Shown here: one piece after another, positions 1-64,000 of the stretch
How the letters are laid out: each line of letters begins with the position of its first letter
Numbering within the stretch: position 1 is the first letter of the stretch
Source: Planctomycetota bacterium
Lineage (GTDB): Bacteria; Planctomycetota; Phycisphaerae; Phycisphaerales; UBA1924
NCBI GenBank assembly: GCA_030950285.1
Contig: JAUZRR010000015.1
Location: 43,480-107,479 of the forward strand
Direction of reading: 5' to 3'
DNA: 64,000 bases
Made by a program: the position numbers and the translations under genes
Notes under the pieces: model-generated
What the model was told of the DNA's origin: nothing
The model's input: the letters and a program-made list of their open reading frames with translations, nothing else
Databases searched by the model: none

Positions 1-244
1 TGAGCGCGGCTTCGGCGGCCGCGATCTGATCGTCCCGGGCCTGGAGCTCGGCCTGGAATCTCGCTTCGGCCTCGGCGCGCTCTGCGCGGACCTGCTTGAG
101 ACGGTCCAGCGTCTGCGAGACCTCAGCCAGGGCGCGCTCGACCGCGTCCGCGCTCGGCCGTCGCCGGGCAGAACCCGCCTTGGCCGCCCGATCGCCGGGC
201 CCAGCGCCGCTGCCAGCTTTGCTGTCGTCACTCCGAGACGCCAT
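1..244 (-). CDS. Partial coiled-coil-like protein (N-terminus only, runs off window)
   Basis: Open reverse frame from ATG at 244: MASRSDDSKAGSGAGPGDRAAKAG...ALAEVSQTLDRLKQVRAERAEAEARFQAELQARDDQIAAAEAAL; Ala/Glu/Arg-rich heptad-like. Confidence 0.6.
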   Translation of the reverse strand, partial: MASRSDDSKAGSGAGPGDRAAKAGSARRRPSADAVERALAEVSQTLDRLKQVRAERAEAEARFQAELQARDDQIAAAEAAL

Positions 245-474
245 GGACCCTCCATAACAACACCCGATCAAACAAACCTGGCGGGCATTCCTCTGCTCTA
301 TCGGCCGCCCGAGGCCCCGGCTCAACCCCGTCCGGGAACGCCGACCGCATTCTTGAAAGAAAGCGGAATGCTTTGCGTGCTTTTGCCGTATACTCTGGAG
401 AGATCGTGCCCGGAACGGCCGATTGGTCTGTCTGTTCATCCACACCACGTCCGAAATCACCAAGGAGTGAGCCC

Positions 475-1119
475 ATGGAGTTTGGCACCCTGTCCCTTCT
501 CAAGCCCCTCGTCGCGGTCGGCGCCCTCGCTGTTGGCGGCATGGGTGCGTACAACTTCGCCACCACTGGCTGCCCCTTGGGCACCACCTGCGACACCACC
601 GAGGGTGCTGCGGTCACCGCCGCTGCGACGACCGATGCCGAGTCCTCCTGTCACACCAACAAGCAGGCGACCGAAACCACGCTCGTTGCGGACGCATCCG
701 CCGATGCCGACTGTGCTCTGGCCTGCGATTCCTCGTCCGAAACCGTCGCCGAGCTTGCCGGCTCCGATGCCGACGCGGTCTCAGCCGCGATGAAAGCCGC
801 GTGCGACGCCTCTGGTGGCTGCACCGAGACCATGAAGGCCGCCTGCGATGCCGCAGGCATCGATTGCTCCGACAGCACCACTCTTGTCGCCGACACCACC
901 AAATCCCACTGCTCCGAGATGAAGTCCGAGTGTTCTGACACCGCCGAGCTCGTCGCCGACACCACCAAATCCCACTGCTCCGAGATGAAATCCGAGTGTT
1001 CTGACACCGCCGAGCTCGTCGCCGACACCATCGAATCCGACTGCTCCGACAAGAAGTCCGAGTGCGAAGATGCTTCTGACGAGACTGCCGGGATCGAATC
1101 CGCGTCCAACGACAGCTGA
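475..1119 (+). CDS. Cys-rich low-complexity protein, probably membrane-anchored or secreted
   Basis: ATG at 475 preceded by AAGGAG; hydrophobic N-terminus (LLKPLVAVGALAVGGMGAYNF) then Cys/Asp/Thr-rich region with 22-aa tandem repeats. Confidence 0.7.
   Translation: MEFGTLSLLKPLVAVGALAVGGMGAYNFATTGCPLGTTCDTTEGAAVTAAATTDAESSCHTNKQATETTLVADASADADCALACDSSSETVAELAGSDADAVSAAMKAACDASGGCTETMKAACDAAGIDCSDSTTLVADTTKSHCSEMKSECSDTAELVADTTKSHCSEMKSECSDTAELVADTIESDCSDKKSECEDASDETAGIESASNDS
883..1080 (+). repeat. 66-bp tandem repeat x3 (LVADTTKSHCSEMKSECSDTAE)
   Basis: Copies at 883, 949 and 1015; first two differ at only two bases. Confidence 0.85.
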
Positions 1120-1148
1120 TTACACCAGCAGCTGACAAGTGAAATCGT

Positions 1149-1186
1149 GCAACCGCCCCGCGACCATCGCGGGGCGGTTGCCTTTC
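1149..1186 (+). terminator. Rho-independent terminator
   Basis: GCAACCGCCCCGCG-ACCAT-CGCGGGGCGGTTGC followed by CTTTCT. Confidence 0.8.
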
Positions 1187-1258
1187 TGAGAGCCCGTGTG
1201 CAGAGCGCAAACCGGTCCACAGCCGCCGCCATGCCGAGGCCTCTACGCTTTGTCCATC

Positions 1259-1687
1259 ATGACCACCTACCTCTTCAAGACCGAGCCGGGCGACTACTCG
1301 TGGGACGATCTGGTCCGTGACAAGCGCACCGACTGGACGGGCGTCTCGAACGCGGCTGCGCAGAAGCACATGCGAGCGGTTCGCAAGGGTGACGAGGTGC
1401 TTTTCTACCACACCGGCAGCGACAAACGGATCGTCGGCCTGGCGAAGGTGGTCAAGGGGGCGTACCCCGACCCCGACCGCCCGGGCACCACCGCCGCGGG
1501 CGACACGAAGTTTGTCCTTGTCGATATCGCGCCGGTGCGGGCCGCGAGCACGGACGGCGCCACGCTCGCAGCAATCAAAGCCGACGAGCGGTTCGCCGAC
1601 TTTGCGCTGGTCAGGCAGAGCCGACTGAGCGCAATGCCTGTACCGCCCACGCTCGACAAAGCGATCCGCAAGCTCGCGGGGCTCTGA
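1259..1687 (+). CDS. EVE domain-containing protein
   Basis: MTTYLFKTEPGDYSWDDLVRDKRTDWTGVSNAAAQKHMRAVRKGDEVLFYHTG: typical EVE/thymocyte nuclear protein 1-like start. Confidence 0.85.
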   Translation: MTTYLFKTEPGDYSWDDLVRDKRTDWTGVSNAAAQKHMRAVRKGDEVLFYHTGSDKRIVGLAKVVKGAYPDPDRPGTTAAGDTKFVLVDIAPVRAASTDGATLAAIKADERFADFALVRQSRLSAMPVPPTLDKAIRKLAGL

Positions 1688-1715
1688 GGCTGATCGTTGT
1701 GCACGCCGCCCGCGC

Positions 1716-2558
1716 TCAGTCGATCTCAACCGTCGCCGGATCAAACTCGGCCTCGGGCGGCTGCGGATCAAGCTGTTCCAACGCCCGACGAACGATCGAC
1801 GAGACCGCCCAGTTGCGGTACCACTTGCGATCGGCAGGGACCACAAACCACGGCGCGTGTTCGGTCGAGCACCGCGAGAGCGCCTCGGTGTACGCCTGCT
1901 GATACTCGCCCCACCGCTTCCGCTCGGCGAGGTCTCCAGCAGAAAACTTCCAGCGCTTCGCCGGGTCGTCGAGCCTTGCCTGGAGTCGCTCTTTCTGCTC
2001 GTCCTTGGAGATGTGCAGGAAGACCTTGAGAATCGTCGTCCCGCTGCCCGCGAGCAGCCGCTCGAAGGCGTTGATCTCCTCGTACCTTCGCTGCCACACC
2101 GCTTCGGGAACGAGCCCGTGCACACGCACCACCAGCACGTCCTCGTAGTGCGACCGGTTGAAGACCACGATGCGACCAGCGCCCGGCGTCTTGCGATGGA
2201 TACGCCACAGATAGTCGTGCGCCAGTTCCTCCGACGTGGGCTGCTTGAACCCCTCGACGCGGACCCCCTGCGGGTTGAGCGCGCCGAACACGTGCCGGAT
2301 CGTGCCGTCCTTCCCGGCGGTGTCCATCCCCTGCAACACCACCAGCACCGAACGCCCGCCCTCGGCCCACAGCCGGTACTGCAAATCCCGCATCGCGACG
2401 ACATTCTCGGCATGCATCGCCTCGGCCGAAGCACGCTCCTTCTCCTTCGACCCGCTCAGACCAGGCGTCCGGCCGGGATCAATCGCGCCGAGATCAACAA
2501 CGGACCCGGGCTCGACAACGTGCAGTTCGGATGGGTGCATGGACAGAGCGTAGAGCAT
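1716..2558 (-). CDS. Polyphosphate kinase 2 family protein
   Basis: VLVVLQGMDTAGKDGTIRHVFGALNPQGVRVEGFKQPT...RSHYEDVLVVRVH PPK2 motifs; start could also be 2540, 2591 or 2666. Confidence 0.85.
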   Translation of the reverse strand: MLYALSMHPSELHVVEPGSVVDLGAIDPGRTPGLSGSKEKERASAEAMHAENVVAMRDLQYRLWAEGGRSVLVVLQGMDTAGKDGTIRHVFGALNPQGVRVEGFKQPTSEELAHDYLWRIHRKTPGAGRIVVFNRSHYEDVLVVRVHGLVPEAVWQRRYEEINAFERLLAGSGTTILKVFLHISKDEQKERLQARLDDPAKRWKFSAGDLAERKRWGEYQQAYTEALSRCSTEHAPWFVVPADRKWYRNWAVSSIVRRALEQLDPQPPEAEFDPATVEID

Positions 2559-2675
2559 CTTGCCGGCGTTCGTTGTGTGTGCCGCAGCCATCCTGGCTGT
2601 GCGAGCGGTACAGATGCAAACCCGCGGCGAGCACGGCTCGCAGAGCCGTGGCACACCGTCAGGCATGGAGACCGC

Positions 2676-3308
2676 TCAGCGGCCTGCACTCTCCAAAGCG
2701 GTTGCCTCAAGCCATCCTGCAACCACGAACTGCACGCCGATTGCTACCAGAATCATCCCCATGAACCGGGTGATCACTCGGAGGGCATCGCGGTGTATGA
2801 AACGTTCCAGCCGCACAATCACCAGCAGGGTTATCCACACCGCTGCGCTCCCGATCGTGATCGCGGTCAACGTCGCCCAAGGCACCGCGCCCGGCTCGAT
2901 CGAGGTCATCGAAATCACCGCGGCGATCGTCCCCGGCCCGGCGACCATCGGCATCGCAAACGGCACCATCAATCGCTCGCGGATCTCTGTGTTGTCGGCG
3001 TGGTGCTCGGCTTCGCGCGATTGACTGCCGTTGAGCATGCGCCAACCCATCGCCGCGACGATCACCCCCCCCGCGATCCGGAACGCGGGCATGCTCACGC
3101 CGAACACATCGAGCAGCGTCTTGCCCACCAGCGCAGAAATCACAAGAATCACCAGGATAATCAGCGACGTCCGCGATGCCGCGATGCGCTGTGCGCGCGG
3201 CGACTGCGACGAAACCATCGTGCCGAAGATCGGCGCGTTCCCCAGCGGATTCATGATCGCCAACAACCCGATCACCGAATGCAGCACCAGATCGAGAAAG
3301 CTGGGCAT
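2676..3308 (-). CDS. MarC family integral membrane protein
   Basis: [28 protein letters not shown]...; six-TM MarC pattern; ATG overlaps lipA stop. Confidence 0.85.
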   Translation of the reverse strand: MPSFLDLVLHSVIGLLAIMNPLGNAPIFGTMVSSQSPRAQRIAASRTSLIILVILVISALVGKTLLDVFGVSMPAFRIAGGVIVAAMGWRMLNGSQSREAEHHADNTEIRERLMVPFAMPMVAGPGTIAAVISMTSIEPGAVPWATLTAITIGSAAVWITLLVIVRLERFIHRDALRVITRFMGMILVAIGVQFVVAGWLEATALESAGR

Positions 3309-4321
3309 CAGCCCTGCTCCGCACGCCTGGCCCGCTCCTCTTCGATCGTGCTCAGCACGTCCGCCTGATGGTCCGCGTGATAGCTCGAACGCACCAGCGG
3401 CCCGCTCACCACCACCTTGAACCCGCGCTTCAGCCCCTCGGCCTCGAACACCTTGAACTGTTCGGGCGTCACCCACCGGTCGATCGGCAGGTGATTGCGC
3501 GACGGCTGAAGGTACTGGCCGATTGTCAGGATGTCGCACGGGTCGCCGGCGTGCGGCCCGGTGTGCCTGCCCGTTGCCTCGATCACCTGGTCCATCAGCT
3601 CGAGGACCTCCTCGTCCCGTTCGCCGATGCCGACCATGATCCCGGTCTTGGCAACGCGCCCCTGCTCTTTGACCCGCCGCAACAGCTCGATCGAGCGGCC
3701 GTACTTGGCGCTCGGGCGGACCGCCGGGTACATCCGCTGCACGCACTCGATGTTGTGGTTGATGATGTGAGGCTCGGCGTCGATCACCATCTGGAGAGCC
3801 CCTTGGTTTCCCTCAAAATCGGGAATCAGGACCTCGATGGACATCCCCGGGCAGGCATCTTTGCTCCGCACGATGGTTTCGGCCCAGATTCCGGCCCCGC
3901 CGTCGGGCAGCTCGTCGCGGTTGACGCTGGTGATGACGATGTGCTTGAGGCCCGCTCCCTGGTGCATCAGGCCGAGCGATTCGGCGACGCGGCGGGGCTC
4001 GTCCTTGTCCAGCGCCGGGGGTCTCCCGGTTTTGACGTTACAGAATCCGCACGCTCGGGTACAGGTATCCCCCAGGATCATGATGGTCGCGACGCCTCGC
4101 GCCCAGCACTCGCCCATGTTCGGGCAGCCGGCCTCTTCGCAGACGGTGTGGAGGTTGTGCTCGTCGAGGATGCTCTTGAGCTTGGTGTAACCCTCGCCCC
4201 CGGGCACCTTTGCGCGGAGCCACGGCGGCTTTCGCTTCATGCCCAGGGTGTGCGGCTTGTCGGTGCCGTTGTTCAGGACCATCCCGGTCAGGCTGACCAG
4301 TGGCTTGTCGATCCGTCGCAT
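3308..4321 (-). CDS. lipA: Lipoyl synthase (radical SAM)
   Basis: [13 protein letters not shown] and [16 protein letters not shown] cysteine motifs. Confidence 0.95.
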
Positions 4322-4697
4322 CGGGTCGCCGCCCGGGGTGCGTGGGTGGCGGGGCGCTGGTGCGGAAGGATTTTGTTTGGATGCGCGTGTGCTTGGCGGG
4401 TTCATCACTCTTACAGTAGGATCGGGCGTGCGATCGAGACGGTCCATCGAAGTCCTGTTTGGTACAACAAGTGGGAAGATCTGGCATGACGGGTTCAACC
4501 AGCACTGCATTTTCGGTCGATCCTCTTCTTTGAGCAGCGGGTAGTTTGTTCTGCCCGAGCCCCCGTAGTTTGACACCTATCGGGGTTCTGCTAGCGTTCC
4601 GAATCGAACTGCAAGGGACTGACGTTCGTTCTTGCAGGACACACCACCGTCGGGGGCCGTTGCCTCCGATCAGACCGCCGGTTGAAGGAGTCCAGCT

Positions 4698-6194
4698 TTG
4701 GGACCTACCGCTGCCTTTTCGACGCTCCGTTCGTGGCCTCGCCGTTCGGGCGGCCGCGCTTTTGTCCTGCTCGGCACCGCCGGCCTGTCCGCGGCGATTC
4801 TTGCCGGGCTTGGTGGCTGTACCGCCGATCTGGACACCTACTTTGACCCGAGCAAGGTCATCCGTGCCGAGGCGACCCCGACCTCGGTCCCGATTCTCGA
4901 CCGAATCGCGGCGATCGAAGGCCCCGCCGACCAGTATGTCGAGCACGACACGATCCGCCCGGACGACCTCCGCCCCGAGGCTTCGGAATACCGCATCGGG
5001 CCGGGCGACACGCTTGAAGTCCGCATCTGGGACATCATCAGCCCCAACCAGGTCGAGATTTATCCGATGCTGGTGGACACCCGCGGGGCGATTACGATCC
5101 CGCAGCTGGGCGAGCTCGACGTCAACGGCCTGACCGCCGAGCAGGCCCGCCAGGTCGTCGCCGATGCGACCGCCTCGCTGGTGAATGACCCGCTCGTGCA
5201 GGTGACAGTTGCCCAGAGCCGCAACCAGACATTCACGATCTTCGGCGCCGTCGCGGCTGCGGGCACCTACTACGTCCCGACGGCCGACTACAGGCTGCTC
5301 GAGGCGATCACCACCGCCGGCGGGATCGCCGAGACAATCCCTTACCTTTATGTCATTCGCCAGATCCCGCTCGATCAGCAGCCCACCAACCCGGGCACCA
5401 GCAGCGCACCAACCGGCGACAGCCAGCCTCAGGGCGAGGGCTTTATCGACCTGCTCGACACCCTCACCGGCGACGACGGCGGGTCGCCCGCGGTCATCGG
5501 CAGCAGCAACTCGACCACCACCACCGCCTCGTGGCAGCCCGAGCAGCCCGCGATCGACCTGATCGAGGGCAACGCTGCCCCGGCGGCCGATCCGACCATG
5601 TCTGAGACCAACTCGGCGTGGATCTTTGTCAACGGCGAGTGGGTCCGGACCGTCCGGACCTCGTCCAACACCGACCAGATGGACGCCGGCTCGCTGATGA
5701 CCCAGCGGGTCATCAAGGTCGATACCCGCCCGCTGCTGAGCGGCGACGCCCGCTACAACATCGTGATCCGCCCGGGCGACGTGATCCGTATCCCGCCCTC
5801 GCAGCAGGGGTTTGTCTATCTCGAAGGCGAGGTCGGACGACCTGGCTCGTACACCCTGCCCGCGGTCGGCCCGTACACGCTGCGGCGGGCGATCGCCAGC
5901 GCCAGCGGCCTGAGCTCGCTGGGGATCCCCGAACGCTGCGACCTGACCCGGATGATCGGCGAGAACCGCCAGGCGACCATCATGCTCAACTACAGAGCGA
6001 TCGTCGAAGGCACCCAGCCCGACGTGGTCCTCAAGCCAAACGACATTATCTCGATGGGCACGACCTTCTGGGCCTACCCGCTCGCGGTCCTCCGCAACGG
6101 GTTCCGCGCGTCCTACGGCTTTGGGTTCCTGCTCGATCGTAACTTCGGCAACGATGTCTTCGGCGCACCTCCCACCAACATCACCGGTCGTTAA
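4698..6194 (+). CDS. Polysaccharide biosynthesis/export outer-membrane lipoprotein (Wza-like, SLBB)
   Basis: TTG start with GAAGGAG upstream; lipobox LAGLGGC; YRIGPGDTLEVRIWD export signature; SLBB-like repeats. Confidence 0.85.
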   Translation: MGPTAAFSTLRSWPRRSGGRAFVLLGTAGLSAAILAGLGGCTADLDTYFDPSKVIRAEATPTSVPILDRIAAIEGPADQYVEHDTIRPDDLRPEASEYRIGPGDTLEVRIWDIISPNQVEIYPMLVDTRGAITIPQLGELDVNGLTAEQARQVVADATASLVNDPLVQVTVAQSRNQTFTIFGAVAAAGTYYVPTADYRLLEAITTAGGIAETIPYLYVIRQIPLDQQPTNPGTSSAPTGDSQPQGEGFIDLLDTLTGDDGGSPAVIGSSNSTTTTASWQPEQPAIDLIEGNAAPAADPTMSETNSAWIFVNGEWVRTVRTSSNTDQMDAGSLMTQRVIKVDTRPLLSGDARYNIVIRPGDVIRIPPSQQGFVYLEGEVGRPGSYTLPAVGPYTLRRAIASASGLSSLGIPERCDLTRMIGENRQATIMLNYRAIVEGTQPDVVLKPNDIISMGTTFWAYPLAVLRNGFRASYGFGFLLDRNFGNDVFGAPPTNITGR

Positions 6195-6281
6195 CGGATT
6201 GGGTCTGGGCTCGACATGAACCCGCCCGGTATGCACACCGTACGGGCTTGTGTCGAGTGACGAGAGAGGAACTGTCAGGCG

Positions 6282-8093
6282 ATGCCGACCCAGACCGAGG
6301 CGACCAACACCGGACCTGACCGCAAAGCCGCCGGCGGCAAGCTCGGGCCGGTGCTCGGTGTTGCCGCGCTGCTCGCGTTCGTTGCGCTCTACTGGGAATG
6401 GTTCTTTCGGCAAGCGACGTTCAGCATCAAACACGTCGAGGACTGGGGGCACGCGTTTGTCATCCCGCTGATCTCGATGTACCTGCTCTGGAGACAACGG
6501 CACAAGCTCGCGGCGGCCGAGGCCCGCGCGTTCTGGCCCGGGCTCTCGCTCGTCCTGCTCGGGATCGCGTGCTACGTCTTTTTCCTGCTCGCGGTGCCCA
6601 ACCACATGCTGCAGGGCGTTGCGATGATCACCACGCTGTTCGGCGTGCTGCTCGCCGCGATGGGGCCGGACATCCTCCGCATCGCGGCGGTCCCGATCCT
6701 CTTTCTTGCGCTGGGCATCACCATCAGCGAAGCGATCATGATCCAGCTCACCTTCCCGCTCCAGCTCCTGGCGAGCAAGGGGGCGTGGATACTCCTCAAT
6801 CTGCTCGGGCCGATCTTTAGGTACACGGTCGATCTCGACGGCAACATGCTCTCGATGATCGCGTCGAGCGGCGAGGAAATCACGGAGTTGAACATCGCCG
6901 AAGCGTGCAGCGGGATGCGGATGCTGATCGCGTTCTTTGCACTCTCGGCAGCGGTCGCGGTGCTCGGGTCGGGCGAGTGGTGGCGGCGTGTCGCGGTGTT
7001 TATGCTCGCGGCTCCTGTCGCGCTCTTTATGAATATCGTCCGCGTCGCGGTGCTCGGGCTCCTGAGCCTGATTGATACGAAACTTGCCAGCGGCGATGCC
7101 CACATGATCATCGGCACAATCCTGCTGCTCCCTTCGCTGGGGCTCTTTATGGGTGTGGTCTGGGCGTTGAACAAAGCGGTCCCCGAGCGCGTCGAACCCG
7201 ACGCGGTCGCTCCCGCGGGCACCCCGCTGCGGATGCCGACGCTGCGTGCTTCGGCGATCACCGGGCTGGCGGCGATGACGCTGACCATCGGGATCGCGGC
7301 CGGGGGCGTGCACACGCTGGTGCCCCTCATGGGGATGCACCTTCGGAAGATGCCCATCGAGCCCGAGACGGGGCTGGCGTTGACGTCCATCCCCGACGAG
7401 ACGCCCAACTGGGTCAAGGTCCGCGATCGTCGCGAGCCGGCCGAGGTCGAAGAGCAACTCGGGACGAGCAACTACATCACCCGCCTCTTCCGCCAGCGGA
7501 ATCCTGCCGATCCGAGCAAGCCCAAGTACATCGAACTCCACGCGGCGTACTACACCGGGATGATCGACACGGTGCCTCACGTCCCCGAGCGGTGCTTTGT
7601 GGGCGGCGGCCTGCAGCTGGGCACGAGCCCCCGGAGCATCCCGCTCAATCTCGATCAGTCCCGCTGGACCCGTGACCCGGACGTGCCCGAGAGCCTCGGC
7701 CCGATCTTCCGCGTCCGCACGCCGAGCGGGCAGCGGGTGCGTCTGCCCAGGCTGGCTGAAGACATCCGCCTCCGCGTGACCGAGTACCTCGCCCCCGACG
7801 ATGCAACGTTCTACGCCGGATATTTCTTCGTCGCCAACGGCGGGCACACCGACTCGGCCAACGGGGTCCGCCTGCTGGCGTTCCAGCTCAAAGACGACTA
7901 CGCGTATTACCTGAAGATCCAGTTCAACTCCTCGTCGGTCGATTCGGCCGACGAGCTGGCCGAGCTGAGTTCCCAACTGCTCGGCGAGCTGTTCGGGGAC
8001 ATTCTTCTTTGTGTCCCCGACTGGATCGACGTCCAGACCGGGGCGTACCCACCCGACAACCCCAGACGCGGCGAGCCACTCGTTCAGCGCTAG
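6282..8093 (+). CDS. Exosortase fused to C-terminal EpsI-like (DUF3485) domain
   Basis: Catalytic triad context [10 protein letters not shown] (Cys), MNIVRV (Arg), DAHMIIGT (His); C-terminal [21 protein letters not shown] as in EpsI. Confidence 0.85.
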
Positions 8094-8147
8094 ACTCACC
8101 GCCCAACCGCGGGGCCCTTTCCCACCCCCCGCGCGGAGAACTGACCC

Positions 8148-11100
8148 ATGGCATCCCGCGTGAACGTGAAGTTCGTCGTGATTCTCTCCACCGTGCTCGT
8201 GCTGCTCGCGGCCGGGACCGGTGCGCTCGCCTGGAAAGTCGTGTTCAAGTCGGCGGCCCAACTCGCCGCCGCGGGGGATGCCAAGCTCGCCGAGGGGGAG
8301 GTCCGCGCCGCCGAGGTGCTCTATTCCAAAGCGGTCAACAAGGACCCGTACAACTCGGCCTACGTCCTCAAGTGGGAGAACGCGCTCGAGCTGTGGACGC
8401 CCGAGACCGACCGTGAGCTCCAGAACGAGTTCAACGGAACCTATGTCCTGGTGCAGCGGCAACTGGCGCGGTCGGACAACTTCGAGAACGTCGACTACCA
8501 GATCCAGTACGTCGAACTGCTCTGGGAACTCACCTCCTTTGGCGGGTTCTCCCGTCAGGCGTACGAATCGGTCATCAGCACGTGCGACGAGTTCATCAAG
8601 CTGCACGAGACCATGCGGCCGGAGGATCCGTCCTGGCTGCCCCTCCGGCGGTACCGCGGGCTGGCGTTTGCCCGCATCAAACTGAACGGGCTGGACCTGA
8701 GCGAGACCGACCAGGAACAGACCGAGGCCGATCTTCAGGACGTGCTCGCGGCGAATCCGGACGACTACATCTCCCTCGAATCGCTCGTGGCGATGAAGCG
8801 CATCGACGCCGAGGAAGCCCGTCGCCGCGGGCAACGCATCGATGCCGACAGCCTCACCGCAGAGAGCGTCTCGCTCATCGAAAGCTTTATCGCCACCAAC
8901 GGCGAGCGCTCGCTGCCGGGCATTCTTGCGACGATGCTCTCGACCGAGATCACGTTCCGTGAAGAGGCCAGCGCGCTCGTGGACGAGTTCGGTCCGGCCG
9001 CGACACCCAAGCTCGAAGAGCTGACCGAGCAGTACCGCCGGGTCACGCTCGACCTGGCCGGAAAGATGGCGGCGATCGACCCGTCGAAGATCACCCGCGA
9101 AGCTGTCCGCAGGCTGTATAACCTCGAGTCGCTCACTGATCTCTCCCGATCCTACGAGGGTTCGCTCTCGCTGATATCCCGGGTCCGAGAGGCGCACCCC
9201 GAGGACGCTTCGCTCGCGCTCACCCATGCGAACATTCTTCGTGAGCGGGGCGACTTTGATGCCGCGTACGCCGAGCTGCAAACCGTGATTGATCGACCCC
9301 GGCTGCCGTTGGGGCTCGAGGGCGTCAAGCTCATCAACGCCAAAACCAGCGCCGTCCTCGGGCAGATCCAGACCGCGGTTGAAGCGCACGCCAAAGCCGA
9401 GACCGACGAGGCAAAAGCCGACTGGCTCGCCCGAGCCAAAGCTCCGCGGGAAGCACTCGCCACGCTCGTGCCCGAGGCTTCGCCGGCGATCCAGCTGCTG
9501 GACGCGAAGATCGCGGTCGCCGAGGGCAACTTTGTCGACGCGCAGAAACTCGTCGACAACTACAACCAGATCACCGGCAACAGCGACCGCGATGCGCTGT
9601 GGATCAGCGCCCGTGTTGCCCAGCAACTCGGACAGTCCGGGAACACCCGCTCAGCCCTCGAACGCCTGCTCGAGATCGACCCGAGTATGGCCGCCGCGAA
9701 CGTCGCGCTCGCCGAGGTCGAGTACAACCTCGGCCTCCTCGAAGCCGCCCGCGACCGCCTGATCCAGGCCCAGAACAGCAACCCCAACGACCCGTACGTC
9801 CGTGAGCGCCTGACCCTCATCGAGGAACGCCTCGGTGACCGCACAGCTTCGGACCCCGTGCGGGGGGCGATCTTTGCTGCCCAGCGGACCGCCGGCGGGT
9901 CCGAGACGGAGATCGCGGATGTCGCAGCCGCGATCAAGATGCTGGAGACGGCGATCGACGAACTCGGCCCGGATCCTCGGCTCTTTTTCGAGCGTGCCCG
10001 GCTCCAGGTGCTCAACGAGGACACCGAAGCCGCCGACGAAACGATCCGCCAGGGCCTCGCGTTGTATCCGGAAGACGAAGCACTCAACCGGATCGCCAAG
10101 GGGCTCGCGGGGGTCAACTCCGTGGACACGCTCGTGGAGATGATCGGAGAGTCGGATCGCACTGACTTCCAAAAACAGATTTCGATCTACGCGGCCTACG
10201 ACCGGGCGGGTCGTACCGACGACGCCAACCGTGCGCTCGACGCTGCCGCCCAGCTCGAACCCGACAATCCGACGGTGCTCGAACTCTTGTTCAACCGGGC
10301 GTTCCGGGCAAATGATGTCGCCGAGGTCAAGCGTCTGGCCGACCGCGCCCGCGCCACCAACGCCGATCATATCGATGGGCTGAGCTACCGCGCCCGCCTG
10401 CTCCTGCTCGAGGGCAAGGACGACGAGGCGCTCGCGGCGCTGGGCCAGGCGATCGCCGCCGCCCCGAACAACACCACGCTGCTCCGGCTGCTCGGGCGGA
10501 CGCAGATCCGGCTCAACCGCACCAGCGACGGCATCGCGTCTTTGCAGCGGGTGCTCGAGATCCGGCCCGACGACCTGGGCACCGTGATGGAGCTCTGCCA
10601 GGTCCTCGTCGGCGAGAACCGTCCCGACGAGGCTCTCGAGATCGCCCGCCGCAGCGAGACCTTCGGCCGCGCCAACATCGACTTCATGCAGATGGTGCTC
10701 ACGCTGGAAGGCTCGGTCGGCGACAAGACCGCCGCCCGCGACCGACGCGAGAAGATTCTCGCTGCGCGTCCGGATGACATCCGCAACACGCTCGCGCTGA
10801 TCGACCTCTACATTTCTCTCGGGCAGTGGGACGAGGCTCTCGGATTGATCGAACAGGCTCGGCACAACGACGCCCCGGGCGTCTCGGACTCGCTCATCGC
10901 GCTGGAGGCCCGTTGGCACGCCGAGCAGAACGACCTGGACGCCGCCCGCCGCGCCTACGCCAAATACATCGCCGAGACGCCGCCGACCGATCGTGTCGGC
11001 CCGTACGTCGCGTTGGCCCAGTTCATGATCCAGCGCGGCAGCACAAACGCGGCGATGACCGCGATGCAGCAGGCGATTCGGTATCAGCCCGAGGGCGAGT

Positions 11101-12731
11101 TCCGCGTGGACACGATGCTCGGCGGCACGCTCATGCGGTTCAGCCGATTCAACGACGCCTACAACGCCTATTCACGGATTCTGGAGAACGATCCGAACGC
11201 CGACCAGTCTGTGAAACTCCGTGCGTGCGAGGCGCTCATCGGGATGGAGCAGTACGACAAAGCCGAGCAGATTCTGGCGGAGATCCCCAACGGCGAAACC
11301 GACCTCACGGTGGTACTCCTCCGCGCCCGGATCATGCTGCAGCGCGGCGACGACCGCGCCGCCCGCTCGGCGCTCGACGACGCGGTCGGGCGCTGGCCGG
11401 ACGACCACCGGGTCTGGATCCTCCGCGCCGAGGCCGAGGCCCGCGTCCCGGACCTCATCCCCGATGCGCTGGCGGACCTCGACCGCGCGCTTGAACTCCG
11501 CCCGAGCATGGCCGAGGCACACCGACGCCGCGCCGAGCTGCTCGCGGTCCTGGGCAGAGAGGACGAAGCGATCGCGGCATGGCAGACAGCGGTACGGACC
11601 AACCCGACCAATGAGGAGCTGCGCTCGGCGTTGCTGGTCACGCTGATCCGCCGGGGGATGGAGCGCGAAGCGATGCAGGCCGCGAACGATTGGTTTGAAC
11701 GCCGCCCGCTCGACGCCCAGCACCGCACCCGGATCGCCGAGCTGTTTCTTCTCGGAGGGATGCGGAAAGCGGCGACGGATATCTATCTCGGCGCGTTCGA
11801 GATCGATCAGGACCCACAGCTGATGCTCCGCCTGGCCGACCTTCTCTTGAGCGCCAAGCCACCCAGGCTCAACGAGGCCGAGCGTGTGTTTTCTCAGGCG
11901 CAGAAGGTGGTCATCACCAACCCCTCGCTGATGCTGGCCCGGGCACGGGTGTTTGCCCAGACCGGGCGCATGGAGGCCGCGTGGAACGACTGCCTCGGTT
12001 CGTTCCAACTGCTGACAAGCCGAGACGCGGACTCGATGGCGTCGTGGTTTACAACCATGCGCAGCGTGTTCAACAACCCGCGTGAAACACTCACCTTTGT
12101 CAACCGGCTCTCTTCGCAGCCGGGGGCCGCCGACTGGACGAAACTGTTCTCAGCCCGGATCCTGATGGGAGACGCCGCCACGGTTTCCGAAGGGCTCTCG
12201 CAGTTGATGTCCCTGATCGATTCGACACGCGACCCCAACATCAAGTACTCGGCATTGCGCGCGCTGGCCGGCGAGTACTACTACAACAAGCAGTACGAGG
12301 ACGCCCTGGCGACCTGGAAGCGGTCGCTGGCACTCCGTCCGAATGATTGGCAGGTCGAGAACAACATCGCGTACGCCCTTGCGACCGATCTGGACCGCCC
12401 CAGTGATGCGCTCCCCTATGCCGAGAACGCAACCAAACACGGCCCGAACGAACCGGAGGCATTGGACACGCTGGGAACGGTGTACCTCGCGATGGACCGT
12501 GCCGCCGACGCTGTGCCACTGTTTGAGAACGCGGTCCGGCTCACTCGGGGGACCGCGGTGGATGCGCAATACATGGTCCGCCTGGCGCAGGCTCAGCTCG
12601 CGTCGGGAAATCGCGCGCAGGCCGAGGCTGTTCTTACAGAGGTCCAAGGCTTACTGGACCGGGGCCGCGAACTCGACGAAGAGTACGAAGTAACACGACA
12701 GAGCCTCCTCGCCGAGCTCGGCGAGGGATAA
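8148..12731 (+). CDS. Giant membrane-anchored TPR protein of the exosortase/EPS locus
   Basis: N-terminal single TM then repeated TPR motifs over about 1500 aa; position next to exosortase resembles PrsT-type proteins. Confidence 0.8.
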   Translation: MASRVNVKFVVILSTVLVLLAAGTGALAWKVVFKSAAQLAAAGDAKLAEGEVRAAEVLYSKAVNKDPYNSAYVLKWENALELWTPETDRELQNEFNGTYVLVQRQLARSDNFENVDYQIQYVELLWELTSFGGFSRQAYESVISTCDEFIKLHETMRPEDPSWLPLRRYRGLAFARIKLNGLDLSETDQEQTEADLQDVLAANPDDYISLESLVAMKRIDAEEARRRGQRIDADSLTAESVSLIESFIATNGERSLPGILATMLSTEITFREEASALVDEFGPAATPKLEELTEQYRRVTLDLAGKMAAIDPSKITREAVRRLYNLESLTDLSRSYEGSLSLISRVREAHPEDASLALTHANILRERGDFDAAYAELQTVIDRPRLPLGLEGVKLINAKTSAVLGQIQTAVEAHAKAETDEAKADWLARAKAPREALATLVPEASPAIQLLDAKIAVAEGNFVDAQKLVDNYNQITGNSDRDALWISARVAQQLGQSGNTRSALERLLEIDPSMAAANVALAEVEYNLGLLEAARDRLIQAQNSNPNDPYVRERLTLIEERLGDRTASDPVRGAIFAAQRTAGGSETEIADVAAAIKMLETAIDELGPDPRLFFERARLQVLNEDTEAADETIRQGLALYPEDEALNRIAKGLAGVNSVDTLVEMIGESDRTDFQKQISIYAAYDRAGRTDDANRALDAAAQLEPDNPTVLELLFNRAFRANDVAEVKRLADRARATNADHIDGLSYRARLLLLEGKDDEALAALGQAIAAAPNNTTLLRLLGRTQIRLNRTSDGIASLQRVLEIRPDDLGTVMELCQVLVGENRPDEALEIARRSETFGRANIDFMQMVLTLEGSVGDKTAARDRREKILAARPDDIRNTLALIDLYISLGQWDEALGLIEQARHNDAPGVSDSLIALEARWHAEQNDLDAARRAYAKYIAETPPTDRVGPYVALAQFMIQRGSTNAAMTAMQQAIRYQPEGEFRVDTMLGGTLMRFSRFNDAYNAYSRILENDPNADQSVKLRACEALIGMEQYDKAEQILAEIPNGETDLTVVLLRARIMLQRGDDRAARSALDDAVGRWPDDHRVWILRAEAEARVPDLIPDALADLDRALELRPSMAEAHRRRAELLAVLGREDEAIAAWQTAVRTNPTNEELRSALLVTLIRRGMEREAMQAANDWFERRPLDAQHRTRIAELFLLGGMRKAATDIYLGAFEIDQDPQLMLRLADLLLSAKPPRLNEAERVFSQAQKVVITNPSLMLARARVFAQTGRMEAAWNDCLGSFQLLTSRDADSMASWFTTMRSVFNNPRETLTFVNRLSSQPGAADWTKLFSARILMGDAATVSEGLSQLMSLIDSTRDPNIKYSALRALAGEYYYNKQYEDALATWKRSLALRPNDWQVENNIAYALATDLDRPSDALPYAENATKHGPNEPEALDTLGTVYLAMDRAADAVPLFENAVRLTRGTAVDAQYMVRLAQAQLASGNRAQAEAVLTEVQGLLDRGRELDEEYEVTRQSLLAELGEG

Positions 12732-12828
12732 CCCGACCGGACAAACCGAACGCCTTGCCCGATGGCGGCGTACCAACCGCCCACGCCCGCACTGGAAAGA
12801 ACCCACCCGCCCCACAGGGACCAAGACC

Positions 12829-15018
12829 ATGACCACTGCCACCACCAAGCCGACCGCTCCGTTCCCGGTCCGATCTCAGGCCGCCTCGGCCGGTCCAGCC
12901 GCGCCAAGCGTTGACATCGGCAAGATGTTCAAGAAGTACCTGTGGATCCTGATCGCGTCGGTGATTGTCGGCGTGCTGCTGGGCATCGGTTCCTTCATTG
13001 TGCTCCGCAAGTACGCCCCAATCTTCCAGTCGCAGGTCATTTTCCAGGTGCTCCCGCCGCAGACCACCCTCGAAGTCATGGTCGGCAAAGACGAGGACGA
13101 GCAGGAACGGTTCGCGCTCACCCAGGTCGCGCAGATGAAGTCCGACGACGTGATCGACAGCGTCGTCTCCGACCCCCGCCTCCAGGCGCTGGGTGGAGAT
13201 TGGACGAAGAAGTTTACCTCGGGCGGCAAGTTCCAGGCCGCCGACGCCGCCGAGTGGTTGCAGGACTCGCTGGTCGCGAGGCTCGTGCCCAACACCGACA
13301 TCATCGAGATGAAGTTGGGATGGAAGCGCGCCAACGACGTGACCAACGTGCTTGGGCTCGTCAAAGAGAAGTACCTGTTCCGTCTCGAGGAACAATCCCG
13401 CCAGCAACTCGCCCCGCAGCGTGAAGCTCTCGAAAAACAGATCGACGCGTACAAGAAGAATCTGGACGCCAACCAGACGCTGCGTGAGCAGATTCTCAGC
13501 GACGACAAGGTCGATTCACTCGAGCAGCGGTGGGCCGCGGAGAATCTCGAGCTCCAGGGCATCATCTCGACACTCCACACGGTGCGTATCTCCAAGGAAG
13601 GGGCCGCCACCCAGCTCGCCCGCTACGAGCAGGAACTCAACGCCCAGGGCGGCCCGACCTTCTCCGACGAACTGCGCAGCGCCATCGAGGCCGAGCCGCT
13701 CATTCAGTCCATCCACCAGACCCTGGCCTCCCTCAGCGCGCAGAAGGCCGCGATGCAGCGGCAAGGCCTCGGTGCCGAGCACCGCGCGATGGTCTCGACC
13801 GACTCCCTGATCGACTCCTGGAAGTCCAAGCTCGACGAGGAACGCGACCGCCTGCTCCGCAAGCGGTTCGACGCGATCGTGGACGGGCTGCGCAGCACCA
13901 TCGCCACGCTCAATGCCCAGGAGACCGAACTGGCGATCACCCAAGAACAGCTCGTCACCCGCCTGGTCGACCTGAGCAAGACCATGACCAAGGTCGACGA
14001 CATCGACCGCGAGATCGAGACCATCATCAAGACCCGCGCCGAGATGGAGGCCCAGCTTCAGACCCTGACAAGCGTCTCGCGGCTGGCGACGTCCAAGCGC
14101 ATCATGGTGCTGCAGAACGAACGCAACCCCGACCGCCCGATCTTCCCGAACATCCTCTACATGATCCCCGCCGGCGTGGTGCTGTGCCTGGGGCTGACCA
14201 CCGGCATCGTGTTCCTGCGGGAGCTTCTCGACCAGCGAGTCAAGGGTCCTGCCGACATCGCGATGATCCCTCGCACCCGGGTGCTCGGGATCGTCCCCGA
14301 CGCCTCGGAAGACTCCGCCACTCCGAACAATCAGATGCACTGCGCGTTCAGCGCCGCTCCACGCGGCGTGGTCTCCGAGAGCTTCCGCCAGATCAGGTCG
14401 CCGCTGCTCAAGCAGATGGACCTCGCGGGGCACAAGTCACTCATGGTGCTGGGCGGCATGCCGGGGTCGGGCGCTTCGACCGTCGCGTCCAATCTTGCTG
14501 CGGCCGCGGCGGCTTCGGGCCGGCGCACGCTCCTGGTGGACGCCAACTTCCGCCGTCCCACGCAGCACACCTGTTTCGGCATCAGCGATTCGCCCGGGCT
14601 TTCCGACGTGCTCGCCGGGACGACCTCGGTCCAGGACGCCGCCGTTGCAACACAAACGGAGAATCTTTCACTCCTGCCCGTTGGTTCCAACGCCAACCGC
14701 GTGGTCGAGCAGCTCGCCGGGCACCACTTCGGCGAGGTGCTGACCGAGACAATGGCCGAGTACGACCTTGTCATCATCGACGTCCCGCCGGCGATCATCT
14801 CGGGCGACGGCATCAGCATCGCCAACCGCTGCGACGCGTCCCTGCTGGTTGTCCGGGCGTACGCTGAGGAACGCGGGCTCGTCGCCCGGATCAGAAACCA
14901 GCTCGCCGAGAGCAAGGCCGAGTTCCTCGGCGTGGTGGTCAACGGCGTCAAAGCCTCGGCCGGCGGATACCTCCGCGGCAACATCCGTGCGAGCCAGTCC
15001 TACGCCGACAACGCCTGA
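12829..15018 (+). CDS. Chain-length determinant (Wzz)/BY-kinase-like protein with degenerate Walker A
   Basis: Two TMs flanking coiled coil; GGMPGSGASTVASNLA, LLVDANFRRP, DLVIIDVPP motifs. Confidence 0.85.
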   Translation: MTTATTKPTAPFPVRSQAASAGPAAPSVDIGKMFKKYLWILIASVIVGVLLGIGSFIVLRKYAPIFQSQVIFQVLPPQTTLEVMVGKDEDEQERFALTQVAQMKSDDVIDSVVSDPRLQALGGDWTKKFTSGGKFQAADAAEWLQDSLVARLVPNTDIIEMKLGWKRANDVTNVLGLVKEKYLFRLEEQSRQQLAPQREALEKQIDAYKKNLDANQTLREQILSDDKVDSLEQRWAAENLELQGIISTLHTVRISKEGAATQLARYEQELNAQGGPTFSDELRSAIEAEPLIQSIHQTLASLSAQKAAMQRQGLGAEHRAMVSTDSLIDSWKSKLDEERDRLLRKRFDAIVDGLRSTIATLNAQETELAITQEQLVTRLVDLSKTMTKVDDIDREIETIIKTRAEMEAQLQTLTSVSRLATSKRIMVLQNERNPDRPIFPNILYMIPAGVVLCLGLTTGIVFLRELLDQRVKGPADIAMIPRTRVLGIVPDASEDSATPNNQMHCAFSAAPRGVVSESFRQIRSPLLKQMDLAGHKSLMVLGGMPGSGASTVASNLAAAAAASGRRTLLVDANFRRPTQHTCFGISDSPGLSDVLAGTTSVQDAAVATQTENLSLLPVGSNANRVVEQLAGHHFGEVLTETMAEYDLVIIDVPPAIISGDGISIANRCDASLLVVRAYAEERGLVARIRNQLAESKAEFLGVVVNGVKASAGGYLRGNIRASQSYADNA

Positions 15019-15050
15019 CACCCCGCCCGGGGGGGACACGGGAGCAACGC

Positions 15051-16115
15051 TTGCACGATCCGGTCAATCCCCAGCACCCAAACCCGACGACCCGCCCAGA
15101 CACGGGCGGGCGTCGCGCGTTAGTCACCGGCGGTGCGGGGTTCATCGGGTCTCACCTCGTCGATCACCTGCTCGCTCGGGGTGACGAGGTCACCGTCATC
15201 GACAATCTCTCGACGGGCAACGCCCACAACCTGCCCACGCACGAACGCCTCACCACGGTCGAGGCCGATGTCTCCGACGGGCTCGCCGCACTCACCGATG
15301 AGGGTGTCGCGTTTGACGAGATTTACCACCTCGCGGCGGCGGTCGGGGTGCAGCTTGTCATGGACGATCCCAAAGCCGCGATCCGCACCAACATCGTCGG
15401 CACCATCGACCTCCTCGACTTTGCGCGAAACCAGACCACGCCGGCGCGCACGCTCATCGCGTCGAGTTCCGAGGTCTATGGCAAGGGCTCACGCAGCCCC
15501 TTTGCCGAAGAGGACGACGTGGTCTACGGCCCGACCACCATCGCCCGCTGGTCCTACGGCATGAGCAAAGCCCTCGACGAGCACCTCGCCCTGGCCCACA
15601 GCCGTGCGTCGGGGCTGCCCGTTGTTGTCACCCGGTTCTTCAACACCGTCGGCCCCAGACAGGTCGGCAGCTACGGGATGGTGCTGCCCCGCTTTGTCGC
15701 GGCGGCGCTGGCCGGAGAGCCCCTGGTCATCCACGACACCGGCGAGCAGACCCGCTGCTTCTGCGATGTCCGCGACGTGATGGAGGTGCTCCCCCGTCTG
15801 CTGGCTGCGCCCGCGTGCTTCGGCCGCGTGTTCAACGTCGGGTCCGACCACGAGATCACGATTCTCCAACTCGCCGACGCGGTCATCTCGACGCTCGGCT
15901 CGAGTTCCAAGACGCGGTTCATCCCCTACCAGCAGGCGTTCCCCGAAGGCTTCGAGGACCTACCCCGGCGAAGGCCCGACCTGTCGCGCGTCCGCGAGGC
16001 GGTCGGGTTTGAGCCCAAAATCACGCTCGAACAGACCATCCTCGATGTTGCTGCGTTCATCCGCAGCGGCAGCGACGCAACGGCCCGGCCCGCCCGACCC
16101 GAGGTACGGACGTGA
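15051..16115 (+). CDS. NAD-dependent epimerase/dehydratase
   Basis: TTG start; ALVTGGAGFIGSHLVDHLLARGDEVTVIDNLSTG; catalytic Y in SYGMSK. Confidence 0.9.
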   Translation: MHDPVNPQHPNPTTRPDTGGRRALVTGGAGFIGSHLVDHLLARGDEVTVIDNLSTGNAHNLPTHERLTTVEADVSDGLAALTDEGVAFDEIYHLAAAVGVQLVMDDPKAAIRTNIVGTIDLLDFARNQTTPARTLIASSSEVYGKGSRSPFAEEDDVVYGPTTIARWSYGMSKALDEHLALAHSRASGLPVVVTRFFNTVGPRQVGSYGMVLPRFVAAALAGEPLVIHDTGEQTRCFCDVRDVMEVLPRLLAAPACFGRVFNVGSDHEITILQLADAVISTLGSSSKTRFIPYQQAFPEGFEDLPRRRPDLSRVREAVGFEPKITLEQTILDVAAFIRSGSDATARPARPEVRT

Positions 16116-17644
16116 ACCCGCTCGCGATCATCGCAACACTCGTCCCAACGGGGCTGCTGCAAGCCCAGCCGACGCCCGAGGTCCGCGAACGCATCGAAGA
16201 GCTCGGCGCGACGATCCAGGGGCTCGCGGCCCAGCAGCAGGAACTCGCGCAGGCTGCGGGGCTCGACACCGCGGCGACCGCGTCCCGCCTCGAAATCTTC
16301 CACGGCTATATCGGCGTCCTCATCGTCGCGTTTCTCGTCACGCTGCTGACTACGCCGATCATGCGCCGGCTTGCGATCGCCAACGGCATCATCGACAAGC
16401 CCGACGGCGACCGCAAAATCCACAAAATGCCCATCGCCTACCTCGGGGGAGTTGCCGTCTTTCTCGGGCTCGTCGGGGGCATCCTCTTTAGCTATCTCGC
16501 AGTCGCGTTCCCCAACTGGGGCATCATGCAGTGGCACTCGACCGCGCACATGGTCAGCGACGATCCGACCAATGTCTTCCCGTTGCCCGTACCGATCTCG
16601 GTCCTTCTCGGGCTCACGGTCATTATGCTTGTCGGGCTCTTTGACGACGTCATCGGGCTGGAACCACGCCTCAAGATCGGCGGCCAGCTCTTTGCCGCGG
16701 CGGCCCTGGCCTACGACAGCGTCGGGGTCCAGGTCGCAAAGGGCGTCCTCAGCCCCACCCTCGGCGAGTGGCTCAACAACCCAGACCTGAAGTACTCGAT
16801 CGCGACCGGGTTCATGATCCCGCTCTTCGGAGAGATGCTCCCGACCAACGAGCCCGGCATCGTGATCGACCTCATCTACTGCGCCGGCACCGCGATCATC
16901 GCGATCTTCGTGCTCGGCGCGTGCAACGCCTCGAACCTCCTCGACGGGCTCGACGGGTTGCTCTCGGGCACCACCGCGATCTGTGCCGCGGCGTTGCTCG
17001 TGGTGGCGCTCACGCTCGCGGTCCGCGACGACGGCCCGCGCGACGCCCAGCGCATCATCCTGTCCCTGGCGCTCTTGGGGGCGTGCCTGGGGTTCCTGCC
17101 GCACAACTTCAACCCGGCGTCTATTTTTCTCGGCGACTGTGGGTCGCTGCTCATGGGCTACGCCACGATCGTCATCGTGCTCACCCTGGGCGACACCGGC
17201 CGAACGCACCTTGTGCTTGCCGGGCTTGTCATCTATTCGATCCCCATCATGGACACCTGCCTGGCGATCGTCCGACGAAAGATGGCCGGGAAAAAACTCA
17301 GCGACCCCGACGCCGACCACCTCCACCACATGCTCAAACGAACGCTCGGGGTCAAAGGGGCGGTCTTCAGCCTCTACGGCATCGGGATCCTCTTCGGCGC
17401 GCTCGGCGTCGCGATGAGCCTCTGGCGGGCCCGCGTCACCTACGCCCTGGCGGGGATGCTCATCGCCTACATCGCGGTAATCTCGATCAAGCTCGCCCGC
17501 CGAAAGCAGCTCGAGGACGCCATGACCCTCCGCACCCCCAACACCCCCAGCACCCCCAGCACCCCCAGCACCCCACGGGCACCAGCGCCCAAGCCACTCC
17601 CCCACGCCGACGAGAAACCCAAGGACCATGCCAAGCCCGCTTGA
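16112..17644 (+). CDS. Undecaprenyl-phosphate sugar-1-phosphate transferase (WecA/MraY family)
   Basis: DKPDGDRKIHKMPIAYLGG, LVGLFDDVIGL, NASNLLDGLDGL motifs; GTG start overlaps upstream stop. Confidence 0.9.
   Translation: MNPLAIIATLVPTGLLQAQPTPEVRERIEELGATIQGLAAQQQELAQAAGLDTAATASRLEIFHGYIGVLIVAFLVTLLTTPIMRRLAIANGIIDKPDGDRKIHKMPIAYLGGVAVFLGLVGGILFSYLAVAFPNWGIMQWHSTAHMVSDDPTNVFPLPVPISVLLGLTVIMLVGLFDDVIGLEPRLKIGGQLFAAAALAYDSVGVQVAKGVLSPTLGEWLNNPDLKYSIATGFMIPLFGEMLPTNEPGIVIDLIYCAGTAIIAIFVLGACNASNLLDGLDGLLSGTTAICAAALLVVALTLAVRDDGPRDAQRIILSLALLGACLGFLPHNFNPASIFLGDCGSLLMGYATIVIVLTLGDTGRTHLVLAGLVIYSIPIMDTCLAIVRRKMAGKKLSDPDADHLHHMLKRTLGVKGAVFSLYGIGILFGALGVAMSLWRARVTYALAGMLIAYIAVISIKLARRKQLEDAMTLRTPNTPSTPSTPSTPRAPAPKPLPHADEKPKDHAKPA
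17532..17576 (+). repeat. 9-bp tandem repeat CACCCCCAG (encodes TPS repeats)
   Basis: TPNTPSTPSTPSTP at the C-terminus of the WecA-like protein. Confidence 0.75.
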
Positions 17645-17669
17645 GCCCCGCCCCATATACTGCCCCCGC

Positions 17670-18668
17670 ATGGAGGCAACCCCACACAACCCGCCCCACG
17701 ACCCGCCCCACGACCCGCCCCACGCCCCCCCACACGACCCGCCCCGCGTCATCGCCCTGATGAACCAGAAGGGCGGCGTCGGGAAGACGACCACCGCGGT
17801 CAACCTCGCAGCAGCGGCCGCGACGCTCGGCCACCGGACGCTGCTGGTCGATATGGACCCCCAAGCCCACGCGACGCTCCACCTTGGTGTGGATCCCGAC
17901 GCGCTCGACCACTCGGTGTACTCCCTGCTGCTCGATCCCGACGCCGACCCCCGGGAAGCACTGTCCAAGATCGACGATCACCTGTCGCTGCTTCCCTCCG
18001 AGACCGATCTCGCAGCGGCCGAGACCGAGCTGGCCGACGCCCCCCAGCGGCACCGCCGATTGCTCGGCGTCCTCCAGAAACTCGCTCCCGACTTTGATCT
18101 GGTGCTGATCGACTGCCCGCCCTCGCTGGGGCTCCTGACACTCAACGCGCTGGCGGCTGCCCGCGAGGTGTTGATCCCCATGCAGGCGCACTTTCTCGCG
18201 TTGCAAGGCGTGAGCAAGCTGCTGGAAACCGTGCAGCTCATGACCGCGTCGATCAACCCCGATCTCCGAGTCAGCGGCGTCGTGCTCTGCATGCATGACA
18301 CCCAGACCACGCACGCCCAGGAGGTTGTCGCCGATCTCGACGCGTTCTTTGCCCAGCAACACGACGCCGGTGTTCCATGGTCGGACGCGATGGTCTTCCG
18401 CCCGCACATCCGCCGGAATATCAAGCTCGCTGAGAGCCCGAGCTTTGGGCAGAGCGTCTTTGCCTATGCCCCCGACGCGGCGGGCGCCAAGGACTACCGC
18501 AACCTCGCCCGGGCGGTGTTTGCTCCGGCCAACATCGCAACCGACGCCCCCGCCGACGCCCCCGCCGGCACCAACAGCAGCACCGAAACACCGGCACCAG
18601 AAGCCGCGCCCCCGGTCGTCCATGTCCGCGCGACCGAGCCCGGGGCAGCCGAGCGCGCGGGCCCGTGA
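17670..18668 (+). CDS. ParA/Soj family ATPase
   Basis: VIALMNQKGGVGKTTTAVNLAAA, LLVDMDPQ, DLVLIDCPPSLGLLTLNAL. Confidence 0.9.
   Translation: MEATPHNPPHDPPHDPPHAPPHDPPRVIALMNQKGGVGKTTTAVNLAAAAATLGHRTLLVDMDPQAHATLHLGVDPDALDHSVYSLLLDPDADPREALSKIDDHLSLLPSETDLAAAETELADAPQRHRRLLGVLQKLAPDFDLVLIDCPPSLGLLTLNALAAAREVLIPMQAHFLALQGVSKLLETVQLMTASINPDLRVSGVVLCMHDTQTTHAQEVVADLDAFFAQQHDAGVPWSDAMVFRPHIRRNIKLAESPSFGQSVFAYAPDAAGAKDYRNLARAVFAPANIATDAPADAPAGTNSSTETPAPEAAPPVVHVRATEPGAAERAGP
17680..17745 (+). repeat. 12-bp tandem repeat GACCCGCCCCAC (encodes PPHD repeats)
   Basis: HNPPHDPPHDPPHDPPHAPPHDPP in N-terminus of ParA-like protein. Confidence 0.7.
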
Positions 18669-19051
18669 ATAGTCGCAGGCACTGGCGTGTTGTCTTTGCG
18701 TGTTACGCCCTTGCACTCGTGACCGCGACCCACTGGCCGGCGCTAAAGATCGGCTCCCACGGCATCAACCGTCTGGACCTCTTCATCCACGCCGGGGCGT
18801 TCGGGGCGTGGACTGTTCTCCTGATCCTCTGCGGTTTCTTCGGGCGGCGGCTGGGTGTTCGGAACATCGCTTGCTCTGCTCTTGTGGCGGGCGCGTACGC
18901 ACTGGTCGACGAGGTCTCACAGGGCATCCCGATCCTCCGCCGAACGGTGGACCCGCTCGACCTGGCGGCCAACGCGGGCGGGATTGCGATTGCTGGCCTG
19001 GGGATGCTGCTGCTTGCTCGAACACGTGTCCGGACCGCCACCGACCGATAA
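18665..19051 (+). CDS. VanZ-like membrane protein
   Basis: HWPALKIGSHGINRLDLFIHAGAFGAW...DEVSQGIPILRRTVDPLDLAANAGG; GTG overlaps parA stop. Confidence 0.75.
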   Translation: MNSRRHWRVVFACYALALVTATHWPALKIGSHGINRLDLFIHAGAFGAWTVLLILCGFFGRRLGVRNIACSALVAGAYALVDEVSQGIPILRRTVDPLDLAANAGGIAIAGLGMLLLARTRVRTATDR

Positions 19052-19186
19052 CCACCGAGCGATTCCCCTGTTTCCCAAACTATGCGGCACTCTTACCAAA
19101 ACTGTCCTGCGATCGGGCGGCGACTCGGCCGATGTTCTGCCTGATCGCCCGCGCAGCGGGAAGGCCATACACTCCGGAGAGCGGGC

Positions 19187-20998
19187 ATGAGCGACGAGCA
19201 TAGTCAGCATCACGGTTTTCACGGGCCCAAGTGCTGGGCGATCTCCGCGGTCGTCGGTGCTGTGCTCGGCATCGTGCTCAGCTTTGTCGCACCGGCGCAG
19301 TACCAAAGCCCCGACCACACGCCCCAGGCCGCCCACGCGCCCGATGCTGGCGACCCGCACCCCGACACCGATCCCGACTACCAACCCGATCACGAGCTCG
19401 CCGACGACGATCATCCGCTCGAGCAGAGCTTTGCCGACGAGGGTCTTCCCGATCCGGTCACCATCGCCGACGCCTCGGGCGAGTTCCCGCCGATCGTCCG
19501 CGCACAGCCCGAGTCGGCGGCGGGCACGGACGCCGGACACGATGCGCACGCCGACGCAGATCCGGACCATGCCGAACACACCCCCCACGATGGCAGCGGC
19601 ATGCCTCAGGACGCCGACTCCAACGGCGGCGGGCACGAAGACGGCGGGCACGGCGACGGCGCGGGTGAATCCCACGCGCCGACGCCGCAGATTCCTGTCT
19701 GGCTTGTTGCGCCCTTTGCGTTGCTCCTGCTCTCGATCGCGGTGATGCCGTTCATCAATGAAAAGTTCTGGCACGCACACTACCCGGACTTTGCCTTCCT
19801 GCTCGGGGCGATCATGATCGCCTACTACCTCTTTGCCTACGGCTCAACCGATGGCTCTCCCGGCGCTTCTTACGGCCAGCACGTCATGCTCCACACCGGG
19901 CTCGAGTACTACTCGTTCATCGCGCTCATCGGCGGGCTGTTCGTCGCGTCGGGCGGCGTACACGTCGATGTCCGGGGTAAGGGCGGCCCCCTCCTCAACA
20001 CCGCGATCCTGGCGATCGGCGCGGTCCTCGCCAACGTCATGGGCACCACCGGCGCCTCGGTCCTCCTGATCCGCCCCTTCATGCGGATCAACGAGGGCCG
20101 GCTCAAACCCATCCACGTGGTCATGTTCATCTTCATCGTGTCCAACTGCGGCGGCGCGCTCACGCCCATCGGCGACCCGCCGCTCTATCTCGGCTATCTC
20201 AAGGGCGTGCCCTTTGAATGGACGCTCTTGCACCTCTGGCCGATGTGGGCCGCCGCGATCGCCATGCTGCTGGGCATGTTCTTCGTCATCGACACGCTCA
20301 TCAGCCGCAAGCACCCCTTCAAGCCGGCCGAGGGATCCGAGCCCCAGCGCACCAGCGTCCGCGTGACGGGCACCTCCGGCATGATCGCGTTGTGCCTCAT
20401 CATCGCGGGTGTCTTCATCGACCCGGCGCTCAAGGCGTTCGCCGGGATCCAGGGCTATCCGATCGGGGCGACTTTCCAGATCGCGGTCGCGACAGTTGCC
20501 TACTTTGTCGCCAGCCGCGAGATCCACAAAGCCAACGCCTTCAACTTCGAGCCGGTCAAAGAGGTCGGCCTGCTCTTCATCGGCATCTTCGCCACCATGG
20601 CCCCGGCGCTGGGCTTTCTCGCGGCGCACGGCTCGGCGCTCGGGCTCGACTCCCCCACCGCCTACTACTTCGGGACCGGCGGGCTCTCGGCGGTCCTCGA
20701 CAACGCACCGACCTACCTCAACTTCCTCCAGGTCTCGTTCGGTGAACAAACCATCGACGCCCAGTCTGTCCAGACCTATCTTACGGAAGACTCCAACGTC
20801 CACATCCTCGCAGCGATCTCGCTCGGTGCGGTCTTCTTTGGCGCGATGACCTACATCGGGAACGGGCCGAACTTCATGGTCCGGGCGATCGCCGAATCCA
20901 GCGGCTTGCGGATGCCCTCCTTCTTCGGCTACCTCCTCCGCTCCGTCATGCTGCTCCTGCCCGTCCTCGTGGTAATCTGGGCGATCTTCATCCGTTAG
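19187..20998 (+). CDS. Sodium:proton antiporter/ion transporter-like (NhaD/CitMHS-type) with His/Asp-rich N-terminal region
   Basis: Multi-TM with GTTGASVLLIRPFMRIN and NCGGALTPIGDPPLYLGYL motifs; approx 130-aa His/Asp-rich segment after first TM. Confidence 0.8.
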   Translation: MSDEHSQHHGFHGPKCWAISAVVGAVLGIVLSFVAPAQYQSPDHTPQAAHAPDAGDPHPDTDPDYQPDHELADDDHPLEQSFADEGLPDPVTIADASGEFPPIVRAQPESAAGTDAGHDAHADADPDHAEHTPHDGSGMPQDADSNGGGHEDGGHGDGAGESHAPTPQIPVWLVAPFALLLLSIAVMPFINEKFWHAHYPDFAFLLGAIMIAYYLFAYGSTDGSPGASYGQHVMLHTGLEYYSFIALIGGLFVASGGVHVDVRGKGGPLLNTAILAIGAVLANVMGTTGASVLLIRPFMRINEGRLKPIHVVMFIFIVSNCGGALTPIGDPPLYLGYLKGVPFEWTLLHLWPMWAAAIAMLLGMFFVIDTLISRKHPFKPAEGSEPQRTSVRVTGTSGMIALCLIIAGVFIDPALKAFAGIQGYPIGATFQIAVATVAYFVASREIHKANAFNFEPVKEVGLLFIGIFATMAPALGFLAAHGSALGLDSPTAYYFGTGGLSAVLDNAPTYLNFLQVSFGEQTIDAQSVQTYLTEDSNVHILAAISLGAVFFGAMTYIGNGPNFMVRAIAESSGLRMPSFFGYLLRSVMLLLPVLVVIWAIFIR

Positions 20999-21186
20999 GT
21001 TTCTAGAACAACCACTGTTTTTTCACAAGGTCACTCTCTCTCCTCGCGCGATCTTTGCGCACTTGGACCACTCTCGACTGGACGAATTGCCTCGGACCTG
21101 CCACAATGCTGCGTCGGGTGGGAGACCACCCGGAGGAGTATCCAGAGCGTCCTGAGAGAGAACCCCTGAGAGACAGGAGATTGACC

Positions 21187-21969
21187 ATGAAGATTGTTGC
21201 TATCGCTGCCCTTGCTGGTGCAGCATGTTCGGCCAACGCCCAGTTCGGCGCGGCTGTGTCTGAGAACGCGTTCGATGACAGCTTCCTCAGCGAAACCATC
21301 ACCGTCGATCCCGGCTACGACGGCGAGGCGATGCTCAACACATGGGGCCCCGGCGACATGTTCGGCATCACCAGCCGACCCGGCGCCGACGGCACCCCGT
21401 TCGGCCTCCCCTTCGCGATGGCTGACGACTCGCTCTTTGGCTTCCCCGGCGACAACCAGGGCATCATCGACGAGAACGACCTCGGCCGGTTCTTCGGCGT
21501 CGTCGACTCGGTCAATGGTTCCAACCCCGGCGGTGGCGGCACCGCCGAGTGGACCTTTGACATCTCCGGTGCCGGCGCACTGTCGATCAACATCGACTTC
21601 GCCGCGATGGGTGACTTCGAGAGTGGCGACACCCACCTCTTCGAGGTCGATATCGACGGCGGCGGGTTCTCCACGCTCTTCGTCGCGACCATCGATCAGG
21701 ACAGCTCGCAGGACTACACCATGGCCGACGGCGGCGTCTACACCGTGGACGACCCCATGTCGATCAACGGCACCCTCATCAACAACAACTTCCAGACCAT
21801 CGGGGCTGCGGTCGCGGGCTCGGGCTCGGTCCTCACCCTCCGCTACGCCGGCACCGCCGACGGCGGCAGCGAAGCGTTCGCGTTCCGTAACATCGAGGTC
21901 ATTCCGACACCGGGCGCATTCGCCCTGCTCGGCCTCGGCGGCATCGCCGCGATCCGTCGCCGCCGCTAA
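21187..21969 (+). CDS. Secreted protein with PEP-CTERM-like (PTPGA) sorting tail
   Basis: Signal peptide MKIVAIAALAGAACSANAQ; C-terminus VIPTPGAFALLGLGGIAAIRRRR. Confidence 0.85.
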   Translation: MKIVAIAALAGAACSANAQFGAAVSENAFDDSFLSETITVDPGYDGEAMLNTWGPGDMFGITSRPGADGTPFGLPFAMADDSLFGFPGDNQGIIDENDLGRFFGVVDSVNGSNPGGGGTAEWTFDISGAGALSINIDFAAMGDFESGDTHLFEVDIDGGGFSTLFVATIDQDSSQDYTMADGGVYTVDDPMSINGTLINNNFQTIGAAVAGSGSVLTLRYAGTADGGSEAFAFRNIEVIPTPGAFALLGLGGIAAIRRRR

Positions 21970-21996
21970 GCGACGCGAGTCAATCAAGAAAACCAC

Positions 21997-22030
21997 GAAC
22001 GCCCCGTCCGAAAGGTCGGGGCGTTCTTTC
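21997..22030 (+). terminator. Rho-independent terminator
   Basis: GAACGCCCCG-TCCGAAAGGT-CGGGGCGTTC then TTTC. Confidence 0.8.
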
Positions 22031-22040
22031 CTGCCGTTGC

Positions 22041-22111
22041 CCCCTCGCTCGCGCGAGGGGCTCTATTGAAGCGGTGTGGTGCCATGGAGCCCCTCGCGCG
22101 AGCGAGGGGAC
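22041..22111. repeat. Inverted pair of REP-like palindromes
   Basis: CCCCTCGCTCGCGCGAGGGGCTCT (22041-22064) and reverse complement at 22090-22109. Confidence 0.8.
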
Positions 22112-23166
22112 AGGCAACCCCCCGCCACAAGCCCCGACACCGCGGGCAAATCCACGTTTCCCCCGCTGAGGACGACACCCACGCGCGAGCCAGCGATCCG
22201 GTTTGCGCTGTCTTGCCCCCGCTTCAGCGCCCCCGCCGCGGCGAGCGCACCGGTCGGCTCGACCACCACCCGCAGCCGTTCCATGCACAGCGCCATCGCC
22301 GCTGCCAGTTCCGCGTCATTTACGGTCATCATCTCGTCCACGTGCGTGCGCACCAGCGGGAACGTAAACCGCCCAAGGTACGGCGTCCGCGCACCATCGG
22401 CGATCGTCGCCGGGTGCTGCACCGTCCGCAACACCCCGTCGTAAAAACTCCGCGTCGCGTCGTCGCCGGCTTCTGGTTCCACCCCCACCACCCGGCACCC
22501 CGGCCACAACGCCTTGCTCACCACCGCACATCCAGACAACAACCCCCCGCCGCCGCAGCACACAAACAGCCAGTCCAGTTCGCCAACCTCTTCGAGCAGT
22601 TCCAACGCGACGGTTCCCTGCCCGGCGATCACGTCGGGGTGGTCGTAGGGCGGCACGATCGCCAGGCCTCGTTCGCCGGCGAGTTGCTGCGCGAGTTCCT
22701 CGCGCACGGTTGTCGCGTGGTCGTAGATGACAACCTCGCTGCCCCGGGGCGCGCGCGCAAGATACGCCCGGGTCGCGTCGAGCTTCACGCGCGGCACGTT
22801 GTCGGGCATCACGATCACCGCGGGGATGTCGAGCAAAGACGCTGCCAACGCGACCGCCTGGGCGTGGTTGCCGCTGGAATAGGCAAGCACACCCGCAGCC
22901 CGCGGCGCATTCCCGGAATCGGCAGCCTCGGCGATCTTCGCCAGCGCGTTGTACGCCCCGCGAAACTTGAACGCCCCGACCCGTTGCAGATTCTCGCATT
23001 TGAAAAACACGCTCGCCCCGGTCGCGTCGTCAAAGCTGCGCGAGGTCATCACCGGCGTCCTTCGCGCGATGCCCTCCAACCGCGCAGCCGCGGCGCGGAC
23101 ATCGGCAACGGTCACCGAGCCCACCAGCGACATATCAGGAGGCATCCCCTCGCGGCCGTTCATCAT
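22063..23166 (-). CDS. PLP-dependent threonine/serine dehydratase-like
   Basis: FFKCENLQRVGAFKFRGAYNAL (PLP Lys), SSGNHAQAVALAA, CCGGGGLLSG. Confidence 0.9.
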   Translation of the reverse strand: MMNGREGMPPDMSLVGSVTVADVRAAAARLEGIARRTPVMTSRSFDDATGASVFFKCENLQRVGAFKFRGAYNALAKIAEAADSGNAPRAAGVLAYSSGNHAQAVALAASLLDIPAVIVMPDNVPRVKLDATRAYLARAPRGSEVVIYDHATTVREELAQQLAGERGLAIVPPYDHPDVIAGQGTVALELLEEVGELDWLFVCCGGGGLLSGCAVVSKALWPGCRVVGVEPEAGDDATRSFYDGVLRTVQHPATIADGARTPYLGRFTFPLVRTHVDEMMTVNDAELAAAMALCMERLRVVVEPTGALAAAGALKRGQDSANRIAGSRVGVVLSGGNVDLPAVSGLVAGGCLSPRSREGLHGTTPLQ

Positions 23167-23351
23167 CAGGTCTCAAGCTCGTCGAACGCGCCCTTCTCGG
23201 CCTGTTCGTCAACATATTTCTGGAACGCGCCCATCTGGTAGCTCACAAAGCAGAACACGTGGTGCAGCGTCACCCATTCCAGATCGGTGGGGTCTTCGTC
23301 CAGGTCTTTGCGCAGCCGATTCAGTTCTGCGAGAAAGGTCTCTGCCCTCAT
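23166..23351 (-). CDS. Small hypothetical protein (61 aa)
   Basis: MRAETFLAELNRLRKDLDEDPTDLEWVTLHHVFCFVSYQMGAFQKYVDEQAEKGAFDELET; stop overlaps downstream start. Confidence 0.65.
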   Translation of the reverse strand: MRAETFLAELNRLRKDLDEDPTDLEWVTLHHVFCFVSYQMGAFQKYVDEQAEKGAFDELET

Positions 23352-23397
23352 GGCGTCTCTCCCGTGCGTTGATGTGTGTGGTGTTTTCCGAGCGATG

Positions 23398-24297
23398 CTA
23401 CGCCGTTGCGGCGCGGGCTGCGCGACGAGACCGCACCACCCCGACCACACACGCCCCCGCGTAGAGCACCACCTGCGTGAGCACGATCGCCGGCCCGGGT
23501 TGCCAGTCGAGCTCGAAACTGACGACCAGCCCGATCGCCACACCCGCGAGCCCGGCGGCGGCGCTGATTGCAAAGACCGGCCAGAGGCGCGTGCTGCACC
23601 GAAGGGCTGTCGCGCCGGGCAGCACCAGCAGCGCTGTTGCCAGCACCACGCCCGCCAGGCGCATCGTGACCACGATCGCCAGGGCGAGCAGCACGAGCAG
23701 CAGCGTGCGCGTCGCGCCGACCCGCACCCCGGCAGCCGCTGCGCCGACCGAGTCGAACGCCCAGAAGAGCAGCCGCCTGCGATACCACCAGAGCAGCACA
23801 AACTCGGTCGCAACGACTACCCCCGCCGCGACCGCGTCCCCCCAGCGCACGCCCAGCACCGAGCCGAACAGCACGCTCTCGACGCCGAAGCCGGGGGTCT
23901 CTCCGCGGGCGCGCATCGCTTCGGAGGCGTGCTGAATCATCACAAACCCCAGCGCCATCGCCGAGACCAGGACGATCCCGATCGCGGTGTCGGCGTTGAG
24001 CCCCTTGCGGTCAGAGAGTGCCGCGATCCCGATCGCCGCCGCGACACACGTCAGCGCCACGACGGCGACAACGCCCCAGTCGCCGGCCTGCCCTGCGCCC
24101 AGGCCGAACACCATCGCCAGCCCCACGCCGGCAAACGCGGCGTGGCTTACCCCCTGCCCGATGAAGGACATCCGCCGCAGCACGACCAGCGGGCTCAGCA
24201 CCGCGCACAGCACCGAGACCAGCAGCCCCACCACGACCGCCGGCCAGAAGATCGCGGCCAGTTCGGGCGAGCCGAAGAGGTATTCAACGGTGCGCAT
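23398..24297 (-). CDS. znuB: Zinc/manganese ABC transporter permease
   Basis: ABC-3 family: LVVLRRMSFIGQGVSHAAFAGVGLA...LLVLPGATAL. Confidence 0.85.
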   Translation of the reverse strand: MRTVEYLFGSPELAAIFWPAVVVGLLVSVLCAVLSPLVVLRRMSFIGQGVSHAAFAGVGLAMVFGLGAGQAGDWGVVAVVALTCVAAAIGIAALSDRKGLNADTAIGIVLVSAMALGFVMIQHASEAMRARGETPGFGVESVLFGSVLGVRWGDAVAAGVVVATEFVLLWWYRRRLLFWAFDSVGAAAAGVRVGATRTLLLVLLALAIVVTMRLAGVVLATALLVLPGATALRCSTRLWPVFAISAAAGLAGVAIGLVVSFELDWQPGPAIVLTQVVLYAGACVVGVVRSRRAARAATA

Positions 24298-25159
24298 CGT
24301 CGCCTCCCTCTGCGCCCGTGTCGGTGTGCGCGTGGTGCGCGTGGCTGGGGTCGTCGCACTCGGCTGCGCGGTGTGCATCGACATGCACCGCGCCGAAGAC
24401 GCCCTCGACTTCGTGCCTGAAGACCTCGGCCAAGACGCCCGGCGTGAGCCCGTCGGGCGAGCCGTGGGCGTGCAGCGTCCGGTGCAGGCACGCCACGCGG
24501 TCGCACCCGGCGGCGATCGTCCGCAGGTCGTGGGTCACCACCACGACCGTCACGCCGAGCGACGCTTGAATATCGCCGAGCATCGTTGCGAACTGCTGCT
24601 GCCCTACCGCGTCGATGCCGACCGTCGGCTCGTCGAGCACCAGGAGCCGAGGCCTTGACGCCAGCGCCCGCGCGATCATCGCCCGCTGCAACTGCCCGCC
24701 CGAGACCCGTCCGATCGGACGATCGGCAAACCCCTCGCACCCGGTCACCGAGAGCGCATACCCCACCGCGTCGCGGGCCTCGGCGTCGGGGCGTTGCCAG
24801 GGTTTGAGCCCGAGCCTTGTCGGCATCTCGACCACCTGCTGGACACTCAGCGGGAACGCGAGTTCCGCGGCTGCGCGTTGGGGCACATACCCGATCCACC
24901 CGGCGGCGCGCGCATGGGCGGGCGTCGCGCCGAACACCCGGACCTCGCCGCTGGTCGGCGCGAGCAGCCCCAGCGCGATGCGGACGAGCGTGGTCTTGCC
25001 CGCGCCGTTTGGGCCGAGGATGCCAAGCCGTTCGCCGGGCTCGGCGCGCAGCGAGATATCCTGCAACACCGGCGTGCCACCGCTGCCAAAGGTGAAACTC
25101 ACCCGGTCGAACTCGATCGCGGGCGTCTCGCCGTTGCGTTGGTCGGCGGGGGTGTTCAT
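24284..25159 (-). CDS. znuC: Zinc ABC transporter ATP-binding protein with His-rich C-terminus
   Basis: GPNGAGKTTLVR, VSGGQLQRAMIARAL, LVLDEPTVGID; C-terminal CDDPSHAHHAHTD. Confidence 0.9.
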   Translation of the reverse strand: MNTPADQRNGETPAIEFDRVSFTFGSGGTPVLQDISLRAEPGERLGILGPNGAGKTTLVRIALGLLAPTSGEVRVFGATPAHARAAGWIGYVPQRAAAELAFPLSVQQVVEMPTRLGLKPWQRPDAEARDAVGYALSVTGCEGFADRPIGRVSGGQLQRAMIARALASRPRLLVLDEPTVGIDAVGQQQFATMLGDIQASLGVTVVVVTHDLRTIAAGCDRVACLHRTLHAHGSPDGLTPGVLAEVFRHEVEGVFGAVHVDAHRAAECDDPSHAHHAHTDTGAEGGDDAHR

Positions 25160-26178
25160 CTGTCTGGTTGCTCCGTGCGTTCTGGGTCAAGCACCTCGGT
25201 CAGCACGTCGAGGTTGCCGAGCATCATGGCGGTCCAGTTGCCCGAGCCGAGCGGGTCGAGCGTGCCCAGCGGGACGCCCAGTTGTGCCGCCAGTCGTTCG
25301 GCGACCGCCCGGTCGAGCTGCGGCTCGGTCAGGACCGCGCGCACGCCGAGCCCGCTGGCGGTCTGCACCAGTTCCGCCAGATGCCCCGCCGACGGGCCGG
25401 TCTCAGCGACCTGAATCTCCGACGCGACCTTGATGCCGTACCGATCGGTGAGCCTCGACCACGCGGCGTGCTGGGTGATGACCACCGCGCCCCGGTGTGC
25501 CGCCAACCGTTCGCGGTAGGCCGAGTCCACTGCACGGATACTTTCAAGCAGTACATCGGCTCGCTCGGCAACACCTTCGAGCGCCGCCGTGTCGTTCCCA
25601 CCGCGCTCCATCGCCGCGCGGACCGCAGCCGCGAGCTCGGGCACAAACGACTCGACCAGCACAGGATCCAGCCACAGGTGCGGGTCCGCCCCGACGTGGT
25701 CGTGGATGTGGTCGTGGTTGTGGTCGTGGTTGTGGTCGTGGGGCTCGTCGTCGCGGTGTGCATGTCCCTGCGCGGGTTCGTCGGCATCACCCGGATCAAT
25801 CCCAAGGACGACACCCATCGAAAGCACCCGTGTCCCATCACGCACCGACGCGGGAAGCCCGGCCTCGATCCCCATCCCCACCAGCACCACCAGATCAGCG
25901 CGGCCGACGGCGGCGATATCGCTCGGCGTCGGTTCGTAGGCGTGCGGCGATTGCCCGGGTGCGACCAGCACGCGGACCCTGGCCCCGGGCGGCAGCAGCG
26001 CCTCGACCAGGCCGACCAACGGCGGGATGCTGACGACGACCCGCACCTCGCCGGGCGTTCCCGGGGCGTCGGCCTTGGACCCACAGCCGGGCAGCAATCC
26101 CAGCATCGCCAAGAGGATCGCCGCAGCCGCCGCGCCCGTTGGGGTTCGCAGAGCCGAGAGCCGTGTTCGTCGCCGCAT
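25156..26178 (-). CDS. znuA: Zinc ABC transporter substrate-binding lipoprotein
   Basis: GLLPGCGSK lipobox; SPHAYEPTPSD; His-rich loop HDHNHDHNHDHIHDHVGADPHLWLDP. Confidence 0.9.
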   Translation of the reverse strand: MRRRTRLSALRTPTGAAAAAILLAMLGLLPGCGSKADAPGTPGEVRVVVSIPPLVGLVEALLPPGARVRVLVAPGQSPHAYEPTPSDIAAVGRADLVVLVGMGIEAGLPASVRDGTRVLSMGVVLGIDPGDADEPAQGHAHRDDEPHDHNHDHNHDHIHDHVGADPHLWLDPVLVESFVPELAAAVRAAMERGGNDTAALEGVAERADVLLESIRAVDSAYRERLAAHRGAVVITQHAAWSRLTDRYGIKVASEIQVAETGPSAGHLAELVQTASGLGVRAVLTEPQLDRAVAERLAAQLGVPLGTLDPLGSGNWTAMMLGNLDVLTEVLDPERTEQPDR

Positions 26179-26214
26179 GTCGTGCCTCCGGGGCCCCTGG
26201 GTGCCGGATAATAA

Positions 26215-26230
26215 TGAGAACCGGTTCTCA
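26215..26230 (-). promoter_or_regulatory. Candidate Zur operator (perfect 16-bp palindrome) between -35 and -10
   Basis: TGAGAACCGGTTCTCA; on minus strand TTGACT-N18-TATTAT brackets it. Confidence 0.75.
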
Positions 26231-26320
26231 AAGTCAACGTTCGCCATCCGGAAGCCTCCGGTTCGATGGGGAGGAGTGGGGGTATACTTTCGGCCCGACC
26301 CACCCGCGGTCGGCCACCCC

Positions 26321-26393
26321 GGGGCGGTAGCTCAGTTGGTAGAGCGCTTCGTTCGCAATGATGAGGTCAGGGGTTCGAATCCCCTTCGCTCCA
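26321..26393 (+). tRNA. tRNA-Ala (CGC)
   Basis: Full cloverleaf GGGGCGG-TA-GCTC...CTTCG-TTCGCAA-TGATG...AGGGG-TTCGAAT-CCCCT-TCGCTCC-A; G3-U70 pair; anticodon CGC. Confidence 0.9.
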
Positions 26394-26601
26394 TTCCCCC
26401 GGTCCCCCAGACGCCGCAGCCACGCGCTGCGGCGTTGTCGTTGGGTGATGACACGCTCGGGACCCAATGTGCCCCTCCCGACTTCGCTGGGGACTCGGAG
26501 TGTCCCGCTCCGGTTGCTTGGCTGCAGGATCAATGCAACGCACAACGCCGCGGGTCAGGATGCCACCGCCCGTGCGATCGGTGCCGATACGATGTGGTCC
26601 G

Positions 26602-27546
26602 ATGCCCACAGACCTTCCCCGCCTCATCCCGCACACCACCGCCCCCGGCCGGCCCGGCCATCCCAGTCCCGCCGGGCGGTTTGTCGGCACCATCCGCACC
26701 GACTCGCCCAAAGGCTGCGCAATTGCGCTGCTGGGCATGCCCGATGACACGGGCGTCAAACTCAACGGCGGCAGGCCGGGTGCGAGCGAAGGGCCGGCGG
26801 CGTTCCGCGCGGCGCTGGCCCGGATGGGCACCGCGACCCCGGCGGGCTTCGGCTGGCCGGGGGTGTTTGATGCGGGGGATGTTGTGCCCGCGAGCGCCAG
26901 CAACGAGCCGAAGAATGCCGAGTCCGATGCCGACCGCCTGCACACCACCCACGCCCGCGTCACCGAAGCGGTCGGTGCGATCCTCGACCTCGGCCTCTTT
27001 CCCATCGGGATCGGTGGCGGGCATGACCTGACCTTCCCCTTTGTCCGCGCCCTGACAGCACGGGTGACGCCGCTCGAAGTGGTCTCCTTCGACCCGCACC
27101 TTGACGTCCGCGCCGAGGTTGGCAGCGGCATGCCATTCCGCGCGCTCGTCGAACAGTGCGACGTCGCCGGGCTGCACAACGTCGGAGCGTCCGACATGGC
27201 CAACTCCGCCGAGCATGTCGAGTATTTCACAAGCCACAACGGCACGCTCCACCCCGACGACGGCTGCGACGATCTCTTCGGCGCGACCGGGCCCGACCTC
27301 ACGGTGAGCTTTGACCTTGACCTGCTCGACGCGAGCTGCGCCCCGGGCGTCAGCGCGATGAACCCCTGCGGCTGGTCCTCGCCCGACGCGGCGACGGCGG
27401 TGCTCGCGGCCGGACGATGCGCGCGCGTTCGCTGCTTTGACATCATGGAACTCAGCCCGCCCCACGACCGGGACAACCGCACCGCCCGCCTCGCAGCACA
27501 CCTTTTCCTCACGTTTCTCAGGGGATACGCGGAGCGCACGCCGTGA
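26602..27546 (+). CDS. hutG: Formimidoylglutamase/arginase-family hydrolase
   Basis: GIGGGHDLTF, VSFDPHLDVR, VSFDLDLLDASCAPGVSA; translationally coupled to hutI. Confidence 0.8.
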   Translation: MPTDLPRLIPHTTAPGRPGHPSPAGRFVGTIRTDSPKGCAIALLGMPDDTGVKLNGGRPGASEGPAAFRAALARMGTATPAGFGWPGVFDAGDVVPASASNEPKNAESDADRLHTTHARVTEAVGAILDLGLFPIGIGGGHDLTFPFVRALTARVTPLEVVSFDPHLDVRAEVGSGMPFRALVEQCDVAGLHNVGASDMANSAEHVEYFTSHNGTLHPDDGCDDLFGATGPDLTVSFDLDLLDASCAPGVSAMNPCGWSSPDAATAVLAAGRCARVRCFDIMELSPPHDRDNRTARLAAHLFLTFLRGYAERTP

Positions 27547-28805
27547 CGACACTCATCCACAACGCCCGTGTTCTCACGCTTGCCGGCGACCCCGCGCGCC
27601 GTCGCGGCACGAGCTCCGGCGACCTGGGCACGATCAAACGCGGTTGGGTCAAGATCGACGGCGACACCATCGCCGAGGTCGGCGTCGGCGACCCACCGCC
27701 CCCGACTACAGCCCCGGGTGATCCCACCACCATCGACGCCGACGGCCGCGTCCTCATGCCCGCCTTCGTGGACTGCCATACCCACCTCTGCTGGGCCGGC
27801 GAACGGCTCGCCGAGTGGGAAGCCAAGCTCAACGGCGCGAGCTACCTCGACATCCTCGCGGCCGGCGGCGGCATCCTTGCAACGGTGCGCGCAGTACGCA
27901 ACGCAACACAAGACGAACTCACGGCACACCTCCAACAGCGGCTCGGGTGGATGCTCCGCGAGGGAACCACCACCGTCGAGATCAAGAGCGGGTACGGGCT
28001 TGACACCGAGAGCGAGCTCAAAATGCTCCGCGCGATCCATGACGCTGCGAACACCTGGCAAGGCACCGTCGTCGCGACCGCCTGCATCGGGCACGCGATC
28101 GACCCCGATGCAAGAACCGACAACGACCGCGCGGCGTTCGTCCGCCGCACGATCGACGAGACACTCCCCGCGGTGACGGCCGAGTTTCCGGGTGTGGCGA
28201 TTGATGCCTATTGCGAGCGCGGCGCGTGGGATGTTGCTGAGTGTGTCGAGCTGTTCGATCGTGCGCGGGCCGCCGGGCATCCGGTCCGGGTCCACGCCGA
28301 CCAGTTCAACCCGCTCGGACTGACGACCGATGCAATCGCGCGCGGGTACACGTCGGTCGATCATCTTGAAGCGACCACACCCGACGACCTGCGCGCGCTC
28401 GCGGCGTCCGACACCTTCGGCGTGATGCTGCCTTGCTCGGGCTTCCACACCGACGGGCGCTACGGCGACGGGCGGGCGTTTCTTGATGCCGGGGGGCGGC
28501 TGGCGATCGCGACCAACACCAACCCGGGCAGCTCGCCCTGCCAGTCCATGCCGATGGCGATCGCGCTGGCCGCCCGGCACAACGGGCTTACCCCCGCCGA
28601 GGCGATCGCGTGCGCCACGACGAATCCCGCGGCCCTGCTCGGGCTCGCCGATCGAGGCCGAATCGAGCCGGGGTGCCGGGCGGACCTTGTGCTCTTGCGG
28701 CACCGAGACGAACGGGCACTCGCGTTCGAGTTTGGTGGCGACCCGACCGACGTTGTGATGTGCGCGGGAGCGGTGGTCCCCTCGCTTGCGCGAGGGACTC
28801 TGTAA
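27543..28805 (+). CDS. hutI: Imidazolonepropionase
   Basis: FVDCHTHLCWAGERLAEWEAKLNGASYLDILAAGGGILATVRAVR...TVEIKSGYGLD. Confidence 0.93.
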   Translation: MTTLIHNARVLTLAGDPARRRGTSSGDLGTIKRGWVKIDGDTIAEVGVGDPPPPTTAPGDPTTIDADGRVLMPAFVDCHTHLCWAGERLAEWEAKLNGASYLDILAAGGGILATVRAVRNATQDELTAHLQQRLGWMLREGTTTVEIKSGYGLDTESELKMLRAIHDAANTWQGTVVATACIGHAIDPDARTDNDRAAFVRRTIDETLPAVTAEFPGVAIDAYCERGAWDVAECVELFDRARAAGHPVRVHADQFNPLGLTTDAIARGYTSVDHLEATTPDDLRALAASDTFGVMLPCSGFHTDGRYGDGRAFLDAGGRLAIATNTNPGSSPCQSMPMAIALAARHNGLTPAEAIACATTNPAALLGLADRGRIEPGCRADLVLLRHRDERALAFEFGGDPTDVVMCAGAVVPSLARGTL

Positions 28806-28886
28806 GAAATCGGAAGATGCGTGCGCAGAGCCCCTCGCGCGAGCGCCGGGGGACACTCGCAGAGCCCCTCGCGCGAGCGAGGGGGC
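28776..28886. repeat. Three REP-like palindromes
   Basis: 28776-28801 GTCCCCTCGCTTGCGCGAGGGACTCT; 28827-28853 and 28861-28886 in opposite orientation. Confidence 0.75.
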
Positions 28887-28898
28887 ACGGGCGTGCCG

Positions 28899-29783
28899 TC
28901 ACACGCCCAACACCCGCAGCGCCCCCGGCAGCACACCGAGGCGGAGCGATTCGCCCGGTTCGAGCCATCCCCCCGCCTCGCCGTCGACCTGCCGGGGGGC
29001 GGGGGTTGTCGATGTAAGCATAATGTCGGCACCCCGCGCGGTGACCACACCGGGCCAGTCCGTCGGCGCGCCGATTGCGCAGCGGGCCACCCACACCAGG
29101 GCGTGCGCGATCGTGCGCGCGGGGAAGAACACAACATCAAGCCGCCCGTCGCGCATGTCGGCCACCCGGGCGGGATCGAGCCCCAGCGCGTACCGCTGGC
29201 AGTTGGCGATCATGACAAATCCTCGCTGGTTGGTCACGATCGCTTTGCCCTCGACCACGATCGTCAGCTCCGGCAAGCTCGGCTCGCGGCACTCGGCGAG
29301 GATCGGCTTGAGGTACATCGCGTGCCCGCTCGCGCGGCTGCGGACCGCGTGCAGGCGGTGGATCACCCCGGCATCCGGCCCGACCGAAACCAAGATCGCA
29401 AACGGTGCGCCGTTGACCGTACCCACGTCCACCGGCGCGCCCGGCCTGCGCTCGAGCGCGCACAGCACGTGGGTCGGCTCGCCGGTCATGCCGAACTCGC
29501 GGGCGAAGAGGTTCTCGTTGCCGCCGGGTGCGTGATAAATCGGTGCGCCGGTGCGGAGCAACTCGGGCAGCGCGTAGTGGATCGTGCCGTCGCCGCCGAC
29601 TGCGACCACTGCGTCTACACCGTCAAACCCCGTCTCTTTGGCGGTGCCCGGGGGCGCTGGCGCGCCGGGCTGAACCATCGTCACCCGGTGCCCCTCGCGT
29701 TCGAGTTCACGGGCGATCCGATCGGCGAGTGCCGCGGCTTTGCCCTTGCCAGACTTTCGGTTTGCCAGCATGAGCACCCGCAT
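28899..29783 (-). CDS. Diacylglycerol kinase family lipid kinase
   Basis: ANRKSGKGKA...VVAVGGDGTIHYAL. Confidence 0.85.
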   Translation of the reverse strand: MRVLMLANRKSGKGKAAALADRIARELEREGHRVTMVQPGAPAPPGTAKETGFDGVDAVVAVGGDGTIHYALPELLRTGAPIYHAPGGNENLFAREFGMTGEPTHVLCALERRPGAPVDVGTVNGAPFAILVSVGPDAGVIHRLHAVRSRASGHAMYLKPILAECREPSLPELTIVVEGKAIVTNQRGFVMIANCQRYALGLDPARVADMRDGRLDVVFFPARTIAHALVWVARCAIGAPTDWPGVVTARGADIMLTSTTPAPRQVDGEAGGWLEPGESLRLGVLPGALRVLGV

Positions 29784-29832
29784 GGAGACAGGATAGGAAC
29801 ATCCCTGCATCCTGTTTGCCTACCATCCGCTC

Positions 29833-30657
29833 ATGCGACGAGGCACTTCCAGAGTTCACCCGACCGACGTGGACGCGGCGTACGCGGCGGCCCAGTGTGT
29901 GGTCGAGACCCACCGCCGCGTGTCGAGCTTTCTGCACATCGGGGTGACGCTGGCGGAGGTCGATGCGTTTGTCGCCAAGACACTCGACAACCTCAAGTGC
30001 AAGAGCTGTTTCCAAGGCTACAAAATCCCGCGACTGCCCCCGTTTCCGAGCCACGCGTGCCTGAGCGTCAACGAGTGCATCGTCCACGGCACGGCCGGCT
30101 CGCTCACGCGGCCGCTGGTCGCGGGTGACCTGCTCAAGGTCGATATCGGCGTCTCGCACAAGGGCTGGATCGGCGATGCGGCGTGGACCTACAGCTTCGG
30201 TGAACCGACCCCCGAGGTCCGCCGCCTCATGGAGTGCGGCAAGGAAACGATCAAGCGCGGCGTCCCGACGCTGCGCCCGGACACGCCGTTCCTGACTTGG
30301 GCGCAGACCGTGCAGGACTACGCCGAGAAAGAATGCGGGATGTGCATGGTGCGCGGGCTCGGGGGCCACGGGTACGGCCGCACGCTGCACGCGCCGCCCT
30401 TTGTCGCCAACATCGTGCCCCACCACATCGGCGAGTGGCCCGACGCCCACCGCCACCCCGAGCCCGGGACGCTCATCGCGGTCGAGCCGATGATCGCGAT
30501 CGGCACGGGGGAGACGTCGCAACGCCGCGGGAAGTGGCCGATCAACACCGCCGACGGATCGATGTCGGTCCACTACGAGCACGACGTGCTGATCACCGAC
30601 GGCGAGCCCCGGGTGCTGACCGAGGGGCTCGACGAGGTGTGCGACATCATCACGTAA
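29833..30657 (+). CDS. map: Type I methionyl aminopeptidase
   Basis: FPSHACLSVNECIVHGT, DIGVSHKGWIGDAAWTY, GHGYGRTLH, VEPMI. Confidence 0.92.
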   Translation: MRRGTSRVHPTDVDAAYAAAQCVVETHRRVSSFLHIGVTLAEVDAFVAKTLDNLKCKSCFQGYKIPRLPPFPSHACLSVNECIVHGTAGSLTRPLVAGDLLKVDIGVSHKGWIGDAAWTYSFGEPTPEVRRLMECGKETIKRGVPTLRPDTPFLTWAQTVQDYAEKECGMCMVRGLGGHGYGRTLHAPPFVANIVPHHIGEWPDAHRHPEPGTLIAVEPMIAIGTGETSQRRGKWPINTADGSMSVHYEHDVLITDGEPRVLTEGLDEVCDIIT

Positions 30658-30680
30658 AGCGATCGCACCAAGAGAGACGC

Positions 30681-30720
30681 GAAAAAGAAAGAGCGGGCCA
30701 CCCCGATGGGCGGCCCGCTC
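30681..30720 (-). terminator. Terminator for minus-strand protease gene
   Basis: GAGCGGGCC...GGCCCGCTC hairpin with T-rich tract on minus strand (CTTTCTTTTTC). Confidence 0.7.
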
Positions 30721-30759
30721 GCATGTGCTACTCAGTGTCCAGTCGGTGTGCTGACGTGG

Positions 30760-32934
30760 TCAGGGAACAATGACGCGGACGTTGGTGGAGAACTCACTCC
30801 GGAGCGTCTCTGAGGTCAGACGCAGCTTGTAGCGCCATTCACCCGCCCCCGGAGCATCGCTGTAGCTCTCGGTGTTGGGCGGAAGTGTGGCGATCAGGAC
30901 CTTGGCCTGCCAGCGGAAACGACCGTTGACGAACTTGTATTCCTGACGGTAGACCTCGATGCCGGTTTCCATGTTGGAGCGATCGGTCCAGATCATGTCC
31001 ACGCTGCCGCCGTTGACGGTACCGGAGAAGTTGACCGGACGCTTGGGCTTGATGGGCTTGTAGGGGGTCCAGGCCGAGTCGCCGCCGGCACCCTCTGCGC
31101 GGACGCGATAGCGCCAGCCGTTGAGGCTCTCGGCGATGGTGTCAACGAAGAGCTCGTCGTTGGCCGCTGCGGGGCCGAGATCGGTCCGGTTGGTCCACGA
31201 GCCGTTGACTTTCTCTTGCCGCTGAATGCCGAACCCGGTCTCGTTGTTCGAGTTGTCGGTCCAGACGACATTCATCTTGCCGGCCGGCCCTTCGAGGGCG
31301 CTGTTGATGGTTGGCACTGCCGGGACGCCGCCGCCCGCGGTGATGGTGACGCTGAGGAGCTCAAAGTCGCTGAGCCCGCCGGAGTCGGTCACAGAGACAT
31401 CGATGAAGTGCAGCCCTTCGGTCATAGCTGAGGTCGTGAAGTTTCCGGTCCCAAGCAGCCCGTCCTGGGTCGAGGTCCACGTCACGAGGTTGGAGATATC
31501 CCCGTCCTCGGCGTCGATGGTGGTGCTGTCGAAGGTGACCGGGGTGCCTTCAGCAAACGAGCTGAAGTTGGCCGGGGAGTTGATGGTGATGACCGGCGGG
31601 GTGTTGGCCATGCCGCCGGCGAGCAGGAGAGATTCGTAGGAGTTGATGCGGCCGTAGCCGTAGGTGTTGTCGACGCCGCCGGCGCCGAGGTCATCGCACC
31701 CTGCTTTGAGGATGTCTTCGACCTCGTCAGGAGTGAGACCCGGGTTGGACGACCAGATGAGGCCGATGAGGCCGGCGGTCAGCGGGGCGCTGAAGCTGGT
31801 GCCGCTGACCGACGCGTAGCTGTTGCCGGTGTTGGTGGTGTGCACGCTGCTGCCAGGAGCCATGAGGTCAACCGAAGGCCCACGGGCGCTGAAGCTCGAG
31901 ATGTTGTCGCTGCTGGTGGTTGCGCCGACGACAATGACGTCGTCGTTGTCGCGGTTGCCCCAGTTGAGGGTTGACCCGTCGTTGCCGGCTGCCCAGGTGA
32001 GCAATCCACCGAGGTTCTTGATCTGGGTCGCAGTCGAGCGAACGCTGCTGGTGTTGACGCCGGAGTAGGAAACATTGGCGACCTTGTCACCTGCCTGGAT
32101 GGAGGTGAGCGCAGCGTGGGTGAGCGTGCTCAGGCTCGACGACCCGCTGGAGGTGTTGCTGACCCGCATCATGCGGTGGCTGAGGTTCCACCCGACGCCG
32201 GAGACGCCGACCCCGTTGTCGCCGTTGGCCGCAGCGCAGCCCGTGGTGTTGGTGCCGTGGGGGTGGACCGGTCCGATGTTGCCGCCATCGTTCTCCCAGA
32301 CGCGGTTGACGGCGTTGTAGCCTTCCTTGCGGTGCAGTTGGAAGTCAGAGTGGCTTGTCTCGATCCCGGTGTCGCAGATGCCGACGGTGACCGAAGAGTT
32401 TCCTGTGTCGAGATCCCACGCGTCACAGGACTGCATGCGGTTGGCGTTGTGGTGCCACTGGTTGCCAAGCCGGGGGTCGTTGGGGCAGTTGGCGATGGGG
32501 TAGAGCGTCCAGTTGGGCTCGACAAACTCGAAGAGCCCGGTGGAGATCAGGCCGTTGATGACTTCGTTTTCGGTCATCCCGTTGGGGACAAGCAAGACGT
32601 AGTGATCGACCAGGGGCTCGTATTCCAGTTCGACGAACTGCGCCAGCATCGCTTTGGCTTGCTGGATCGTCGCGGAGATCTCGGCCTGGTTCATGCCGCG
32701 CTCGGCGAGCGTCTCAAACTGCAACGGCTTGGCGATGATCTCGCCGGAGAACTCCATCGACCCGGGGATCTCGACAAAGACCACCTGACCCTGCCCGGCT
32801 GCTTGCGCAACCGCGGGGCCCTGTGACTCACCAGACACCACGGGCGCGGTGCCGACGGTGGCAGCTGCGGTACCCGCAGCTGCGACCAAGAGCAACGCCG
32901 AAACCGACGACCTTGTGAACAAAGACTTCTGCAT
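30760..32934 (-). CDS. Secreted S8 (subtilisin-like) serine protease with C-terminal Ig/FN3-like repeats
   Basis: VGICDTGIETSHSDF (Asp), HPHGTNTTGCAAA (His), SGTSFSAPLTAG (Ser). Confidence 0.92.
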   Translation of the reverse strand: MQKSLFTRSSVSALLLVAAAGTAAATVGTAPVVSGESQGPAVAQAAGQGQVVFVEIPGSMEFSGEIIAKPLQFETLAERGMNQAEISATIQQAKAMLAQFVELEYEPLVDHYVLLVPNGMTENEVINGLISTGLFEFVEPNWTLYPIANCPNDPRLGNQWHHNANRMQSCDAWDLDTGNSSVTVGICDTGIETSHSDFQLHRKEGYNAVNRVWENDGGNIGPVHPHGTNTTGCAAANGDNGVGVSGVGWNLSHRMMRVSNTSSGSSSLSTLTHAALTSIQAGDKVANVSYSGVNTSSVRSTATQIKNLGGLLTWAAGNDGSTLNWGNRDNDDVIVVGATTSSDNISSFSARGPSVDLMAPGSSVHTTNTGNSYASVSGTSFSAPLTAGLIGLIWSSNPGLTPDEVEDILKAGCDDLGAGGVDNTYGYGRINSYESLLLAGGMANTPPVITINSPANFSSFAEGTPVTFDSTTIDAEDGDISNLVTWTSTQDGLLGTGNFTTSAMTEGLHFIDVSVTDSGGLSDFELLSVTITAGGGVPAVPTINSALEGPAGKMNVVWTDNSNNETGFGIQRQEKVNGSWTNRTDLGPAAANDELFVDTIAESLNGWRYRVRAEGAGGDSAWTPYKPIKPKRPVNFSGTVNGGSVDMIWTDRSNMETGIEVYRQEYKFVNGRFRWQAKVLIATLPPNTESYSDAPGAGEWRYKLRLTSETLRSEFSTNVRVIVP

Positions 32935-33188
32935 TGACCTTCTCCAATCTAAATGCGCGGGACCAACCCGCATACGGGAGAGCTCCCGCTCATCAAACCC
33001 CTCACCGGCCCGAAACCCGAGCCGGCAGAACGCGACACTTTCCCACGAGAAAGCCACACAGGCTTTACCTGGGACCGAACTGGTCCCGTATACATGAATA
33101 TCCAAAATACTGCAACCTGAGCGCCGAGTCAAGGCTGATCTGCAGATAGCGTCTGGTCGAGGTCCATAAATCGCCGTAGGCTCTGTCT

Positions 33189-34040
33189 ATGACTCGAATC
33201 GAGACGATTTTTCGGGACGCTCGCCAGCAGGGCCGCCGCCTCATTATGCCATTTGTCTGTGCCGGGCACACCAAACCGGACACGCTAGTCCACTTTCTCC
33301 CCGCCCTTCAACACGCCGGGGCGGGGGTCGTGGAGATCGGGCTCCCTTTTTCCGACCCGATCGCCGACGGCCCCGTGATCGCGGCGGCGATGCACGACGC
33401 CCTCGAGCGCGGCACCACCCCCGAGCAGGTCTTCAACCAGGTCGCGCAGGTCCGGGCGTCGCTCGATATCGGGCTGGTCGCGATGGTCAGCGTCTCGATT
33501 GTGTACCGGGCGGGCGGCCCGGACGGGTTCGCTGCCCAGGCCGCCCAGGCGGGGTTTGACGGCGTGATCTATCCCGACGCCCCCTTCGAGGAGGCCGACG
33601 ACCTGCTGGCCGCGGCCCGCGAGGCGGGGATGACCGCGTCGCTCCTGATCTCCCCCACCACCCCCGCCGCCCGGGCCGAAGCGATCGCCAAGGCCTGCTC
33701 GGGGTTTGTCTATCTGCTCGCCCGGACCGGCATCACCGGCGAGCGCTCAGACGCGCCGGACGTCGCCGGCCGGGTGGCTGCGCTCCGCAAAGCAACCGAC
33801 ACCCCCATCGCCTGCGGCTTCGGGATCTCGACACCCGAGCACGTGCGGGCGGTGGTTCAGCACGCCGACGCGGCGATCGTCGGCAGCGCGCTGGTCAAGC
33901 GCATGTCCCAGGCCGAGGCCGATGGTCAGGACGCCGTCGAGGCGGCGGTGGCTTTCGTCCGGGAACTCGTCCAAGCCGCCGCCGAGGTCTCGAAGCCCGA
34001 GCCGGACACGGGCAACGAACCGGTGACCGAATCGGATTGA
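33189..34040 (+). CDS. trpA: Tryptophan synthase alpha subunit
   Basis: [33 protein letters not shown]. Confidence 0.93.
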
Positions 34041-34227
34041 GGGCGTCTGTCTCTCGGCAAATCCAGCAGAAATTTCGCTCGGCGGGCGCTCTCGACTTGC
34101 CGAACGCCGCAAACCTGCCACAATGCGCCGGAACCAGGGCGACGGGCATCGTCGCGCAGCGGAGCGTGCAGCCCCCACCGTCAGCACACGCCAACCGCCC
34201 CTCGAGAGGGCGGAAGGGAACGCACCG

Positions 34228-36426
34228 ATGCATCGGCTGAGCAACGGAGTCGGCACCACCACCAACAGCACCGAACCCTGGGACGCGGCGCCGCCCAAAC
34301 AACCCGCGCGCGGGAGTCACGTCCAGGACGAGTACGCCTGCGACGTCTTCAACGAACGGGAGATGCAGCAGCGGCTGCCCAAGAACGTCTTCCGCAGCTT
34401 CATGCGCACGGTCCAACTGGGCAAGAGCCTCCCCCCCGAGATCGCCGACGTGATCGCGTCGGCAATGAAGGAGTGGGCCGTCGAGAACGGCGCGACCCAC
34501 TTCACGCACTGGTTCCAGCCGCTGACCGGATCCACCGCAGAAAAACACGACAGCTTTATGACCCCCGACAATCACGGCGGCGTGATCTGCGAGTTTACCG
34601 GCGGGATGCTCGTGCAGGGCGAATCCGACGCGTCGAGCTTCCCCTCCGGCGGCCTCCGCGCCACGTTCGAGGCCCGGGGCTACACCGCCTGGGACGCGAC
34701 CAGCCCGGTCTTTCTCGTTCGCGGCCCCAACCACGTCACGCTGTGCATCCCCACCGCGTTTGTCTCATGGACCGGCGAAGCCCTCGACAAGAAGACCCCG
34801 CTGCTCCGCTCGATGGACGCGCTCTCGCAGGCCGCGATGCGTGTGCTCAAGCTGTTCGGTGCGGACGAACCGGTGAGCCGGGTCTTTGCGACAGTCGGCG
34901 CCGAGCAAGAGTACTTTCTGCTCGACAGCGATCTGTTCTACCAGCGACCCGACCTTGCCAACTGCGCGCGCACCCTCATCGGAGCCCAGCCCGCCAAGGG
35001 TCAGCAGCTCGAAGACCACTACTTCGGGTCCATCCCGCCCCGCGTGCTGGCGTATATGGCAGACTGCGAGCGCGAGCTGTACCGCTTGGGCGTTCCGATC
35101 AAGACCCGGCACAACGAGGTCGCGCCGTGCCAGTTCGAGATCGCGCCCTACTTTGAGAACGCCAACATCGCCTGCGACCACCAGATGCTGGTGATGGAGA
35201 CGCTGCGCCGGGTCGCCCCGCGCTTCGGCCTCCGCCCGATCCTGCACGAAAAACCCTTCGCCGGGATCAACGGCTCGGGCAAACACCTCAACTGGTCACT
35301 CTCGACCGACACCGGCGTCAACCTGCTCGACCCGCGTGAAGAAACGCACACAAACATGCAGTTCCTGGTCTTTCTCTGCGCTGTCATCGCGGCGGTGGAC
35401 AAGCACGCGGTGCTGCTCCGCGCCAGCGTGGCGAGTGCGGGCAACGACCACCGCTTGGGCGCCAACGAGGCGCCGCCGGCGATCATCTCGATTTTCCTGG
35501 GCGACATGCTCATGGACATCGTCGAACAGCTCGAAGCCGGCGACCCCCGCAAGACCATGAAGGGCGGCAACCTCGACCTCGGCGCCGACTCGCTGCCGTT
35601 GATCCCCCGAGACACCGGCGACCGCAACCGTACCTCGCCGTTCGCGTTCACGGGCAACAAGTTCGAGTTCCGGGCGCTGGGCTCGACCGCGGCGATCTCG
35701 TGGCCGACCACCGTGCTCAACACGATCGTCACCGAGGCGCTCCACGAACTCGCCGATCAGCTCGATCGAGGTTTCGGCACAAACCCGACCAAAGAGAAAC
35801 AAGAACAGGTTGTGCGCTCGGTGCTCTCCGCATCGATCAAAGCCCACAAGCGGGTGCTCTTCAACGGCGACGGGTACGACGACGCCTGGCAGGAAGAGGC
35901 CGCCCGCCGCGGGCTGCCCAACCTCCGCAACAGTGTGGACGCGCTGGTCGAGCTCAACAGCCCCGAGAGCGTCGAGGTGTTCCAGACGCACAAGGTGCTC
36001 AGCAAGGCCGAGCTCGACAGCCGCGCGACCATCCTCATGCAGAAGTACTGCAAGCAGATGCTCATCGAAGCCGAGACACTCCGCTCGGTGGTCCGCACCC
36101 GGGTGCTGCCCTCGGCGCTCCGGCACCAGACCGAATCGATCGAGGCGCTCGCCGCGACCGAGGCGGTCGACTTGGAGCTGCCCGAGCTGCGCGACGAGAT
36201 CGAGCGGCTGGTTGAACTCAACCGCGCCTGCCACGCGCAACTCGCGGCGCTCGATAAGGTGCTCGCCCACGAGCTGACCGACCCGATTCAGCTCGCCAAG
36301 TACATCCGCGACAACATCCGGCCGGTGATGAGCGACGTGCGAGAAGTCGCCGACGAGCTTGAGGGGCTCGTCGCCGCGGACCTGTGGACACTGCCGACCT
36401 ATCAGGAAATGCTCATCGTTCGATAA
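34228..36426 (+). CDS. glnN: Glutamine synthetase type III
   Basis: [58 protein letters not shown]. Confidence 0.93.
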
Positions 36427-36452
36427 CCCGTACCCCATACCCACACCCCCAC

Positions 36453-36526
36453 GGCCCCGTAGCTCAGCGGTCTAGAGCTGGCGACTCATAATCGCTCGGT
36501 CCTCGGTTCGAATCCGAGCGGGGCTA
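36453..36526 (+). tRNA. tRNA with CAT anticodon, probably tRNA-Ile2 (lysidine-modified)
   Basis: GGCCCCG-TA-GCTC...GGCGA-CTCATAA-TCGCT...CGGGGCT-A; anticodon arm matches E. coli Ile2 from memory. Confidence 0.85.
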
Positions 36527-36546
36527 TTTCCTGATTGAATCGTGAC

Positions 36547-36593
36547 TGGCCAGAGTTGGCCGTTTTCGTGCATGCTGTGGCTCGGAGTGGCCA
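36547..36593 (+). promoter_or_regulatory. Two copies of TGGCy-N5-TGGCC motif, 31 bp apart (candidate enhancer sites)
   Basis: 36547 TGGCCAGAGTTGGCCG and 36578 TGGCTCGGAGTGGCCA. Confidence 0.65.
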
Positions 36594-36640
36594 TTATGCA
36601 GCGGCTTGGCACGATATCGCTGCTGGGCGGGCAAGAAGTA

Positions 36641-36669
36641 TTGACACGCGGGGCTCGAAGCACCACAAT
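36641..36669 (+). promoter_or_regulatory. Sigma70-like promoter TTGACA-N17-CACAAT
   Basis: Upstream of the pseudopilin-like gene at 36728. Confidence 0.6.
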
Positions 36670-36727
36670 AGAACCCGTGTCGCCCAGCCCTCTCGCTTGA
36701 GCGGTCTGAACGGAGCTGCGCCTCTTC

Positions 36728-37519
36728 ATGTTTGATCGGCTCTTCAACCAACACCAGAGTGCTCGGCCCGGTGCGGTCCGCGCGTTCTCACTCGTGGAGT
36801 TGCTGGTCGTCATCGCGGTGATCGCGATGGTCATAGGGCTCTTGCTGCCGGCACTCTCCCACAGCATCTCGGCGGCGAGGCAGTTCCGTTGCCAGGTCTC
36901 GCTCCGCAGCGTTGGGTTTGACTTCGGCGTCTTTGCCGACGACACGATGCACGGCGACCGAGGCAACGACGCACGGCTCGCTCCACGGTTCAAGCTCGAG
37001 ACATTTCAGGAGTCCGAGTACGGCATCGACGAGTTCTGGCGCTGGGGCGACAAGGACCGCCACGAGTTGCCGGACGAATCGAACAACGACCCCATGCGGT
37101 GCTCCGAGGTCGACGGCTACGTCACGCTGCAGCGGGGTTCGCCCTGCCGGTCCGGCGGAGTGGGACCGGCGGAGAACGTCTCGTACACGTTCAACGGCCG
37201 GCTCGATCGCGCCCCGGCCCGCGGGTCCAACGGCTCCCGCTGGATGCAGACGACCCTGACCGACGGCGTGGTGTCAGAGCCGATGATCCCGCTCGCCTGG
37301 GATGTGGACGGCGCGACCGCCGCGGCCCGCCGGGTCACGCCTGTGTTCTCTGCGCCGATCGCCGACAGCACCAATGGTCCCTTTGCCAGCGGGTCGCTCT
37401 GGTTCCCCGCGATGCGGCACAACGGCTCGCTCAACGTGCTGTTCACCGATCAGCACGTCGAGGCCTCGAAAGACCCGCTCGGCGAGAAGAGCTGGAAGTG
37501 GGGATTCCTGCCCCGCTAG
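36728..37519 (+). CDS. Type II pseudopilin-like protein (N-terminal methylation motif)
   Basis: AFSLVELLVVIAVIAMVIGLLLPALSHSISAARQFRC; C-terminal MRHNGSLNVLFTDQHVE as in planctomycete DUF1559-like proteins. Confidence 0.85.
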   Translation: MFDRLFNQHQSARPGAVRAFSLVELLVVIAVIAMVIGLLLPALSHSISAARQFRCQVSLRSVGFDFGVFADDTMHGDRGNDARLAPRFKLETFQESEYGIDEFWRWGDKDRHELPDESNNDPMRCSEVDGYVTLQRGSPCRSGGVGPAENVSYTFNGRLDRAPARGSNGSRWMQTTLTDGVVSEPMIPLAWDVDGATAAARRVTPVFSAPIADSTNGPFASGSLWFPAMRHNGSLNVLFTDQHVEASKDPLGEKSWKWGFLPR

Positions 37520-37555
37520 GACAGACCGGCCCTGCGGCGGTACGCTCTGGATCGC

Positions 37556-39094
37556 ATGTCGCTTCACACTCGATTCTTGCTGCTGCTCGGCCTTCTCGGG
37601 GCGGCGGTCATTGCCAACATCGGGGTGACGGTCTGGACCGTCGGGCTGCTCGACCGCGAGCAGCGGCGGCCGGTCGAGCAGATCGGTTCGGCGCTGGGGG
37701 TGCTCAATGACACCAAACGCATCTTGTGGGACCAAGCCGGGGAGTTCGGGCTCTTTGTCATCCCCGGCAGGGTCGCCGAGGCAACGCCCGGCGAGGGCCG
37801 CACGTTCTCCCCGGAACGGGTGCGGAAGTTCCGCGTGCTCGGCGAGAAGGCACTGGAACGAATCTCGGATCTCGATGATATTGACGCCTCGCTGGTCCGC
37901 GCCGGGGTGAACACCGCGGCCAATCTCCGGTCCAGGATCACAAGAGTGAACTCCGGGTTCGAGACTTATCTCGACAACGGCGACGAAGCCACGTGGCAAA
38001 GCTCGCTGGGTGAGCTCTACACACTGCACGAGTTCATCGAACGGCTGGAAGCGAGGCTCATCCACGAAACCAGGCTCTCCGCAGCACACGGAGCACAGAT
38101 GCAGCAACGGCTGATGGCGACACTCATCAGCTCGATCGTCTCGGTCGTCATTGTCCTGCTCGCCGCGGCGTGGCTCTTCCGCCGGTGGGTGCTGGTCCGG
38201 GTCAGTCGCCTCGGTGTGGCGGCCGAACGCATCGGACGGGGCGAGTTCGACCACCGCGTCGAGGTGCAAGGCAACGACGAGCTGGACCGGGTCGGCCAGC
38301 AGATCAACGATATGACCCAGACCATCAAAACCATGCAGGCCGAGCGGATCGATCGCGAACGCCTGGCGGCGATCGGGGACATGGGGCGCCGGCTTGCGCA
38401 CAACATCCGCAACCCGCTCGGGGGCATCCGCTCGCTGGCCGAGCTCTCGACACTCGAGCTGGACGAGGCGAGCCCGGTCCGAGAACATCAGCAGCGGATT
38501 ATTCGAACGGTCGACCAGTTCACCCGCTGGTTACAGGACCTGCTCAGCGTGTCCAACCCGCTCGCGGTGAGCATCGCCGAGGTCGTGGTCGAGCCGTGGT
38601 TGACCGAGTTGGTCGAATCCCACCGGGCACTGGCCGAGTCACGCGGCATCACGCTGACGCTCGATACGGCCGACGCCCCGACGGCCGCCCCCTTCGACCG
38701 CGGGCACCTCGAGCACGTCGTCTCGGCGCTGATTACCAACGCGATCCAGGCGTGCAGCCGGGGGGGGGCGGTCCAAGTCAAGGCGGTCGCCGAATCGTCC
38801 GATTGGAGCTTGTCGGTCCTCGATGATGGGGCGGGAATCCAACCCGAACATTTGCAGAGTATGTTTGCGCCTTACTTTACCACCAAACCGGGCGGAACTG
38901 GCATTGGTCTTGCACAAGCAAAGAGAGTGGTGATGCAGCATGGCGGCCGAATATGGGCTGAAAACCGCGGCGAAAGCGGTTTGCCGGGCTTTGGAGCGGC
39001 ATTGCACGTCGAGTTGCCCTTGCGATCAAGGGCGAAAATGGCCATGACTGGCCAGAGCAATGAGGCGGACTGTGGCCAGAATACTCCTGCTTGA
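37556..39094 (+). CDS. Membrane sensor histidine kinase
   Basis: Two TMs, HAMP, H-box GRRLAHNIRNPLGGIRSLAEL, HATPase ALITNAIQA...GAGIQPE...FTTKPGGTGIGLA. Confidence 0.9.
   Translation: MSLHTRFLLLLGLLGAAVIANIGVTVWTVGLLDREQRRPVEQIGSALGVLNDTKRILWDQAGEFGLFVIPGRVAEATPGEGRTFSPERVRKFRVLGEKALERISDLDDIDASLVRAGVNTAANLRSRITRVNSGFETYLDNGDEATWQSSLGELYTLHEFIERLEARLIHETRLSAAHGAQMQQRLMATLISSIVSVVIVLLAAAWLFRRWVLVRVSRLGVAAERIGRGEFDHRVEVQGNDELDRVGQQINDMTQTIKTMQAERIDRERLAAIGDMGRRLAHNIRNPLGGIRSLAELSTLELDEASPVREHQQRIIRTVDQFTRWLQDLLSVSNPLAVSIAEVVVEPWLTELVESHRALAESRGITLTLDTADAPTAAPFDRGHLEHVVSALITNAIQACSRGGAVQVKAVAESSDWSLSVLDDGAGIQPEHLQSMFAPYFTTKPGGTGIGLAQAKRVVMQHGGRIWAENRGESGLPGFGAALHVELPLRSRAKMAMTGQSNEADCGQNTPA
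39039..39078 (+). promoter_or_regulatory. Two further TGGC-N5-TGGCCA motif copies at kinase/regulator junction
   Basis: 39039 TGGCCATGACTGGCCA; 39063 AGGCGGACTGTGGCCA. Confidence 0.5.
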
Positions 39095-40523
39095 AGACGA
39101 AGAGACGTTGCGTTTCAGCGTGAAACGTGCGCTGGAGCTGGACGGCCACGACGTCACCGAGTTTGAGAGCACAGACGCCGCACACGCCCACGTCGCCCGT
39201 ACTGAGGTTGACGCGGTCCTGACCGACGTGAATCTCGCGGACAACAGCGACGGGATCGAGTTTGCCAAAGACCTCCGAAGCCGCGGCTTTGACGGCCCGA
39301 TCGTCGTCATGACCGGGTACGCCTCGGTCGAACAGGCGGTCGCCGCGATGAAGCTCGGCGTCGACGATTACCTGCAAAAGCCGGTCGTCCTCGAAGAGGT
39401 CACCATGCTCATCGCCAGGCTCCTGGAGGCTCGCAAACTCCGCACCAGGATCACACTCTACGAACGCCTGGACAGAGCCCGCGCGGACCAGCAATCCGTG
39501 CTCGGCGAGAGTAAGGCGTGGCGCAAAACACTCGAACTCGCAGAGCGCCTGGCATCGCTCCCCATTCCCGAGCAGGTCGGACGCGGCGAGAGCCTGCCGA
39601 CCGTGCTGATCCTCGGCGAAACCGGCGTCGGCAAGGGCGTCCTCGCAAGATACATCCACGAGTGCGCGCAGCGGGGTGGAGCAACTTCCGAGACACCGCT
39701 CGTCCATGTCAACTGCACTGCGCTCCCGCCGACCCTCATCGAGTCAGAGTTGTTCGGCCATGAGAAAGGGGCGTTCACGGACGCCAAGACAGCCCGAAAG
39801 GGGCTGTTCGAGATCGCCGGCGACGGAACGATTTTCCTCGACGAGATCGGCGACATGCCGCTCGAGTTGCAAGCGAAGATATTGACGGTTGTCGAGGAAG
39901 GCCGGTACCGGCGGGTCGGCGGCACCAAAGAACATACCGTCCGCGCGCGGATCATCACCGCGACAAACGTGGACCTCGAAGAGAAGGTTCGCCAGGGGAG
40001 TTTCCGGGCGGACCTCTTCTATCGTCTCAACACATTCACCGTGAGCATCCCCCCGCTCAGGGAACGAGAGGGCGACGCGCTGCGTATCGCAACAGCGATG
40101 CTCGAACGGCTCGCCAGACAGTACGGACGCGATGAGCTGACGCTCTCCGAAGGGGCCGCCCGTTCGATTGCTGGCCACGACTGGCCGGGCAATGTCCGTG
40201 AACTTATCAACATCTTGCAACGGGCGGCGCTGCTCGCTCGGGATACCGAGATTTCCGCTTCCGATCTTGGGCTTGCCTCAGCCGGTGCGGGGCCCGGAGT
40301 CGTACCGGAGTCCGGGCAAGCCGGAGAAATACGATTCGACTTTGAATCCGGAGAATGCTCGGCAGAGAATGTCGAGCGAGAACTTATAGTGCAAGCGTTG
40401 CAGCACACCTTCGGCAACGTCTCGAAGGCGTCCAGATTGCTCGGCATGCAACGGAGCAGCCTGCGATACCGCATCGATCGGTTCGGGCTGGAAAGCATGG
40501 TCAAGGAGCTGGCAAGCAAATGA
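39060..40523 (+). CDS. NtrC-family sigma54-dependent response regulator
   Basis: Receiver (DAVLTDVNL), AAA+ GETGVGKGVLARYIH, KGAFTDAKTARKGLFE, Fis-type HTH NVSKASRLLGMQRSSLRYRIDR. Confidence 0.92.
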   Translation: MRRTVARILLLEDEETLRFSVKRALELDGHDVTEFESTDAAHAHVARTEVDAVLTDVNLADNSDGIEFAKDLRSRGFDGPIVVMTGYASVEQAVAAMKLGVDDYLQKPVVLEEVTMLIARLLEARKLRTRITLYERLDRARADQQSVLGESKAWRKTLELAERLASLPIPEQVGRGESLPTVLILGETGVGKGVLARYIHECAQRGGATSETPLVHVNCTALPPTLIESELFGHEKGAFTDAKTARKGLFEIAGDGTIFLDEIGDMPLELQAKILTVVEEGRYRRVGGTKEHTVRARIITATNVDLEEKVRQGSFRADLFYRLNTFTVSIPPLREREGDALRIATAMLERLARQYGRDELTLSEGAARSIAGHDWPGNVRELINILQRAALLARDTEISASDLGLASAGAGPGVVPESGQAGEIRFDFESGECSAENVERELIVQALQHTFGNVSKASRLLGMQRSSLRYRIDRFGLESMVKELASK

Positions 40524-41986
40524 ACGCGTTACGGTATATCTCGATTGTGGGCCTCGCGGCCGGAATGACGCTGGCTTCGAGCGACGACAACTGTACCGTG
40601 GTCTTTGACAGCCTCGGCGACGCGGTCATCCGCCGCACCGATCCCGGGAATGACGGCGCGATGCACCCCGACGCGGTGCTGCCCGATATCGTCAGCATGT
40701 CGGTCTGCGCTTGGGAATCATTTGACCCCGTGAACGACCCGTACAACGGACAGGTCGCCAATGAAAACGGCGCGCACCTCTTCCGCCTTGACATTACTTT
40801 CGACGGGCTCGTCAACCCGGCGGGGAGGGTCCTGGGTTCCAACCCCGATCCGTTCGCCTATGGACCGTCGCCGGTGATCGGCTTTCTCGACATCGACATC
40901 GACGACGACGAAGATTCGGGCGGAGAACTCGGGACGGCTGCGGAGACGCGGTATCTGGCGAACATCTCACGATTCGGGATCCACCCCGACGGCTCATGGG
41001 GCGATCGCGCCGCGAAGAGCCGTGACGATCTCGACAACAGTTTTTACACCACGCCGCAGTACGAACGGTCCGGGGCCGACTTTGCCCTCGTGCTCTGCGG
41101 CTGTTCCGACCTGATCGTCGTCAGCGAGGGCGGCGACGGCAACGGGCTCTTCGACGCCGGCGAGACCTGGATCGTCCAGGCCCGTCTGTTCGAACGTTCA
41201 CAAGGATATCTCGAAGCCAGCGCCGCGTTCGGCGGCAGCGCCTCGGGGCTCTACGACCCGCTCATCGATGTAAGGTTCTCTCACGACACCAACACCGACC
41301 AGACTCTTGTTTCTATGGTCTGGGCGCTCGACATGATGGGCGCGGCCCAACTCACCGGCCAGCCAGAACAAGCGATCGACCTCAACGTTGCAAACCACAC
41401 CAGCGTGGTCGAGGCGCTCCAGGACATCATCGACGGGGCAGATACCGGCGGGTTCAGCGGCCCCGGTTGGGACCTGGTCGAACAATGGGAGGGCGAGACC
41501 GCCGACGATTATCTTGAGCCATCGGAGTGGCGGGTCACCGGGCTGTTCGGCGCGCCATATCTCGATCGGGCGGACGGGCTGTATGTGTGGACCGACACCG
41601 CCGGGGATGACGAACTCTTTGGCGACGGCAACGGGGACGAGTTCGTGACCAGAATGGACGAAACCCTCATCCGCTTGGCGGTCTACGGTGCCGACGGCAC
41701 CGCCGACGACGCCGACGGCGTGCTCGACGGCGTGTGGACGCTCGACAACCCGGGATTCAACTTCTCGTTCTTCGATCTCGACGGCACAATGAAGATCGAG
41801 ACCCAGGACATCGCCGGCATCCGTTCGCTCGGCGACTTCAACTGGGACGGCACAGTCAATACCCAGGACTTCATCGCCTATCTCAACGCGTGGGTCGCGT
41901 CCGATGCAACCGCCGACTTCAATCTCAACCAGACCGTCGACACGATCGACTTCGTGAGCTTCCTGAACGCGTGGGTTGCGGGATAA
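40520..41986 (+). CDS. Secreted protein with C-terminal dockerin-like repeats (GC-type dockerin family but without terminal Cys)
   Basis: Signal peptide; [54 protein letters not shown] overlap with upstream regulator. Confidence 0.8.
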   Translation: MNALRYISIVGLAAGMTLASSDDNCTVVFDSLGDAVIRRTDPGNDGAMHPDAVLPDIVSMSVCAWESFDPVNDPYNGQVANENGAHLFRLDITFDGLVNPAGRVLGSNPDPFAYGPSPVIGFLDIDIDDDEDSGGELGTAAETRYLANISRFGIHPDGSWGDRAAKSRDDLDNSFYTTPQYERSGADFALVLCGCSDLIVVSEGGDGNGLFDAGETWIVQARLFERSQGYLEASAAFGGSASGLYDPLIDVRFSHDTNTDQTLVSMVWALDMMGAAQLTGQPEQAIDLNVANHTSVVEALQDIIDGADTGGFSGPGWDLVEQWEGETADDYLEPSEWRVTGLFGAPYLDRADGLYVWTDTAGDDELFGDGNGDEFVTRMDETLIRLAVYGADGTADDADGVLDGVWTLDNPGFNFSFFDLDGTMKIETQDIAGIRSLGDFNWDGTVNTQDFIAYLNAWVASDATADFNLNQTVDTIDFVSFLNAWVAG

Positions 41987-42097
41987 AGAGACACCACCCG
42001 CCGCACTGTTGCAACGCGACTCGCCGCAACGGGCACGGCACCCCTCATAAGTGTGACACTAGCGCCGGCGGGAGACCGGGGCGCTGCCGAAGTCTCT

Positions 42098-43039
42098 CTA
42101 GTCGTCGCTCTGCTCAACCCCGATGACTACCACGAAGTGCTCGGTCTGTACGCCATCTATGTCGTCGCCCAGGCCTACAACAAAGGTGTTCGCGGTGTCG
42201 AGACTCATAAGAGCTGCCCGGTTGGCCAGGACCAGATCCGTCGTGTCGCCGCTCGCCTCGGTTGCCATTTCCGGCCCGTTGTCGTGTTGAATGGCGTTGA
42301 GAAACCCGCCTTCGGTATACGCCTCCAGGCTTGGGTCGTCCGGTGGTGCGTGAAACGAACCGAGCACAACGATCCGTCGATGCATACCAAGATCCGAGGC
42401 AAGCCTTACAATCGCCTTTGCCTCGGCCTCACGCCAGTAGGCGAACCGATTGCCGCCCTTGTGTTCGACGATGAACAGCGTGATCGGCGTCCGCTCGCCG
42501 GGGAGCTGGACTTGGACCATCAGCGGCGAACGGCGAAACCGTATCGGCTTCCCGCTGTTTGGGTTCGGAGTGCCGCCGGCGAGGGACGGGTGCTTGCCGC
42601 CGATCTTGAGGGTTGGCCACACGCGGCTGTTGGTGATCGGAACGCGGCTGAGCACGGCGTTCTCAAGACCACGGCTGTGACCGACGTCGAGTGAAACAAT
42701 ATCGGTATAGCCGGACTCGGAAAGATATGTTTGATTGAACCAGCGGACCGCCTCAAGAGACTGCACACCCTGCAGCGCAAGAATATCGGCGTCGGACCGA
42801 CGGATCGCCTTTGCAACCGCCTCGAGGTGCGCCTCACTGGATGGACTAGGGTCCATCGGCGCGGCGAGCTCTTCGACATTAAATGTCGCCAACCGGAGCT
42901 CACCCTCGGCCCGCGCGGGGGCACCGCCGTTCCCTCGGCCGCAGCCAGTCTGCAGTGCTGTCACCGCCGACACGCACGCAGCGAGGATCATAACTCTGGC
43001 GGCCCTGGTCCATCTGTTCATTCTTCCATCTCCGGACAT
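42098..43039 (-). CDS. Endonuclease/exonuclease/phosphatase-fold lipoprotein, probable pseudoenzyme
   Basis: Lipobox LQTGC; LRLATFNVEEL...ILALQGVQS...VVLGSFHAPPDDPSL fold signatures with altered catalytic residues. Confidence 0.75.
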   Translation of the reverse strand: MSGDGRMNRWTRAARVMILAACVSAVTALQTGCGRGNGGAPARAEGELRLATFNVEELAAPMDPSPSSEAHLEAVAKAIRRSDADILALQGVQSLEAVRWFNQTYLSESGYTDIVSLDVGHSRGLENAVLSRVPITNSRVWPTLKIGGKHPSLAGGTPNPNSGKPIRFRRSPLMVQVQLPGERTPITLFIVEHKGGNRFAYWREAEAKAIVRLASDLGMHRRIVVLGSFHAPPDDPSLEAYTEGGFLNAIQHDNGPEMATEASGDTTDLVLANRAALMSLDTANTFVVGLGDDIDGVQTEHFVVVIGVEQSDD

Positions 43040-43078
43040 GAGCTCTCCGTCCCGCCGGACACCCGTATCGGGTGGCGG

Positions 43079-44089
43079 TCACCGATTGGGGTACAGATCA
43101 ACCTCATTATTCCCGGTGATGCTGTAGAACCTGTCCCCCCAGAGACGATTCTTCACCGTCTCCCGGAGCGAGAGAATCTCAACGTGGCCGTCAACAAATG
43201 TGTAGTTCGCCTTGCCGATGCCGTGGTGGCGACCAACCGCGTTAAGCCGCGTCAGGGTGTTGTTGATCTCGTGCTTTCCGAGGTCCCCCTCGTCGAGCAG
43301 GTCGCCCCGCCGAGGATAGACGAAGCTAGGTCCGTCGCTGAGTGGCTCGTCATAGACCTTGACCCCGGCCGTGACCCCGATGAATGGCTCGATCGCACGG
43401 TGGCTCTGCATCTCGCCCCGCCGGCTTGATGTAATAGAGGTCCAACTGTCACGGTTGTCATAAAACTCGGTCGCCAGAATAACACCGGACGGCCCGCGAC
43501 GCGAGGAATCGATATCGCTCCCCCGGACGAACTGATTGCCCCGACCCCTGACCACCGACAGCTTGTTTCGCGGGAACACCGCCGCATTCCCTGTGTACGC
43601 CATCCGTGCGGCCTGACGGTCCTTGGGGAACCCCGAGGGCTGACTCGAGCCCAGCCCATTGACCTGCCCGTCTTCCCAATCCTCGGGGCTCGGGCCCGGA
43701 TTGGTACGCGGGGCACCACCGTTGAGCACCGTCGGGCACTGGAAGCTCTCTTCCGGCAAGCCGGCACCACCCGGCAAGCCGTCGTACAACGCGAAAGACC
43801 AGTGGACGTACCCGTTGGCGGGACGCGGGTGCGTGCCAGCCTGATCCTCCGGCCGCCAGGCCCCTGTGTCCTGATCGGCCCCGTACACATAAGAAAGAGG
43901 AAAGTAATCATAGCTCGATGTGTACATCGCCACCGACGCTGAAACCGAGCCGAGATTACTCGTACAGGTCGCCTGCTGCGCAACCGCCCTCGCCTTTCCG
44001 AGCGCGGGAAGGAGTATCCCGATCAACAACGCGATGATCGCGATCACCACCAGCAGTTCGATGAGTGTGAATCCGCGTCCATGTTTCAT
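43079..44089 (-). CDS. Type II pseudopilin-like protein (DUF1559-like)
   Basis: [48 protein letters not shown] near C-terminus. Confidence 0.88.
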
Positions 44090-44138
44090 GTTGAACTCCT
44101 GCGTGCTTTCCGCACATGACACATCGGAATGGTACTTC

Positions 44139-45650
44139 TCAGCAACCCGCCGTCCACAGGTTCAGGTACAAGATGAAATCAAGTGTGTTGACCAATCCGT
44201 CGCCGTTCATGTCGGCAGTCAGATCACCCGCAACCCAGGCGTTCAGGAACAAAAGCACGTCCTGGGTGTTCACGATGCCATCGCCGTTGAAGTCCGCAAC
44301 GCATGCGTTTCCGATAGTGAGCACAACACGGGACGCCTCGTAGGAAATCGAAAACCCGGCGGGCAGATTCTCCACCGCGAACACGCCCGAAACCGATCCG
44401 CCCTGGACAATCACGAACTCACCCGAATCCGGATTGAACCCGTTGATGAGTGAAACGTTCAACGTGCCGCCGAGCGAAATGGTGCCGGTCGCCGAGAGCT
44501 GGTCGTACTCGGTGCCGAGCCCCGACCCACCGAGTTCGATATTGAGCGCCCCGAGCGTCTGTGTGAAACTGCCGCTCACGGCGAGAACACCGGCACCGTT
44601 TCCGGGCGCCACGGCACCCTGGTTGAGCACATTGCCGGTCACGCTCCCCGAACCACTCATCGTGCCCAGCGGAGTCACAGTCACCAGGGGCGATTGCACC
44701 GCACCCCCGTTGGCCAGGGTCAACGTCCCAAGCGCCCGGTTGCCGACAAACACGCCGACAGTATCAACCACACTCCCGCCGTCGACGGTCACATCCCCGA
44801 GCGCGTCGTCGGCAATGTGGAGGCCGGGTGTAGTCAACAGCCCGCCGTTGGACACCATAAGAACACCCCGGCCGAAGTTGCCAACCGTGGTGACCGCGCC
44901 GCTGGCGAAGGTTGAGTTTGCGCCGCTGACCTCGAGTGTGCCGGAGGAGCCGACATCGTCACCGATCTTCGTGTTGAGGCCGACGCTCACCGTCCCCCCG
45001 GCCTCTACCCGCAGGATCCCGGTGCCGCCATTGCCGAGGAGTGCGCTGTTTTGAATGGTCCAGTTGCCACGGATGATCGCGTCACCATTCGACCCCGGTT
45101 CGTCGGCAATGAAGGTGATGAGGCTGCTCGCGGTGCAGCCAGCATTCAGCACGAAGAAGCCACTCCCGCCGTCTCCAATGATGAGGTCGCGTTGGTTCAC
45201 GAGAGACGCGCCGTTGCTCAATGTAAGATGGCCGGTTGATGGCGACAGCTTCCCGATACGGGCGAGCCCGGTGGTCGTGCTGAGTGTGCCGCCCTCCACC
45301 ACCAGCACGCCGACATCGATCATGCGGTCGCCAACGACGAGGTCGGCCATCGAGTAAGTCCTGCCAGTCAGTTGAAAGACCACATCGTCATTCTCGACCG
45401 ACAAGGCATTGTTGATGGGGCTAGATGCGAACTGCACGGTCTGCATCCCATTCGCATCAAACTTCGCCTCGTCCAGCACGCCCGGCACCCCGTTTGGGAG
45501 CCAGTTGAGCGGGTCGGCAAAGGTCACCCCGTCGCCCGCCGCGATCCATTCGCGCGTCACCTGCGCCGCCGCGGGGAATGCCGCACCGCTCAACGCAACG
45601 AGTGCCAGCGTCGAAACCAAACGTCGATTCATTCCTGTTGCCGTAATCAT
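44139..45650 (-). CDS. Autotransporter-repeat-like surface protein with GC-type dockerin tail
   Basis: Repeated beta-strand motifs ([29 protein letters not shown]); C-terminus [54 protein letters not shown]. Confidence 0.85.
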
Positions 45651-45700
45651 TCTGTCTCTCCTTCGTGTAATGAACTTCCTTCGAGTAGAACTATCTCATA

Positions 45701-47866
45701 CTATGGATGGGAGGCCGTCGCCTGAGGCTTCTGCGCCCCCCACTCCTGCTTGTATTTCTCCGCCAGCGCTGCCACGGGCCGAGAGATCTGTGCAACTCCT
45801 CTTTCGTATCCCAACTCCGCCAGCGTGTCGCCAGCAATCGCCTCGAACATCTCGATCGACTCGTCGGGCATCTGCGTCCGCCAGTCCCGCAACCCCGGCG
45901 TCGGAGCCAGCCACGAGGCATTGGCCGATCGACCGGTTGCCGGTTCGCTCCGCCCCTGATAAAACGCTGCCATGCCCGCGTCGGGTGCAAGACCAAGGTA
46001 CTGACATATCTCGGCACACTGCCCGCTTGGATCAGCGACCAACTGTTCGTACCGATACTCGCGATACACGTGATCTCCAAGCTTACGGCCGTCCTCTATC
46101 CCGGATCGAACATGCCAGCGCCACCACACAGCGGTAGCCGCGACGGGGTCGATCTCCCACAGCCGATGGCGGCCCGCCGCTCGCCGGGCCTTCGGCCACG
46201 TGAGCATCGAAAGACACACATCACGGCCGTCGCGGATCAGGTGAATCACACGCGACGCCGGGCATATCTTGTGCAACCTGGAAAGATTCCGCAGGTAACC
46301 TCCGGTCGACTTGTCACCAACGTGTGCCTTCGCTCTCTCTCGCCGGTACAGGTCATACACAAGACGAACAAAGGTTGCATAATCGGTTGGTTGGCTCGCC
46401 AGCAACTTTTCAAGACATTCTCGCTCTGGAGCCATTCTTACAAAGCGCCGGTCCGCGTACAGCCTGTCCAGCATGTCCGCACCGACAATGCCCCGCCGCG
46501 AGACATCCCTCCGCCGCTTCCCGTACTTGGTGATCCAGTGCGTCTCGTGCGCCATCGCCAAGTCCCGGTGGGCATCCAGCATCCGCTCAAGCATTGTTGT
46601 TCCTGAACGCGGGCAGCCAACAACAAACACCAAAGGGCACGCGGCTTGATCAGACGCCGGACGCTGTTGGGCAACAGCGCGAGACGAAGCAACATTGATG
46701 ACGGGTTGCTGCACTTCCTTCTCGATACAGGGTGCCGTTCCGATCGTTGTGAGAATCCTGCGGGCCAGCCCCGACCACTTCGGCCAGAACGCATAGAGCA
46801 CCGCGAGCCGCAGCCGGGTCGCATCGAGGTAAGCCGCGATTCGTGCTGCGTCCTCGCGGACCCGCTCATTCCCATACGCGTGAAGGAACGCACGCGCCCC
46901 GCCCATTGCTGCATCTGCGTTGCAGAATCCCTGCAAGCATCGGAGTTCCAGGTGCCCCAGCATGTTGGCGACATCGAGCGCGGGCTCGCCGGCTGCAAGC
47001 GTGTCAAAGTCCAGAATACCAACGCGGCCGGTGGGGCCGATCACGATCTGCTTGTCGTAGAAATCACGGTGAACAACGGTCTCTCGGCCCGGCGTCTCTC
47101 GCAATGCATCAAACACGCTAAGCGCCGCTGAGGACAACGCCTCGCTCAACTCCGGGAGAAATGCCCGAGCGCAGGAGAGCCTCTCCTCCAACATGCCAAT
47201 CTCGGCACCCGCGTCGTGAACATCCATCCACGCCGGCGGCTTCTGGTGCATCACTCGCAACGCCCGCCCCGCTTCAGCACACGCCGAGACAAGAGCAGCA
47301 TCGCTACTCGCCGGAATATCAGCCATGCAGGTACCCTGCAACTCGCGGGTGAGCAGCACGCCCGACTCCTCATCGGCATCCTCAATCACTGCGATATCAA
47401 ACGCCCGATTGTTCATGCGCTCCATGAGCCCGTACAATTTCATAATCTTCCCGAGCCGGGATGGACGCAACACCTTCGCGAAGTGCGCCACGCCGTTGCC
47501 TTGCAACCTTATAACCGCACGCCGACCCGGACGGTGCGATACAAGGGACGCGTCAGGCCGCTGCAGCAACTGCTCCAAGGCAGGGAGTTTGGGATCCGCC
47601 CCATTCGGTTGGAGAGCAAGAAGGACGCCCCCTGACCGAACCAACAGCCCGCCGACGCTCTCGAGCTTCTGCCCGAGCTTCTGTGTTTCCTTCTCGTCGG
47701 CGTACCACATCGCGGGCACGGATATCCCCGCAGCATCCGTATACTGCATCGCCAGCGACGACTCGTGCCGCGGCCAAACTCTGCGCAGATGCAACGGGCT
47801 GTCTAGTCCGTGCGCCACGGCTTCGGCCGCGGGCAGCACCACTTTGGAGGGCAGCGGGCTACACAT
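45701..47866 (-). CDS. APH-like phosphotransferase fused to sulfotransferase
   Basis: N-terminal HRDFYDKQIVI...VGILDFDTLAAGEPALDVANMLGH; C-terminal VVGCPRSGTTMLERMLDAH...VIHLIRDGRDVCLSML; ORF extends to 47899. Confidence 0.85.
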   Translation of the reverse strand: MCSPLPSKVVLPAAEAVAHGLDSPLHLRRVWPRHESSLAMQYTDAAGISVPAMWYADEKETQKLGQKLESVGGLLVRSGGVLLALQPNGADPKLPALEQLLQRPDASLVSHRPGRRAVIRLQGNGVAHFAKVLRPSRLGKIMKLYGLMERMNNRAFDIAVIEDADEESGVLLTRELQGTCMADIPASSDAALVSACAEAGRALRVMHQKPPAWMDVHDAGAEIGMLEERLSCARAFLPELSEALSSAALSVFDALRETPGRETVVHRDFYDKQIVIGPTGRVGILDFDTLAAGEPALDVANMLGHLELRCLQGFCNADAAMGGARAFLHAYGNERVREDAARIAAYLDATRLRLAVLYAFWPKWSGLARRILTTIGTAPCIEKEVQQPVINVASSRAVAQQRPASDQAACPLVFVVGCPRSGTTMLERMLDAHRDLAMAHETHWITKYGKRRRDVSRRGIVGADMLDRLYADRRFVRMAPERECLEKLLASQPTDYATFVRLVYDLYRRERAKAHVGDKSTGGYLRNLSRLHKICPASRVIHLIRDGRDVCLSMLTWPKARRAAGRHRLWEIDPVAATAVWWRWHVRSGIEDGRKLGDHVYREYRYEQLVADPSGQCAEICQYLGLAPDAGMAAFYQGRSEPATGRSANASWLAPTPGLRDWRTQMPDESIEMFEAIAGDTLAELGYERGVAQISRPVAALAEKYKQEWGAQKPQATASHP

Positions 47867-49154
47867 CGAGAGTCTCCGTCTGCATGACTCGATCGGCATG
47901 ATCTAACAACGCCGCCACGCGAGCGGGCCACGCCTTGACCCGCAAGCGGAACGGCTCCGGCGCTCTCATAAGAAGCGCTCCTGCAGTGAATACTCGCACC
48001 CCAACGGGATCCTCAAACCCCATCGCCCGCCAGTACGCCGCGGCGAGCTCGTTCGCGATGGCAGTCGCCCGAACGAACGGCACCCGGCCTTCCGTCGCAA
48101 GCGCGAGCAATCCGGCAGCGAAGGAACCAATGTCCATGCTTGGGTTGCCGTAGGCGGCACGATCAAAGTCCAACACCGTAACACCATCGCTGTGTACAAC
48201 AACCTGGTCCGCGGAAAAATCACCGTGCACAACCTGCGACCGCCAGTTCAACTCGAGCACCGCACCCTGCACCGTGTCGCGCAGCTCTGCAGCCCGAACG
48301 CCGAGATCCGGATCGACCGCGGCAACCGCATCGCATGCCGCCGCCACACCACGGCAATAGTCGCTCGCCGAGTACATCGCGTTCAGTCGCGGACGTTGCC
48401 GGTGCAGAGTCGCAAGGGCGCCAGCGACATGCTCGAGCAATGGACCCGGATCATCATTGCCGCAGAGCATGTCCTCGAGTAGCTGCCCGTCGACCCACCG
48501 GTGCGCCAGCGCACTATACCGTTTCGAGTCCCCGACCACTCGCGGCACGCGGAGATCGCCCTGATCCTTGAACGCCCACGCCCGCTGTCGAATGTCCTCG
48601 TACTGCGCCTCGGGATACAACCGGAGTACAACCGCCTCGCCATTCCCGTTTTCGAGCTTTCCAACAAAGCGGCGTTCGGGCTTGTATCGAAGTGTTGTCG
48701 CCAAAACGCCGTGCAGATGGGGGCTGGCCGGGAGAATCCGCCGCATCCGAGGCGGCGTCCGCTCGCCCTCATACAACTTTCGAAGAGATCTAATCTCGTA
48801 ATCGTTCGGATACGCAAAGATGGCAATGCCGTCTTCTGGAACTGTGTGCAACCCGGCACCCAACGCACCTCGCACCTCCATCTTCAGACGAGCGTTGGCG
48901 ACCTTGACTATCTGATCCTCCGCGTGACACCTCGCATACACCCCTGTGTGGGTGTCGCCAACCTGCACAGAGTACGCGACGAGGCAGCTCTTGTGCGGCT
49001 TATATCGCACATAACGTGCCTGCACCGACCGAATATCGTGTTCCGGACACAACACCCGCAGTGTCGCGAGAAATGCATCCTCGTCGAGCAGGGTCGCGAG
49101 CCCCCGCAACCCGGCATCGTGCCGGACAAGATTGGTATCGGCTTTCCTAAGCAT
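47859..49154 (-). CDS. APH-like phosphotransferase family protein
   Basis: VVHGDFSADQVVVHSDGVTVLDFDRAAYGNPSMDIGSF; start overlaps upstream stop by 8 bp. Confidence 0.85.
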   Translation of the reverse strand: MLRKADTNLVRHDAGLRGLATLLDEDAFLATLRVLCPEHDIRSVQARYVRYKPHKSCLVAYSVQVGDTHTGVYARCHAEDQIVKVANARLKMEVRGALGAGLHTVPEDGIAIFAYPNDYEIRSLRKLYEGERTPPRMRRILPASPHLHGVLATTLRYKPERRFVGKLENGNGEAVVLRLYPEAQYEDIRQRAWAFKDQGDLRVPRVVGDSKRYSALAHRWVDGQLLEDMLCGNDDPGPLLEHVAGALATLHRQRPRLNAMYSASDYCRGVAAACDAVAAVDPDLGVRAAELRDTVQGAVLELNWRSQVVHGDFSADQVVVHSDGVTVLDFDRAAYGNPSMDIGSFAAGLLALATEGRVPFVRATAIANELAAAYWRAMGFEDPVGVRVFTAGALLMRAPEPFRLRVKAWPARVAALLDHADRVMQTETLDV

Positions 49155-50979
49155 CGATGCTCTCATACTCCGCGGACTCGTCCGAATGCAGATTGTGAAC
49201 CCGGGCATACGCGCCATTTGCAGCAAGGAGCGCCGCGTGGCTTCCACGCTCTACGATCTCGCCGCCGGCCATATACACAATCTGGTCGGCGTTCGTGACC
49301 GCACGAAGATCATGCGTGATAATGAAACAGACCCGATTCTTGGAGAGACCCCGGACCGCCATCCCGATCATCTCCGCGCTCTCACGATCCAGGCTCGCCG
49401 TGGGTTCATCGAGCACGATGATCGGCGCATTACGAACAACCGCTCGCGCGATCGCGATGCGCTGACGCTGACCCTGGCTCAGCGTGCAGCCGCGCTCACC
49501 GACCGGTGTGTCGTAGCCGCCTGGAAGGGCACTGATAAACTCATGAGCACACGCGACAGTCGCGGCCTCGACGATCTGCTCATCAGTTATGTCCTTTCTT
49601 CCGAAGGTAATATTTTCCCCGATGCTCGCGGCAAAGAGCGTTGATTCCTGCGGCACCACCGCAACCCGGCTCCTCCACGATGCCACCCGGAACTCACGAA
49701 TATCCATCCCGTCTGCCGTAATACGACCGTCTACCGGGTCGTAGAGCCGGAGGAGAAGACTCATCAGCGTGGACTTCCCAGCCCCGGAGGGACCCACGAT
49801 TGCGACGACCGCGCCGGCGCGCGCTTCGAGCGTGAGATTACTGATCGCAAGCTTGCCCGGCTCATACGCAAACCGAACGTTCTCAAACGCGACCCGAGCA
49901 ATCTGCGTCGGTGCGTCCACGGCGTGTGGGACGTCCTCGATCGCGGGTGCGGTGTCGAGAAGCTCCACGATCCGCTCGGCCGACGCGAGCGCTTTGGCGG
50001 TCCGGCCCGAGTACTTCGCCACATTCCGGATCGGCCGGGTCATGTTCTTGTGGTAGAAAAAGAACACCAGCAACGTAGTAACCTGCAGTTCACCCTGCAT
50101 CACGAGGCGAGCGCCGTACCACAGCATGATCGCGGTGCCCAACGCGATGAACACATCGGCCGCACCGAGAAGCTGAGCCGAGAGCCGCTTGCCCTTCACA
50201 CCCTCCTTGAGGCTCGACATGTTGCGGGCACCAAACCGGGTGTTGTGGGTATCCTCGCCACCGAGCGACTGCACGACCCCGATCGAGCCGATGGCTTCGG
50301 TCGCGATTGCTCCCATCTCGCCGTGGCGTTCACGTTCTCGCCGGGCGGTAGATCGGATTTTCTTCCCGATCCGCTGCGTCGAGAACCAGAACAAAGGTAA
50401 CACCGCAAACGCGACAAGCGCGAGGCGCCACTCGATGAACAGCATCACTACCGCGACACCAACTACCGTCAGCAGATGCGCCACCAGCGGCAGGACCGCA
50501 GTTGACACAACCTCCTGCAGGCGACCGATGTCGCTGGTCAGCCTGGTAGCGATATCGCCCGCCCGGCGCCGATTATAAAATGAAAGCGACAGCCGTTGGA
50601 TATGCGCGAAGAGATCCGCACGAACGTCGGTAAGGACAAGGTTGCCTGCGAGCGCAAATCCGACCCGCCGCATGTACGCCGCCCCCGCCCGGGCCGCGAC
50701 GATCAGGACCAGTGCAATCGCACACACCGTCAGCACCGTCATCGGCGCCAACCTGTCAAGCACCGGCACGCCTGTTGTTGATGCGCCGGTCTTGTGCAGC
50801 GCCGCGTCAAAGATAAACTTCAACGGCCAGGGCTCGAGCAGCCGCAGGGCGATCTCCGCGAACATTGCAAACGAGGACCCGCCGATGATCTTCCAACGCG
50901 TTCGCATATAAGGAAAGAACCGTCTCACCACAGCGGCCGCGGGGATATGCTCTTTGTCGCTGTTCTCGTCCTGTGTCAT
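49147..50979 (-). CDS. ABC exporter, fused permease/ATPase (MsbA-like)
   Basis: Six-TM domain; VGPSGAGKSTLMSLLLRLYDP, CTLSQGQRQRIAIARA, IIVLDEPTASLD. Confidence 0.93.
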   Translation of the reverse strand: MTQDENSDKEHIPAAAVVRRFFPYMRTRWKIIGGSSFAMFAEIALRLLEPWPLKFIFDAALHKTGASTTGVPVLDRLAPMTVLTVCAIALVLIVAARAGAAYMRRVGFALAGNLVLTDVRADLFAHIQRLSLSFYNRRRAGDIATRLTSDIGRLQEVVSTAVLPLVAHLLTVVGVAVVMLFIEWRLALVAFAVLPLFWFSTQRIGKKIRSTARRERERHGEMGAIATEAIGSIGVVQSLGGEDTHNTRFGARNMSSLKEGVKGKRLSAQLLGAADVFIALGTAIMLWYGARLVMQGELQVTTLLVFFFYHKNMTRPIRNVAKYSGRTAKALASAERIVELLDTAPAIEDVPHAVDAPTQIARVAFENVRFAYEPGKLAISNLTLEARAGAVVAIVGPSGAGKSTLMSLLLRLYDPVDGRITADGMDIREFRVASWRSRVAVVPQESTLFAASIGENITFGRKDITDEQIVEAATVACAHEFISALPGGYDTPVGERGCTLSQGQRQRIAIARAVVRNAPIIVLDEPTASLDRESAEMIGMAVRGLSKNRVCFIITHDLRAVTNADQIVYMAGGEIVERGSHAALLAANGAYARVHNLHSDESAEYESIDA

Positions 50980-52139
50980 ACCGCAGCCCCCCCGCGATTC
51001 GTCGCCCGCGCGAGGATGCTCTCGGCAACGAGTTCCCACTTGTGTTCCTGCTCTGCCGTCTGTCGCGCCCGCTCGCCGAGTCGTTCACGCAGCGCGGCGT
51101 TTGTCGCAAGCCGACGCAACGCGGCGCACAGCCCGTCAACGTCATCCGGCTCGAACAGCACCCCGGTCTTGCCGTCGAGAATAACCTCCTGAACCTGCCC
51201 GCATGCGCTCGCCACGATCGCCAGGCCCGCCGCCATATATTCAAAGAGCTTGAGCGGCGAAAAGTAGAACGACTCAAGCCGCGGATAGGGCGCGACCGCG
51301 ATATCCATCGAAGCCAAAAGCCCCGGCACACGATCCGGCGTCACCGACCCGGCCAGCACAACCGCCGCGGCCGCCTCTTTACAATCTTCCTCAATGCGCT
51401 CGAGCATCGGCCCGTCACCAACAATGAGTAACCGTACCGGCAGCCCCTCTTTCCAGAGACGAAGAAACGCCGCAACCAGCCGCTCCACCCCGTGCCAGGG
51501 CCGCAGCGATCCGACAAACCCGATGGTCACAATGCCCGCGTCTGCGGGGAGTTCCTTTGCAACATGCGATCCGAACCGTGCTGTATCCACACCGTTTGGC
51601 ACAGCGTGAACTCGCTCGGGGCACGCGACCCGGTCGCGGAGCCACGCCGCGAGTGGCGCCGAGACCGCCAGCAACGATCCGGCGCTGTCCCAACACCGCT
51701 GCGCAGCTGCTTCTGCTTCCTCGACCATGTGCAGTTTTCGGTATCGGGCTTGCTCGTCAACCAACGGCGCATTCACCTCGAGCACGCCCGGCAGGCCCGC
51801 GCTCGCCGCGTACTCCATCGCGGCATACGACCACAGCGCGTGCCGCTCGTACACCATGTCCAACTCGGGCTCAGCCGCCAGCGCGTCCCGGAGCGCGACG
51901 TTGGCATCAAGCAGAAACCGCTCACGTTCCTGGGTCTGTCCGCTCGGCGCCCGGTCGAGCCGGCGCAGTGCGACTGACTCGAGCCCGCGCGGGGTATCTC
52001 CTCCAACACGCCGCGCAAACAGCACAACCTCGACGCCCTTGGCAATCAGCGCACGCAGCACCTCCTGGACGTGGATCGACCCGCCCTTGCTCCCGTACAC
52101 GGGCACGCCGGGATCGGTACAGACGTACGCCAGCCGCAT
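50976..52139 (-). CDS. Glycosyltransferase family 4-like
   Basis: GGSIHVQEVLRAL, FVGSLRPWHGVERLV, SPLKLFEYMAAGLAIVAS. Confidence 0.9.
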   Translation of the reverse strand: MRLAYVCTDPGVPVYGSKGGSIHVQEVLRALIAKGVEVVLFARRVGGDTPRGLESVALRRLDRAPSGQTQERERFLLDANVALRDALAAEPELDMVYERHALWSYAAMEYAASAGLPGVLEVNAPLVDEQARYRKLHMVEEAEAAAQRCWDSAGSLLAVSAPLAAWLRDRVACPERVHAVPNGVDTARFGSHVAKELPADAGIVTIGFVGSLRPWHGVERLVAAFLRLWKEGLPVRLLIVGDGPMLERIEEDCKEAAAAVVLAGSVTPDRVPGLLASMDIAVAPYPRLESFYFSPLKLFEYMAAGLAIVASACGQVQEVILDGKTGVLFEPDDVDGLCAALRRLATNAALRERLGERARQTAEQEHKWELVAESILARATNRGGAAV

Positions 52140-53347
52140 CACACCACCCCCGTCACGCCCGCGGCCCGGAAAACCTCGCGGATCTGCACCGTGTTCCGCG
52201 TGAGATCAAACGAATCCTCGATCAACACCCGCGCCTGCTTTGCGAATCCTGCCGCCAGCGCCGGGGCATCGAGCACCCGCCCAAGAGCGCCGGCAAGAGC
52301 CTGCGGGTCCCGCTCGGGAACAAGCAACCCGGTCTCCCCGTCGCGCACCACCTCCGGTATCCCCGTCACCGGCGTCGACACACAGGGCGTCCCCAATGCC
52401 ATCGCTTCGAGCAGCACCGTCGGCAGCCCGTCGCGGTTGCCATCGTTGCCGACGACGCACGGTGCGGCAAACACTGCCGCGTCTGTTATCAGCGATATAA
52501 CATCCTCTCGCGACAGTGCGCCGGCGAGCTCGACACAGTCCCCAAGATCGAGCTCCCCACGCAATGTCGCGAGCGAATCCGCCTCTTCACCGTCGCCCAC
52601 GATCACACAACGAAACTCACGGCCGGCGTCTCGCATCAAAGCGCAAGCTCGCAAAAGATCGTCAAACCCCTTCTTCTCGACAAGCCGTCCCACGCCGAGG
52701 ATAAGGCCAGCAGTGCGCGGCCGATCGCAAAACGGAAAGCACCCAAGATCGAGCCCGTTGTACACCTTGTGCACCGGGCACGCATCAGCCCCCAGCACCC
52801 CCGCCAGATGCCTGACATTGAAATCGCTCACCGTCACAAGCCCGGCCGCGTCGCGAGCCATGCGGCACAGCCTTGCCTGGTCCACCGACTCGTGAAAGAT
52901 GTCCTTTGCGTGAGCTGTGAACGTGTACCGCACCCCCGCCTGCGCCGCAGCCAGCCGCGCCGTCACCGTGGCTTCGGTCGCAAAGTGAGCGTGCAGATGC
53001 GTGATTCCCCGCTCGCGTACCGCCTGGGCGACTTGCCCGGCAAGCCACAACGACCACGGACGCTTCGCGTCCCGATAGTTGAAAACTCGCTCTTCCGGAT
53101 CAAGAAACATCTCGGCGTCGCGCATCGCCCTTGCGAACGCGTGAAGCTCAACAGGCTCCTCGGTCAGGTACGTCACGCGAGCCTTCACACGCGAAACATC
53201 GGCGTGCTGCGGCCCGGACTCGGCGGGCCGAAGCGAAAAAATCTCAACCTCGAGACCCGCAGCCTCGTGCGCCAGGATCTCGTTCAGAATGAACGTCTCC
53301 GACAAACGCGGATATCTCTTGAGCACATAGCCCACACGGTCAGACAT
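52139..53347 (-). CDS. Glycosyltransferase family 4-like
   Basis: YPRLSETFILNEI, HAHFATEATVTA, GVGRLVEKKGFDDLL, EAMALGTPCVSTPVTGIPE. Confidence 0.92.
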   Translation of the reverse strand: MSDRVGYVLKRYPRLSETFILNEILAHEAAGLEVEIFSLRPAESGPQHADVSRVKARVTYLTEEPVELHAFARAMRDAEMFLDPEERVFNYRDAKRPWSLWLAGQVAQAVRERGITHLHAHFATEATVTARLAAAQAGVRYTFTAHAKDIFHESVDQARLCRMARDAAGLVTVSDFNVRHLAGVLGADACPVHKVYNGLDLGCFPFCDRPRTAGLILGVGRLVEKKGFDDLLRACALMRDAGREFRCVIVGDGEEADSLATLRGELDLGDCVELAGALSREDVISLITDAAVFAAPCVVGNDGNRDGLPTVLLEAMALGTPCVSTPVTGIPEVVRDGETGLLVPERDPQALAGALGRVLDAPALAAGFAKQARVLIEDSFDLTRNTVQIREVFRAAGVTGVV

Positions 53348-54665
53348 GCCGAGCACCCTTCCCGTTCCGGACCACGATTCCCGGGAACTCGGACGAATCG
53401 CCACGACCCGCACGCAGCTCGTCAAGCAGGCTCGGGAGCCGGCTCAGGCCGCGGAAATCGAGCACCGTTTCTGCCGGACGCACAGGCGCATCCCCGCTGC
53501 ACATCCACGCCGAAAGCGAATCACCGTCGAGCTGATCGGGATGCAGCATGTCAAGCAAGCCCAACTCGGCGAACCGCTCGGCACGGATGATCTGCTCACG
53601 CCGAGGTGTCACCCGAGGCACGATCAACGCCCGCTTCTGCAACGCGAGCACCTCGCACACCGAGTTGTACCCGCCCATGCTGATCACACGATCGGCACAG
53701 CACAAAAGCGGCTCGGGATCGGTCACAAACTCGATCAGCCGCATATCGGGGCGGTTCGCAACCATCGCGTTGAGCAACGCCCGGTCTTCGCCGTCCATCA
53801 ACGGCCCCGTCACAAGCACGCCCCCGCTCCCCGCGGGGAGCTCGGACTGCAAGAAACTCAGCGCCAAAGGCAACCCGTCACGCCCGCCACCGATCGAGCA
53901 CAGCGTCAGCGAGCCGCCCGGGACATCCATGATCTCCGAGAGCGACGGCGACTGCTGCGGCCGAGAACACGAAGCGCTCACCGCCTCGTCCCTCGGGTTC
54001 AGATACCCCGTGTAACGGATCTTGGCCGCGATGTCGGCCGGGATCGAATACTCCTCTTCGATCGCGTACACGTCCCGGTCGCCGTACACCCAGACCCGGT
54101 CGTAATACTCGCGGATCACCCCGATCGTGTTGTCGCGAGCCCACTCACGCCGAACGGTTTCCGGCTCATCAAGAATGTCGCGGATACCCACCACCAGCCG
54201 CGCCCGCGTGTGCTTCTTCAGCCACGCCAGCGACGGCGCCAACTCGCCCAGCACGCCCAGCGGGAGTTTGTCAACAATGAGCACGTCGGGCCGGTACGAC
54301 CGGATCGCGCTGAGAATCAGATCGCTCCGCAACGAGATCAAATCGTCGGTCTCGATGCCCAGCGAACGGGTTTCGTACTTCCCCGCCGCGTCCTTGCCGA
54401 GCGACGGCAGCGTCACACAATCGACACCCTCGGGCAATCCAAACGTCGCCGTCTCGCGCAGCCCCGAAAGCAAAAGGATGCTCGGCGCCGGCTCGATCGC
54501 AGACAACGATCGGCTGATCAGCAGATTGCGACGCAGGTGCCCAAGCCCCTGCGCATCGTGCGAATAGAACGCGATCCGCAGCGGAGAAGAGCCCCGCGAT
54601 CCCTCGCCGTTCAGCGACTCGGCGAGATCAAGCCCGCGAACAAGTTCATCCTCAAAGAACATCAT
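53340..54665 (-). CDS. Predicted glycosyltransferase (COG4671-like, MurG/GT28-like fold)
   Basis: YSHDAQGLGHLRRNL, DVLIVDKLPLGVLGEL, VISMGGYNSVCEVLALQKRALIVPRV. Confidence 0.85.
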   Translation of the reverse strand: MMFFEDELVRGLDLAESLNGEGSRGSSPLRIAFYSHDAQGLGHLRRNLLISRSLSAIEPAPSILLLSGLRETATFGLPEGVDCVTLPSLGKDAAGKYETRSLGIETDDLISLRSDLILSAIRSYRPDVLIVDKLPLGVLGELAPSLAWLKKHTRARLVVGIRDILDEPETVRREWARDNTIGVIREYYDRVWVYGDRDVYAIEEEYSIPADIAAKIRYTGYLNPRDEAVSASCSRPQQSPSLSEIMDVPGGSLTLCSIGGGRDGLPLALSFLQSELPAGSGGVLVTGPLMDGEDRALLNAMVANRPDMRLIEFVTDPEPLLCCADRVISMGGYNSVCEVLALQKRALIVPRVTPRREQIIRAERFAELGLLDMLHPDQLDGDSLSAWMCSGDAPVRPAETVLDFRGLSRLPSLLDELRAGRGDSSEFPGIVVRNGKGARHV

Positions 54666-54827
54666 GGGAAATCACCCGAGAGCCAAGACGTCTTGGCCTG
54701 TACATATGGATTGACGACAGCGTGAGAGAGAACCCCGCACACCTACAACAAGCCCCGCTCGGGAGAACCCCGCCGGCCTGAAACACTGCAAAAACTTGTC
54801 ACAGTCCTGACACATACTTCACGAGAC

Positions 54828-54843
54828 TGCAACATTGATGCCA
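54828..54843 (-). promoter_or_regulatory. Sigma54 promoter for glycosyltransferase operon
   Basis: Minus strand TGGCATCAATGTTGCA; GG-N10-GC, 10 of 12 defined consensus positions. Confidence 0.75.
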
Positions 54844-54883
54844 GCACAGAAATGTGCCTTTACGACCCTTTGCAGGGGCCTCT

Positions 54884-54899
54884 TGGCCTGTACTGGCCA
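54884..54899 (-). promoter_or_regulatory. TGGCC-N5-TGGCCA candidate enhancer site
   Basis: TGGCCTGTACTGGCCA centred about 75 bp upstream of the predicted start at about 54817. Confidence 0.65.
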
Positions 54900-54934
54900 C
54901 CCGAGCGGTGGTTGGAAGCCAGGTCCCCGAAACG

Positions 54935-55918
54935 TCAGCTCCCGTCCTCACCCACCTCGCGGCTCCACCACGCTTCACACGCCGCCGCGACCTCGGAAAC
55001 CTCCGCCGAGATCGAATCGCAACTCGGCGGATACCCCATATCGGCAAGCTCCTTGCCCGCGAGAGCCTCGAAAAGCTCACGCTCCCGCGCCGACATCTGC
55101 GTCCGCCAGTCGCGCACGCCCCGAGTCGGAGGCAGCCACGCCGCCTTGGCGCTCAGCCCGGGCTCGTGGCGGGTACGCCCCTGGTGGTATTCCAGCATCG
55201 CCGCGTCGAACGGCAACCCGAGAAACTCGGCCATCTCCCGCAACGATGCCTCCGGGTCCTCCACCAGCCGCTCGTAGTTGAACTCACGGTACCTGTCCGT
55301 CGGCAACGCCCGCCCCTGCGCGCACCCGAGCCGAATATCCCGCCTCCACCACAGCGCCCCGATCGCGATCGGCTCCTCTTTCCACAGCTCCAGCTTCGCC
55401 GCCCCCTTGCCCCAGTCCTTGATCGACAACGCCACATCCCGACCGTCACGCACCAGGTGCACAAACCGCGCCCAAGGCAACAACGCGTGCAGCCGTTCCA
55501 GATGACGGCAGTACCCCGGGCTCTTCTCCCCGGCCAGCGGTTTGTCCTGCGATGCCGCCAGCTCGTCGTACACCGCCGAGACAAACTCGCTGTAACGCCC
55601 CCCGCGCTCCACCGCCCGCGCGACCGCCGCGTCGGAAAGCCCCAGCCGCGAAAACCGCGGGTGTGTACACGCCGTTTCGATGACTTTCTGCGACAGCGGC
55701 GGGTCAAACCCCACCGGCTCACCCTTGATCGCCCGCGTGATAAACAGCGAGTCGTACGCGCACGTCAGCGACGGGTGCGCATCGAGCATCCGCTGCAACA
55801 TCGTCGTCCCCGAACGCTGGCACCCCACCACAAACATGTACGGGTTGTGCCGCCCCGCCTTCCCCCGAGGGGCCGCGCCATGGTCCGAGAAAGATTCAGC
55901 TACCGCCTCGGATTTCAA
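54935..55918 (-). CDS. Sulfotransferase
   Basis: FVVGCQRSGTTMLQRMLDAHPSL (5'-PSB), FVHLVRDGRDVALSI (3'-PB); TTG start with GGGAG upstream. Confidence 0.88.
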   Translation of the reverse strand: MKSEAVAESFSDHGAAPRGKAGRHNPYMFVVGCQRSGTTMLQRMLDAHPSLTCAYDSLFITRAIKGEPVGFDPPLSQKVIETACTHPRFSRLGLSDAAVARAVERGGRYSEFVSAVYDELAASQDKPLAGEKSPGYCRHLERLHALLPWARFVHLVRDGRDVALSIKDWGKGAAKLELWKEEPIAIGALWWRRDIRLGCAQGRALPTDRYREFNYERLVEDPEASLREMAEFLGLPFDAAMLEYHQGRTRHEPGLSAKAAWLPPTRGVRDWRTQMSARERELFEALAGKELADMGYPPSCDSISAEVSEVAAACEAWWSREVGEDGS

Positions 55919-56015
55919 CGCACTTCTCCCTCAGCAAAGACAAAGGGCACCCGAAGAACCACGGGGGCTCAGACACCGGATCGCGCTCCGCACACAACGA
56001 TCGCCCTCTCCACCA

Positions 56016-56031
56016 TGCAATCGCCGTGCCG
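56016..56031 (-). promoter_or_regulatory. Sigma54 promoter for sulfotransferase gene
   Basis: Minus strand CGGCACGGCGATTGCA; 11 of 12 defined positions of TGGCACGN4TTGCA. Confidence 0.8.
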
Positions 56032-56093
56032 AGGCCCTTCACCCGCGGGGAGAATCCTTAAGCACAGCTGCCGCAAGGCCCGTCCCTGTCGTG

Positions 56094-56140
56094 TGGCTCT
56101 CTCTGGCCACTGCACACGCCACCCTGGCGAGTTCTGGCCA
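56094..56140 (-). promoter_or_regulatory. Two TGGCy-N5-TGGCCA candidate enhancer sites, 31 bp apart
   Basis: 56094 TGGCTCTCTCTGGCCA; 56125 TGGCGAGTTCTGGCCA, about 97 and 128 bp upstream of predicted start. Confidence 0.7.
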
Positions 56141-56181
56141 GATCGCCCCGCATCATTGTGCTCGTTGTCCTGGTGGTTGGT

Positions 56182-56292
56182 GTCCCCTCGCTCGCGCGAG
56201 GGGCTCTAAAATAAGATAGGGAATCGCGGGATCATGAGAGCCCAGGAGAGCCCAGAGATGTGTGGTAGAGCCCCTCGCGCAAGCGAGGGGAC
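56182..56292. repeat. Inverted pair of REP-like palindromes
   Basis: 56182-56207 GTCCCCTCGCTCGCGCGAGGGGCTCT; 56267-56292 AGAGCCCCTCGCGCAAGCGAGGGGAC. Confidence 0.8.
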
Positions 56293-56387
56293 AAGGCAAC
56301 ACCCGCAAAGATGGTAAAGCTCAACAAAGACCCCTCAACCATAAAGCACGATTCCGCACGATGCGCTATGCCGCTATCAAGAAGGAA

Positions 56388-57821
56388 TCAGAGCCCCGGC
56401 AACGGCCCGGTCGAATCGCCAAAGCTCGCCACGTCGCACCCCATCCGCTCGAGCAGCGCCACGTACAGATCACACATCGGCGTCTCCTTCGGGTAGTGCA
56501 GCAGCCGCCCGGTGTGCATCGTCCCGCCGCCGCCCCCCGCCAGCACGATCGGCAGGTTCTCGTGGTTGTGGATGTTCCCGTCACTGATCCCGCTGCCGTG
56601 CATGATGATGCAGTTGTCCAGCAGCGAGCCCCGCCCCTCGGGCGTCGCGGCCATGCGTTCGAGAAACGCCGCGAACCGCTCGACATAGAACCGGTCGATC
56701 CGGCGGATCTTCTCGACCATCCCCTCGTTGTGCTGGTGGTGCGAAAGCTCGTGGTGCCCCTCGCTCACACCGATCTCCGCAAGCGAACGGTTGCTGCCCC
56801 CGACCCCCACCATAAACGTCGCGATCCGCGTCGAGTCGGTCTGGAACGCCAGCAGCATCATGTCGTACATCAGGTCGATGTGCTCGCTGAGCTTCCGCGG
56901 GATCCCAACCGGCGCGTCATAGTCGGGCAACGGCTCGTCGCCGGTCTCGGTCATCGCGTGCTGAATCCTTCGCTCGATCTCGCGGACCGAGGTCTGAAAC
57001 TCGTCGAGCTTCTGCCGATCGGCCACACCGAGTCGGCGCTCCAGCCGTTCGGCATCCGTCGAAACATAATCGAGCACGCTCGACCGCCGCCGCATCCGGT
57101 CCCGCCGCTCGGCCTTGCCCGTCGCGTCGCCGAACAACCGCTCGAAGACCACCGCCGGATCGACCGACTTGGGCACCGGCGTGTTCTCGTCCCGCCACGC
57201 GACATTGGACGTGTACGCGCACGAATACCCCGAGTCGCAGTTGCCCGCCGGGCGGCTGTTCTCACACCCGATCTCAAGCGACGGCAGCCGGGTCTGGTGC
57301 CCGATCTGTTGGGCGGCAAACTGGTCAACACTCACCCCGAGATTGATATCGTTCCCCGAGGTCTTGCGCGCCTGCCGCCCGGTCAGAAAGGTCGCCGACG
57401 AACGGGCGTGGTCGCCCGGCCCGTCGCCGTTTGAGCGGGCTTTGTCGAGCGTCAGCCCGGTCACGATGTTGATGTGCTTGCGCACGCGCTCCAAGGGCGA
57501 GAGCGTGGGTGAGAGCCGAAAGTCCCGCCCCTCGCCCTCAGGAAGCCAGTGCGGATAGTTCACGCCGTTGGGCGTAAAGATGAACGCCGTACGCAGAGGA
57601 GCTGCGCCCGCCTCTCCAGACGCCCCGAGCACGCCCCCCGCCGCCCGCGCCACCGACGACACGCCCCCCATCGCTTCAAGCCAGGGCAACGCCATCGACA
57701 CCCCAAGCCCGCGCAGCACAGCACGCCGCGAGATCCCCCCGGCCCGCCCGGTCACAAAGTGTGCCGCGGGTGCCGGGTTCGACTTCGACGGGTTTCCCTT
57801 CGATGTGTTCGATTTTTTCAT
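56388..57821 (-). CDS. DUF1552 domain protein
   Basis: Tat-like RRAVLRGLGVSMALPWLEAM; NGVNYPHWLP; ATGA overlap with upstream DUF1592 gene. Confidence 0.88.
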   Translation of the reverse strand: MKKSNTSKGNPSKSNPAPAAHFVTGRAGGISRRAVLRGLGVSMALPWLEAMGGVSSVARAAGGVLGASGEAGAAPLRTAFIFTPNGVNYPHWLPEGEGRDFRLSPTLSPLERVRKHINIVTGLTLDKARSNGDGPGDHARSSATFLTGRQARKTSGNDINLGVSVDQFAAQQIGHQTRLPSLEIGCENSRPAGNCDSGYSCAYTSNVAWRDENTPVPKSVDPAVVFERLFGDATGKAERRDRMRRRSSVLDYVSTDAERLERRLGVADRQKLDEFQTSVREIERRIQHAMTETGDEPLPDYDAPVGIPRKLSEHIDLMYDMMLLAFQTDSTRIATFMVGVGGSNRSLAEIGVSEGHHELSHHQHNEGMVEKIRRIDRFYVERFAAFLERMAATPEGRGSLLDNCIIMHGSGISDGNIHNHENLPIVLAGGGGGTMHTGRLLHYPKETPMCDLYVALLERMGCDVASFGDSTGPLPGL

Positions 57822-60202
57822 CACTCGCTCTGCTCCATTGCTCTGCCCCGGCAAGACCGGAACGCCGCGCTCGACACCACGCCCTCGATCAGCGCCCCGA
57901 ACGTGTCGCCGCGCGCCCCCATTTCCTCGACCACCCGCCGCACCGTCGGCCGATCGAACGGCTCGAGCCCGCGCCCGAGCGCATAGGTCAGCACCTGCCT
58001 GGTCAGATTCTCCACGAAATCGTCCGCCCGTGCCAGCACAATCTCGCGGAGTTCGACCGGACCCGAAAACCGCACCCCCCCGGGCAGCTCGCCCGAAGCA
58101 TCAATCGGCACGCCGTACTCGCGCTCCCGCCACCGCCCGATTGCGTCGAAGTTCTCCATCGAAAGCCCGATCGGGTCCATCCGCCGATGGCAGGTGATGC
58201 ACGTCGGATTCGTCAGGTGCGCAGCCAGTTTCTGCCGGGGGGTCGCGTCCTCGGGCAGTGCAGCCGCCGACTGTTCGAGCCGCGGAATATTCGCCGGCGG
58301 CGGCGGCGGCCTGGCGCCCAGCACCTGATCGAGCACATACAGCCCGCGCTTCACCGGGCTCGTCCGCGTCGGGTTGCTCGTCACCGTCAGCACCGCACCC
58401 AGCGTCAAAATCCCCCCCCGAGGCGATTCAGCATCGAGCGACACCCGCCGAAAGTCCTCCCCCTCCACGCCGGGAATCCCGTAGTGCGCCGCGAGGTCCG
58501 CGTTCAAAAACGTCTCCCGGCCTCGGATCAGTTCGAGCACACTCCGCTCGCTCCGCACCACATCACCAAAGAACATCACCGCCTCGGTACGCAGGTCGTC
58601 ACCAAGCTCTGCTGAATACGCCGGGAACACCGCCGGATCGAAATCCATCCGGTCCAGATTGCGCAGCAACAACCACTGCCCGGCAAAGTTCTCAATAAAG
58701 GCATCGGCCCGCGGGTCGGCAAGCATCCGCCGCGCCTGCGCGCGCAGCACACCATCATCAACGAGCTTGCCTTGTTTTGCAACCGCGAGCAACTCCGCAT
58801 CGGGCAAACTGCTCCACAAAAAGTACGACAACCGGCTCGCCAGCTCGTAGCCGCTCAGCGTGTAGACATGCGACGCATCGTCGCTGTGCCGATTCGCAAT
58901 CGAGCGGTACAAAAAATTTGGCGACACAAGCACCGCGCTGAGCACCACCCGCACCGCCTCTTCGTAGGTATCGCCCGCCCCGCGCGAGTCCTCATAGAGC
59001 TTCATCAACCGACGAAACTCTTCATCCCGCAGCGGCCTGCGAAACGCGCTCGCCGCAAACCGAGAGATCACCTTGCGCGCCACCACACGTTCCGCCGCCC
59101 CGTTCGCGCCCTCGCCCGGCCGCACAAACATCACCGTGCCGTACGCCTCGGGACGCTCGAGCCCCTCCTCATCCAACGGCCCGGCCAGCGACACCGCCTC
59201 GATCGCCATGTTCCGGTCCGCGACGTTGGGCACCCAGTAGTCGTTGGTAAACGCCCCCGAGATCCGCCGCGGCCCGGCCTCGAGCCGCACCCGAACCCGG
59301 CACGCCTGCACATCCCCTCGCTCGGCTCCGACAAAGAACTCCCCCACCTCGCGCCCATCGACACGCACGCTCAACCGAGGCAACTCGTCGCCGCCCGGCG
59401 TGCCCCACGCCTCGACAATCACCTCGTACTCACCAGTCAACGGCACCTCAACAGCCGCCGTCACCTCGGCATTTGTCGTCAGAAAGTACCCCCCGGCACT
59501 CAAGGGTCGGCTCTCCCGCGAGACCTCCAGCGGGTGCAGATTCCGCGGCTCGTCGCCCACCGCCACCACCGGACCCAGCCCGATCTCGATCGCCCGCTCG
59601 GCCGCGTCAAGATACAGCTCGAGCTGCAACGTCGACATGCTCAGCACGTCCGCGTTGTTGTCAAAGCCGTAGCCCGTCCCGTCCGGAGGCAACCGCGCCG
59701 CGAGATCGATCGAATCCGGATCAACCCCCAGCAGGTCCCGCAGCGTGTTGCGATACTCGGCCTTGTTGAGCCGATGGATCGTGAACCACCCCGGGTCGAT
59801 CTCCCCGTCGGGCGGCGTGTACCGCAGCACGTCGTCGATCCACTGCACGATCGTCAGCCGCTCGAGCTCGGTCGGCTGGGGCTCGTCTTCCGGGGGCATG
59901 TCCCCGAAGTGGACCATCTCCCGCGCGACCTTCCAGTCCTCAGCGATCGCAAGAAAGTCCGCGATCGTCTCGACACCCTCAAAGCGGATGTCAGACTTGG
60001 ACTTGCGATAGCCGTGACACCCAAAGCAGTGCTGCTCCATGATCGGGGCGACGTTCTCCGCGAAGCGCTGTTCGAGCACCCGCCCCAGCACGTCCGGCCC
60101 GGAAGGCTCAGAATCCCCACCCCCGGGCTGCCCCGCCGCAAACCACCCACCCGCCGAGAGCAGGCCAACCCCAGCAATCACACCCAATCGTCTCCAGAAC
60201 AT
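57821..60202 (-). CDS. DUF1587/1592/1588/1585 (planctomycete cytochrome-like) protein
   Basis: QHCFGCHGYRKSKSDIRF haem-like CxxCH; RLNKAEYRNTLRDLLGV; CITCHRRMDPIGLSMENFDAIGRWR. Confidence 0.9.
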   Translation of the reverse strand: MFWRRLGVIAGVGLLSAGGWFAAGQPGGGDSEPSGPDVLGRVLEQRFAENVAPIMEQHCFGCHGYRKSKSDIRFEGVETIADFLAIAEDWKVAREMVHFGDMPPEDEPQPTELERLTIVQWIDDVLRYTPPDGEIDPGWFTIHRLNKAEYRNTLRDLLGVDPDSIDLAARLPPDGTGYGFDNNADVLSMSTLQLELYLDAAERAIEIGLGPVVAVGDEPRNLHPLEVSRESRPLSAGGYFLTTNAEVTAAVEVPLTGEYEVIVEAWGTPGGDELPRLSVRVDGREVGEFFVGAERGDVQACRVRVRLEAGPRRISGAFTNDYWVPNVADRNMAIEAVSLAGPLDEEGLERPEAYGTVMFVRPGEGANGAAERVVARKVISRFAASAFRRPLRDEEFRRLMKLYEDSRGAGDTYEEAVRVVLSAVLVSPNFLYRSIANRHSDDASHVYTLSGYELASRLSYFLWSSLPDAELLAVAKQGKLVDDGVLRAQARRMLADPRADAFIENFAGQWLLLRNLDRMDFDPAVFPAYSAELGDDLRTEAVMFFGDVVRSERSVLELIRGRETFLNADLAAHYGIPGVEGEDFRRVSLDAESPRGGILTLGAVLTVTSNPTRTSPVKRGLYVLDQVLGARPPPPPANIPRLEQSAAALPEDATPRQKLAAHLTNPTCITCHRRMDPIGLSMENFDAIGRWREREYGVPIDASGELPGGVRFSGPVELREIVLARADDFVENLTRQVLTYALGRGLEPFDRPTVRRVVEEMGARGDTFGALIEGVVSSAAFRSCRGRAMEQSE

Positions 60203-60322
60203 CCCGCCTCCGTGCCGCCCTCTGCAATATCCCGGGCCCCGTCGCCCGGCTCATCAAGAACACGCCACACCATACCACAACTCCCCGCCGCCCAGAGCGC
60301 CAATCCGGGGGTAGGCTTTGCC

Positions 60323-62053
60323 ATGCAGACCCATACCCGATTCGGCACACTCGTTCTCGCCCTCGTAGCGGTCCTCGTCCCGGCGCTGGCCGCCCACGCC
60401 CAGTCCCAGCTCTACGTCAACGCCAACATCTACACCCTCGACCCCGACAACCCCCGCGCCGAGACGATGCTGGTGGACAACGGGCTCGTCACCGCGATCG
60501 GGTCGAGCGAGCAGGTCCGCACCGCGATGCGCGAGCAGGGCGTCCGTGTTTACGAAAAGTTTGACCTTGAGGGTCGCACCGTCATCCCCGGCCTCATCGA
60601 CGCCCACGGCCACATGATCAGCCTGGGGGCGCTCGGCCTGGGGCTGCTCGACCTCCGGGCGGCGACCTCCTTCGACGACGTCATCAACATCGTCCGCGAC
60701 CGGGCCGGCCGCGCCCCCGCCGGCACCTGGATCGTCGGCCGCGGCTGGGACAACGAGTCCTGGCCGGAGACCGACCTCCCCCACCATCGGCTGCTCTCTG
60801 AGGCCGTCCCCGACCACCCCGTCTGGCTCTCGCGGGTCGACGGGCACGCCGGGCTCGCCAACGACCGCGCCATGCAGGCCGCCGGGGTGAGCGGCTCGAC
60901 AGTCTCCCCCGCCGGCGGCGAGATGCTCCTGGACCACCTCGGCGAGCCCACCGGCGTCTTTGTCGATGCCGCCATGTCGCTCATCGCAAGCCACCTCCCT
61001 TCCGGCCTCACCCCCGACGCCGAGGCGTGCATTCTCAAGGCCCAGGAGATGTGCCTGGCCGTCGGGCTCACCGCCGTCCACGACGCGGGCGTCTCGCCCG
61101 AGGAGATCGCCGTCTACCGCAGGCTCGAGGCCGAGGGCAGGCTCAAGATCCGCATCTACGCCATGCTCCACGGCCGCGACGCCCCCGAGTACTTCGAGAC
61201 CTACGGCCCTTACGACAACTTCAAGCTCAGCATCTACGCCGCCAAGGCGTATATGGACGGCGCCATGGGTTCGCGGGGTGCCTGGCTGCTCGAGCCCTAT
61301 GCCGACCGCCCTGCTGCCCCCGACGCGGGGAGCGATAGCCCCGACGGCACCCCCTACACCGGCCTCGCGACAACCACCCCCGCCGAGATCGAGGCCCTCG
61401 CCGTCCACGCCTTCAACCACGCCTACCAGCTCAACACCCACGCCATCGGCGACCGGGCCAACCGCGAGGTCCTCGACGCCTACGCCCGTGCCCTCGAGTC
61501 CACCAAAGACACCCGCCCGCCGCAGACCCTCCCCCGCCATCGGATCGAGCACGCCCAGCTGCTCCATCCCGACGACATCCCCCGCTTTGCCGGGCTTGGT
61601 GTCGTGGCGTCGATGCAGCCCACCCACGCCACCAGCGACATGCGTTGGGTTGACGCCCGCGTCGGCCCCGCCCGCGCCGCGGGCGCCTACGCCTGGGCCT
61701 CGCTGCTCAAGTCCGGCGCCCACCTGGCGTTGGGGTCCGACTTCCCCGTCGAGAGCCACAACCCCTTTCTCGGGATTTTCGCCGCTGTCACCCGGCAGAA
61801 CCCCGACGGCATCCCCGCGGGCGGCTGGCACCCCGAGCAGCGGCTCACCCGTGAGGAGGCCCTCCGCGGCTTTACCATCGGCGCGGCCTACGCGGCGTTC
61901 TGGGAGGACCGTGCCGGCACGCTCGAGCCCGGCAAGCTCGCAGATTTCGTCGTGCTTGACCGCGACATCATGACCTGCGACGCCGCGGACATCCCCGGCA
62001 CCAAGGTCCTCTGGACCATCAGCGCCGGCGAGGTGCTTTACAAGGCCCGCTGA
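60323..62053 (+). CDS. Secreted YtcJ-like amidohydrolase
   Basis: Signal peptide; TVIPGLIDAHGHMISLG, RIEHAQLLHPDDIPRF, LGSDFPVESHNP. Confidence 0.9.
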   Translation: MQTHTRFGTLVLALVAVLVPALAAHAQSQLYVNANIYTLDPDNPRAETMLVDNGLVTAIGSSEQVRTAMREQGVRVYEKFDLEGRTVIPGLIDAHGHMISLGALGLGLLDLRAATSFDDVINIVRDRAGRAPAGTWIVGRGWDNESWPETDLPHHRLLSEAVPDHPVWLSRVDGHAGLANDRAMQAAGVSGSTVSPAGGEMLLDHLGEPTGVFVDAAMSLIASHLPSGLTPDAEACILKAQEMCLAVGLTAVHDAGVSPEEIAVYRRLEAEGRLKIRIYAMLHGRDAPEYFETYGPYDNFKLSIYAAKAYMDGAMGSRGAWLLEPYADRPAAPDAGSDSPDGTPYTGLATTTPAEIEALAVHAFNHAYQLNTHAIGDRANREVLDAYARALESTKDTRPPQTLPRHRIEHAQLLHPDDIPRFAGLGVVASMQPTHATSDMRWVDARVGPARAAGAYAWASLLKSGAHLALGSDFPVESHNPFLGIFAAVTRQNPDGIPAGGWHPEQRLTREEALRGFTIGAAYAAFWEDRAGTLEPGKLADFVVLDRDIMTCDAADIPGTKVLWTISAGEVLYKAR

Positions 62054-62083
62054 GCCCCCCGCATCCTGAAAGGACACCTCCTC

Positions 62084-63343
62084 ATGGCCTCCACGCCCAC
62101 CGCAATCGTCCTTGGCGCCGGCATGGTCGGCAGCGTCATGGCGGTCGACCTCGCCACCGGCACCGGCAGCACCGATGCTCTTGCCGTCACCATCGCCGAC
62201 AGCCGTCCCGAGGCGCTCGAAAGGGCCAGGGCCCGCGCCGCCGCCGCCGGGTGCTCGATCGACACCATCGAGGCCGACCTGGCCGACCCCGCCGTGCTGC
62301 GCAACGCCATCGAGCCCTTCGACATCGTGCTCGGCGCGCTGGCCAGCAGCATCGGGTTTGCGACCCTCCGCACCGTCATCGAGGCGGGCAAGGACTACTG
62401 CGACATTTCCTTCATGCCCGAAGACGCGATAGACCTCGACGCGCTGGCCAGGAAGCACGACGTCACCGCGATCGTCGATTGCGGCGTGGCGCCGGGCATG
62501 AGCAACCTGCTCGCCGCCCGCGGCGTGGCGATGCTCGACCGCGCCGACTCGATTGAGATCTACGTCGGGGGGCTGCCCCGCGAGCGGCGCCGGCCTTTTG
62601 AGTACAAAGCCGGGTTCTCCCCCGCCGACGTGATCGAGGAGTACACCCGCCCCGCGCGGATCGTCGAGGGCGGCGAGATCGTCGTCCGCCCGGCGCTCTC
62701 TGAGCCCGAGCTCATGGACTTCGCCGGCGTCGGCACGCTCGAGTCCTTCAACACCGACGGCCTGCGCTCTCTCGCCTACACCATGAAAGTCCCCGACATG
62801 AAGGAGAAAACCCTCCGCTACCCCGGGCACATCGAGCTCATGCGGGTTTTCCGCGAGACCGGGCTCTTCGGGCACGACGAGATCGAGGTCGGCGGCACGC
62901 GGGATGGCGCTCCCGGCGTCCGGGTCAAGCCGATCGACGTGATAAGTAAACTGATGTTCCCCAAGTGGACCTACGAGCCCGACGAGGAGGACCTGACCGT
63001 CATGCGGATCGTCGTCGAGGGCGAGCCCCCCGCGGGCCACGGCCGGGGCGCCGCGGCGGGCGGCGATGGGGGTCGCCGCGTTCGCCACCCCGGACGCCGG
63101 GAGCGACATACCTGGGACCTGCTCGACTTCTACGACAAGAAGACCCGCGCCACCAGCATGTCCCGCACCACGGCGATCCCCTGCACGATCATGGCGCGGC
63201 TGGTGGCCGCAGGTTCGCTCAGGCAGCCGGGCGTCAACCCCCCCGAGCTGCTCGGCGCAGACGAACACCTCGTCGAGCACGTCCTCGCCGAGCACCGCGC
63301 CCGGGGGATCGAGTACCACCACCGGGTCGAGACGATCGGCTAG
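62084..63343 (+). CDS. Saccharopine dehydrogenase-like oxidoreductase
   Basis: AIVLGAGMVGSVMAVDLA Rossmann; DCGVAPGMSNLLAARG; HTWDLLDFYDKKTRATSMSRTTAIPCTIMA. Confidence 0.85.
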   Translation: MASTPTAIVLGAGMVGSVMAVDLATGTGSTDALAVTIADSRPEALERARARAAAAGCSIDTIEADLADPAVLRNAIEPFDIVLGALASSIGFATLRTVIEAGKDYCDISFMPEDAIDLDALARKHDVTAIVDCGVAPGMSNLLAARGVAMLDRADSIEIYVGGLPRERRRPFEYKAGFSPADVIEEYTRPARIVEGGEIVVRPALSEPELMDFAGVGTLESFNTDGLRSLAYTMKVPDMKEKTLRYPGHIELMRVFRETGLFGHDEIEVGGTRDGAPGVRVKPIDVISKLMFPKWTYEPDEEDLTVMRIVVEGEPPAGHGRGAAAGGDGGRRVRHPGRRERHTWDLLDFYDKKTRATSMSRTTAIPCTIMARLVAAGSLRQPGVNPPELLGADEHLVEHVLAEHRARGIEYHHRVETIG

Positions 63344-63465
63344 CGTCGCGCCGCCGGCGGCCTCCCCCCACCCCCCATCCGCCCCGAGGCGGGCCGCGGC
63401 CCCGGACGCGCACCACCCGCCCCCCCCGCGCGGCTATCGGGCGTTGCGAGACGATGTTTCATCGG

Positions 63466-63591
63466 CGCACGGTCGTGTTGCATGGCTTCACGACGACCGT
63501 ACAGCCGCGCACGGTCGTGTTGCATGGCTTCACGACGACCGTACAGCCGCGCGCAGTCGTGTTGCATGGCTTCACAACCACCGTACAGCCG
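63466..63591. repeat. 42-bp tandem repeat x3
   Basis: CGCACGGTCGTGTTGCATGGCTTCACGACGACCGTACAGCCG at 63466, 63508 and 63550 (third copy diverged). Confidence 0.85.
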
Positions 63592-64000
63592 CGCACGACG
63601 GCCTGTAGGCGGCCGGGAACGCCCCTCGGGCACGCTCCTGGGGCTCTTGGACGTGCTCCCGGTCCTCCCGGCCGCACTCCGGGCAGGGCACGCCGCCCGG
63701 CACCCCCGCCAGGTCGTACCGGCACCCCGGACACTGCCCCTCCCGCACCCGCCGGTGCCACCGCCACCAGTCCAGCCCGCCCAGCACCAGCAGCCCGGCC
63801 GCGACCACCATCCCCACGTTGAGCAGCAGCCCCGGCCAGATAGGCCGCAACGGCACCTCCCAGCTCCCAAGCCGGACAAAGCCGGGCGAGGAGGTCGCGC
63901 CGCTGGGCGTCAGCATCGAGTTGACGCCCCGGTCCACCATGCCGTTGTAGAGACGGTCCCCCGAGAAGCTGCGGAACGGGAAGCCGACGCCGAGGCGGGT
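63572..64000 (-). CDS. Partial membrane/zinc-ribbon protein (runs off window)
   Basis: RLGVGFPFRSFSGDRLYNGMVDRGVNS...CPGCRYDLAGVPGGVPCPECG; open to window end. Confidence 0.65.
   Translation of the reverse strand, partial: TRLGVGFPFRSFSGDRLYNGMVDRGVNSMLTPSGATSSPGFVRLGSWEVPLRPIWPGLLLNVGMVVAAGLLVLGGLDWWRWHRRVREGQCPGCRYDLAGVPGGVPCPECGREDREHVQEPQERARGAFPAAYRPSCAAVRWL

Follow-up and report, generated by a model that had tools for sequence, protein, structure and literature searches.

Predicted sigma54 promoters of the sulfotransferase-glycosyltransferase cluster

Which regulatory system controls the sulfotransferase (ST) gene and the adjoining glycosyltransferase (GT) operon in the window, that is, the whole stretch of 64,000 nucleotides of planctomycete DNA analyzed here? 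The original prediction proposed a near-consensus sigma54 promoter for each transcription unit. The predicted promoters and the genes of the cluster, whose starts are also predictions, are as follows.

56016..56031, minus strand: predicted sigma54 promoter (-24/-12) of ST, CGGCACGGCGATTGCA; position kept in G542, G470, G518 and G426
54828..54843, minus strand: predicted sigma54 promoter (-24/-12) of the GT operon, TGGCATCAATGTTGCA; position kept in the same four genomes
54935..55918, minus strand: sulfotransferase ST (PF13469)
53340..54665, minus strand: glycosyltransferase GT, GT28-C-like, first gene of the operon
52139..53425, minus strand: glycosyltransferase group 1
50976..52142, minus strand: glycosyltransferase group 1
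49147..51039, minus strand: ABC transporter, membrane and ATPase domains fused
47859..49247, minus strand: APH-family phosphotransferase
45701..47899, minus strand: APH-sulfotransferase fusion
44139..45650, minus strand: T5SS/PEP-CTERM-associated repeat protein with GC-type dockerin (homologue in G426 and G518 has its own sigma54 site)
43079..44122, minus strand: pseudopilin-like protein, last conserved gene of the cluster

Both sites were found on the minus strand exactly where predicted, with GG-N10-GC intact and with matches at 11/12 (CGGCACGGCGATTGCA) and 10/12 (TGGCATCAATGTTGCA) of the defined consensus positions. Both are intergenic, one located 5' of ST (54935-55918) and the other 5' of the first GT gene (53340-54665), and no sigma70-like promoter was found around them. 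The genome carries rpoN (PF04552, E=7.9e-57), the C38 gene including the RpoN box ARRTVAKYR. The enzyme set of the cluster, with two sulfotransferase domains, three glycosyltransferases, one ABC transporter and two APH-type domains, suggests that its product is probably a sulfated surface glycan or glycoprotein.

Sigma54 sites were counted by pattern searches for a GG-N10-GC core flanked by TGGCAC-N5-TTGCA-like sequence. When GG/GC had to be intact, one site with at most one mismatch and four with at most two were counted in the window, against 0.2 and 3.5 in shuffled sequence. In the whole 3.1 Mb genome, 12 matches with at most one mismatch were detected, against 17 for a reversed control pattern. 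The bare consensus matches of the two sites are thus no better than chance, and the counts in window and genome were rejected as promoter evidence. About 8 of the 12 genomic matches lie directly upstream of genes, as called with a simple coding model made in this analysis, a hint that some of them are in use. GG and GC are kept in all 21 promoters collected, but GG/GC was itself the criterion of selection.

Several other matches deserve mention. The two-mismatch match at 38899-38914 (plus strand) was rejected as a promoter, as the letters there only encode a histidine kinase motif, the GTGIGLAQ box; the box reads similarly in L249, and its codons will yield false sigma54 matches elsewhere. In the same genome as the window, one-mismatch sites are located 89 and 48 bp upstream of DnaK-like and ClpB-like genes (L005, C14:141344-141359; L010, C36:19411-19426), in agreement with the sigma54 control of chaperone genes that is among the sigma54 promoters widely predicted in Planctomycetota by promoter matrices (PMC12316311). 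A two-mismatch sigma54-like site (L096:7394-7409, contig C12) is situated 49 bp upstream of the gene preceding the second exosortase of this genome, with no palindrome of the kind described below at two or fewer mismatches nearby.

Conservation of the two predicted promoters among relatives

In a survey of 163 genomes of the family, GT was found in seven, and ST adjoins GT in five of these, G000 (the source of the window), G542, G470, G518 and G426, with identity to the window proteins of 57-69% for ST and 48-64% for GT. In all five ST-GT genomes, which are related and thus not independent samples, ST and GT are each preceded by a correctly oriented GG/GC site with at most two mismatches. Where the GT locus has no ST (G435 and G516), and in the outgroup G410, neither a sigma54 site with at most two mismatches nor a palindrome is present near GT. 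After pairwise alignment, identity between the ST-GT intergenic regions was no higher than that of shuffled sequence, indicating that the sites have not simply persisted from a recent common ancestor. It is by position and conservation, with recurrence at both places in four further genomes, that the two sites exceed the chance level. In G426 and G518, a third sigma54 site precedes a T5SS-repeat gene that is divergent from ST. The homologue of this gene in the window (44139-45650) is located within the GT operon, and control of the T5SS-repeat gene appears, from the sites and the gene arrangement, to be kept despite the altered gene order.

A palindromic candidate operator in phase with the promoters

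Comparison of the window with G426 brought out TGGCCA-N4-TGGCCA, a palindrome of 16 bp on the upstream side of the promoters; most of the conserved sigma54 sites in the five ST-GT genomes have one. The candidate operators in the window, to which no strand is assigned, are listed below.

56125..56140: candidate operator/enhancer palindrome of ST, TGGCCAGAACTCGCCA, one mismatch, 93 bp upstream of -24
56094..56109: second, weaker candidate enhancer palindrome of ST, TGGCCAGAGAGAGCCA, 62 bp upstream of -24 and 31 bp from TGGCCAGAACTCGCCA
54884..54899: candidate operator/enhancer palindrome of GT, TGGCCAGTACAGGCCA, one mismatch, 40 bp upstream of -24
39039..39054: palindrome at a kinase-regulator junction, TGGCCATGACTGGCCA, 0/12 mismatches, 33 bp upstream of regulator start 39072
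36547..36562: palindrome upstream of the pseudopilin-kinase-regulator operon, TGGCCAGAGTTGGCCG; recurs in G001
36578..36593: second palindrome upstream of the same operon, TGGCTCGGAGTGGCCA, 31 bp from TGGCCAGAGTTGGCCG; recurs in G001

Under a 14-position pattern, only three copies with at most one mismatch exist in the entire genome, all within the window, at 56125 (ST), 54884 (GT) and 39039 (regulator). At three or fewer mismatches the window has 12 palindromes, against 4.3 in shuffles. One more copy, at 40172, is coding sequence for GHDWPGN, a motif of the regulator, and was rejected as an operator. Outside the window, a palindrome is located 51 bp upstream of the sigma54 site preceding an LEPR/FG-GAP surface protein gene (contig C28), and the sigma54 site preceding a GC-dockerin protein gene on contig C9 has a weaker palindrome 80 bp 5' of it. 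Among the relatives, the palindromes at ST and GT of G470 are weak (three mismatches).

For 12 promoters, the distance from palindrome to -24 averages about 65 bp and is clustered with a period of 10.4-10.5 bp (R=0.85, p=0.0005, Monte Carlo with the period scanned). A case found later is on the same phase: in G471, an FG-GAP/GC-dockerin gene divergent to the regulator operon has a one-mismatch sigma54 site and, 83 bp from it, a palindrome. Family genomes that bear the regulator described below contain 44 palindromes versus 23 for the reversed control, and those without it 19 versus 41 (p=2e-4). In regulator genomes, 6/34 palindromes have a sigma54 site with at most two mismatches no more than 160 bp away, against 0/19 elsewhere, and 18 of the 19 palindromes in regulator-less genomes are intragenic. 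Against the explanation favored below, it counts that, in relatives, a nearby promoter is missing at many of the palindromes.

Intergenic near-perfect palindromes with no sigma54 site nearby were observed in relatives at L173, L175, L188, L191-L193 and L197-L199, several of them adjoining PEP-CTERM or GC-dockerin genes. At two other loci, L177:2133-2340 (plus strand, G022) and L180:1928-1800 (minus strand, G427), a palindrome and a sigma54 site are followed about 100-190 nt on by CCTCCTC stretches and a strong hairpin whose tail is T-rich. The fold z-scores are -6.9 and -6.3, respectively, and these loci are possible sigma54-driven small RNAs.

Covariation of the candidate operator with the recognition helix of a regulator

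The third palindrome in the window lies between a kinase and a regulator gene, which belong to the following group.

36641..36669, plus strand: predicted sigma70-like promoter of the regulator operon, TTGACA-17-CACAAT; same arrangement in G001
36728..37519, plus strand: pseudopilin-like gene heading the kinase-regulator operon
37556..39094, plus strand: sensor histidine kinase (HAMP, HisKA, HATPase)
39060..40523, plus strand: NtrC-type response regulator (receiver, sigma54-interaction AAA+, HTH_8), recognition helix MQRSS; start 39072 favored by alignment
40520..41986, plus strand: exported GC-type dockerin protein, downstream of the regulator

All three regulator domains (PF00072, PF00158 and PF02954) score above cut-off. 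The GAFTGA loop of NtrC-type regulators contacts sigma54. In the 39060 regulator this AAA+ loop reads GAFTDA instead, invariant in 12 aligned orthologues, and the change is listed against the favored explanation.

Orthologues of the 39060 regulator (about 49-75% identical) were found in 65 of the 163 family genomes. At all 20 loci examined, the pseudopilin-like gene, the kinase and the regulator stand together, with the dockerin-protein gene near in 19. A scan of contigs with the regulator alignment was dominated by generic AAA+ motifs, and yielded an orthologue with the palindrome in L249, an uncultured Phycisphaerales bacterium. The regulator was not detected in G518, a genome 70% complete, and is present in its genus sister G517.

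A junction palindrome (at most one mismatch of 12 positions, near -30 from the start) is carried by 41 of 50 orthologues with the helix MQRSS and by none of 14 others, one of which, in G534, was unparsable owing to an internal stop. The association is strong (Fisher p=1.7e-8), even if this and the other p-values overstate independence, the genomes being related. Regulators with the helix LNRGA keep the GGC-N8-GCC frame in 4/6 cases, with mostly TGA/TTA..TCA inside and not CA..TG. At L226 (G439), where the helix is MNRSS, TTCAGGCGA is found at the junction and again 5' of a sigma54 site that matches the consensus perfectly; the L226 site reads TGGCACGAGTCTTGCA, and TTCAGGCGA is perhaps a third operator type.

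Since the palindrome tracks the recognition helix of the regulator, and does so at the regulator's own gene, it is tied to the 39060 regulator. The operator shared with the ST and GT promoters, together with the helix covariation, makes this regulator very probably the activator of both. The original proposal of sigma54 promoters ahead of ST and the GT operon, with the 39060 regulator as their likely activator, thus gains support from cross-genome conservation, the shared operator and helical phasing, and for the regulator also from the covariation of recognition helix and operator.

Sigma54 control of the regulator operon itself was considered and rejected, as no GG-N10-GC is present downstream of 36547/36578 and a sigma70-like site is found instead. 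The pair of palindromes and this sigma70-like promoter, in an arrangement that recurs in G001, make autoregulation of the operon likely, with either sign.

Proposed circuit and alternative explanations

We consider it highly likely that kinase (37556-39094) and regulator (39060-40523) form a two-component system whose regulon, transcribed with sigma54, consists of cell-surface genes. The kinase would phosphorylate the NtrC-type regulator, which in its activated form would bind the TGGCCA-N4-TGGCCA palindromes, in helical phase about 40-95 bp upstream of the -24/-12 promoters, and its AAA+ domain would open sigma54-RNA polymerase there. ST (from 56031-56016) and the GT/ABC-transporter operon (from 54843-54828) would thereby be switched on, as would at least two unlinked surface-protein genes (contigs C9 and C28), and the regulator would probably bind its own operon too. 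Other predicted targets seem to be FG-GAP/GC-dockerin, T5SS-repeat and LEPR-type surface proteins. Sites, conservation, phasing and operator-helix covariation are read from the sequence; phosphorylation, binding, transcription, product and signal we infer. A wider model is possible though rather doubtful: an undescribed sigma54 two-component regulon, widespread in this planctomycete family (placed in Phycisphaerales by its one named member), would coordinate a GC-dockerin surface coat with a sulfated-glycan pathway, the kinase-linked pseudopilin and dockerin protein would report the state of surface assembly, and in some species the operator would also drive short, terminator-ended sRNA-like transcripts.

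The genome has three further strong sigma54 activators (C31, C45 and C60), and one of these, rather than the 39060 regulator, could activate the sigma54-dependent promoters, the palindrome serving a different DNA-binding protein. The ST promoters of G542 and G518, which have no good palindrome, would fit such an arrangement. We regard it as unlikely, because the palindrome follows both the presence and the recognition helix of the 39060 regulator and sits at its gene.

Alternatively, the genes might form a genuine PrsK/PrsR system too divergent for the family models to recognize, given the same architecture of kinase and NtrC-type regulator, sigma54, an operator about 63-65 bp upstream and surface genes, and given an exosortase and a PrsT-like TPR protein (212.8 bits versus a cut-off of 312.2) in the window. 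The original prediction had indeed suggested a PrsK/PrsR-type system, an assignment that the models do not support: the regulator scores 329.9 bits against TIGR02915 (PrsR; cut-off 502.6), no better than against AtoC, NtrC and FlgR, and the kinase 68.9 bits against TIGR02916 (PrsK; cut-off 300). The operator is not the PrsR motif, which Haft et al. found only in Proteobacteria (PMC1569441). The targets found are GC-dockerin, FG-GAP and glycan genes and not PEP-CTERM genes. No palindrome with at most one mismatch exists at the exosortase locus of the window, the search for PEP-CTERM genes with a matching promoter yielded none, and the several PEP-CTERM genes near palindromes in relatives, set aside as targets, have no sigma54 site there. 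Membership in Prs is therefore very improbable.

That GC-rich DNA yielded both sites by chance, the consensus being short, agrees with the consensus counts, no higher than in shuffles or the reversed control, and is hardly credible given an expected rate of about 0.007-0.009 sigma54 sites per upstream region and the recurrence of both sites, in the same orientation and position, in four genomes with otherwise unrelated ST-GT intergenic DNA.

Comparison with known systems

The proposed two-component regulon of the 39060 protein would pair a planctomycete regulator with an operator and a recognition helix, its targets being predicted at named positions and each step being testable. In a phylum with little experimental data on regulation, it offers a worked example of an operator covarying with its regulator: MQRSS goes with TGGCCA half-sites and LNRGA with GGCTNA-like ones. 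It also points to a hitherto undescribed circuit controlling the bacterial surface. In open-licence papers we found no report of the operator TGGCCA-N4-TGGCCA, this regulator group or this target set. The passages of PMC12316311 consulted make no mention of this regulator or its operator, and the words "sulfotransferase" and "PEP-CTERM" are absent from its text.

The system had been envisaged as a planctomycete counterpart of Prs. Membership fails, as shown above, while a functional parallel may hold, in the form of sigma54-dependent two-component control of the surface with a similar enhancer-promoter layout. As in PrsK/PrsR/PrsT, a kinase and an NtrC-type regulator are combined with sigma54 promoters at surface-protein genes, additional operator copies are present and glycosyltransferases are close by. 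The operator spacing is also alike, with a mean of 62.8 bp in Prs and about 65 bp to -24 here; the PrsR motif of Proteobacteria is 17 nt long, ends in TTTACA and precedes the sigma54 site by 62.8 +/- 10.6 bp (PMC1569441). Of the phyla that have PEP-CTERM proteins, Haft et al. (2006, PMC1569441) found surface proteins under sigma54/PrsR control in Proteobacteria alone, and pepA of Aquincola is RpoN-dependent (PMC9850573). In contrast to Prs, the operator here is TGGCCA-N4-TGGCCA, a palindrome lies at the kinase-regulator junction, and the predicted targets are GC-type dockerin, FG-GAP or T5SS-repeat proteins, or glycan enzymes.

As a kind, the sigma54 two-component regulon is well known. The present system resembles NtrC-family sigma54 regulons in its receiver-AAA+-HTH_8 regulator and in upstream palindromes phased with -24/-12 promoters, and differs from such regulons in general by a new operator and target set and by the GAFTDA loop of the AAA+ domain.
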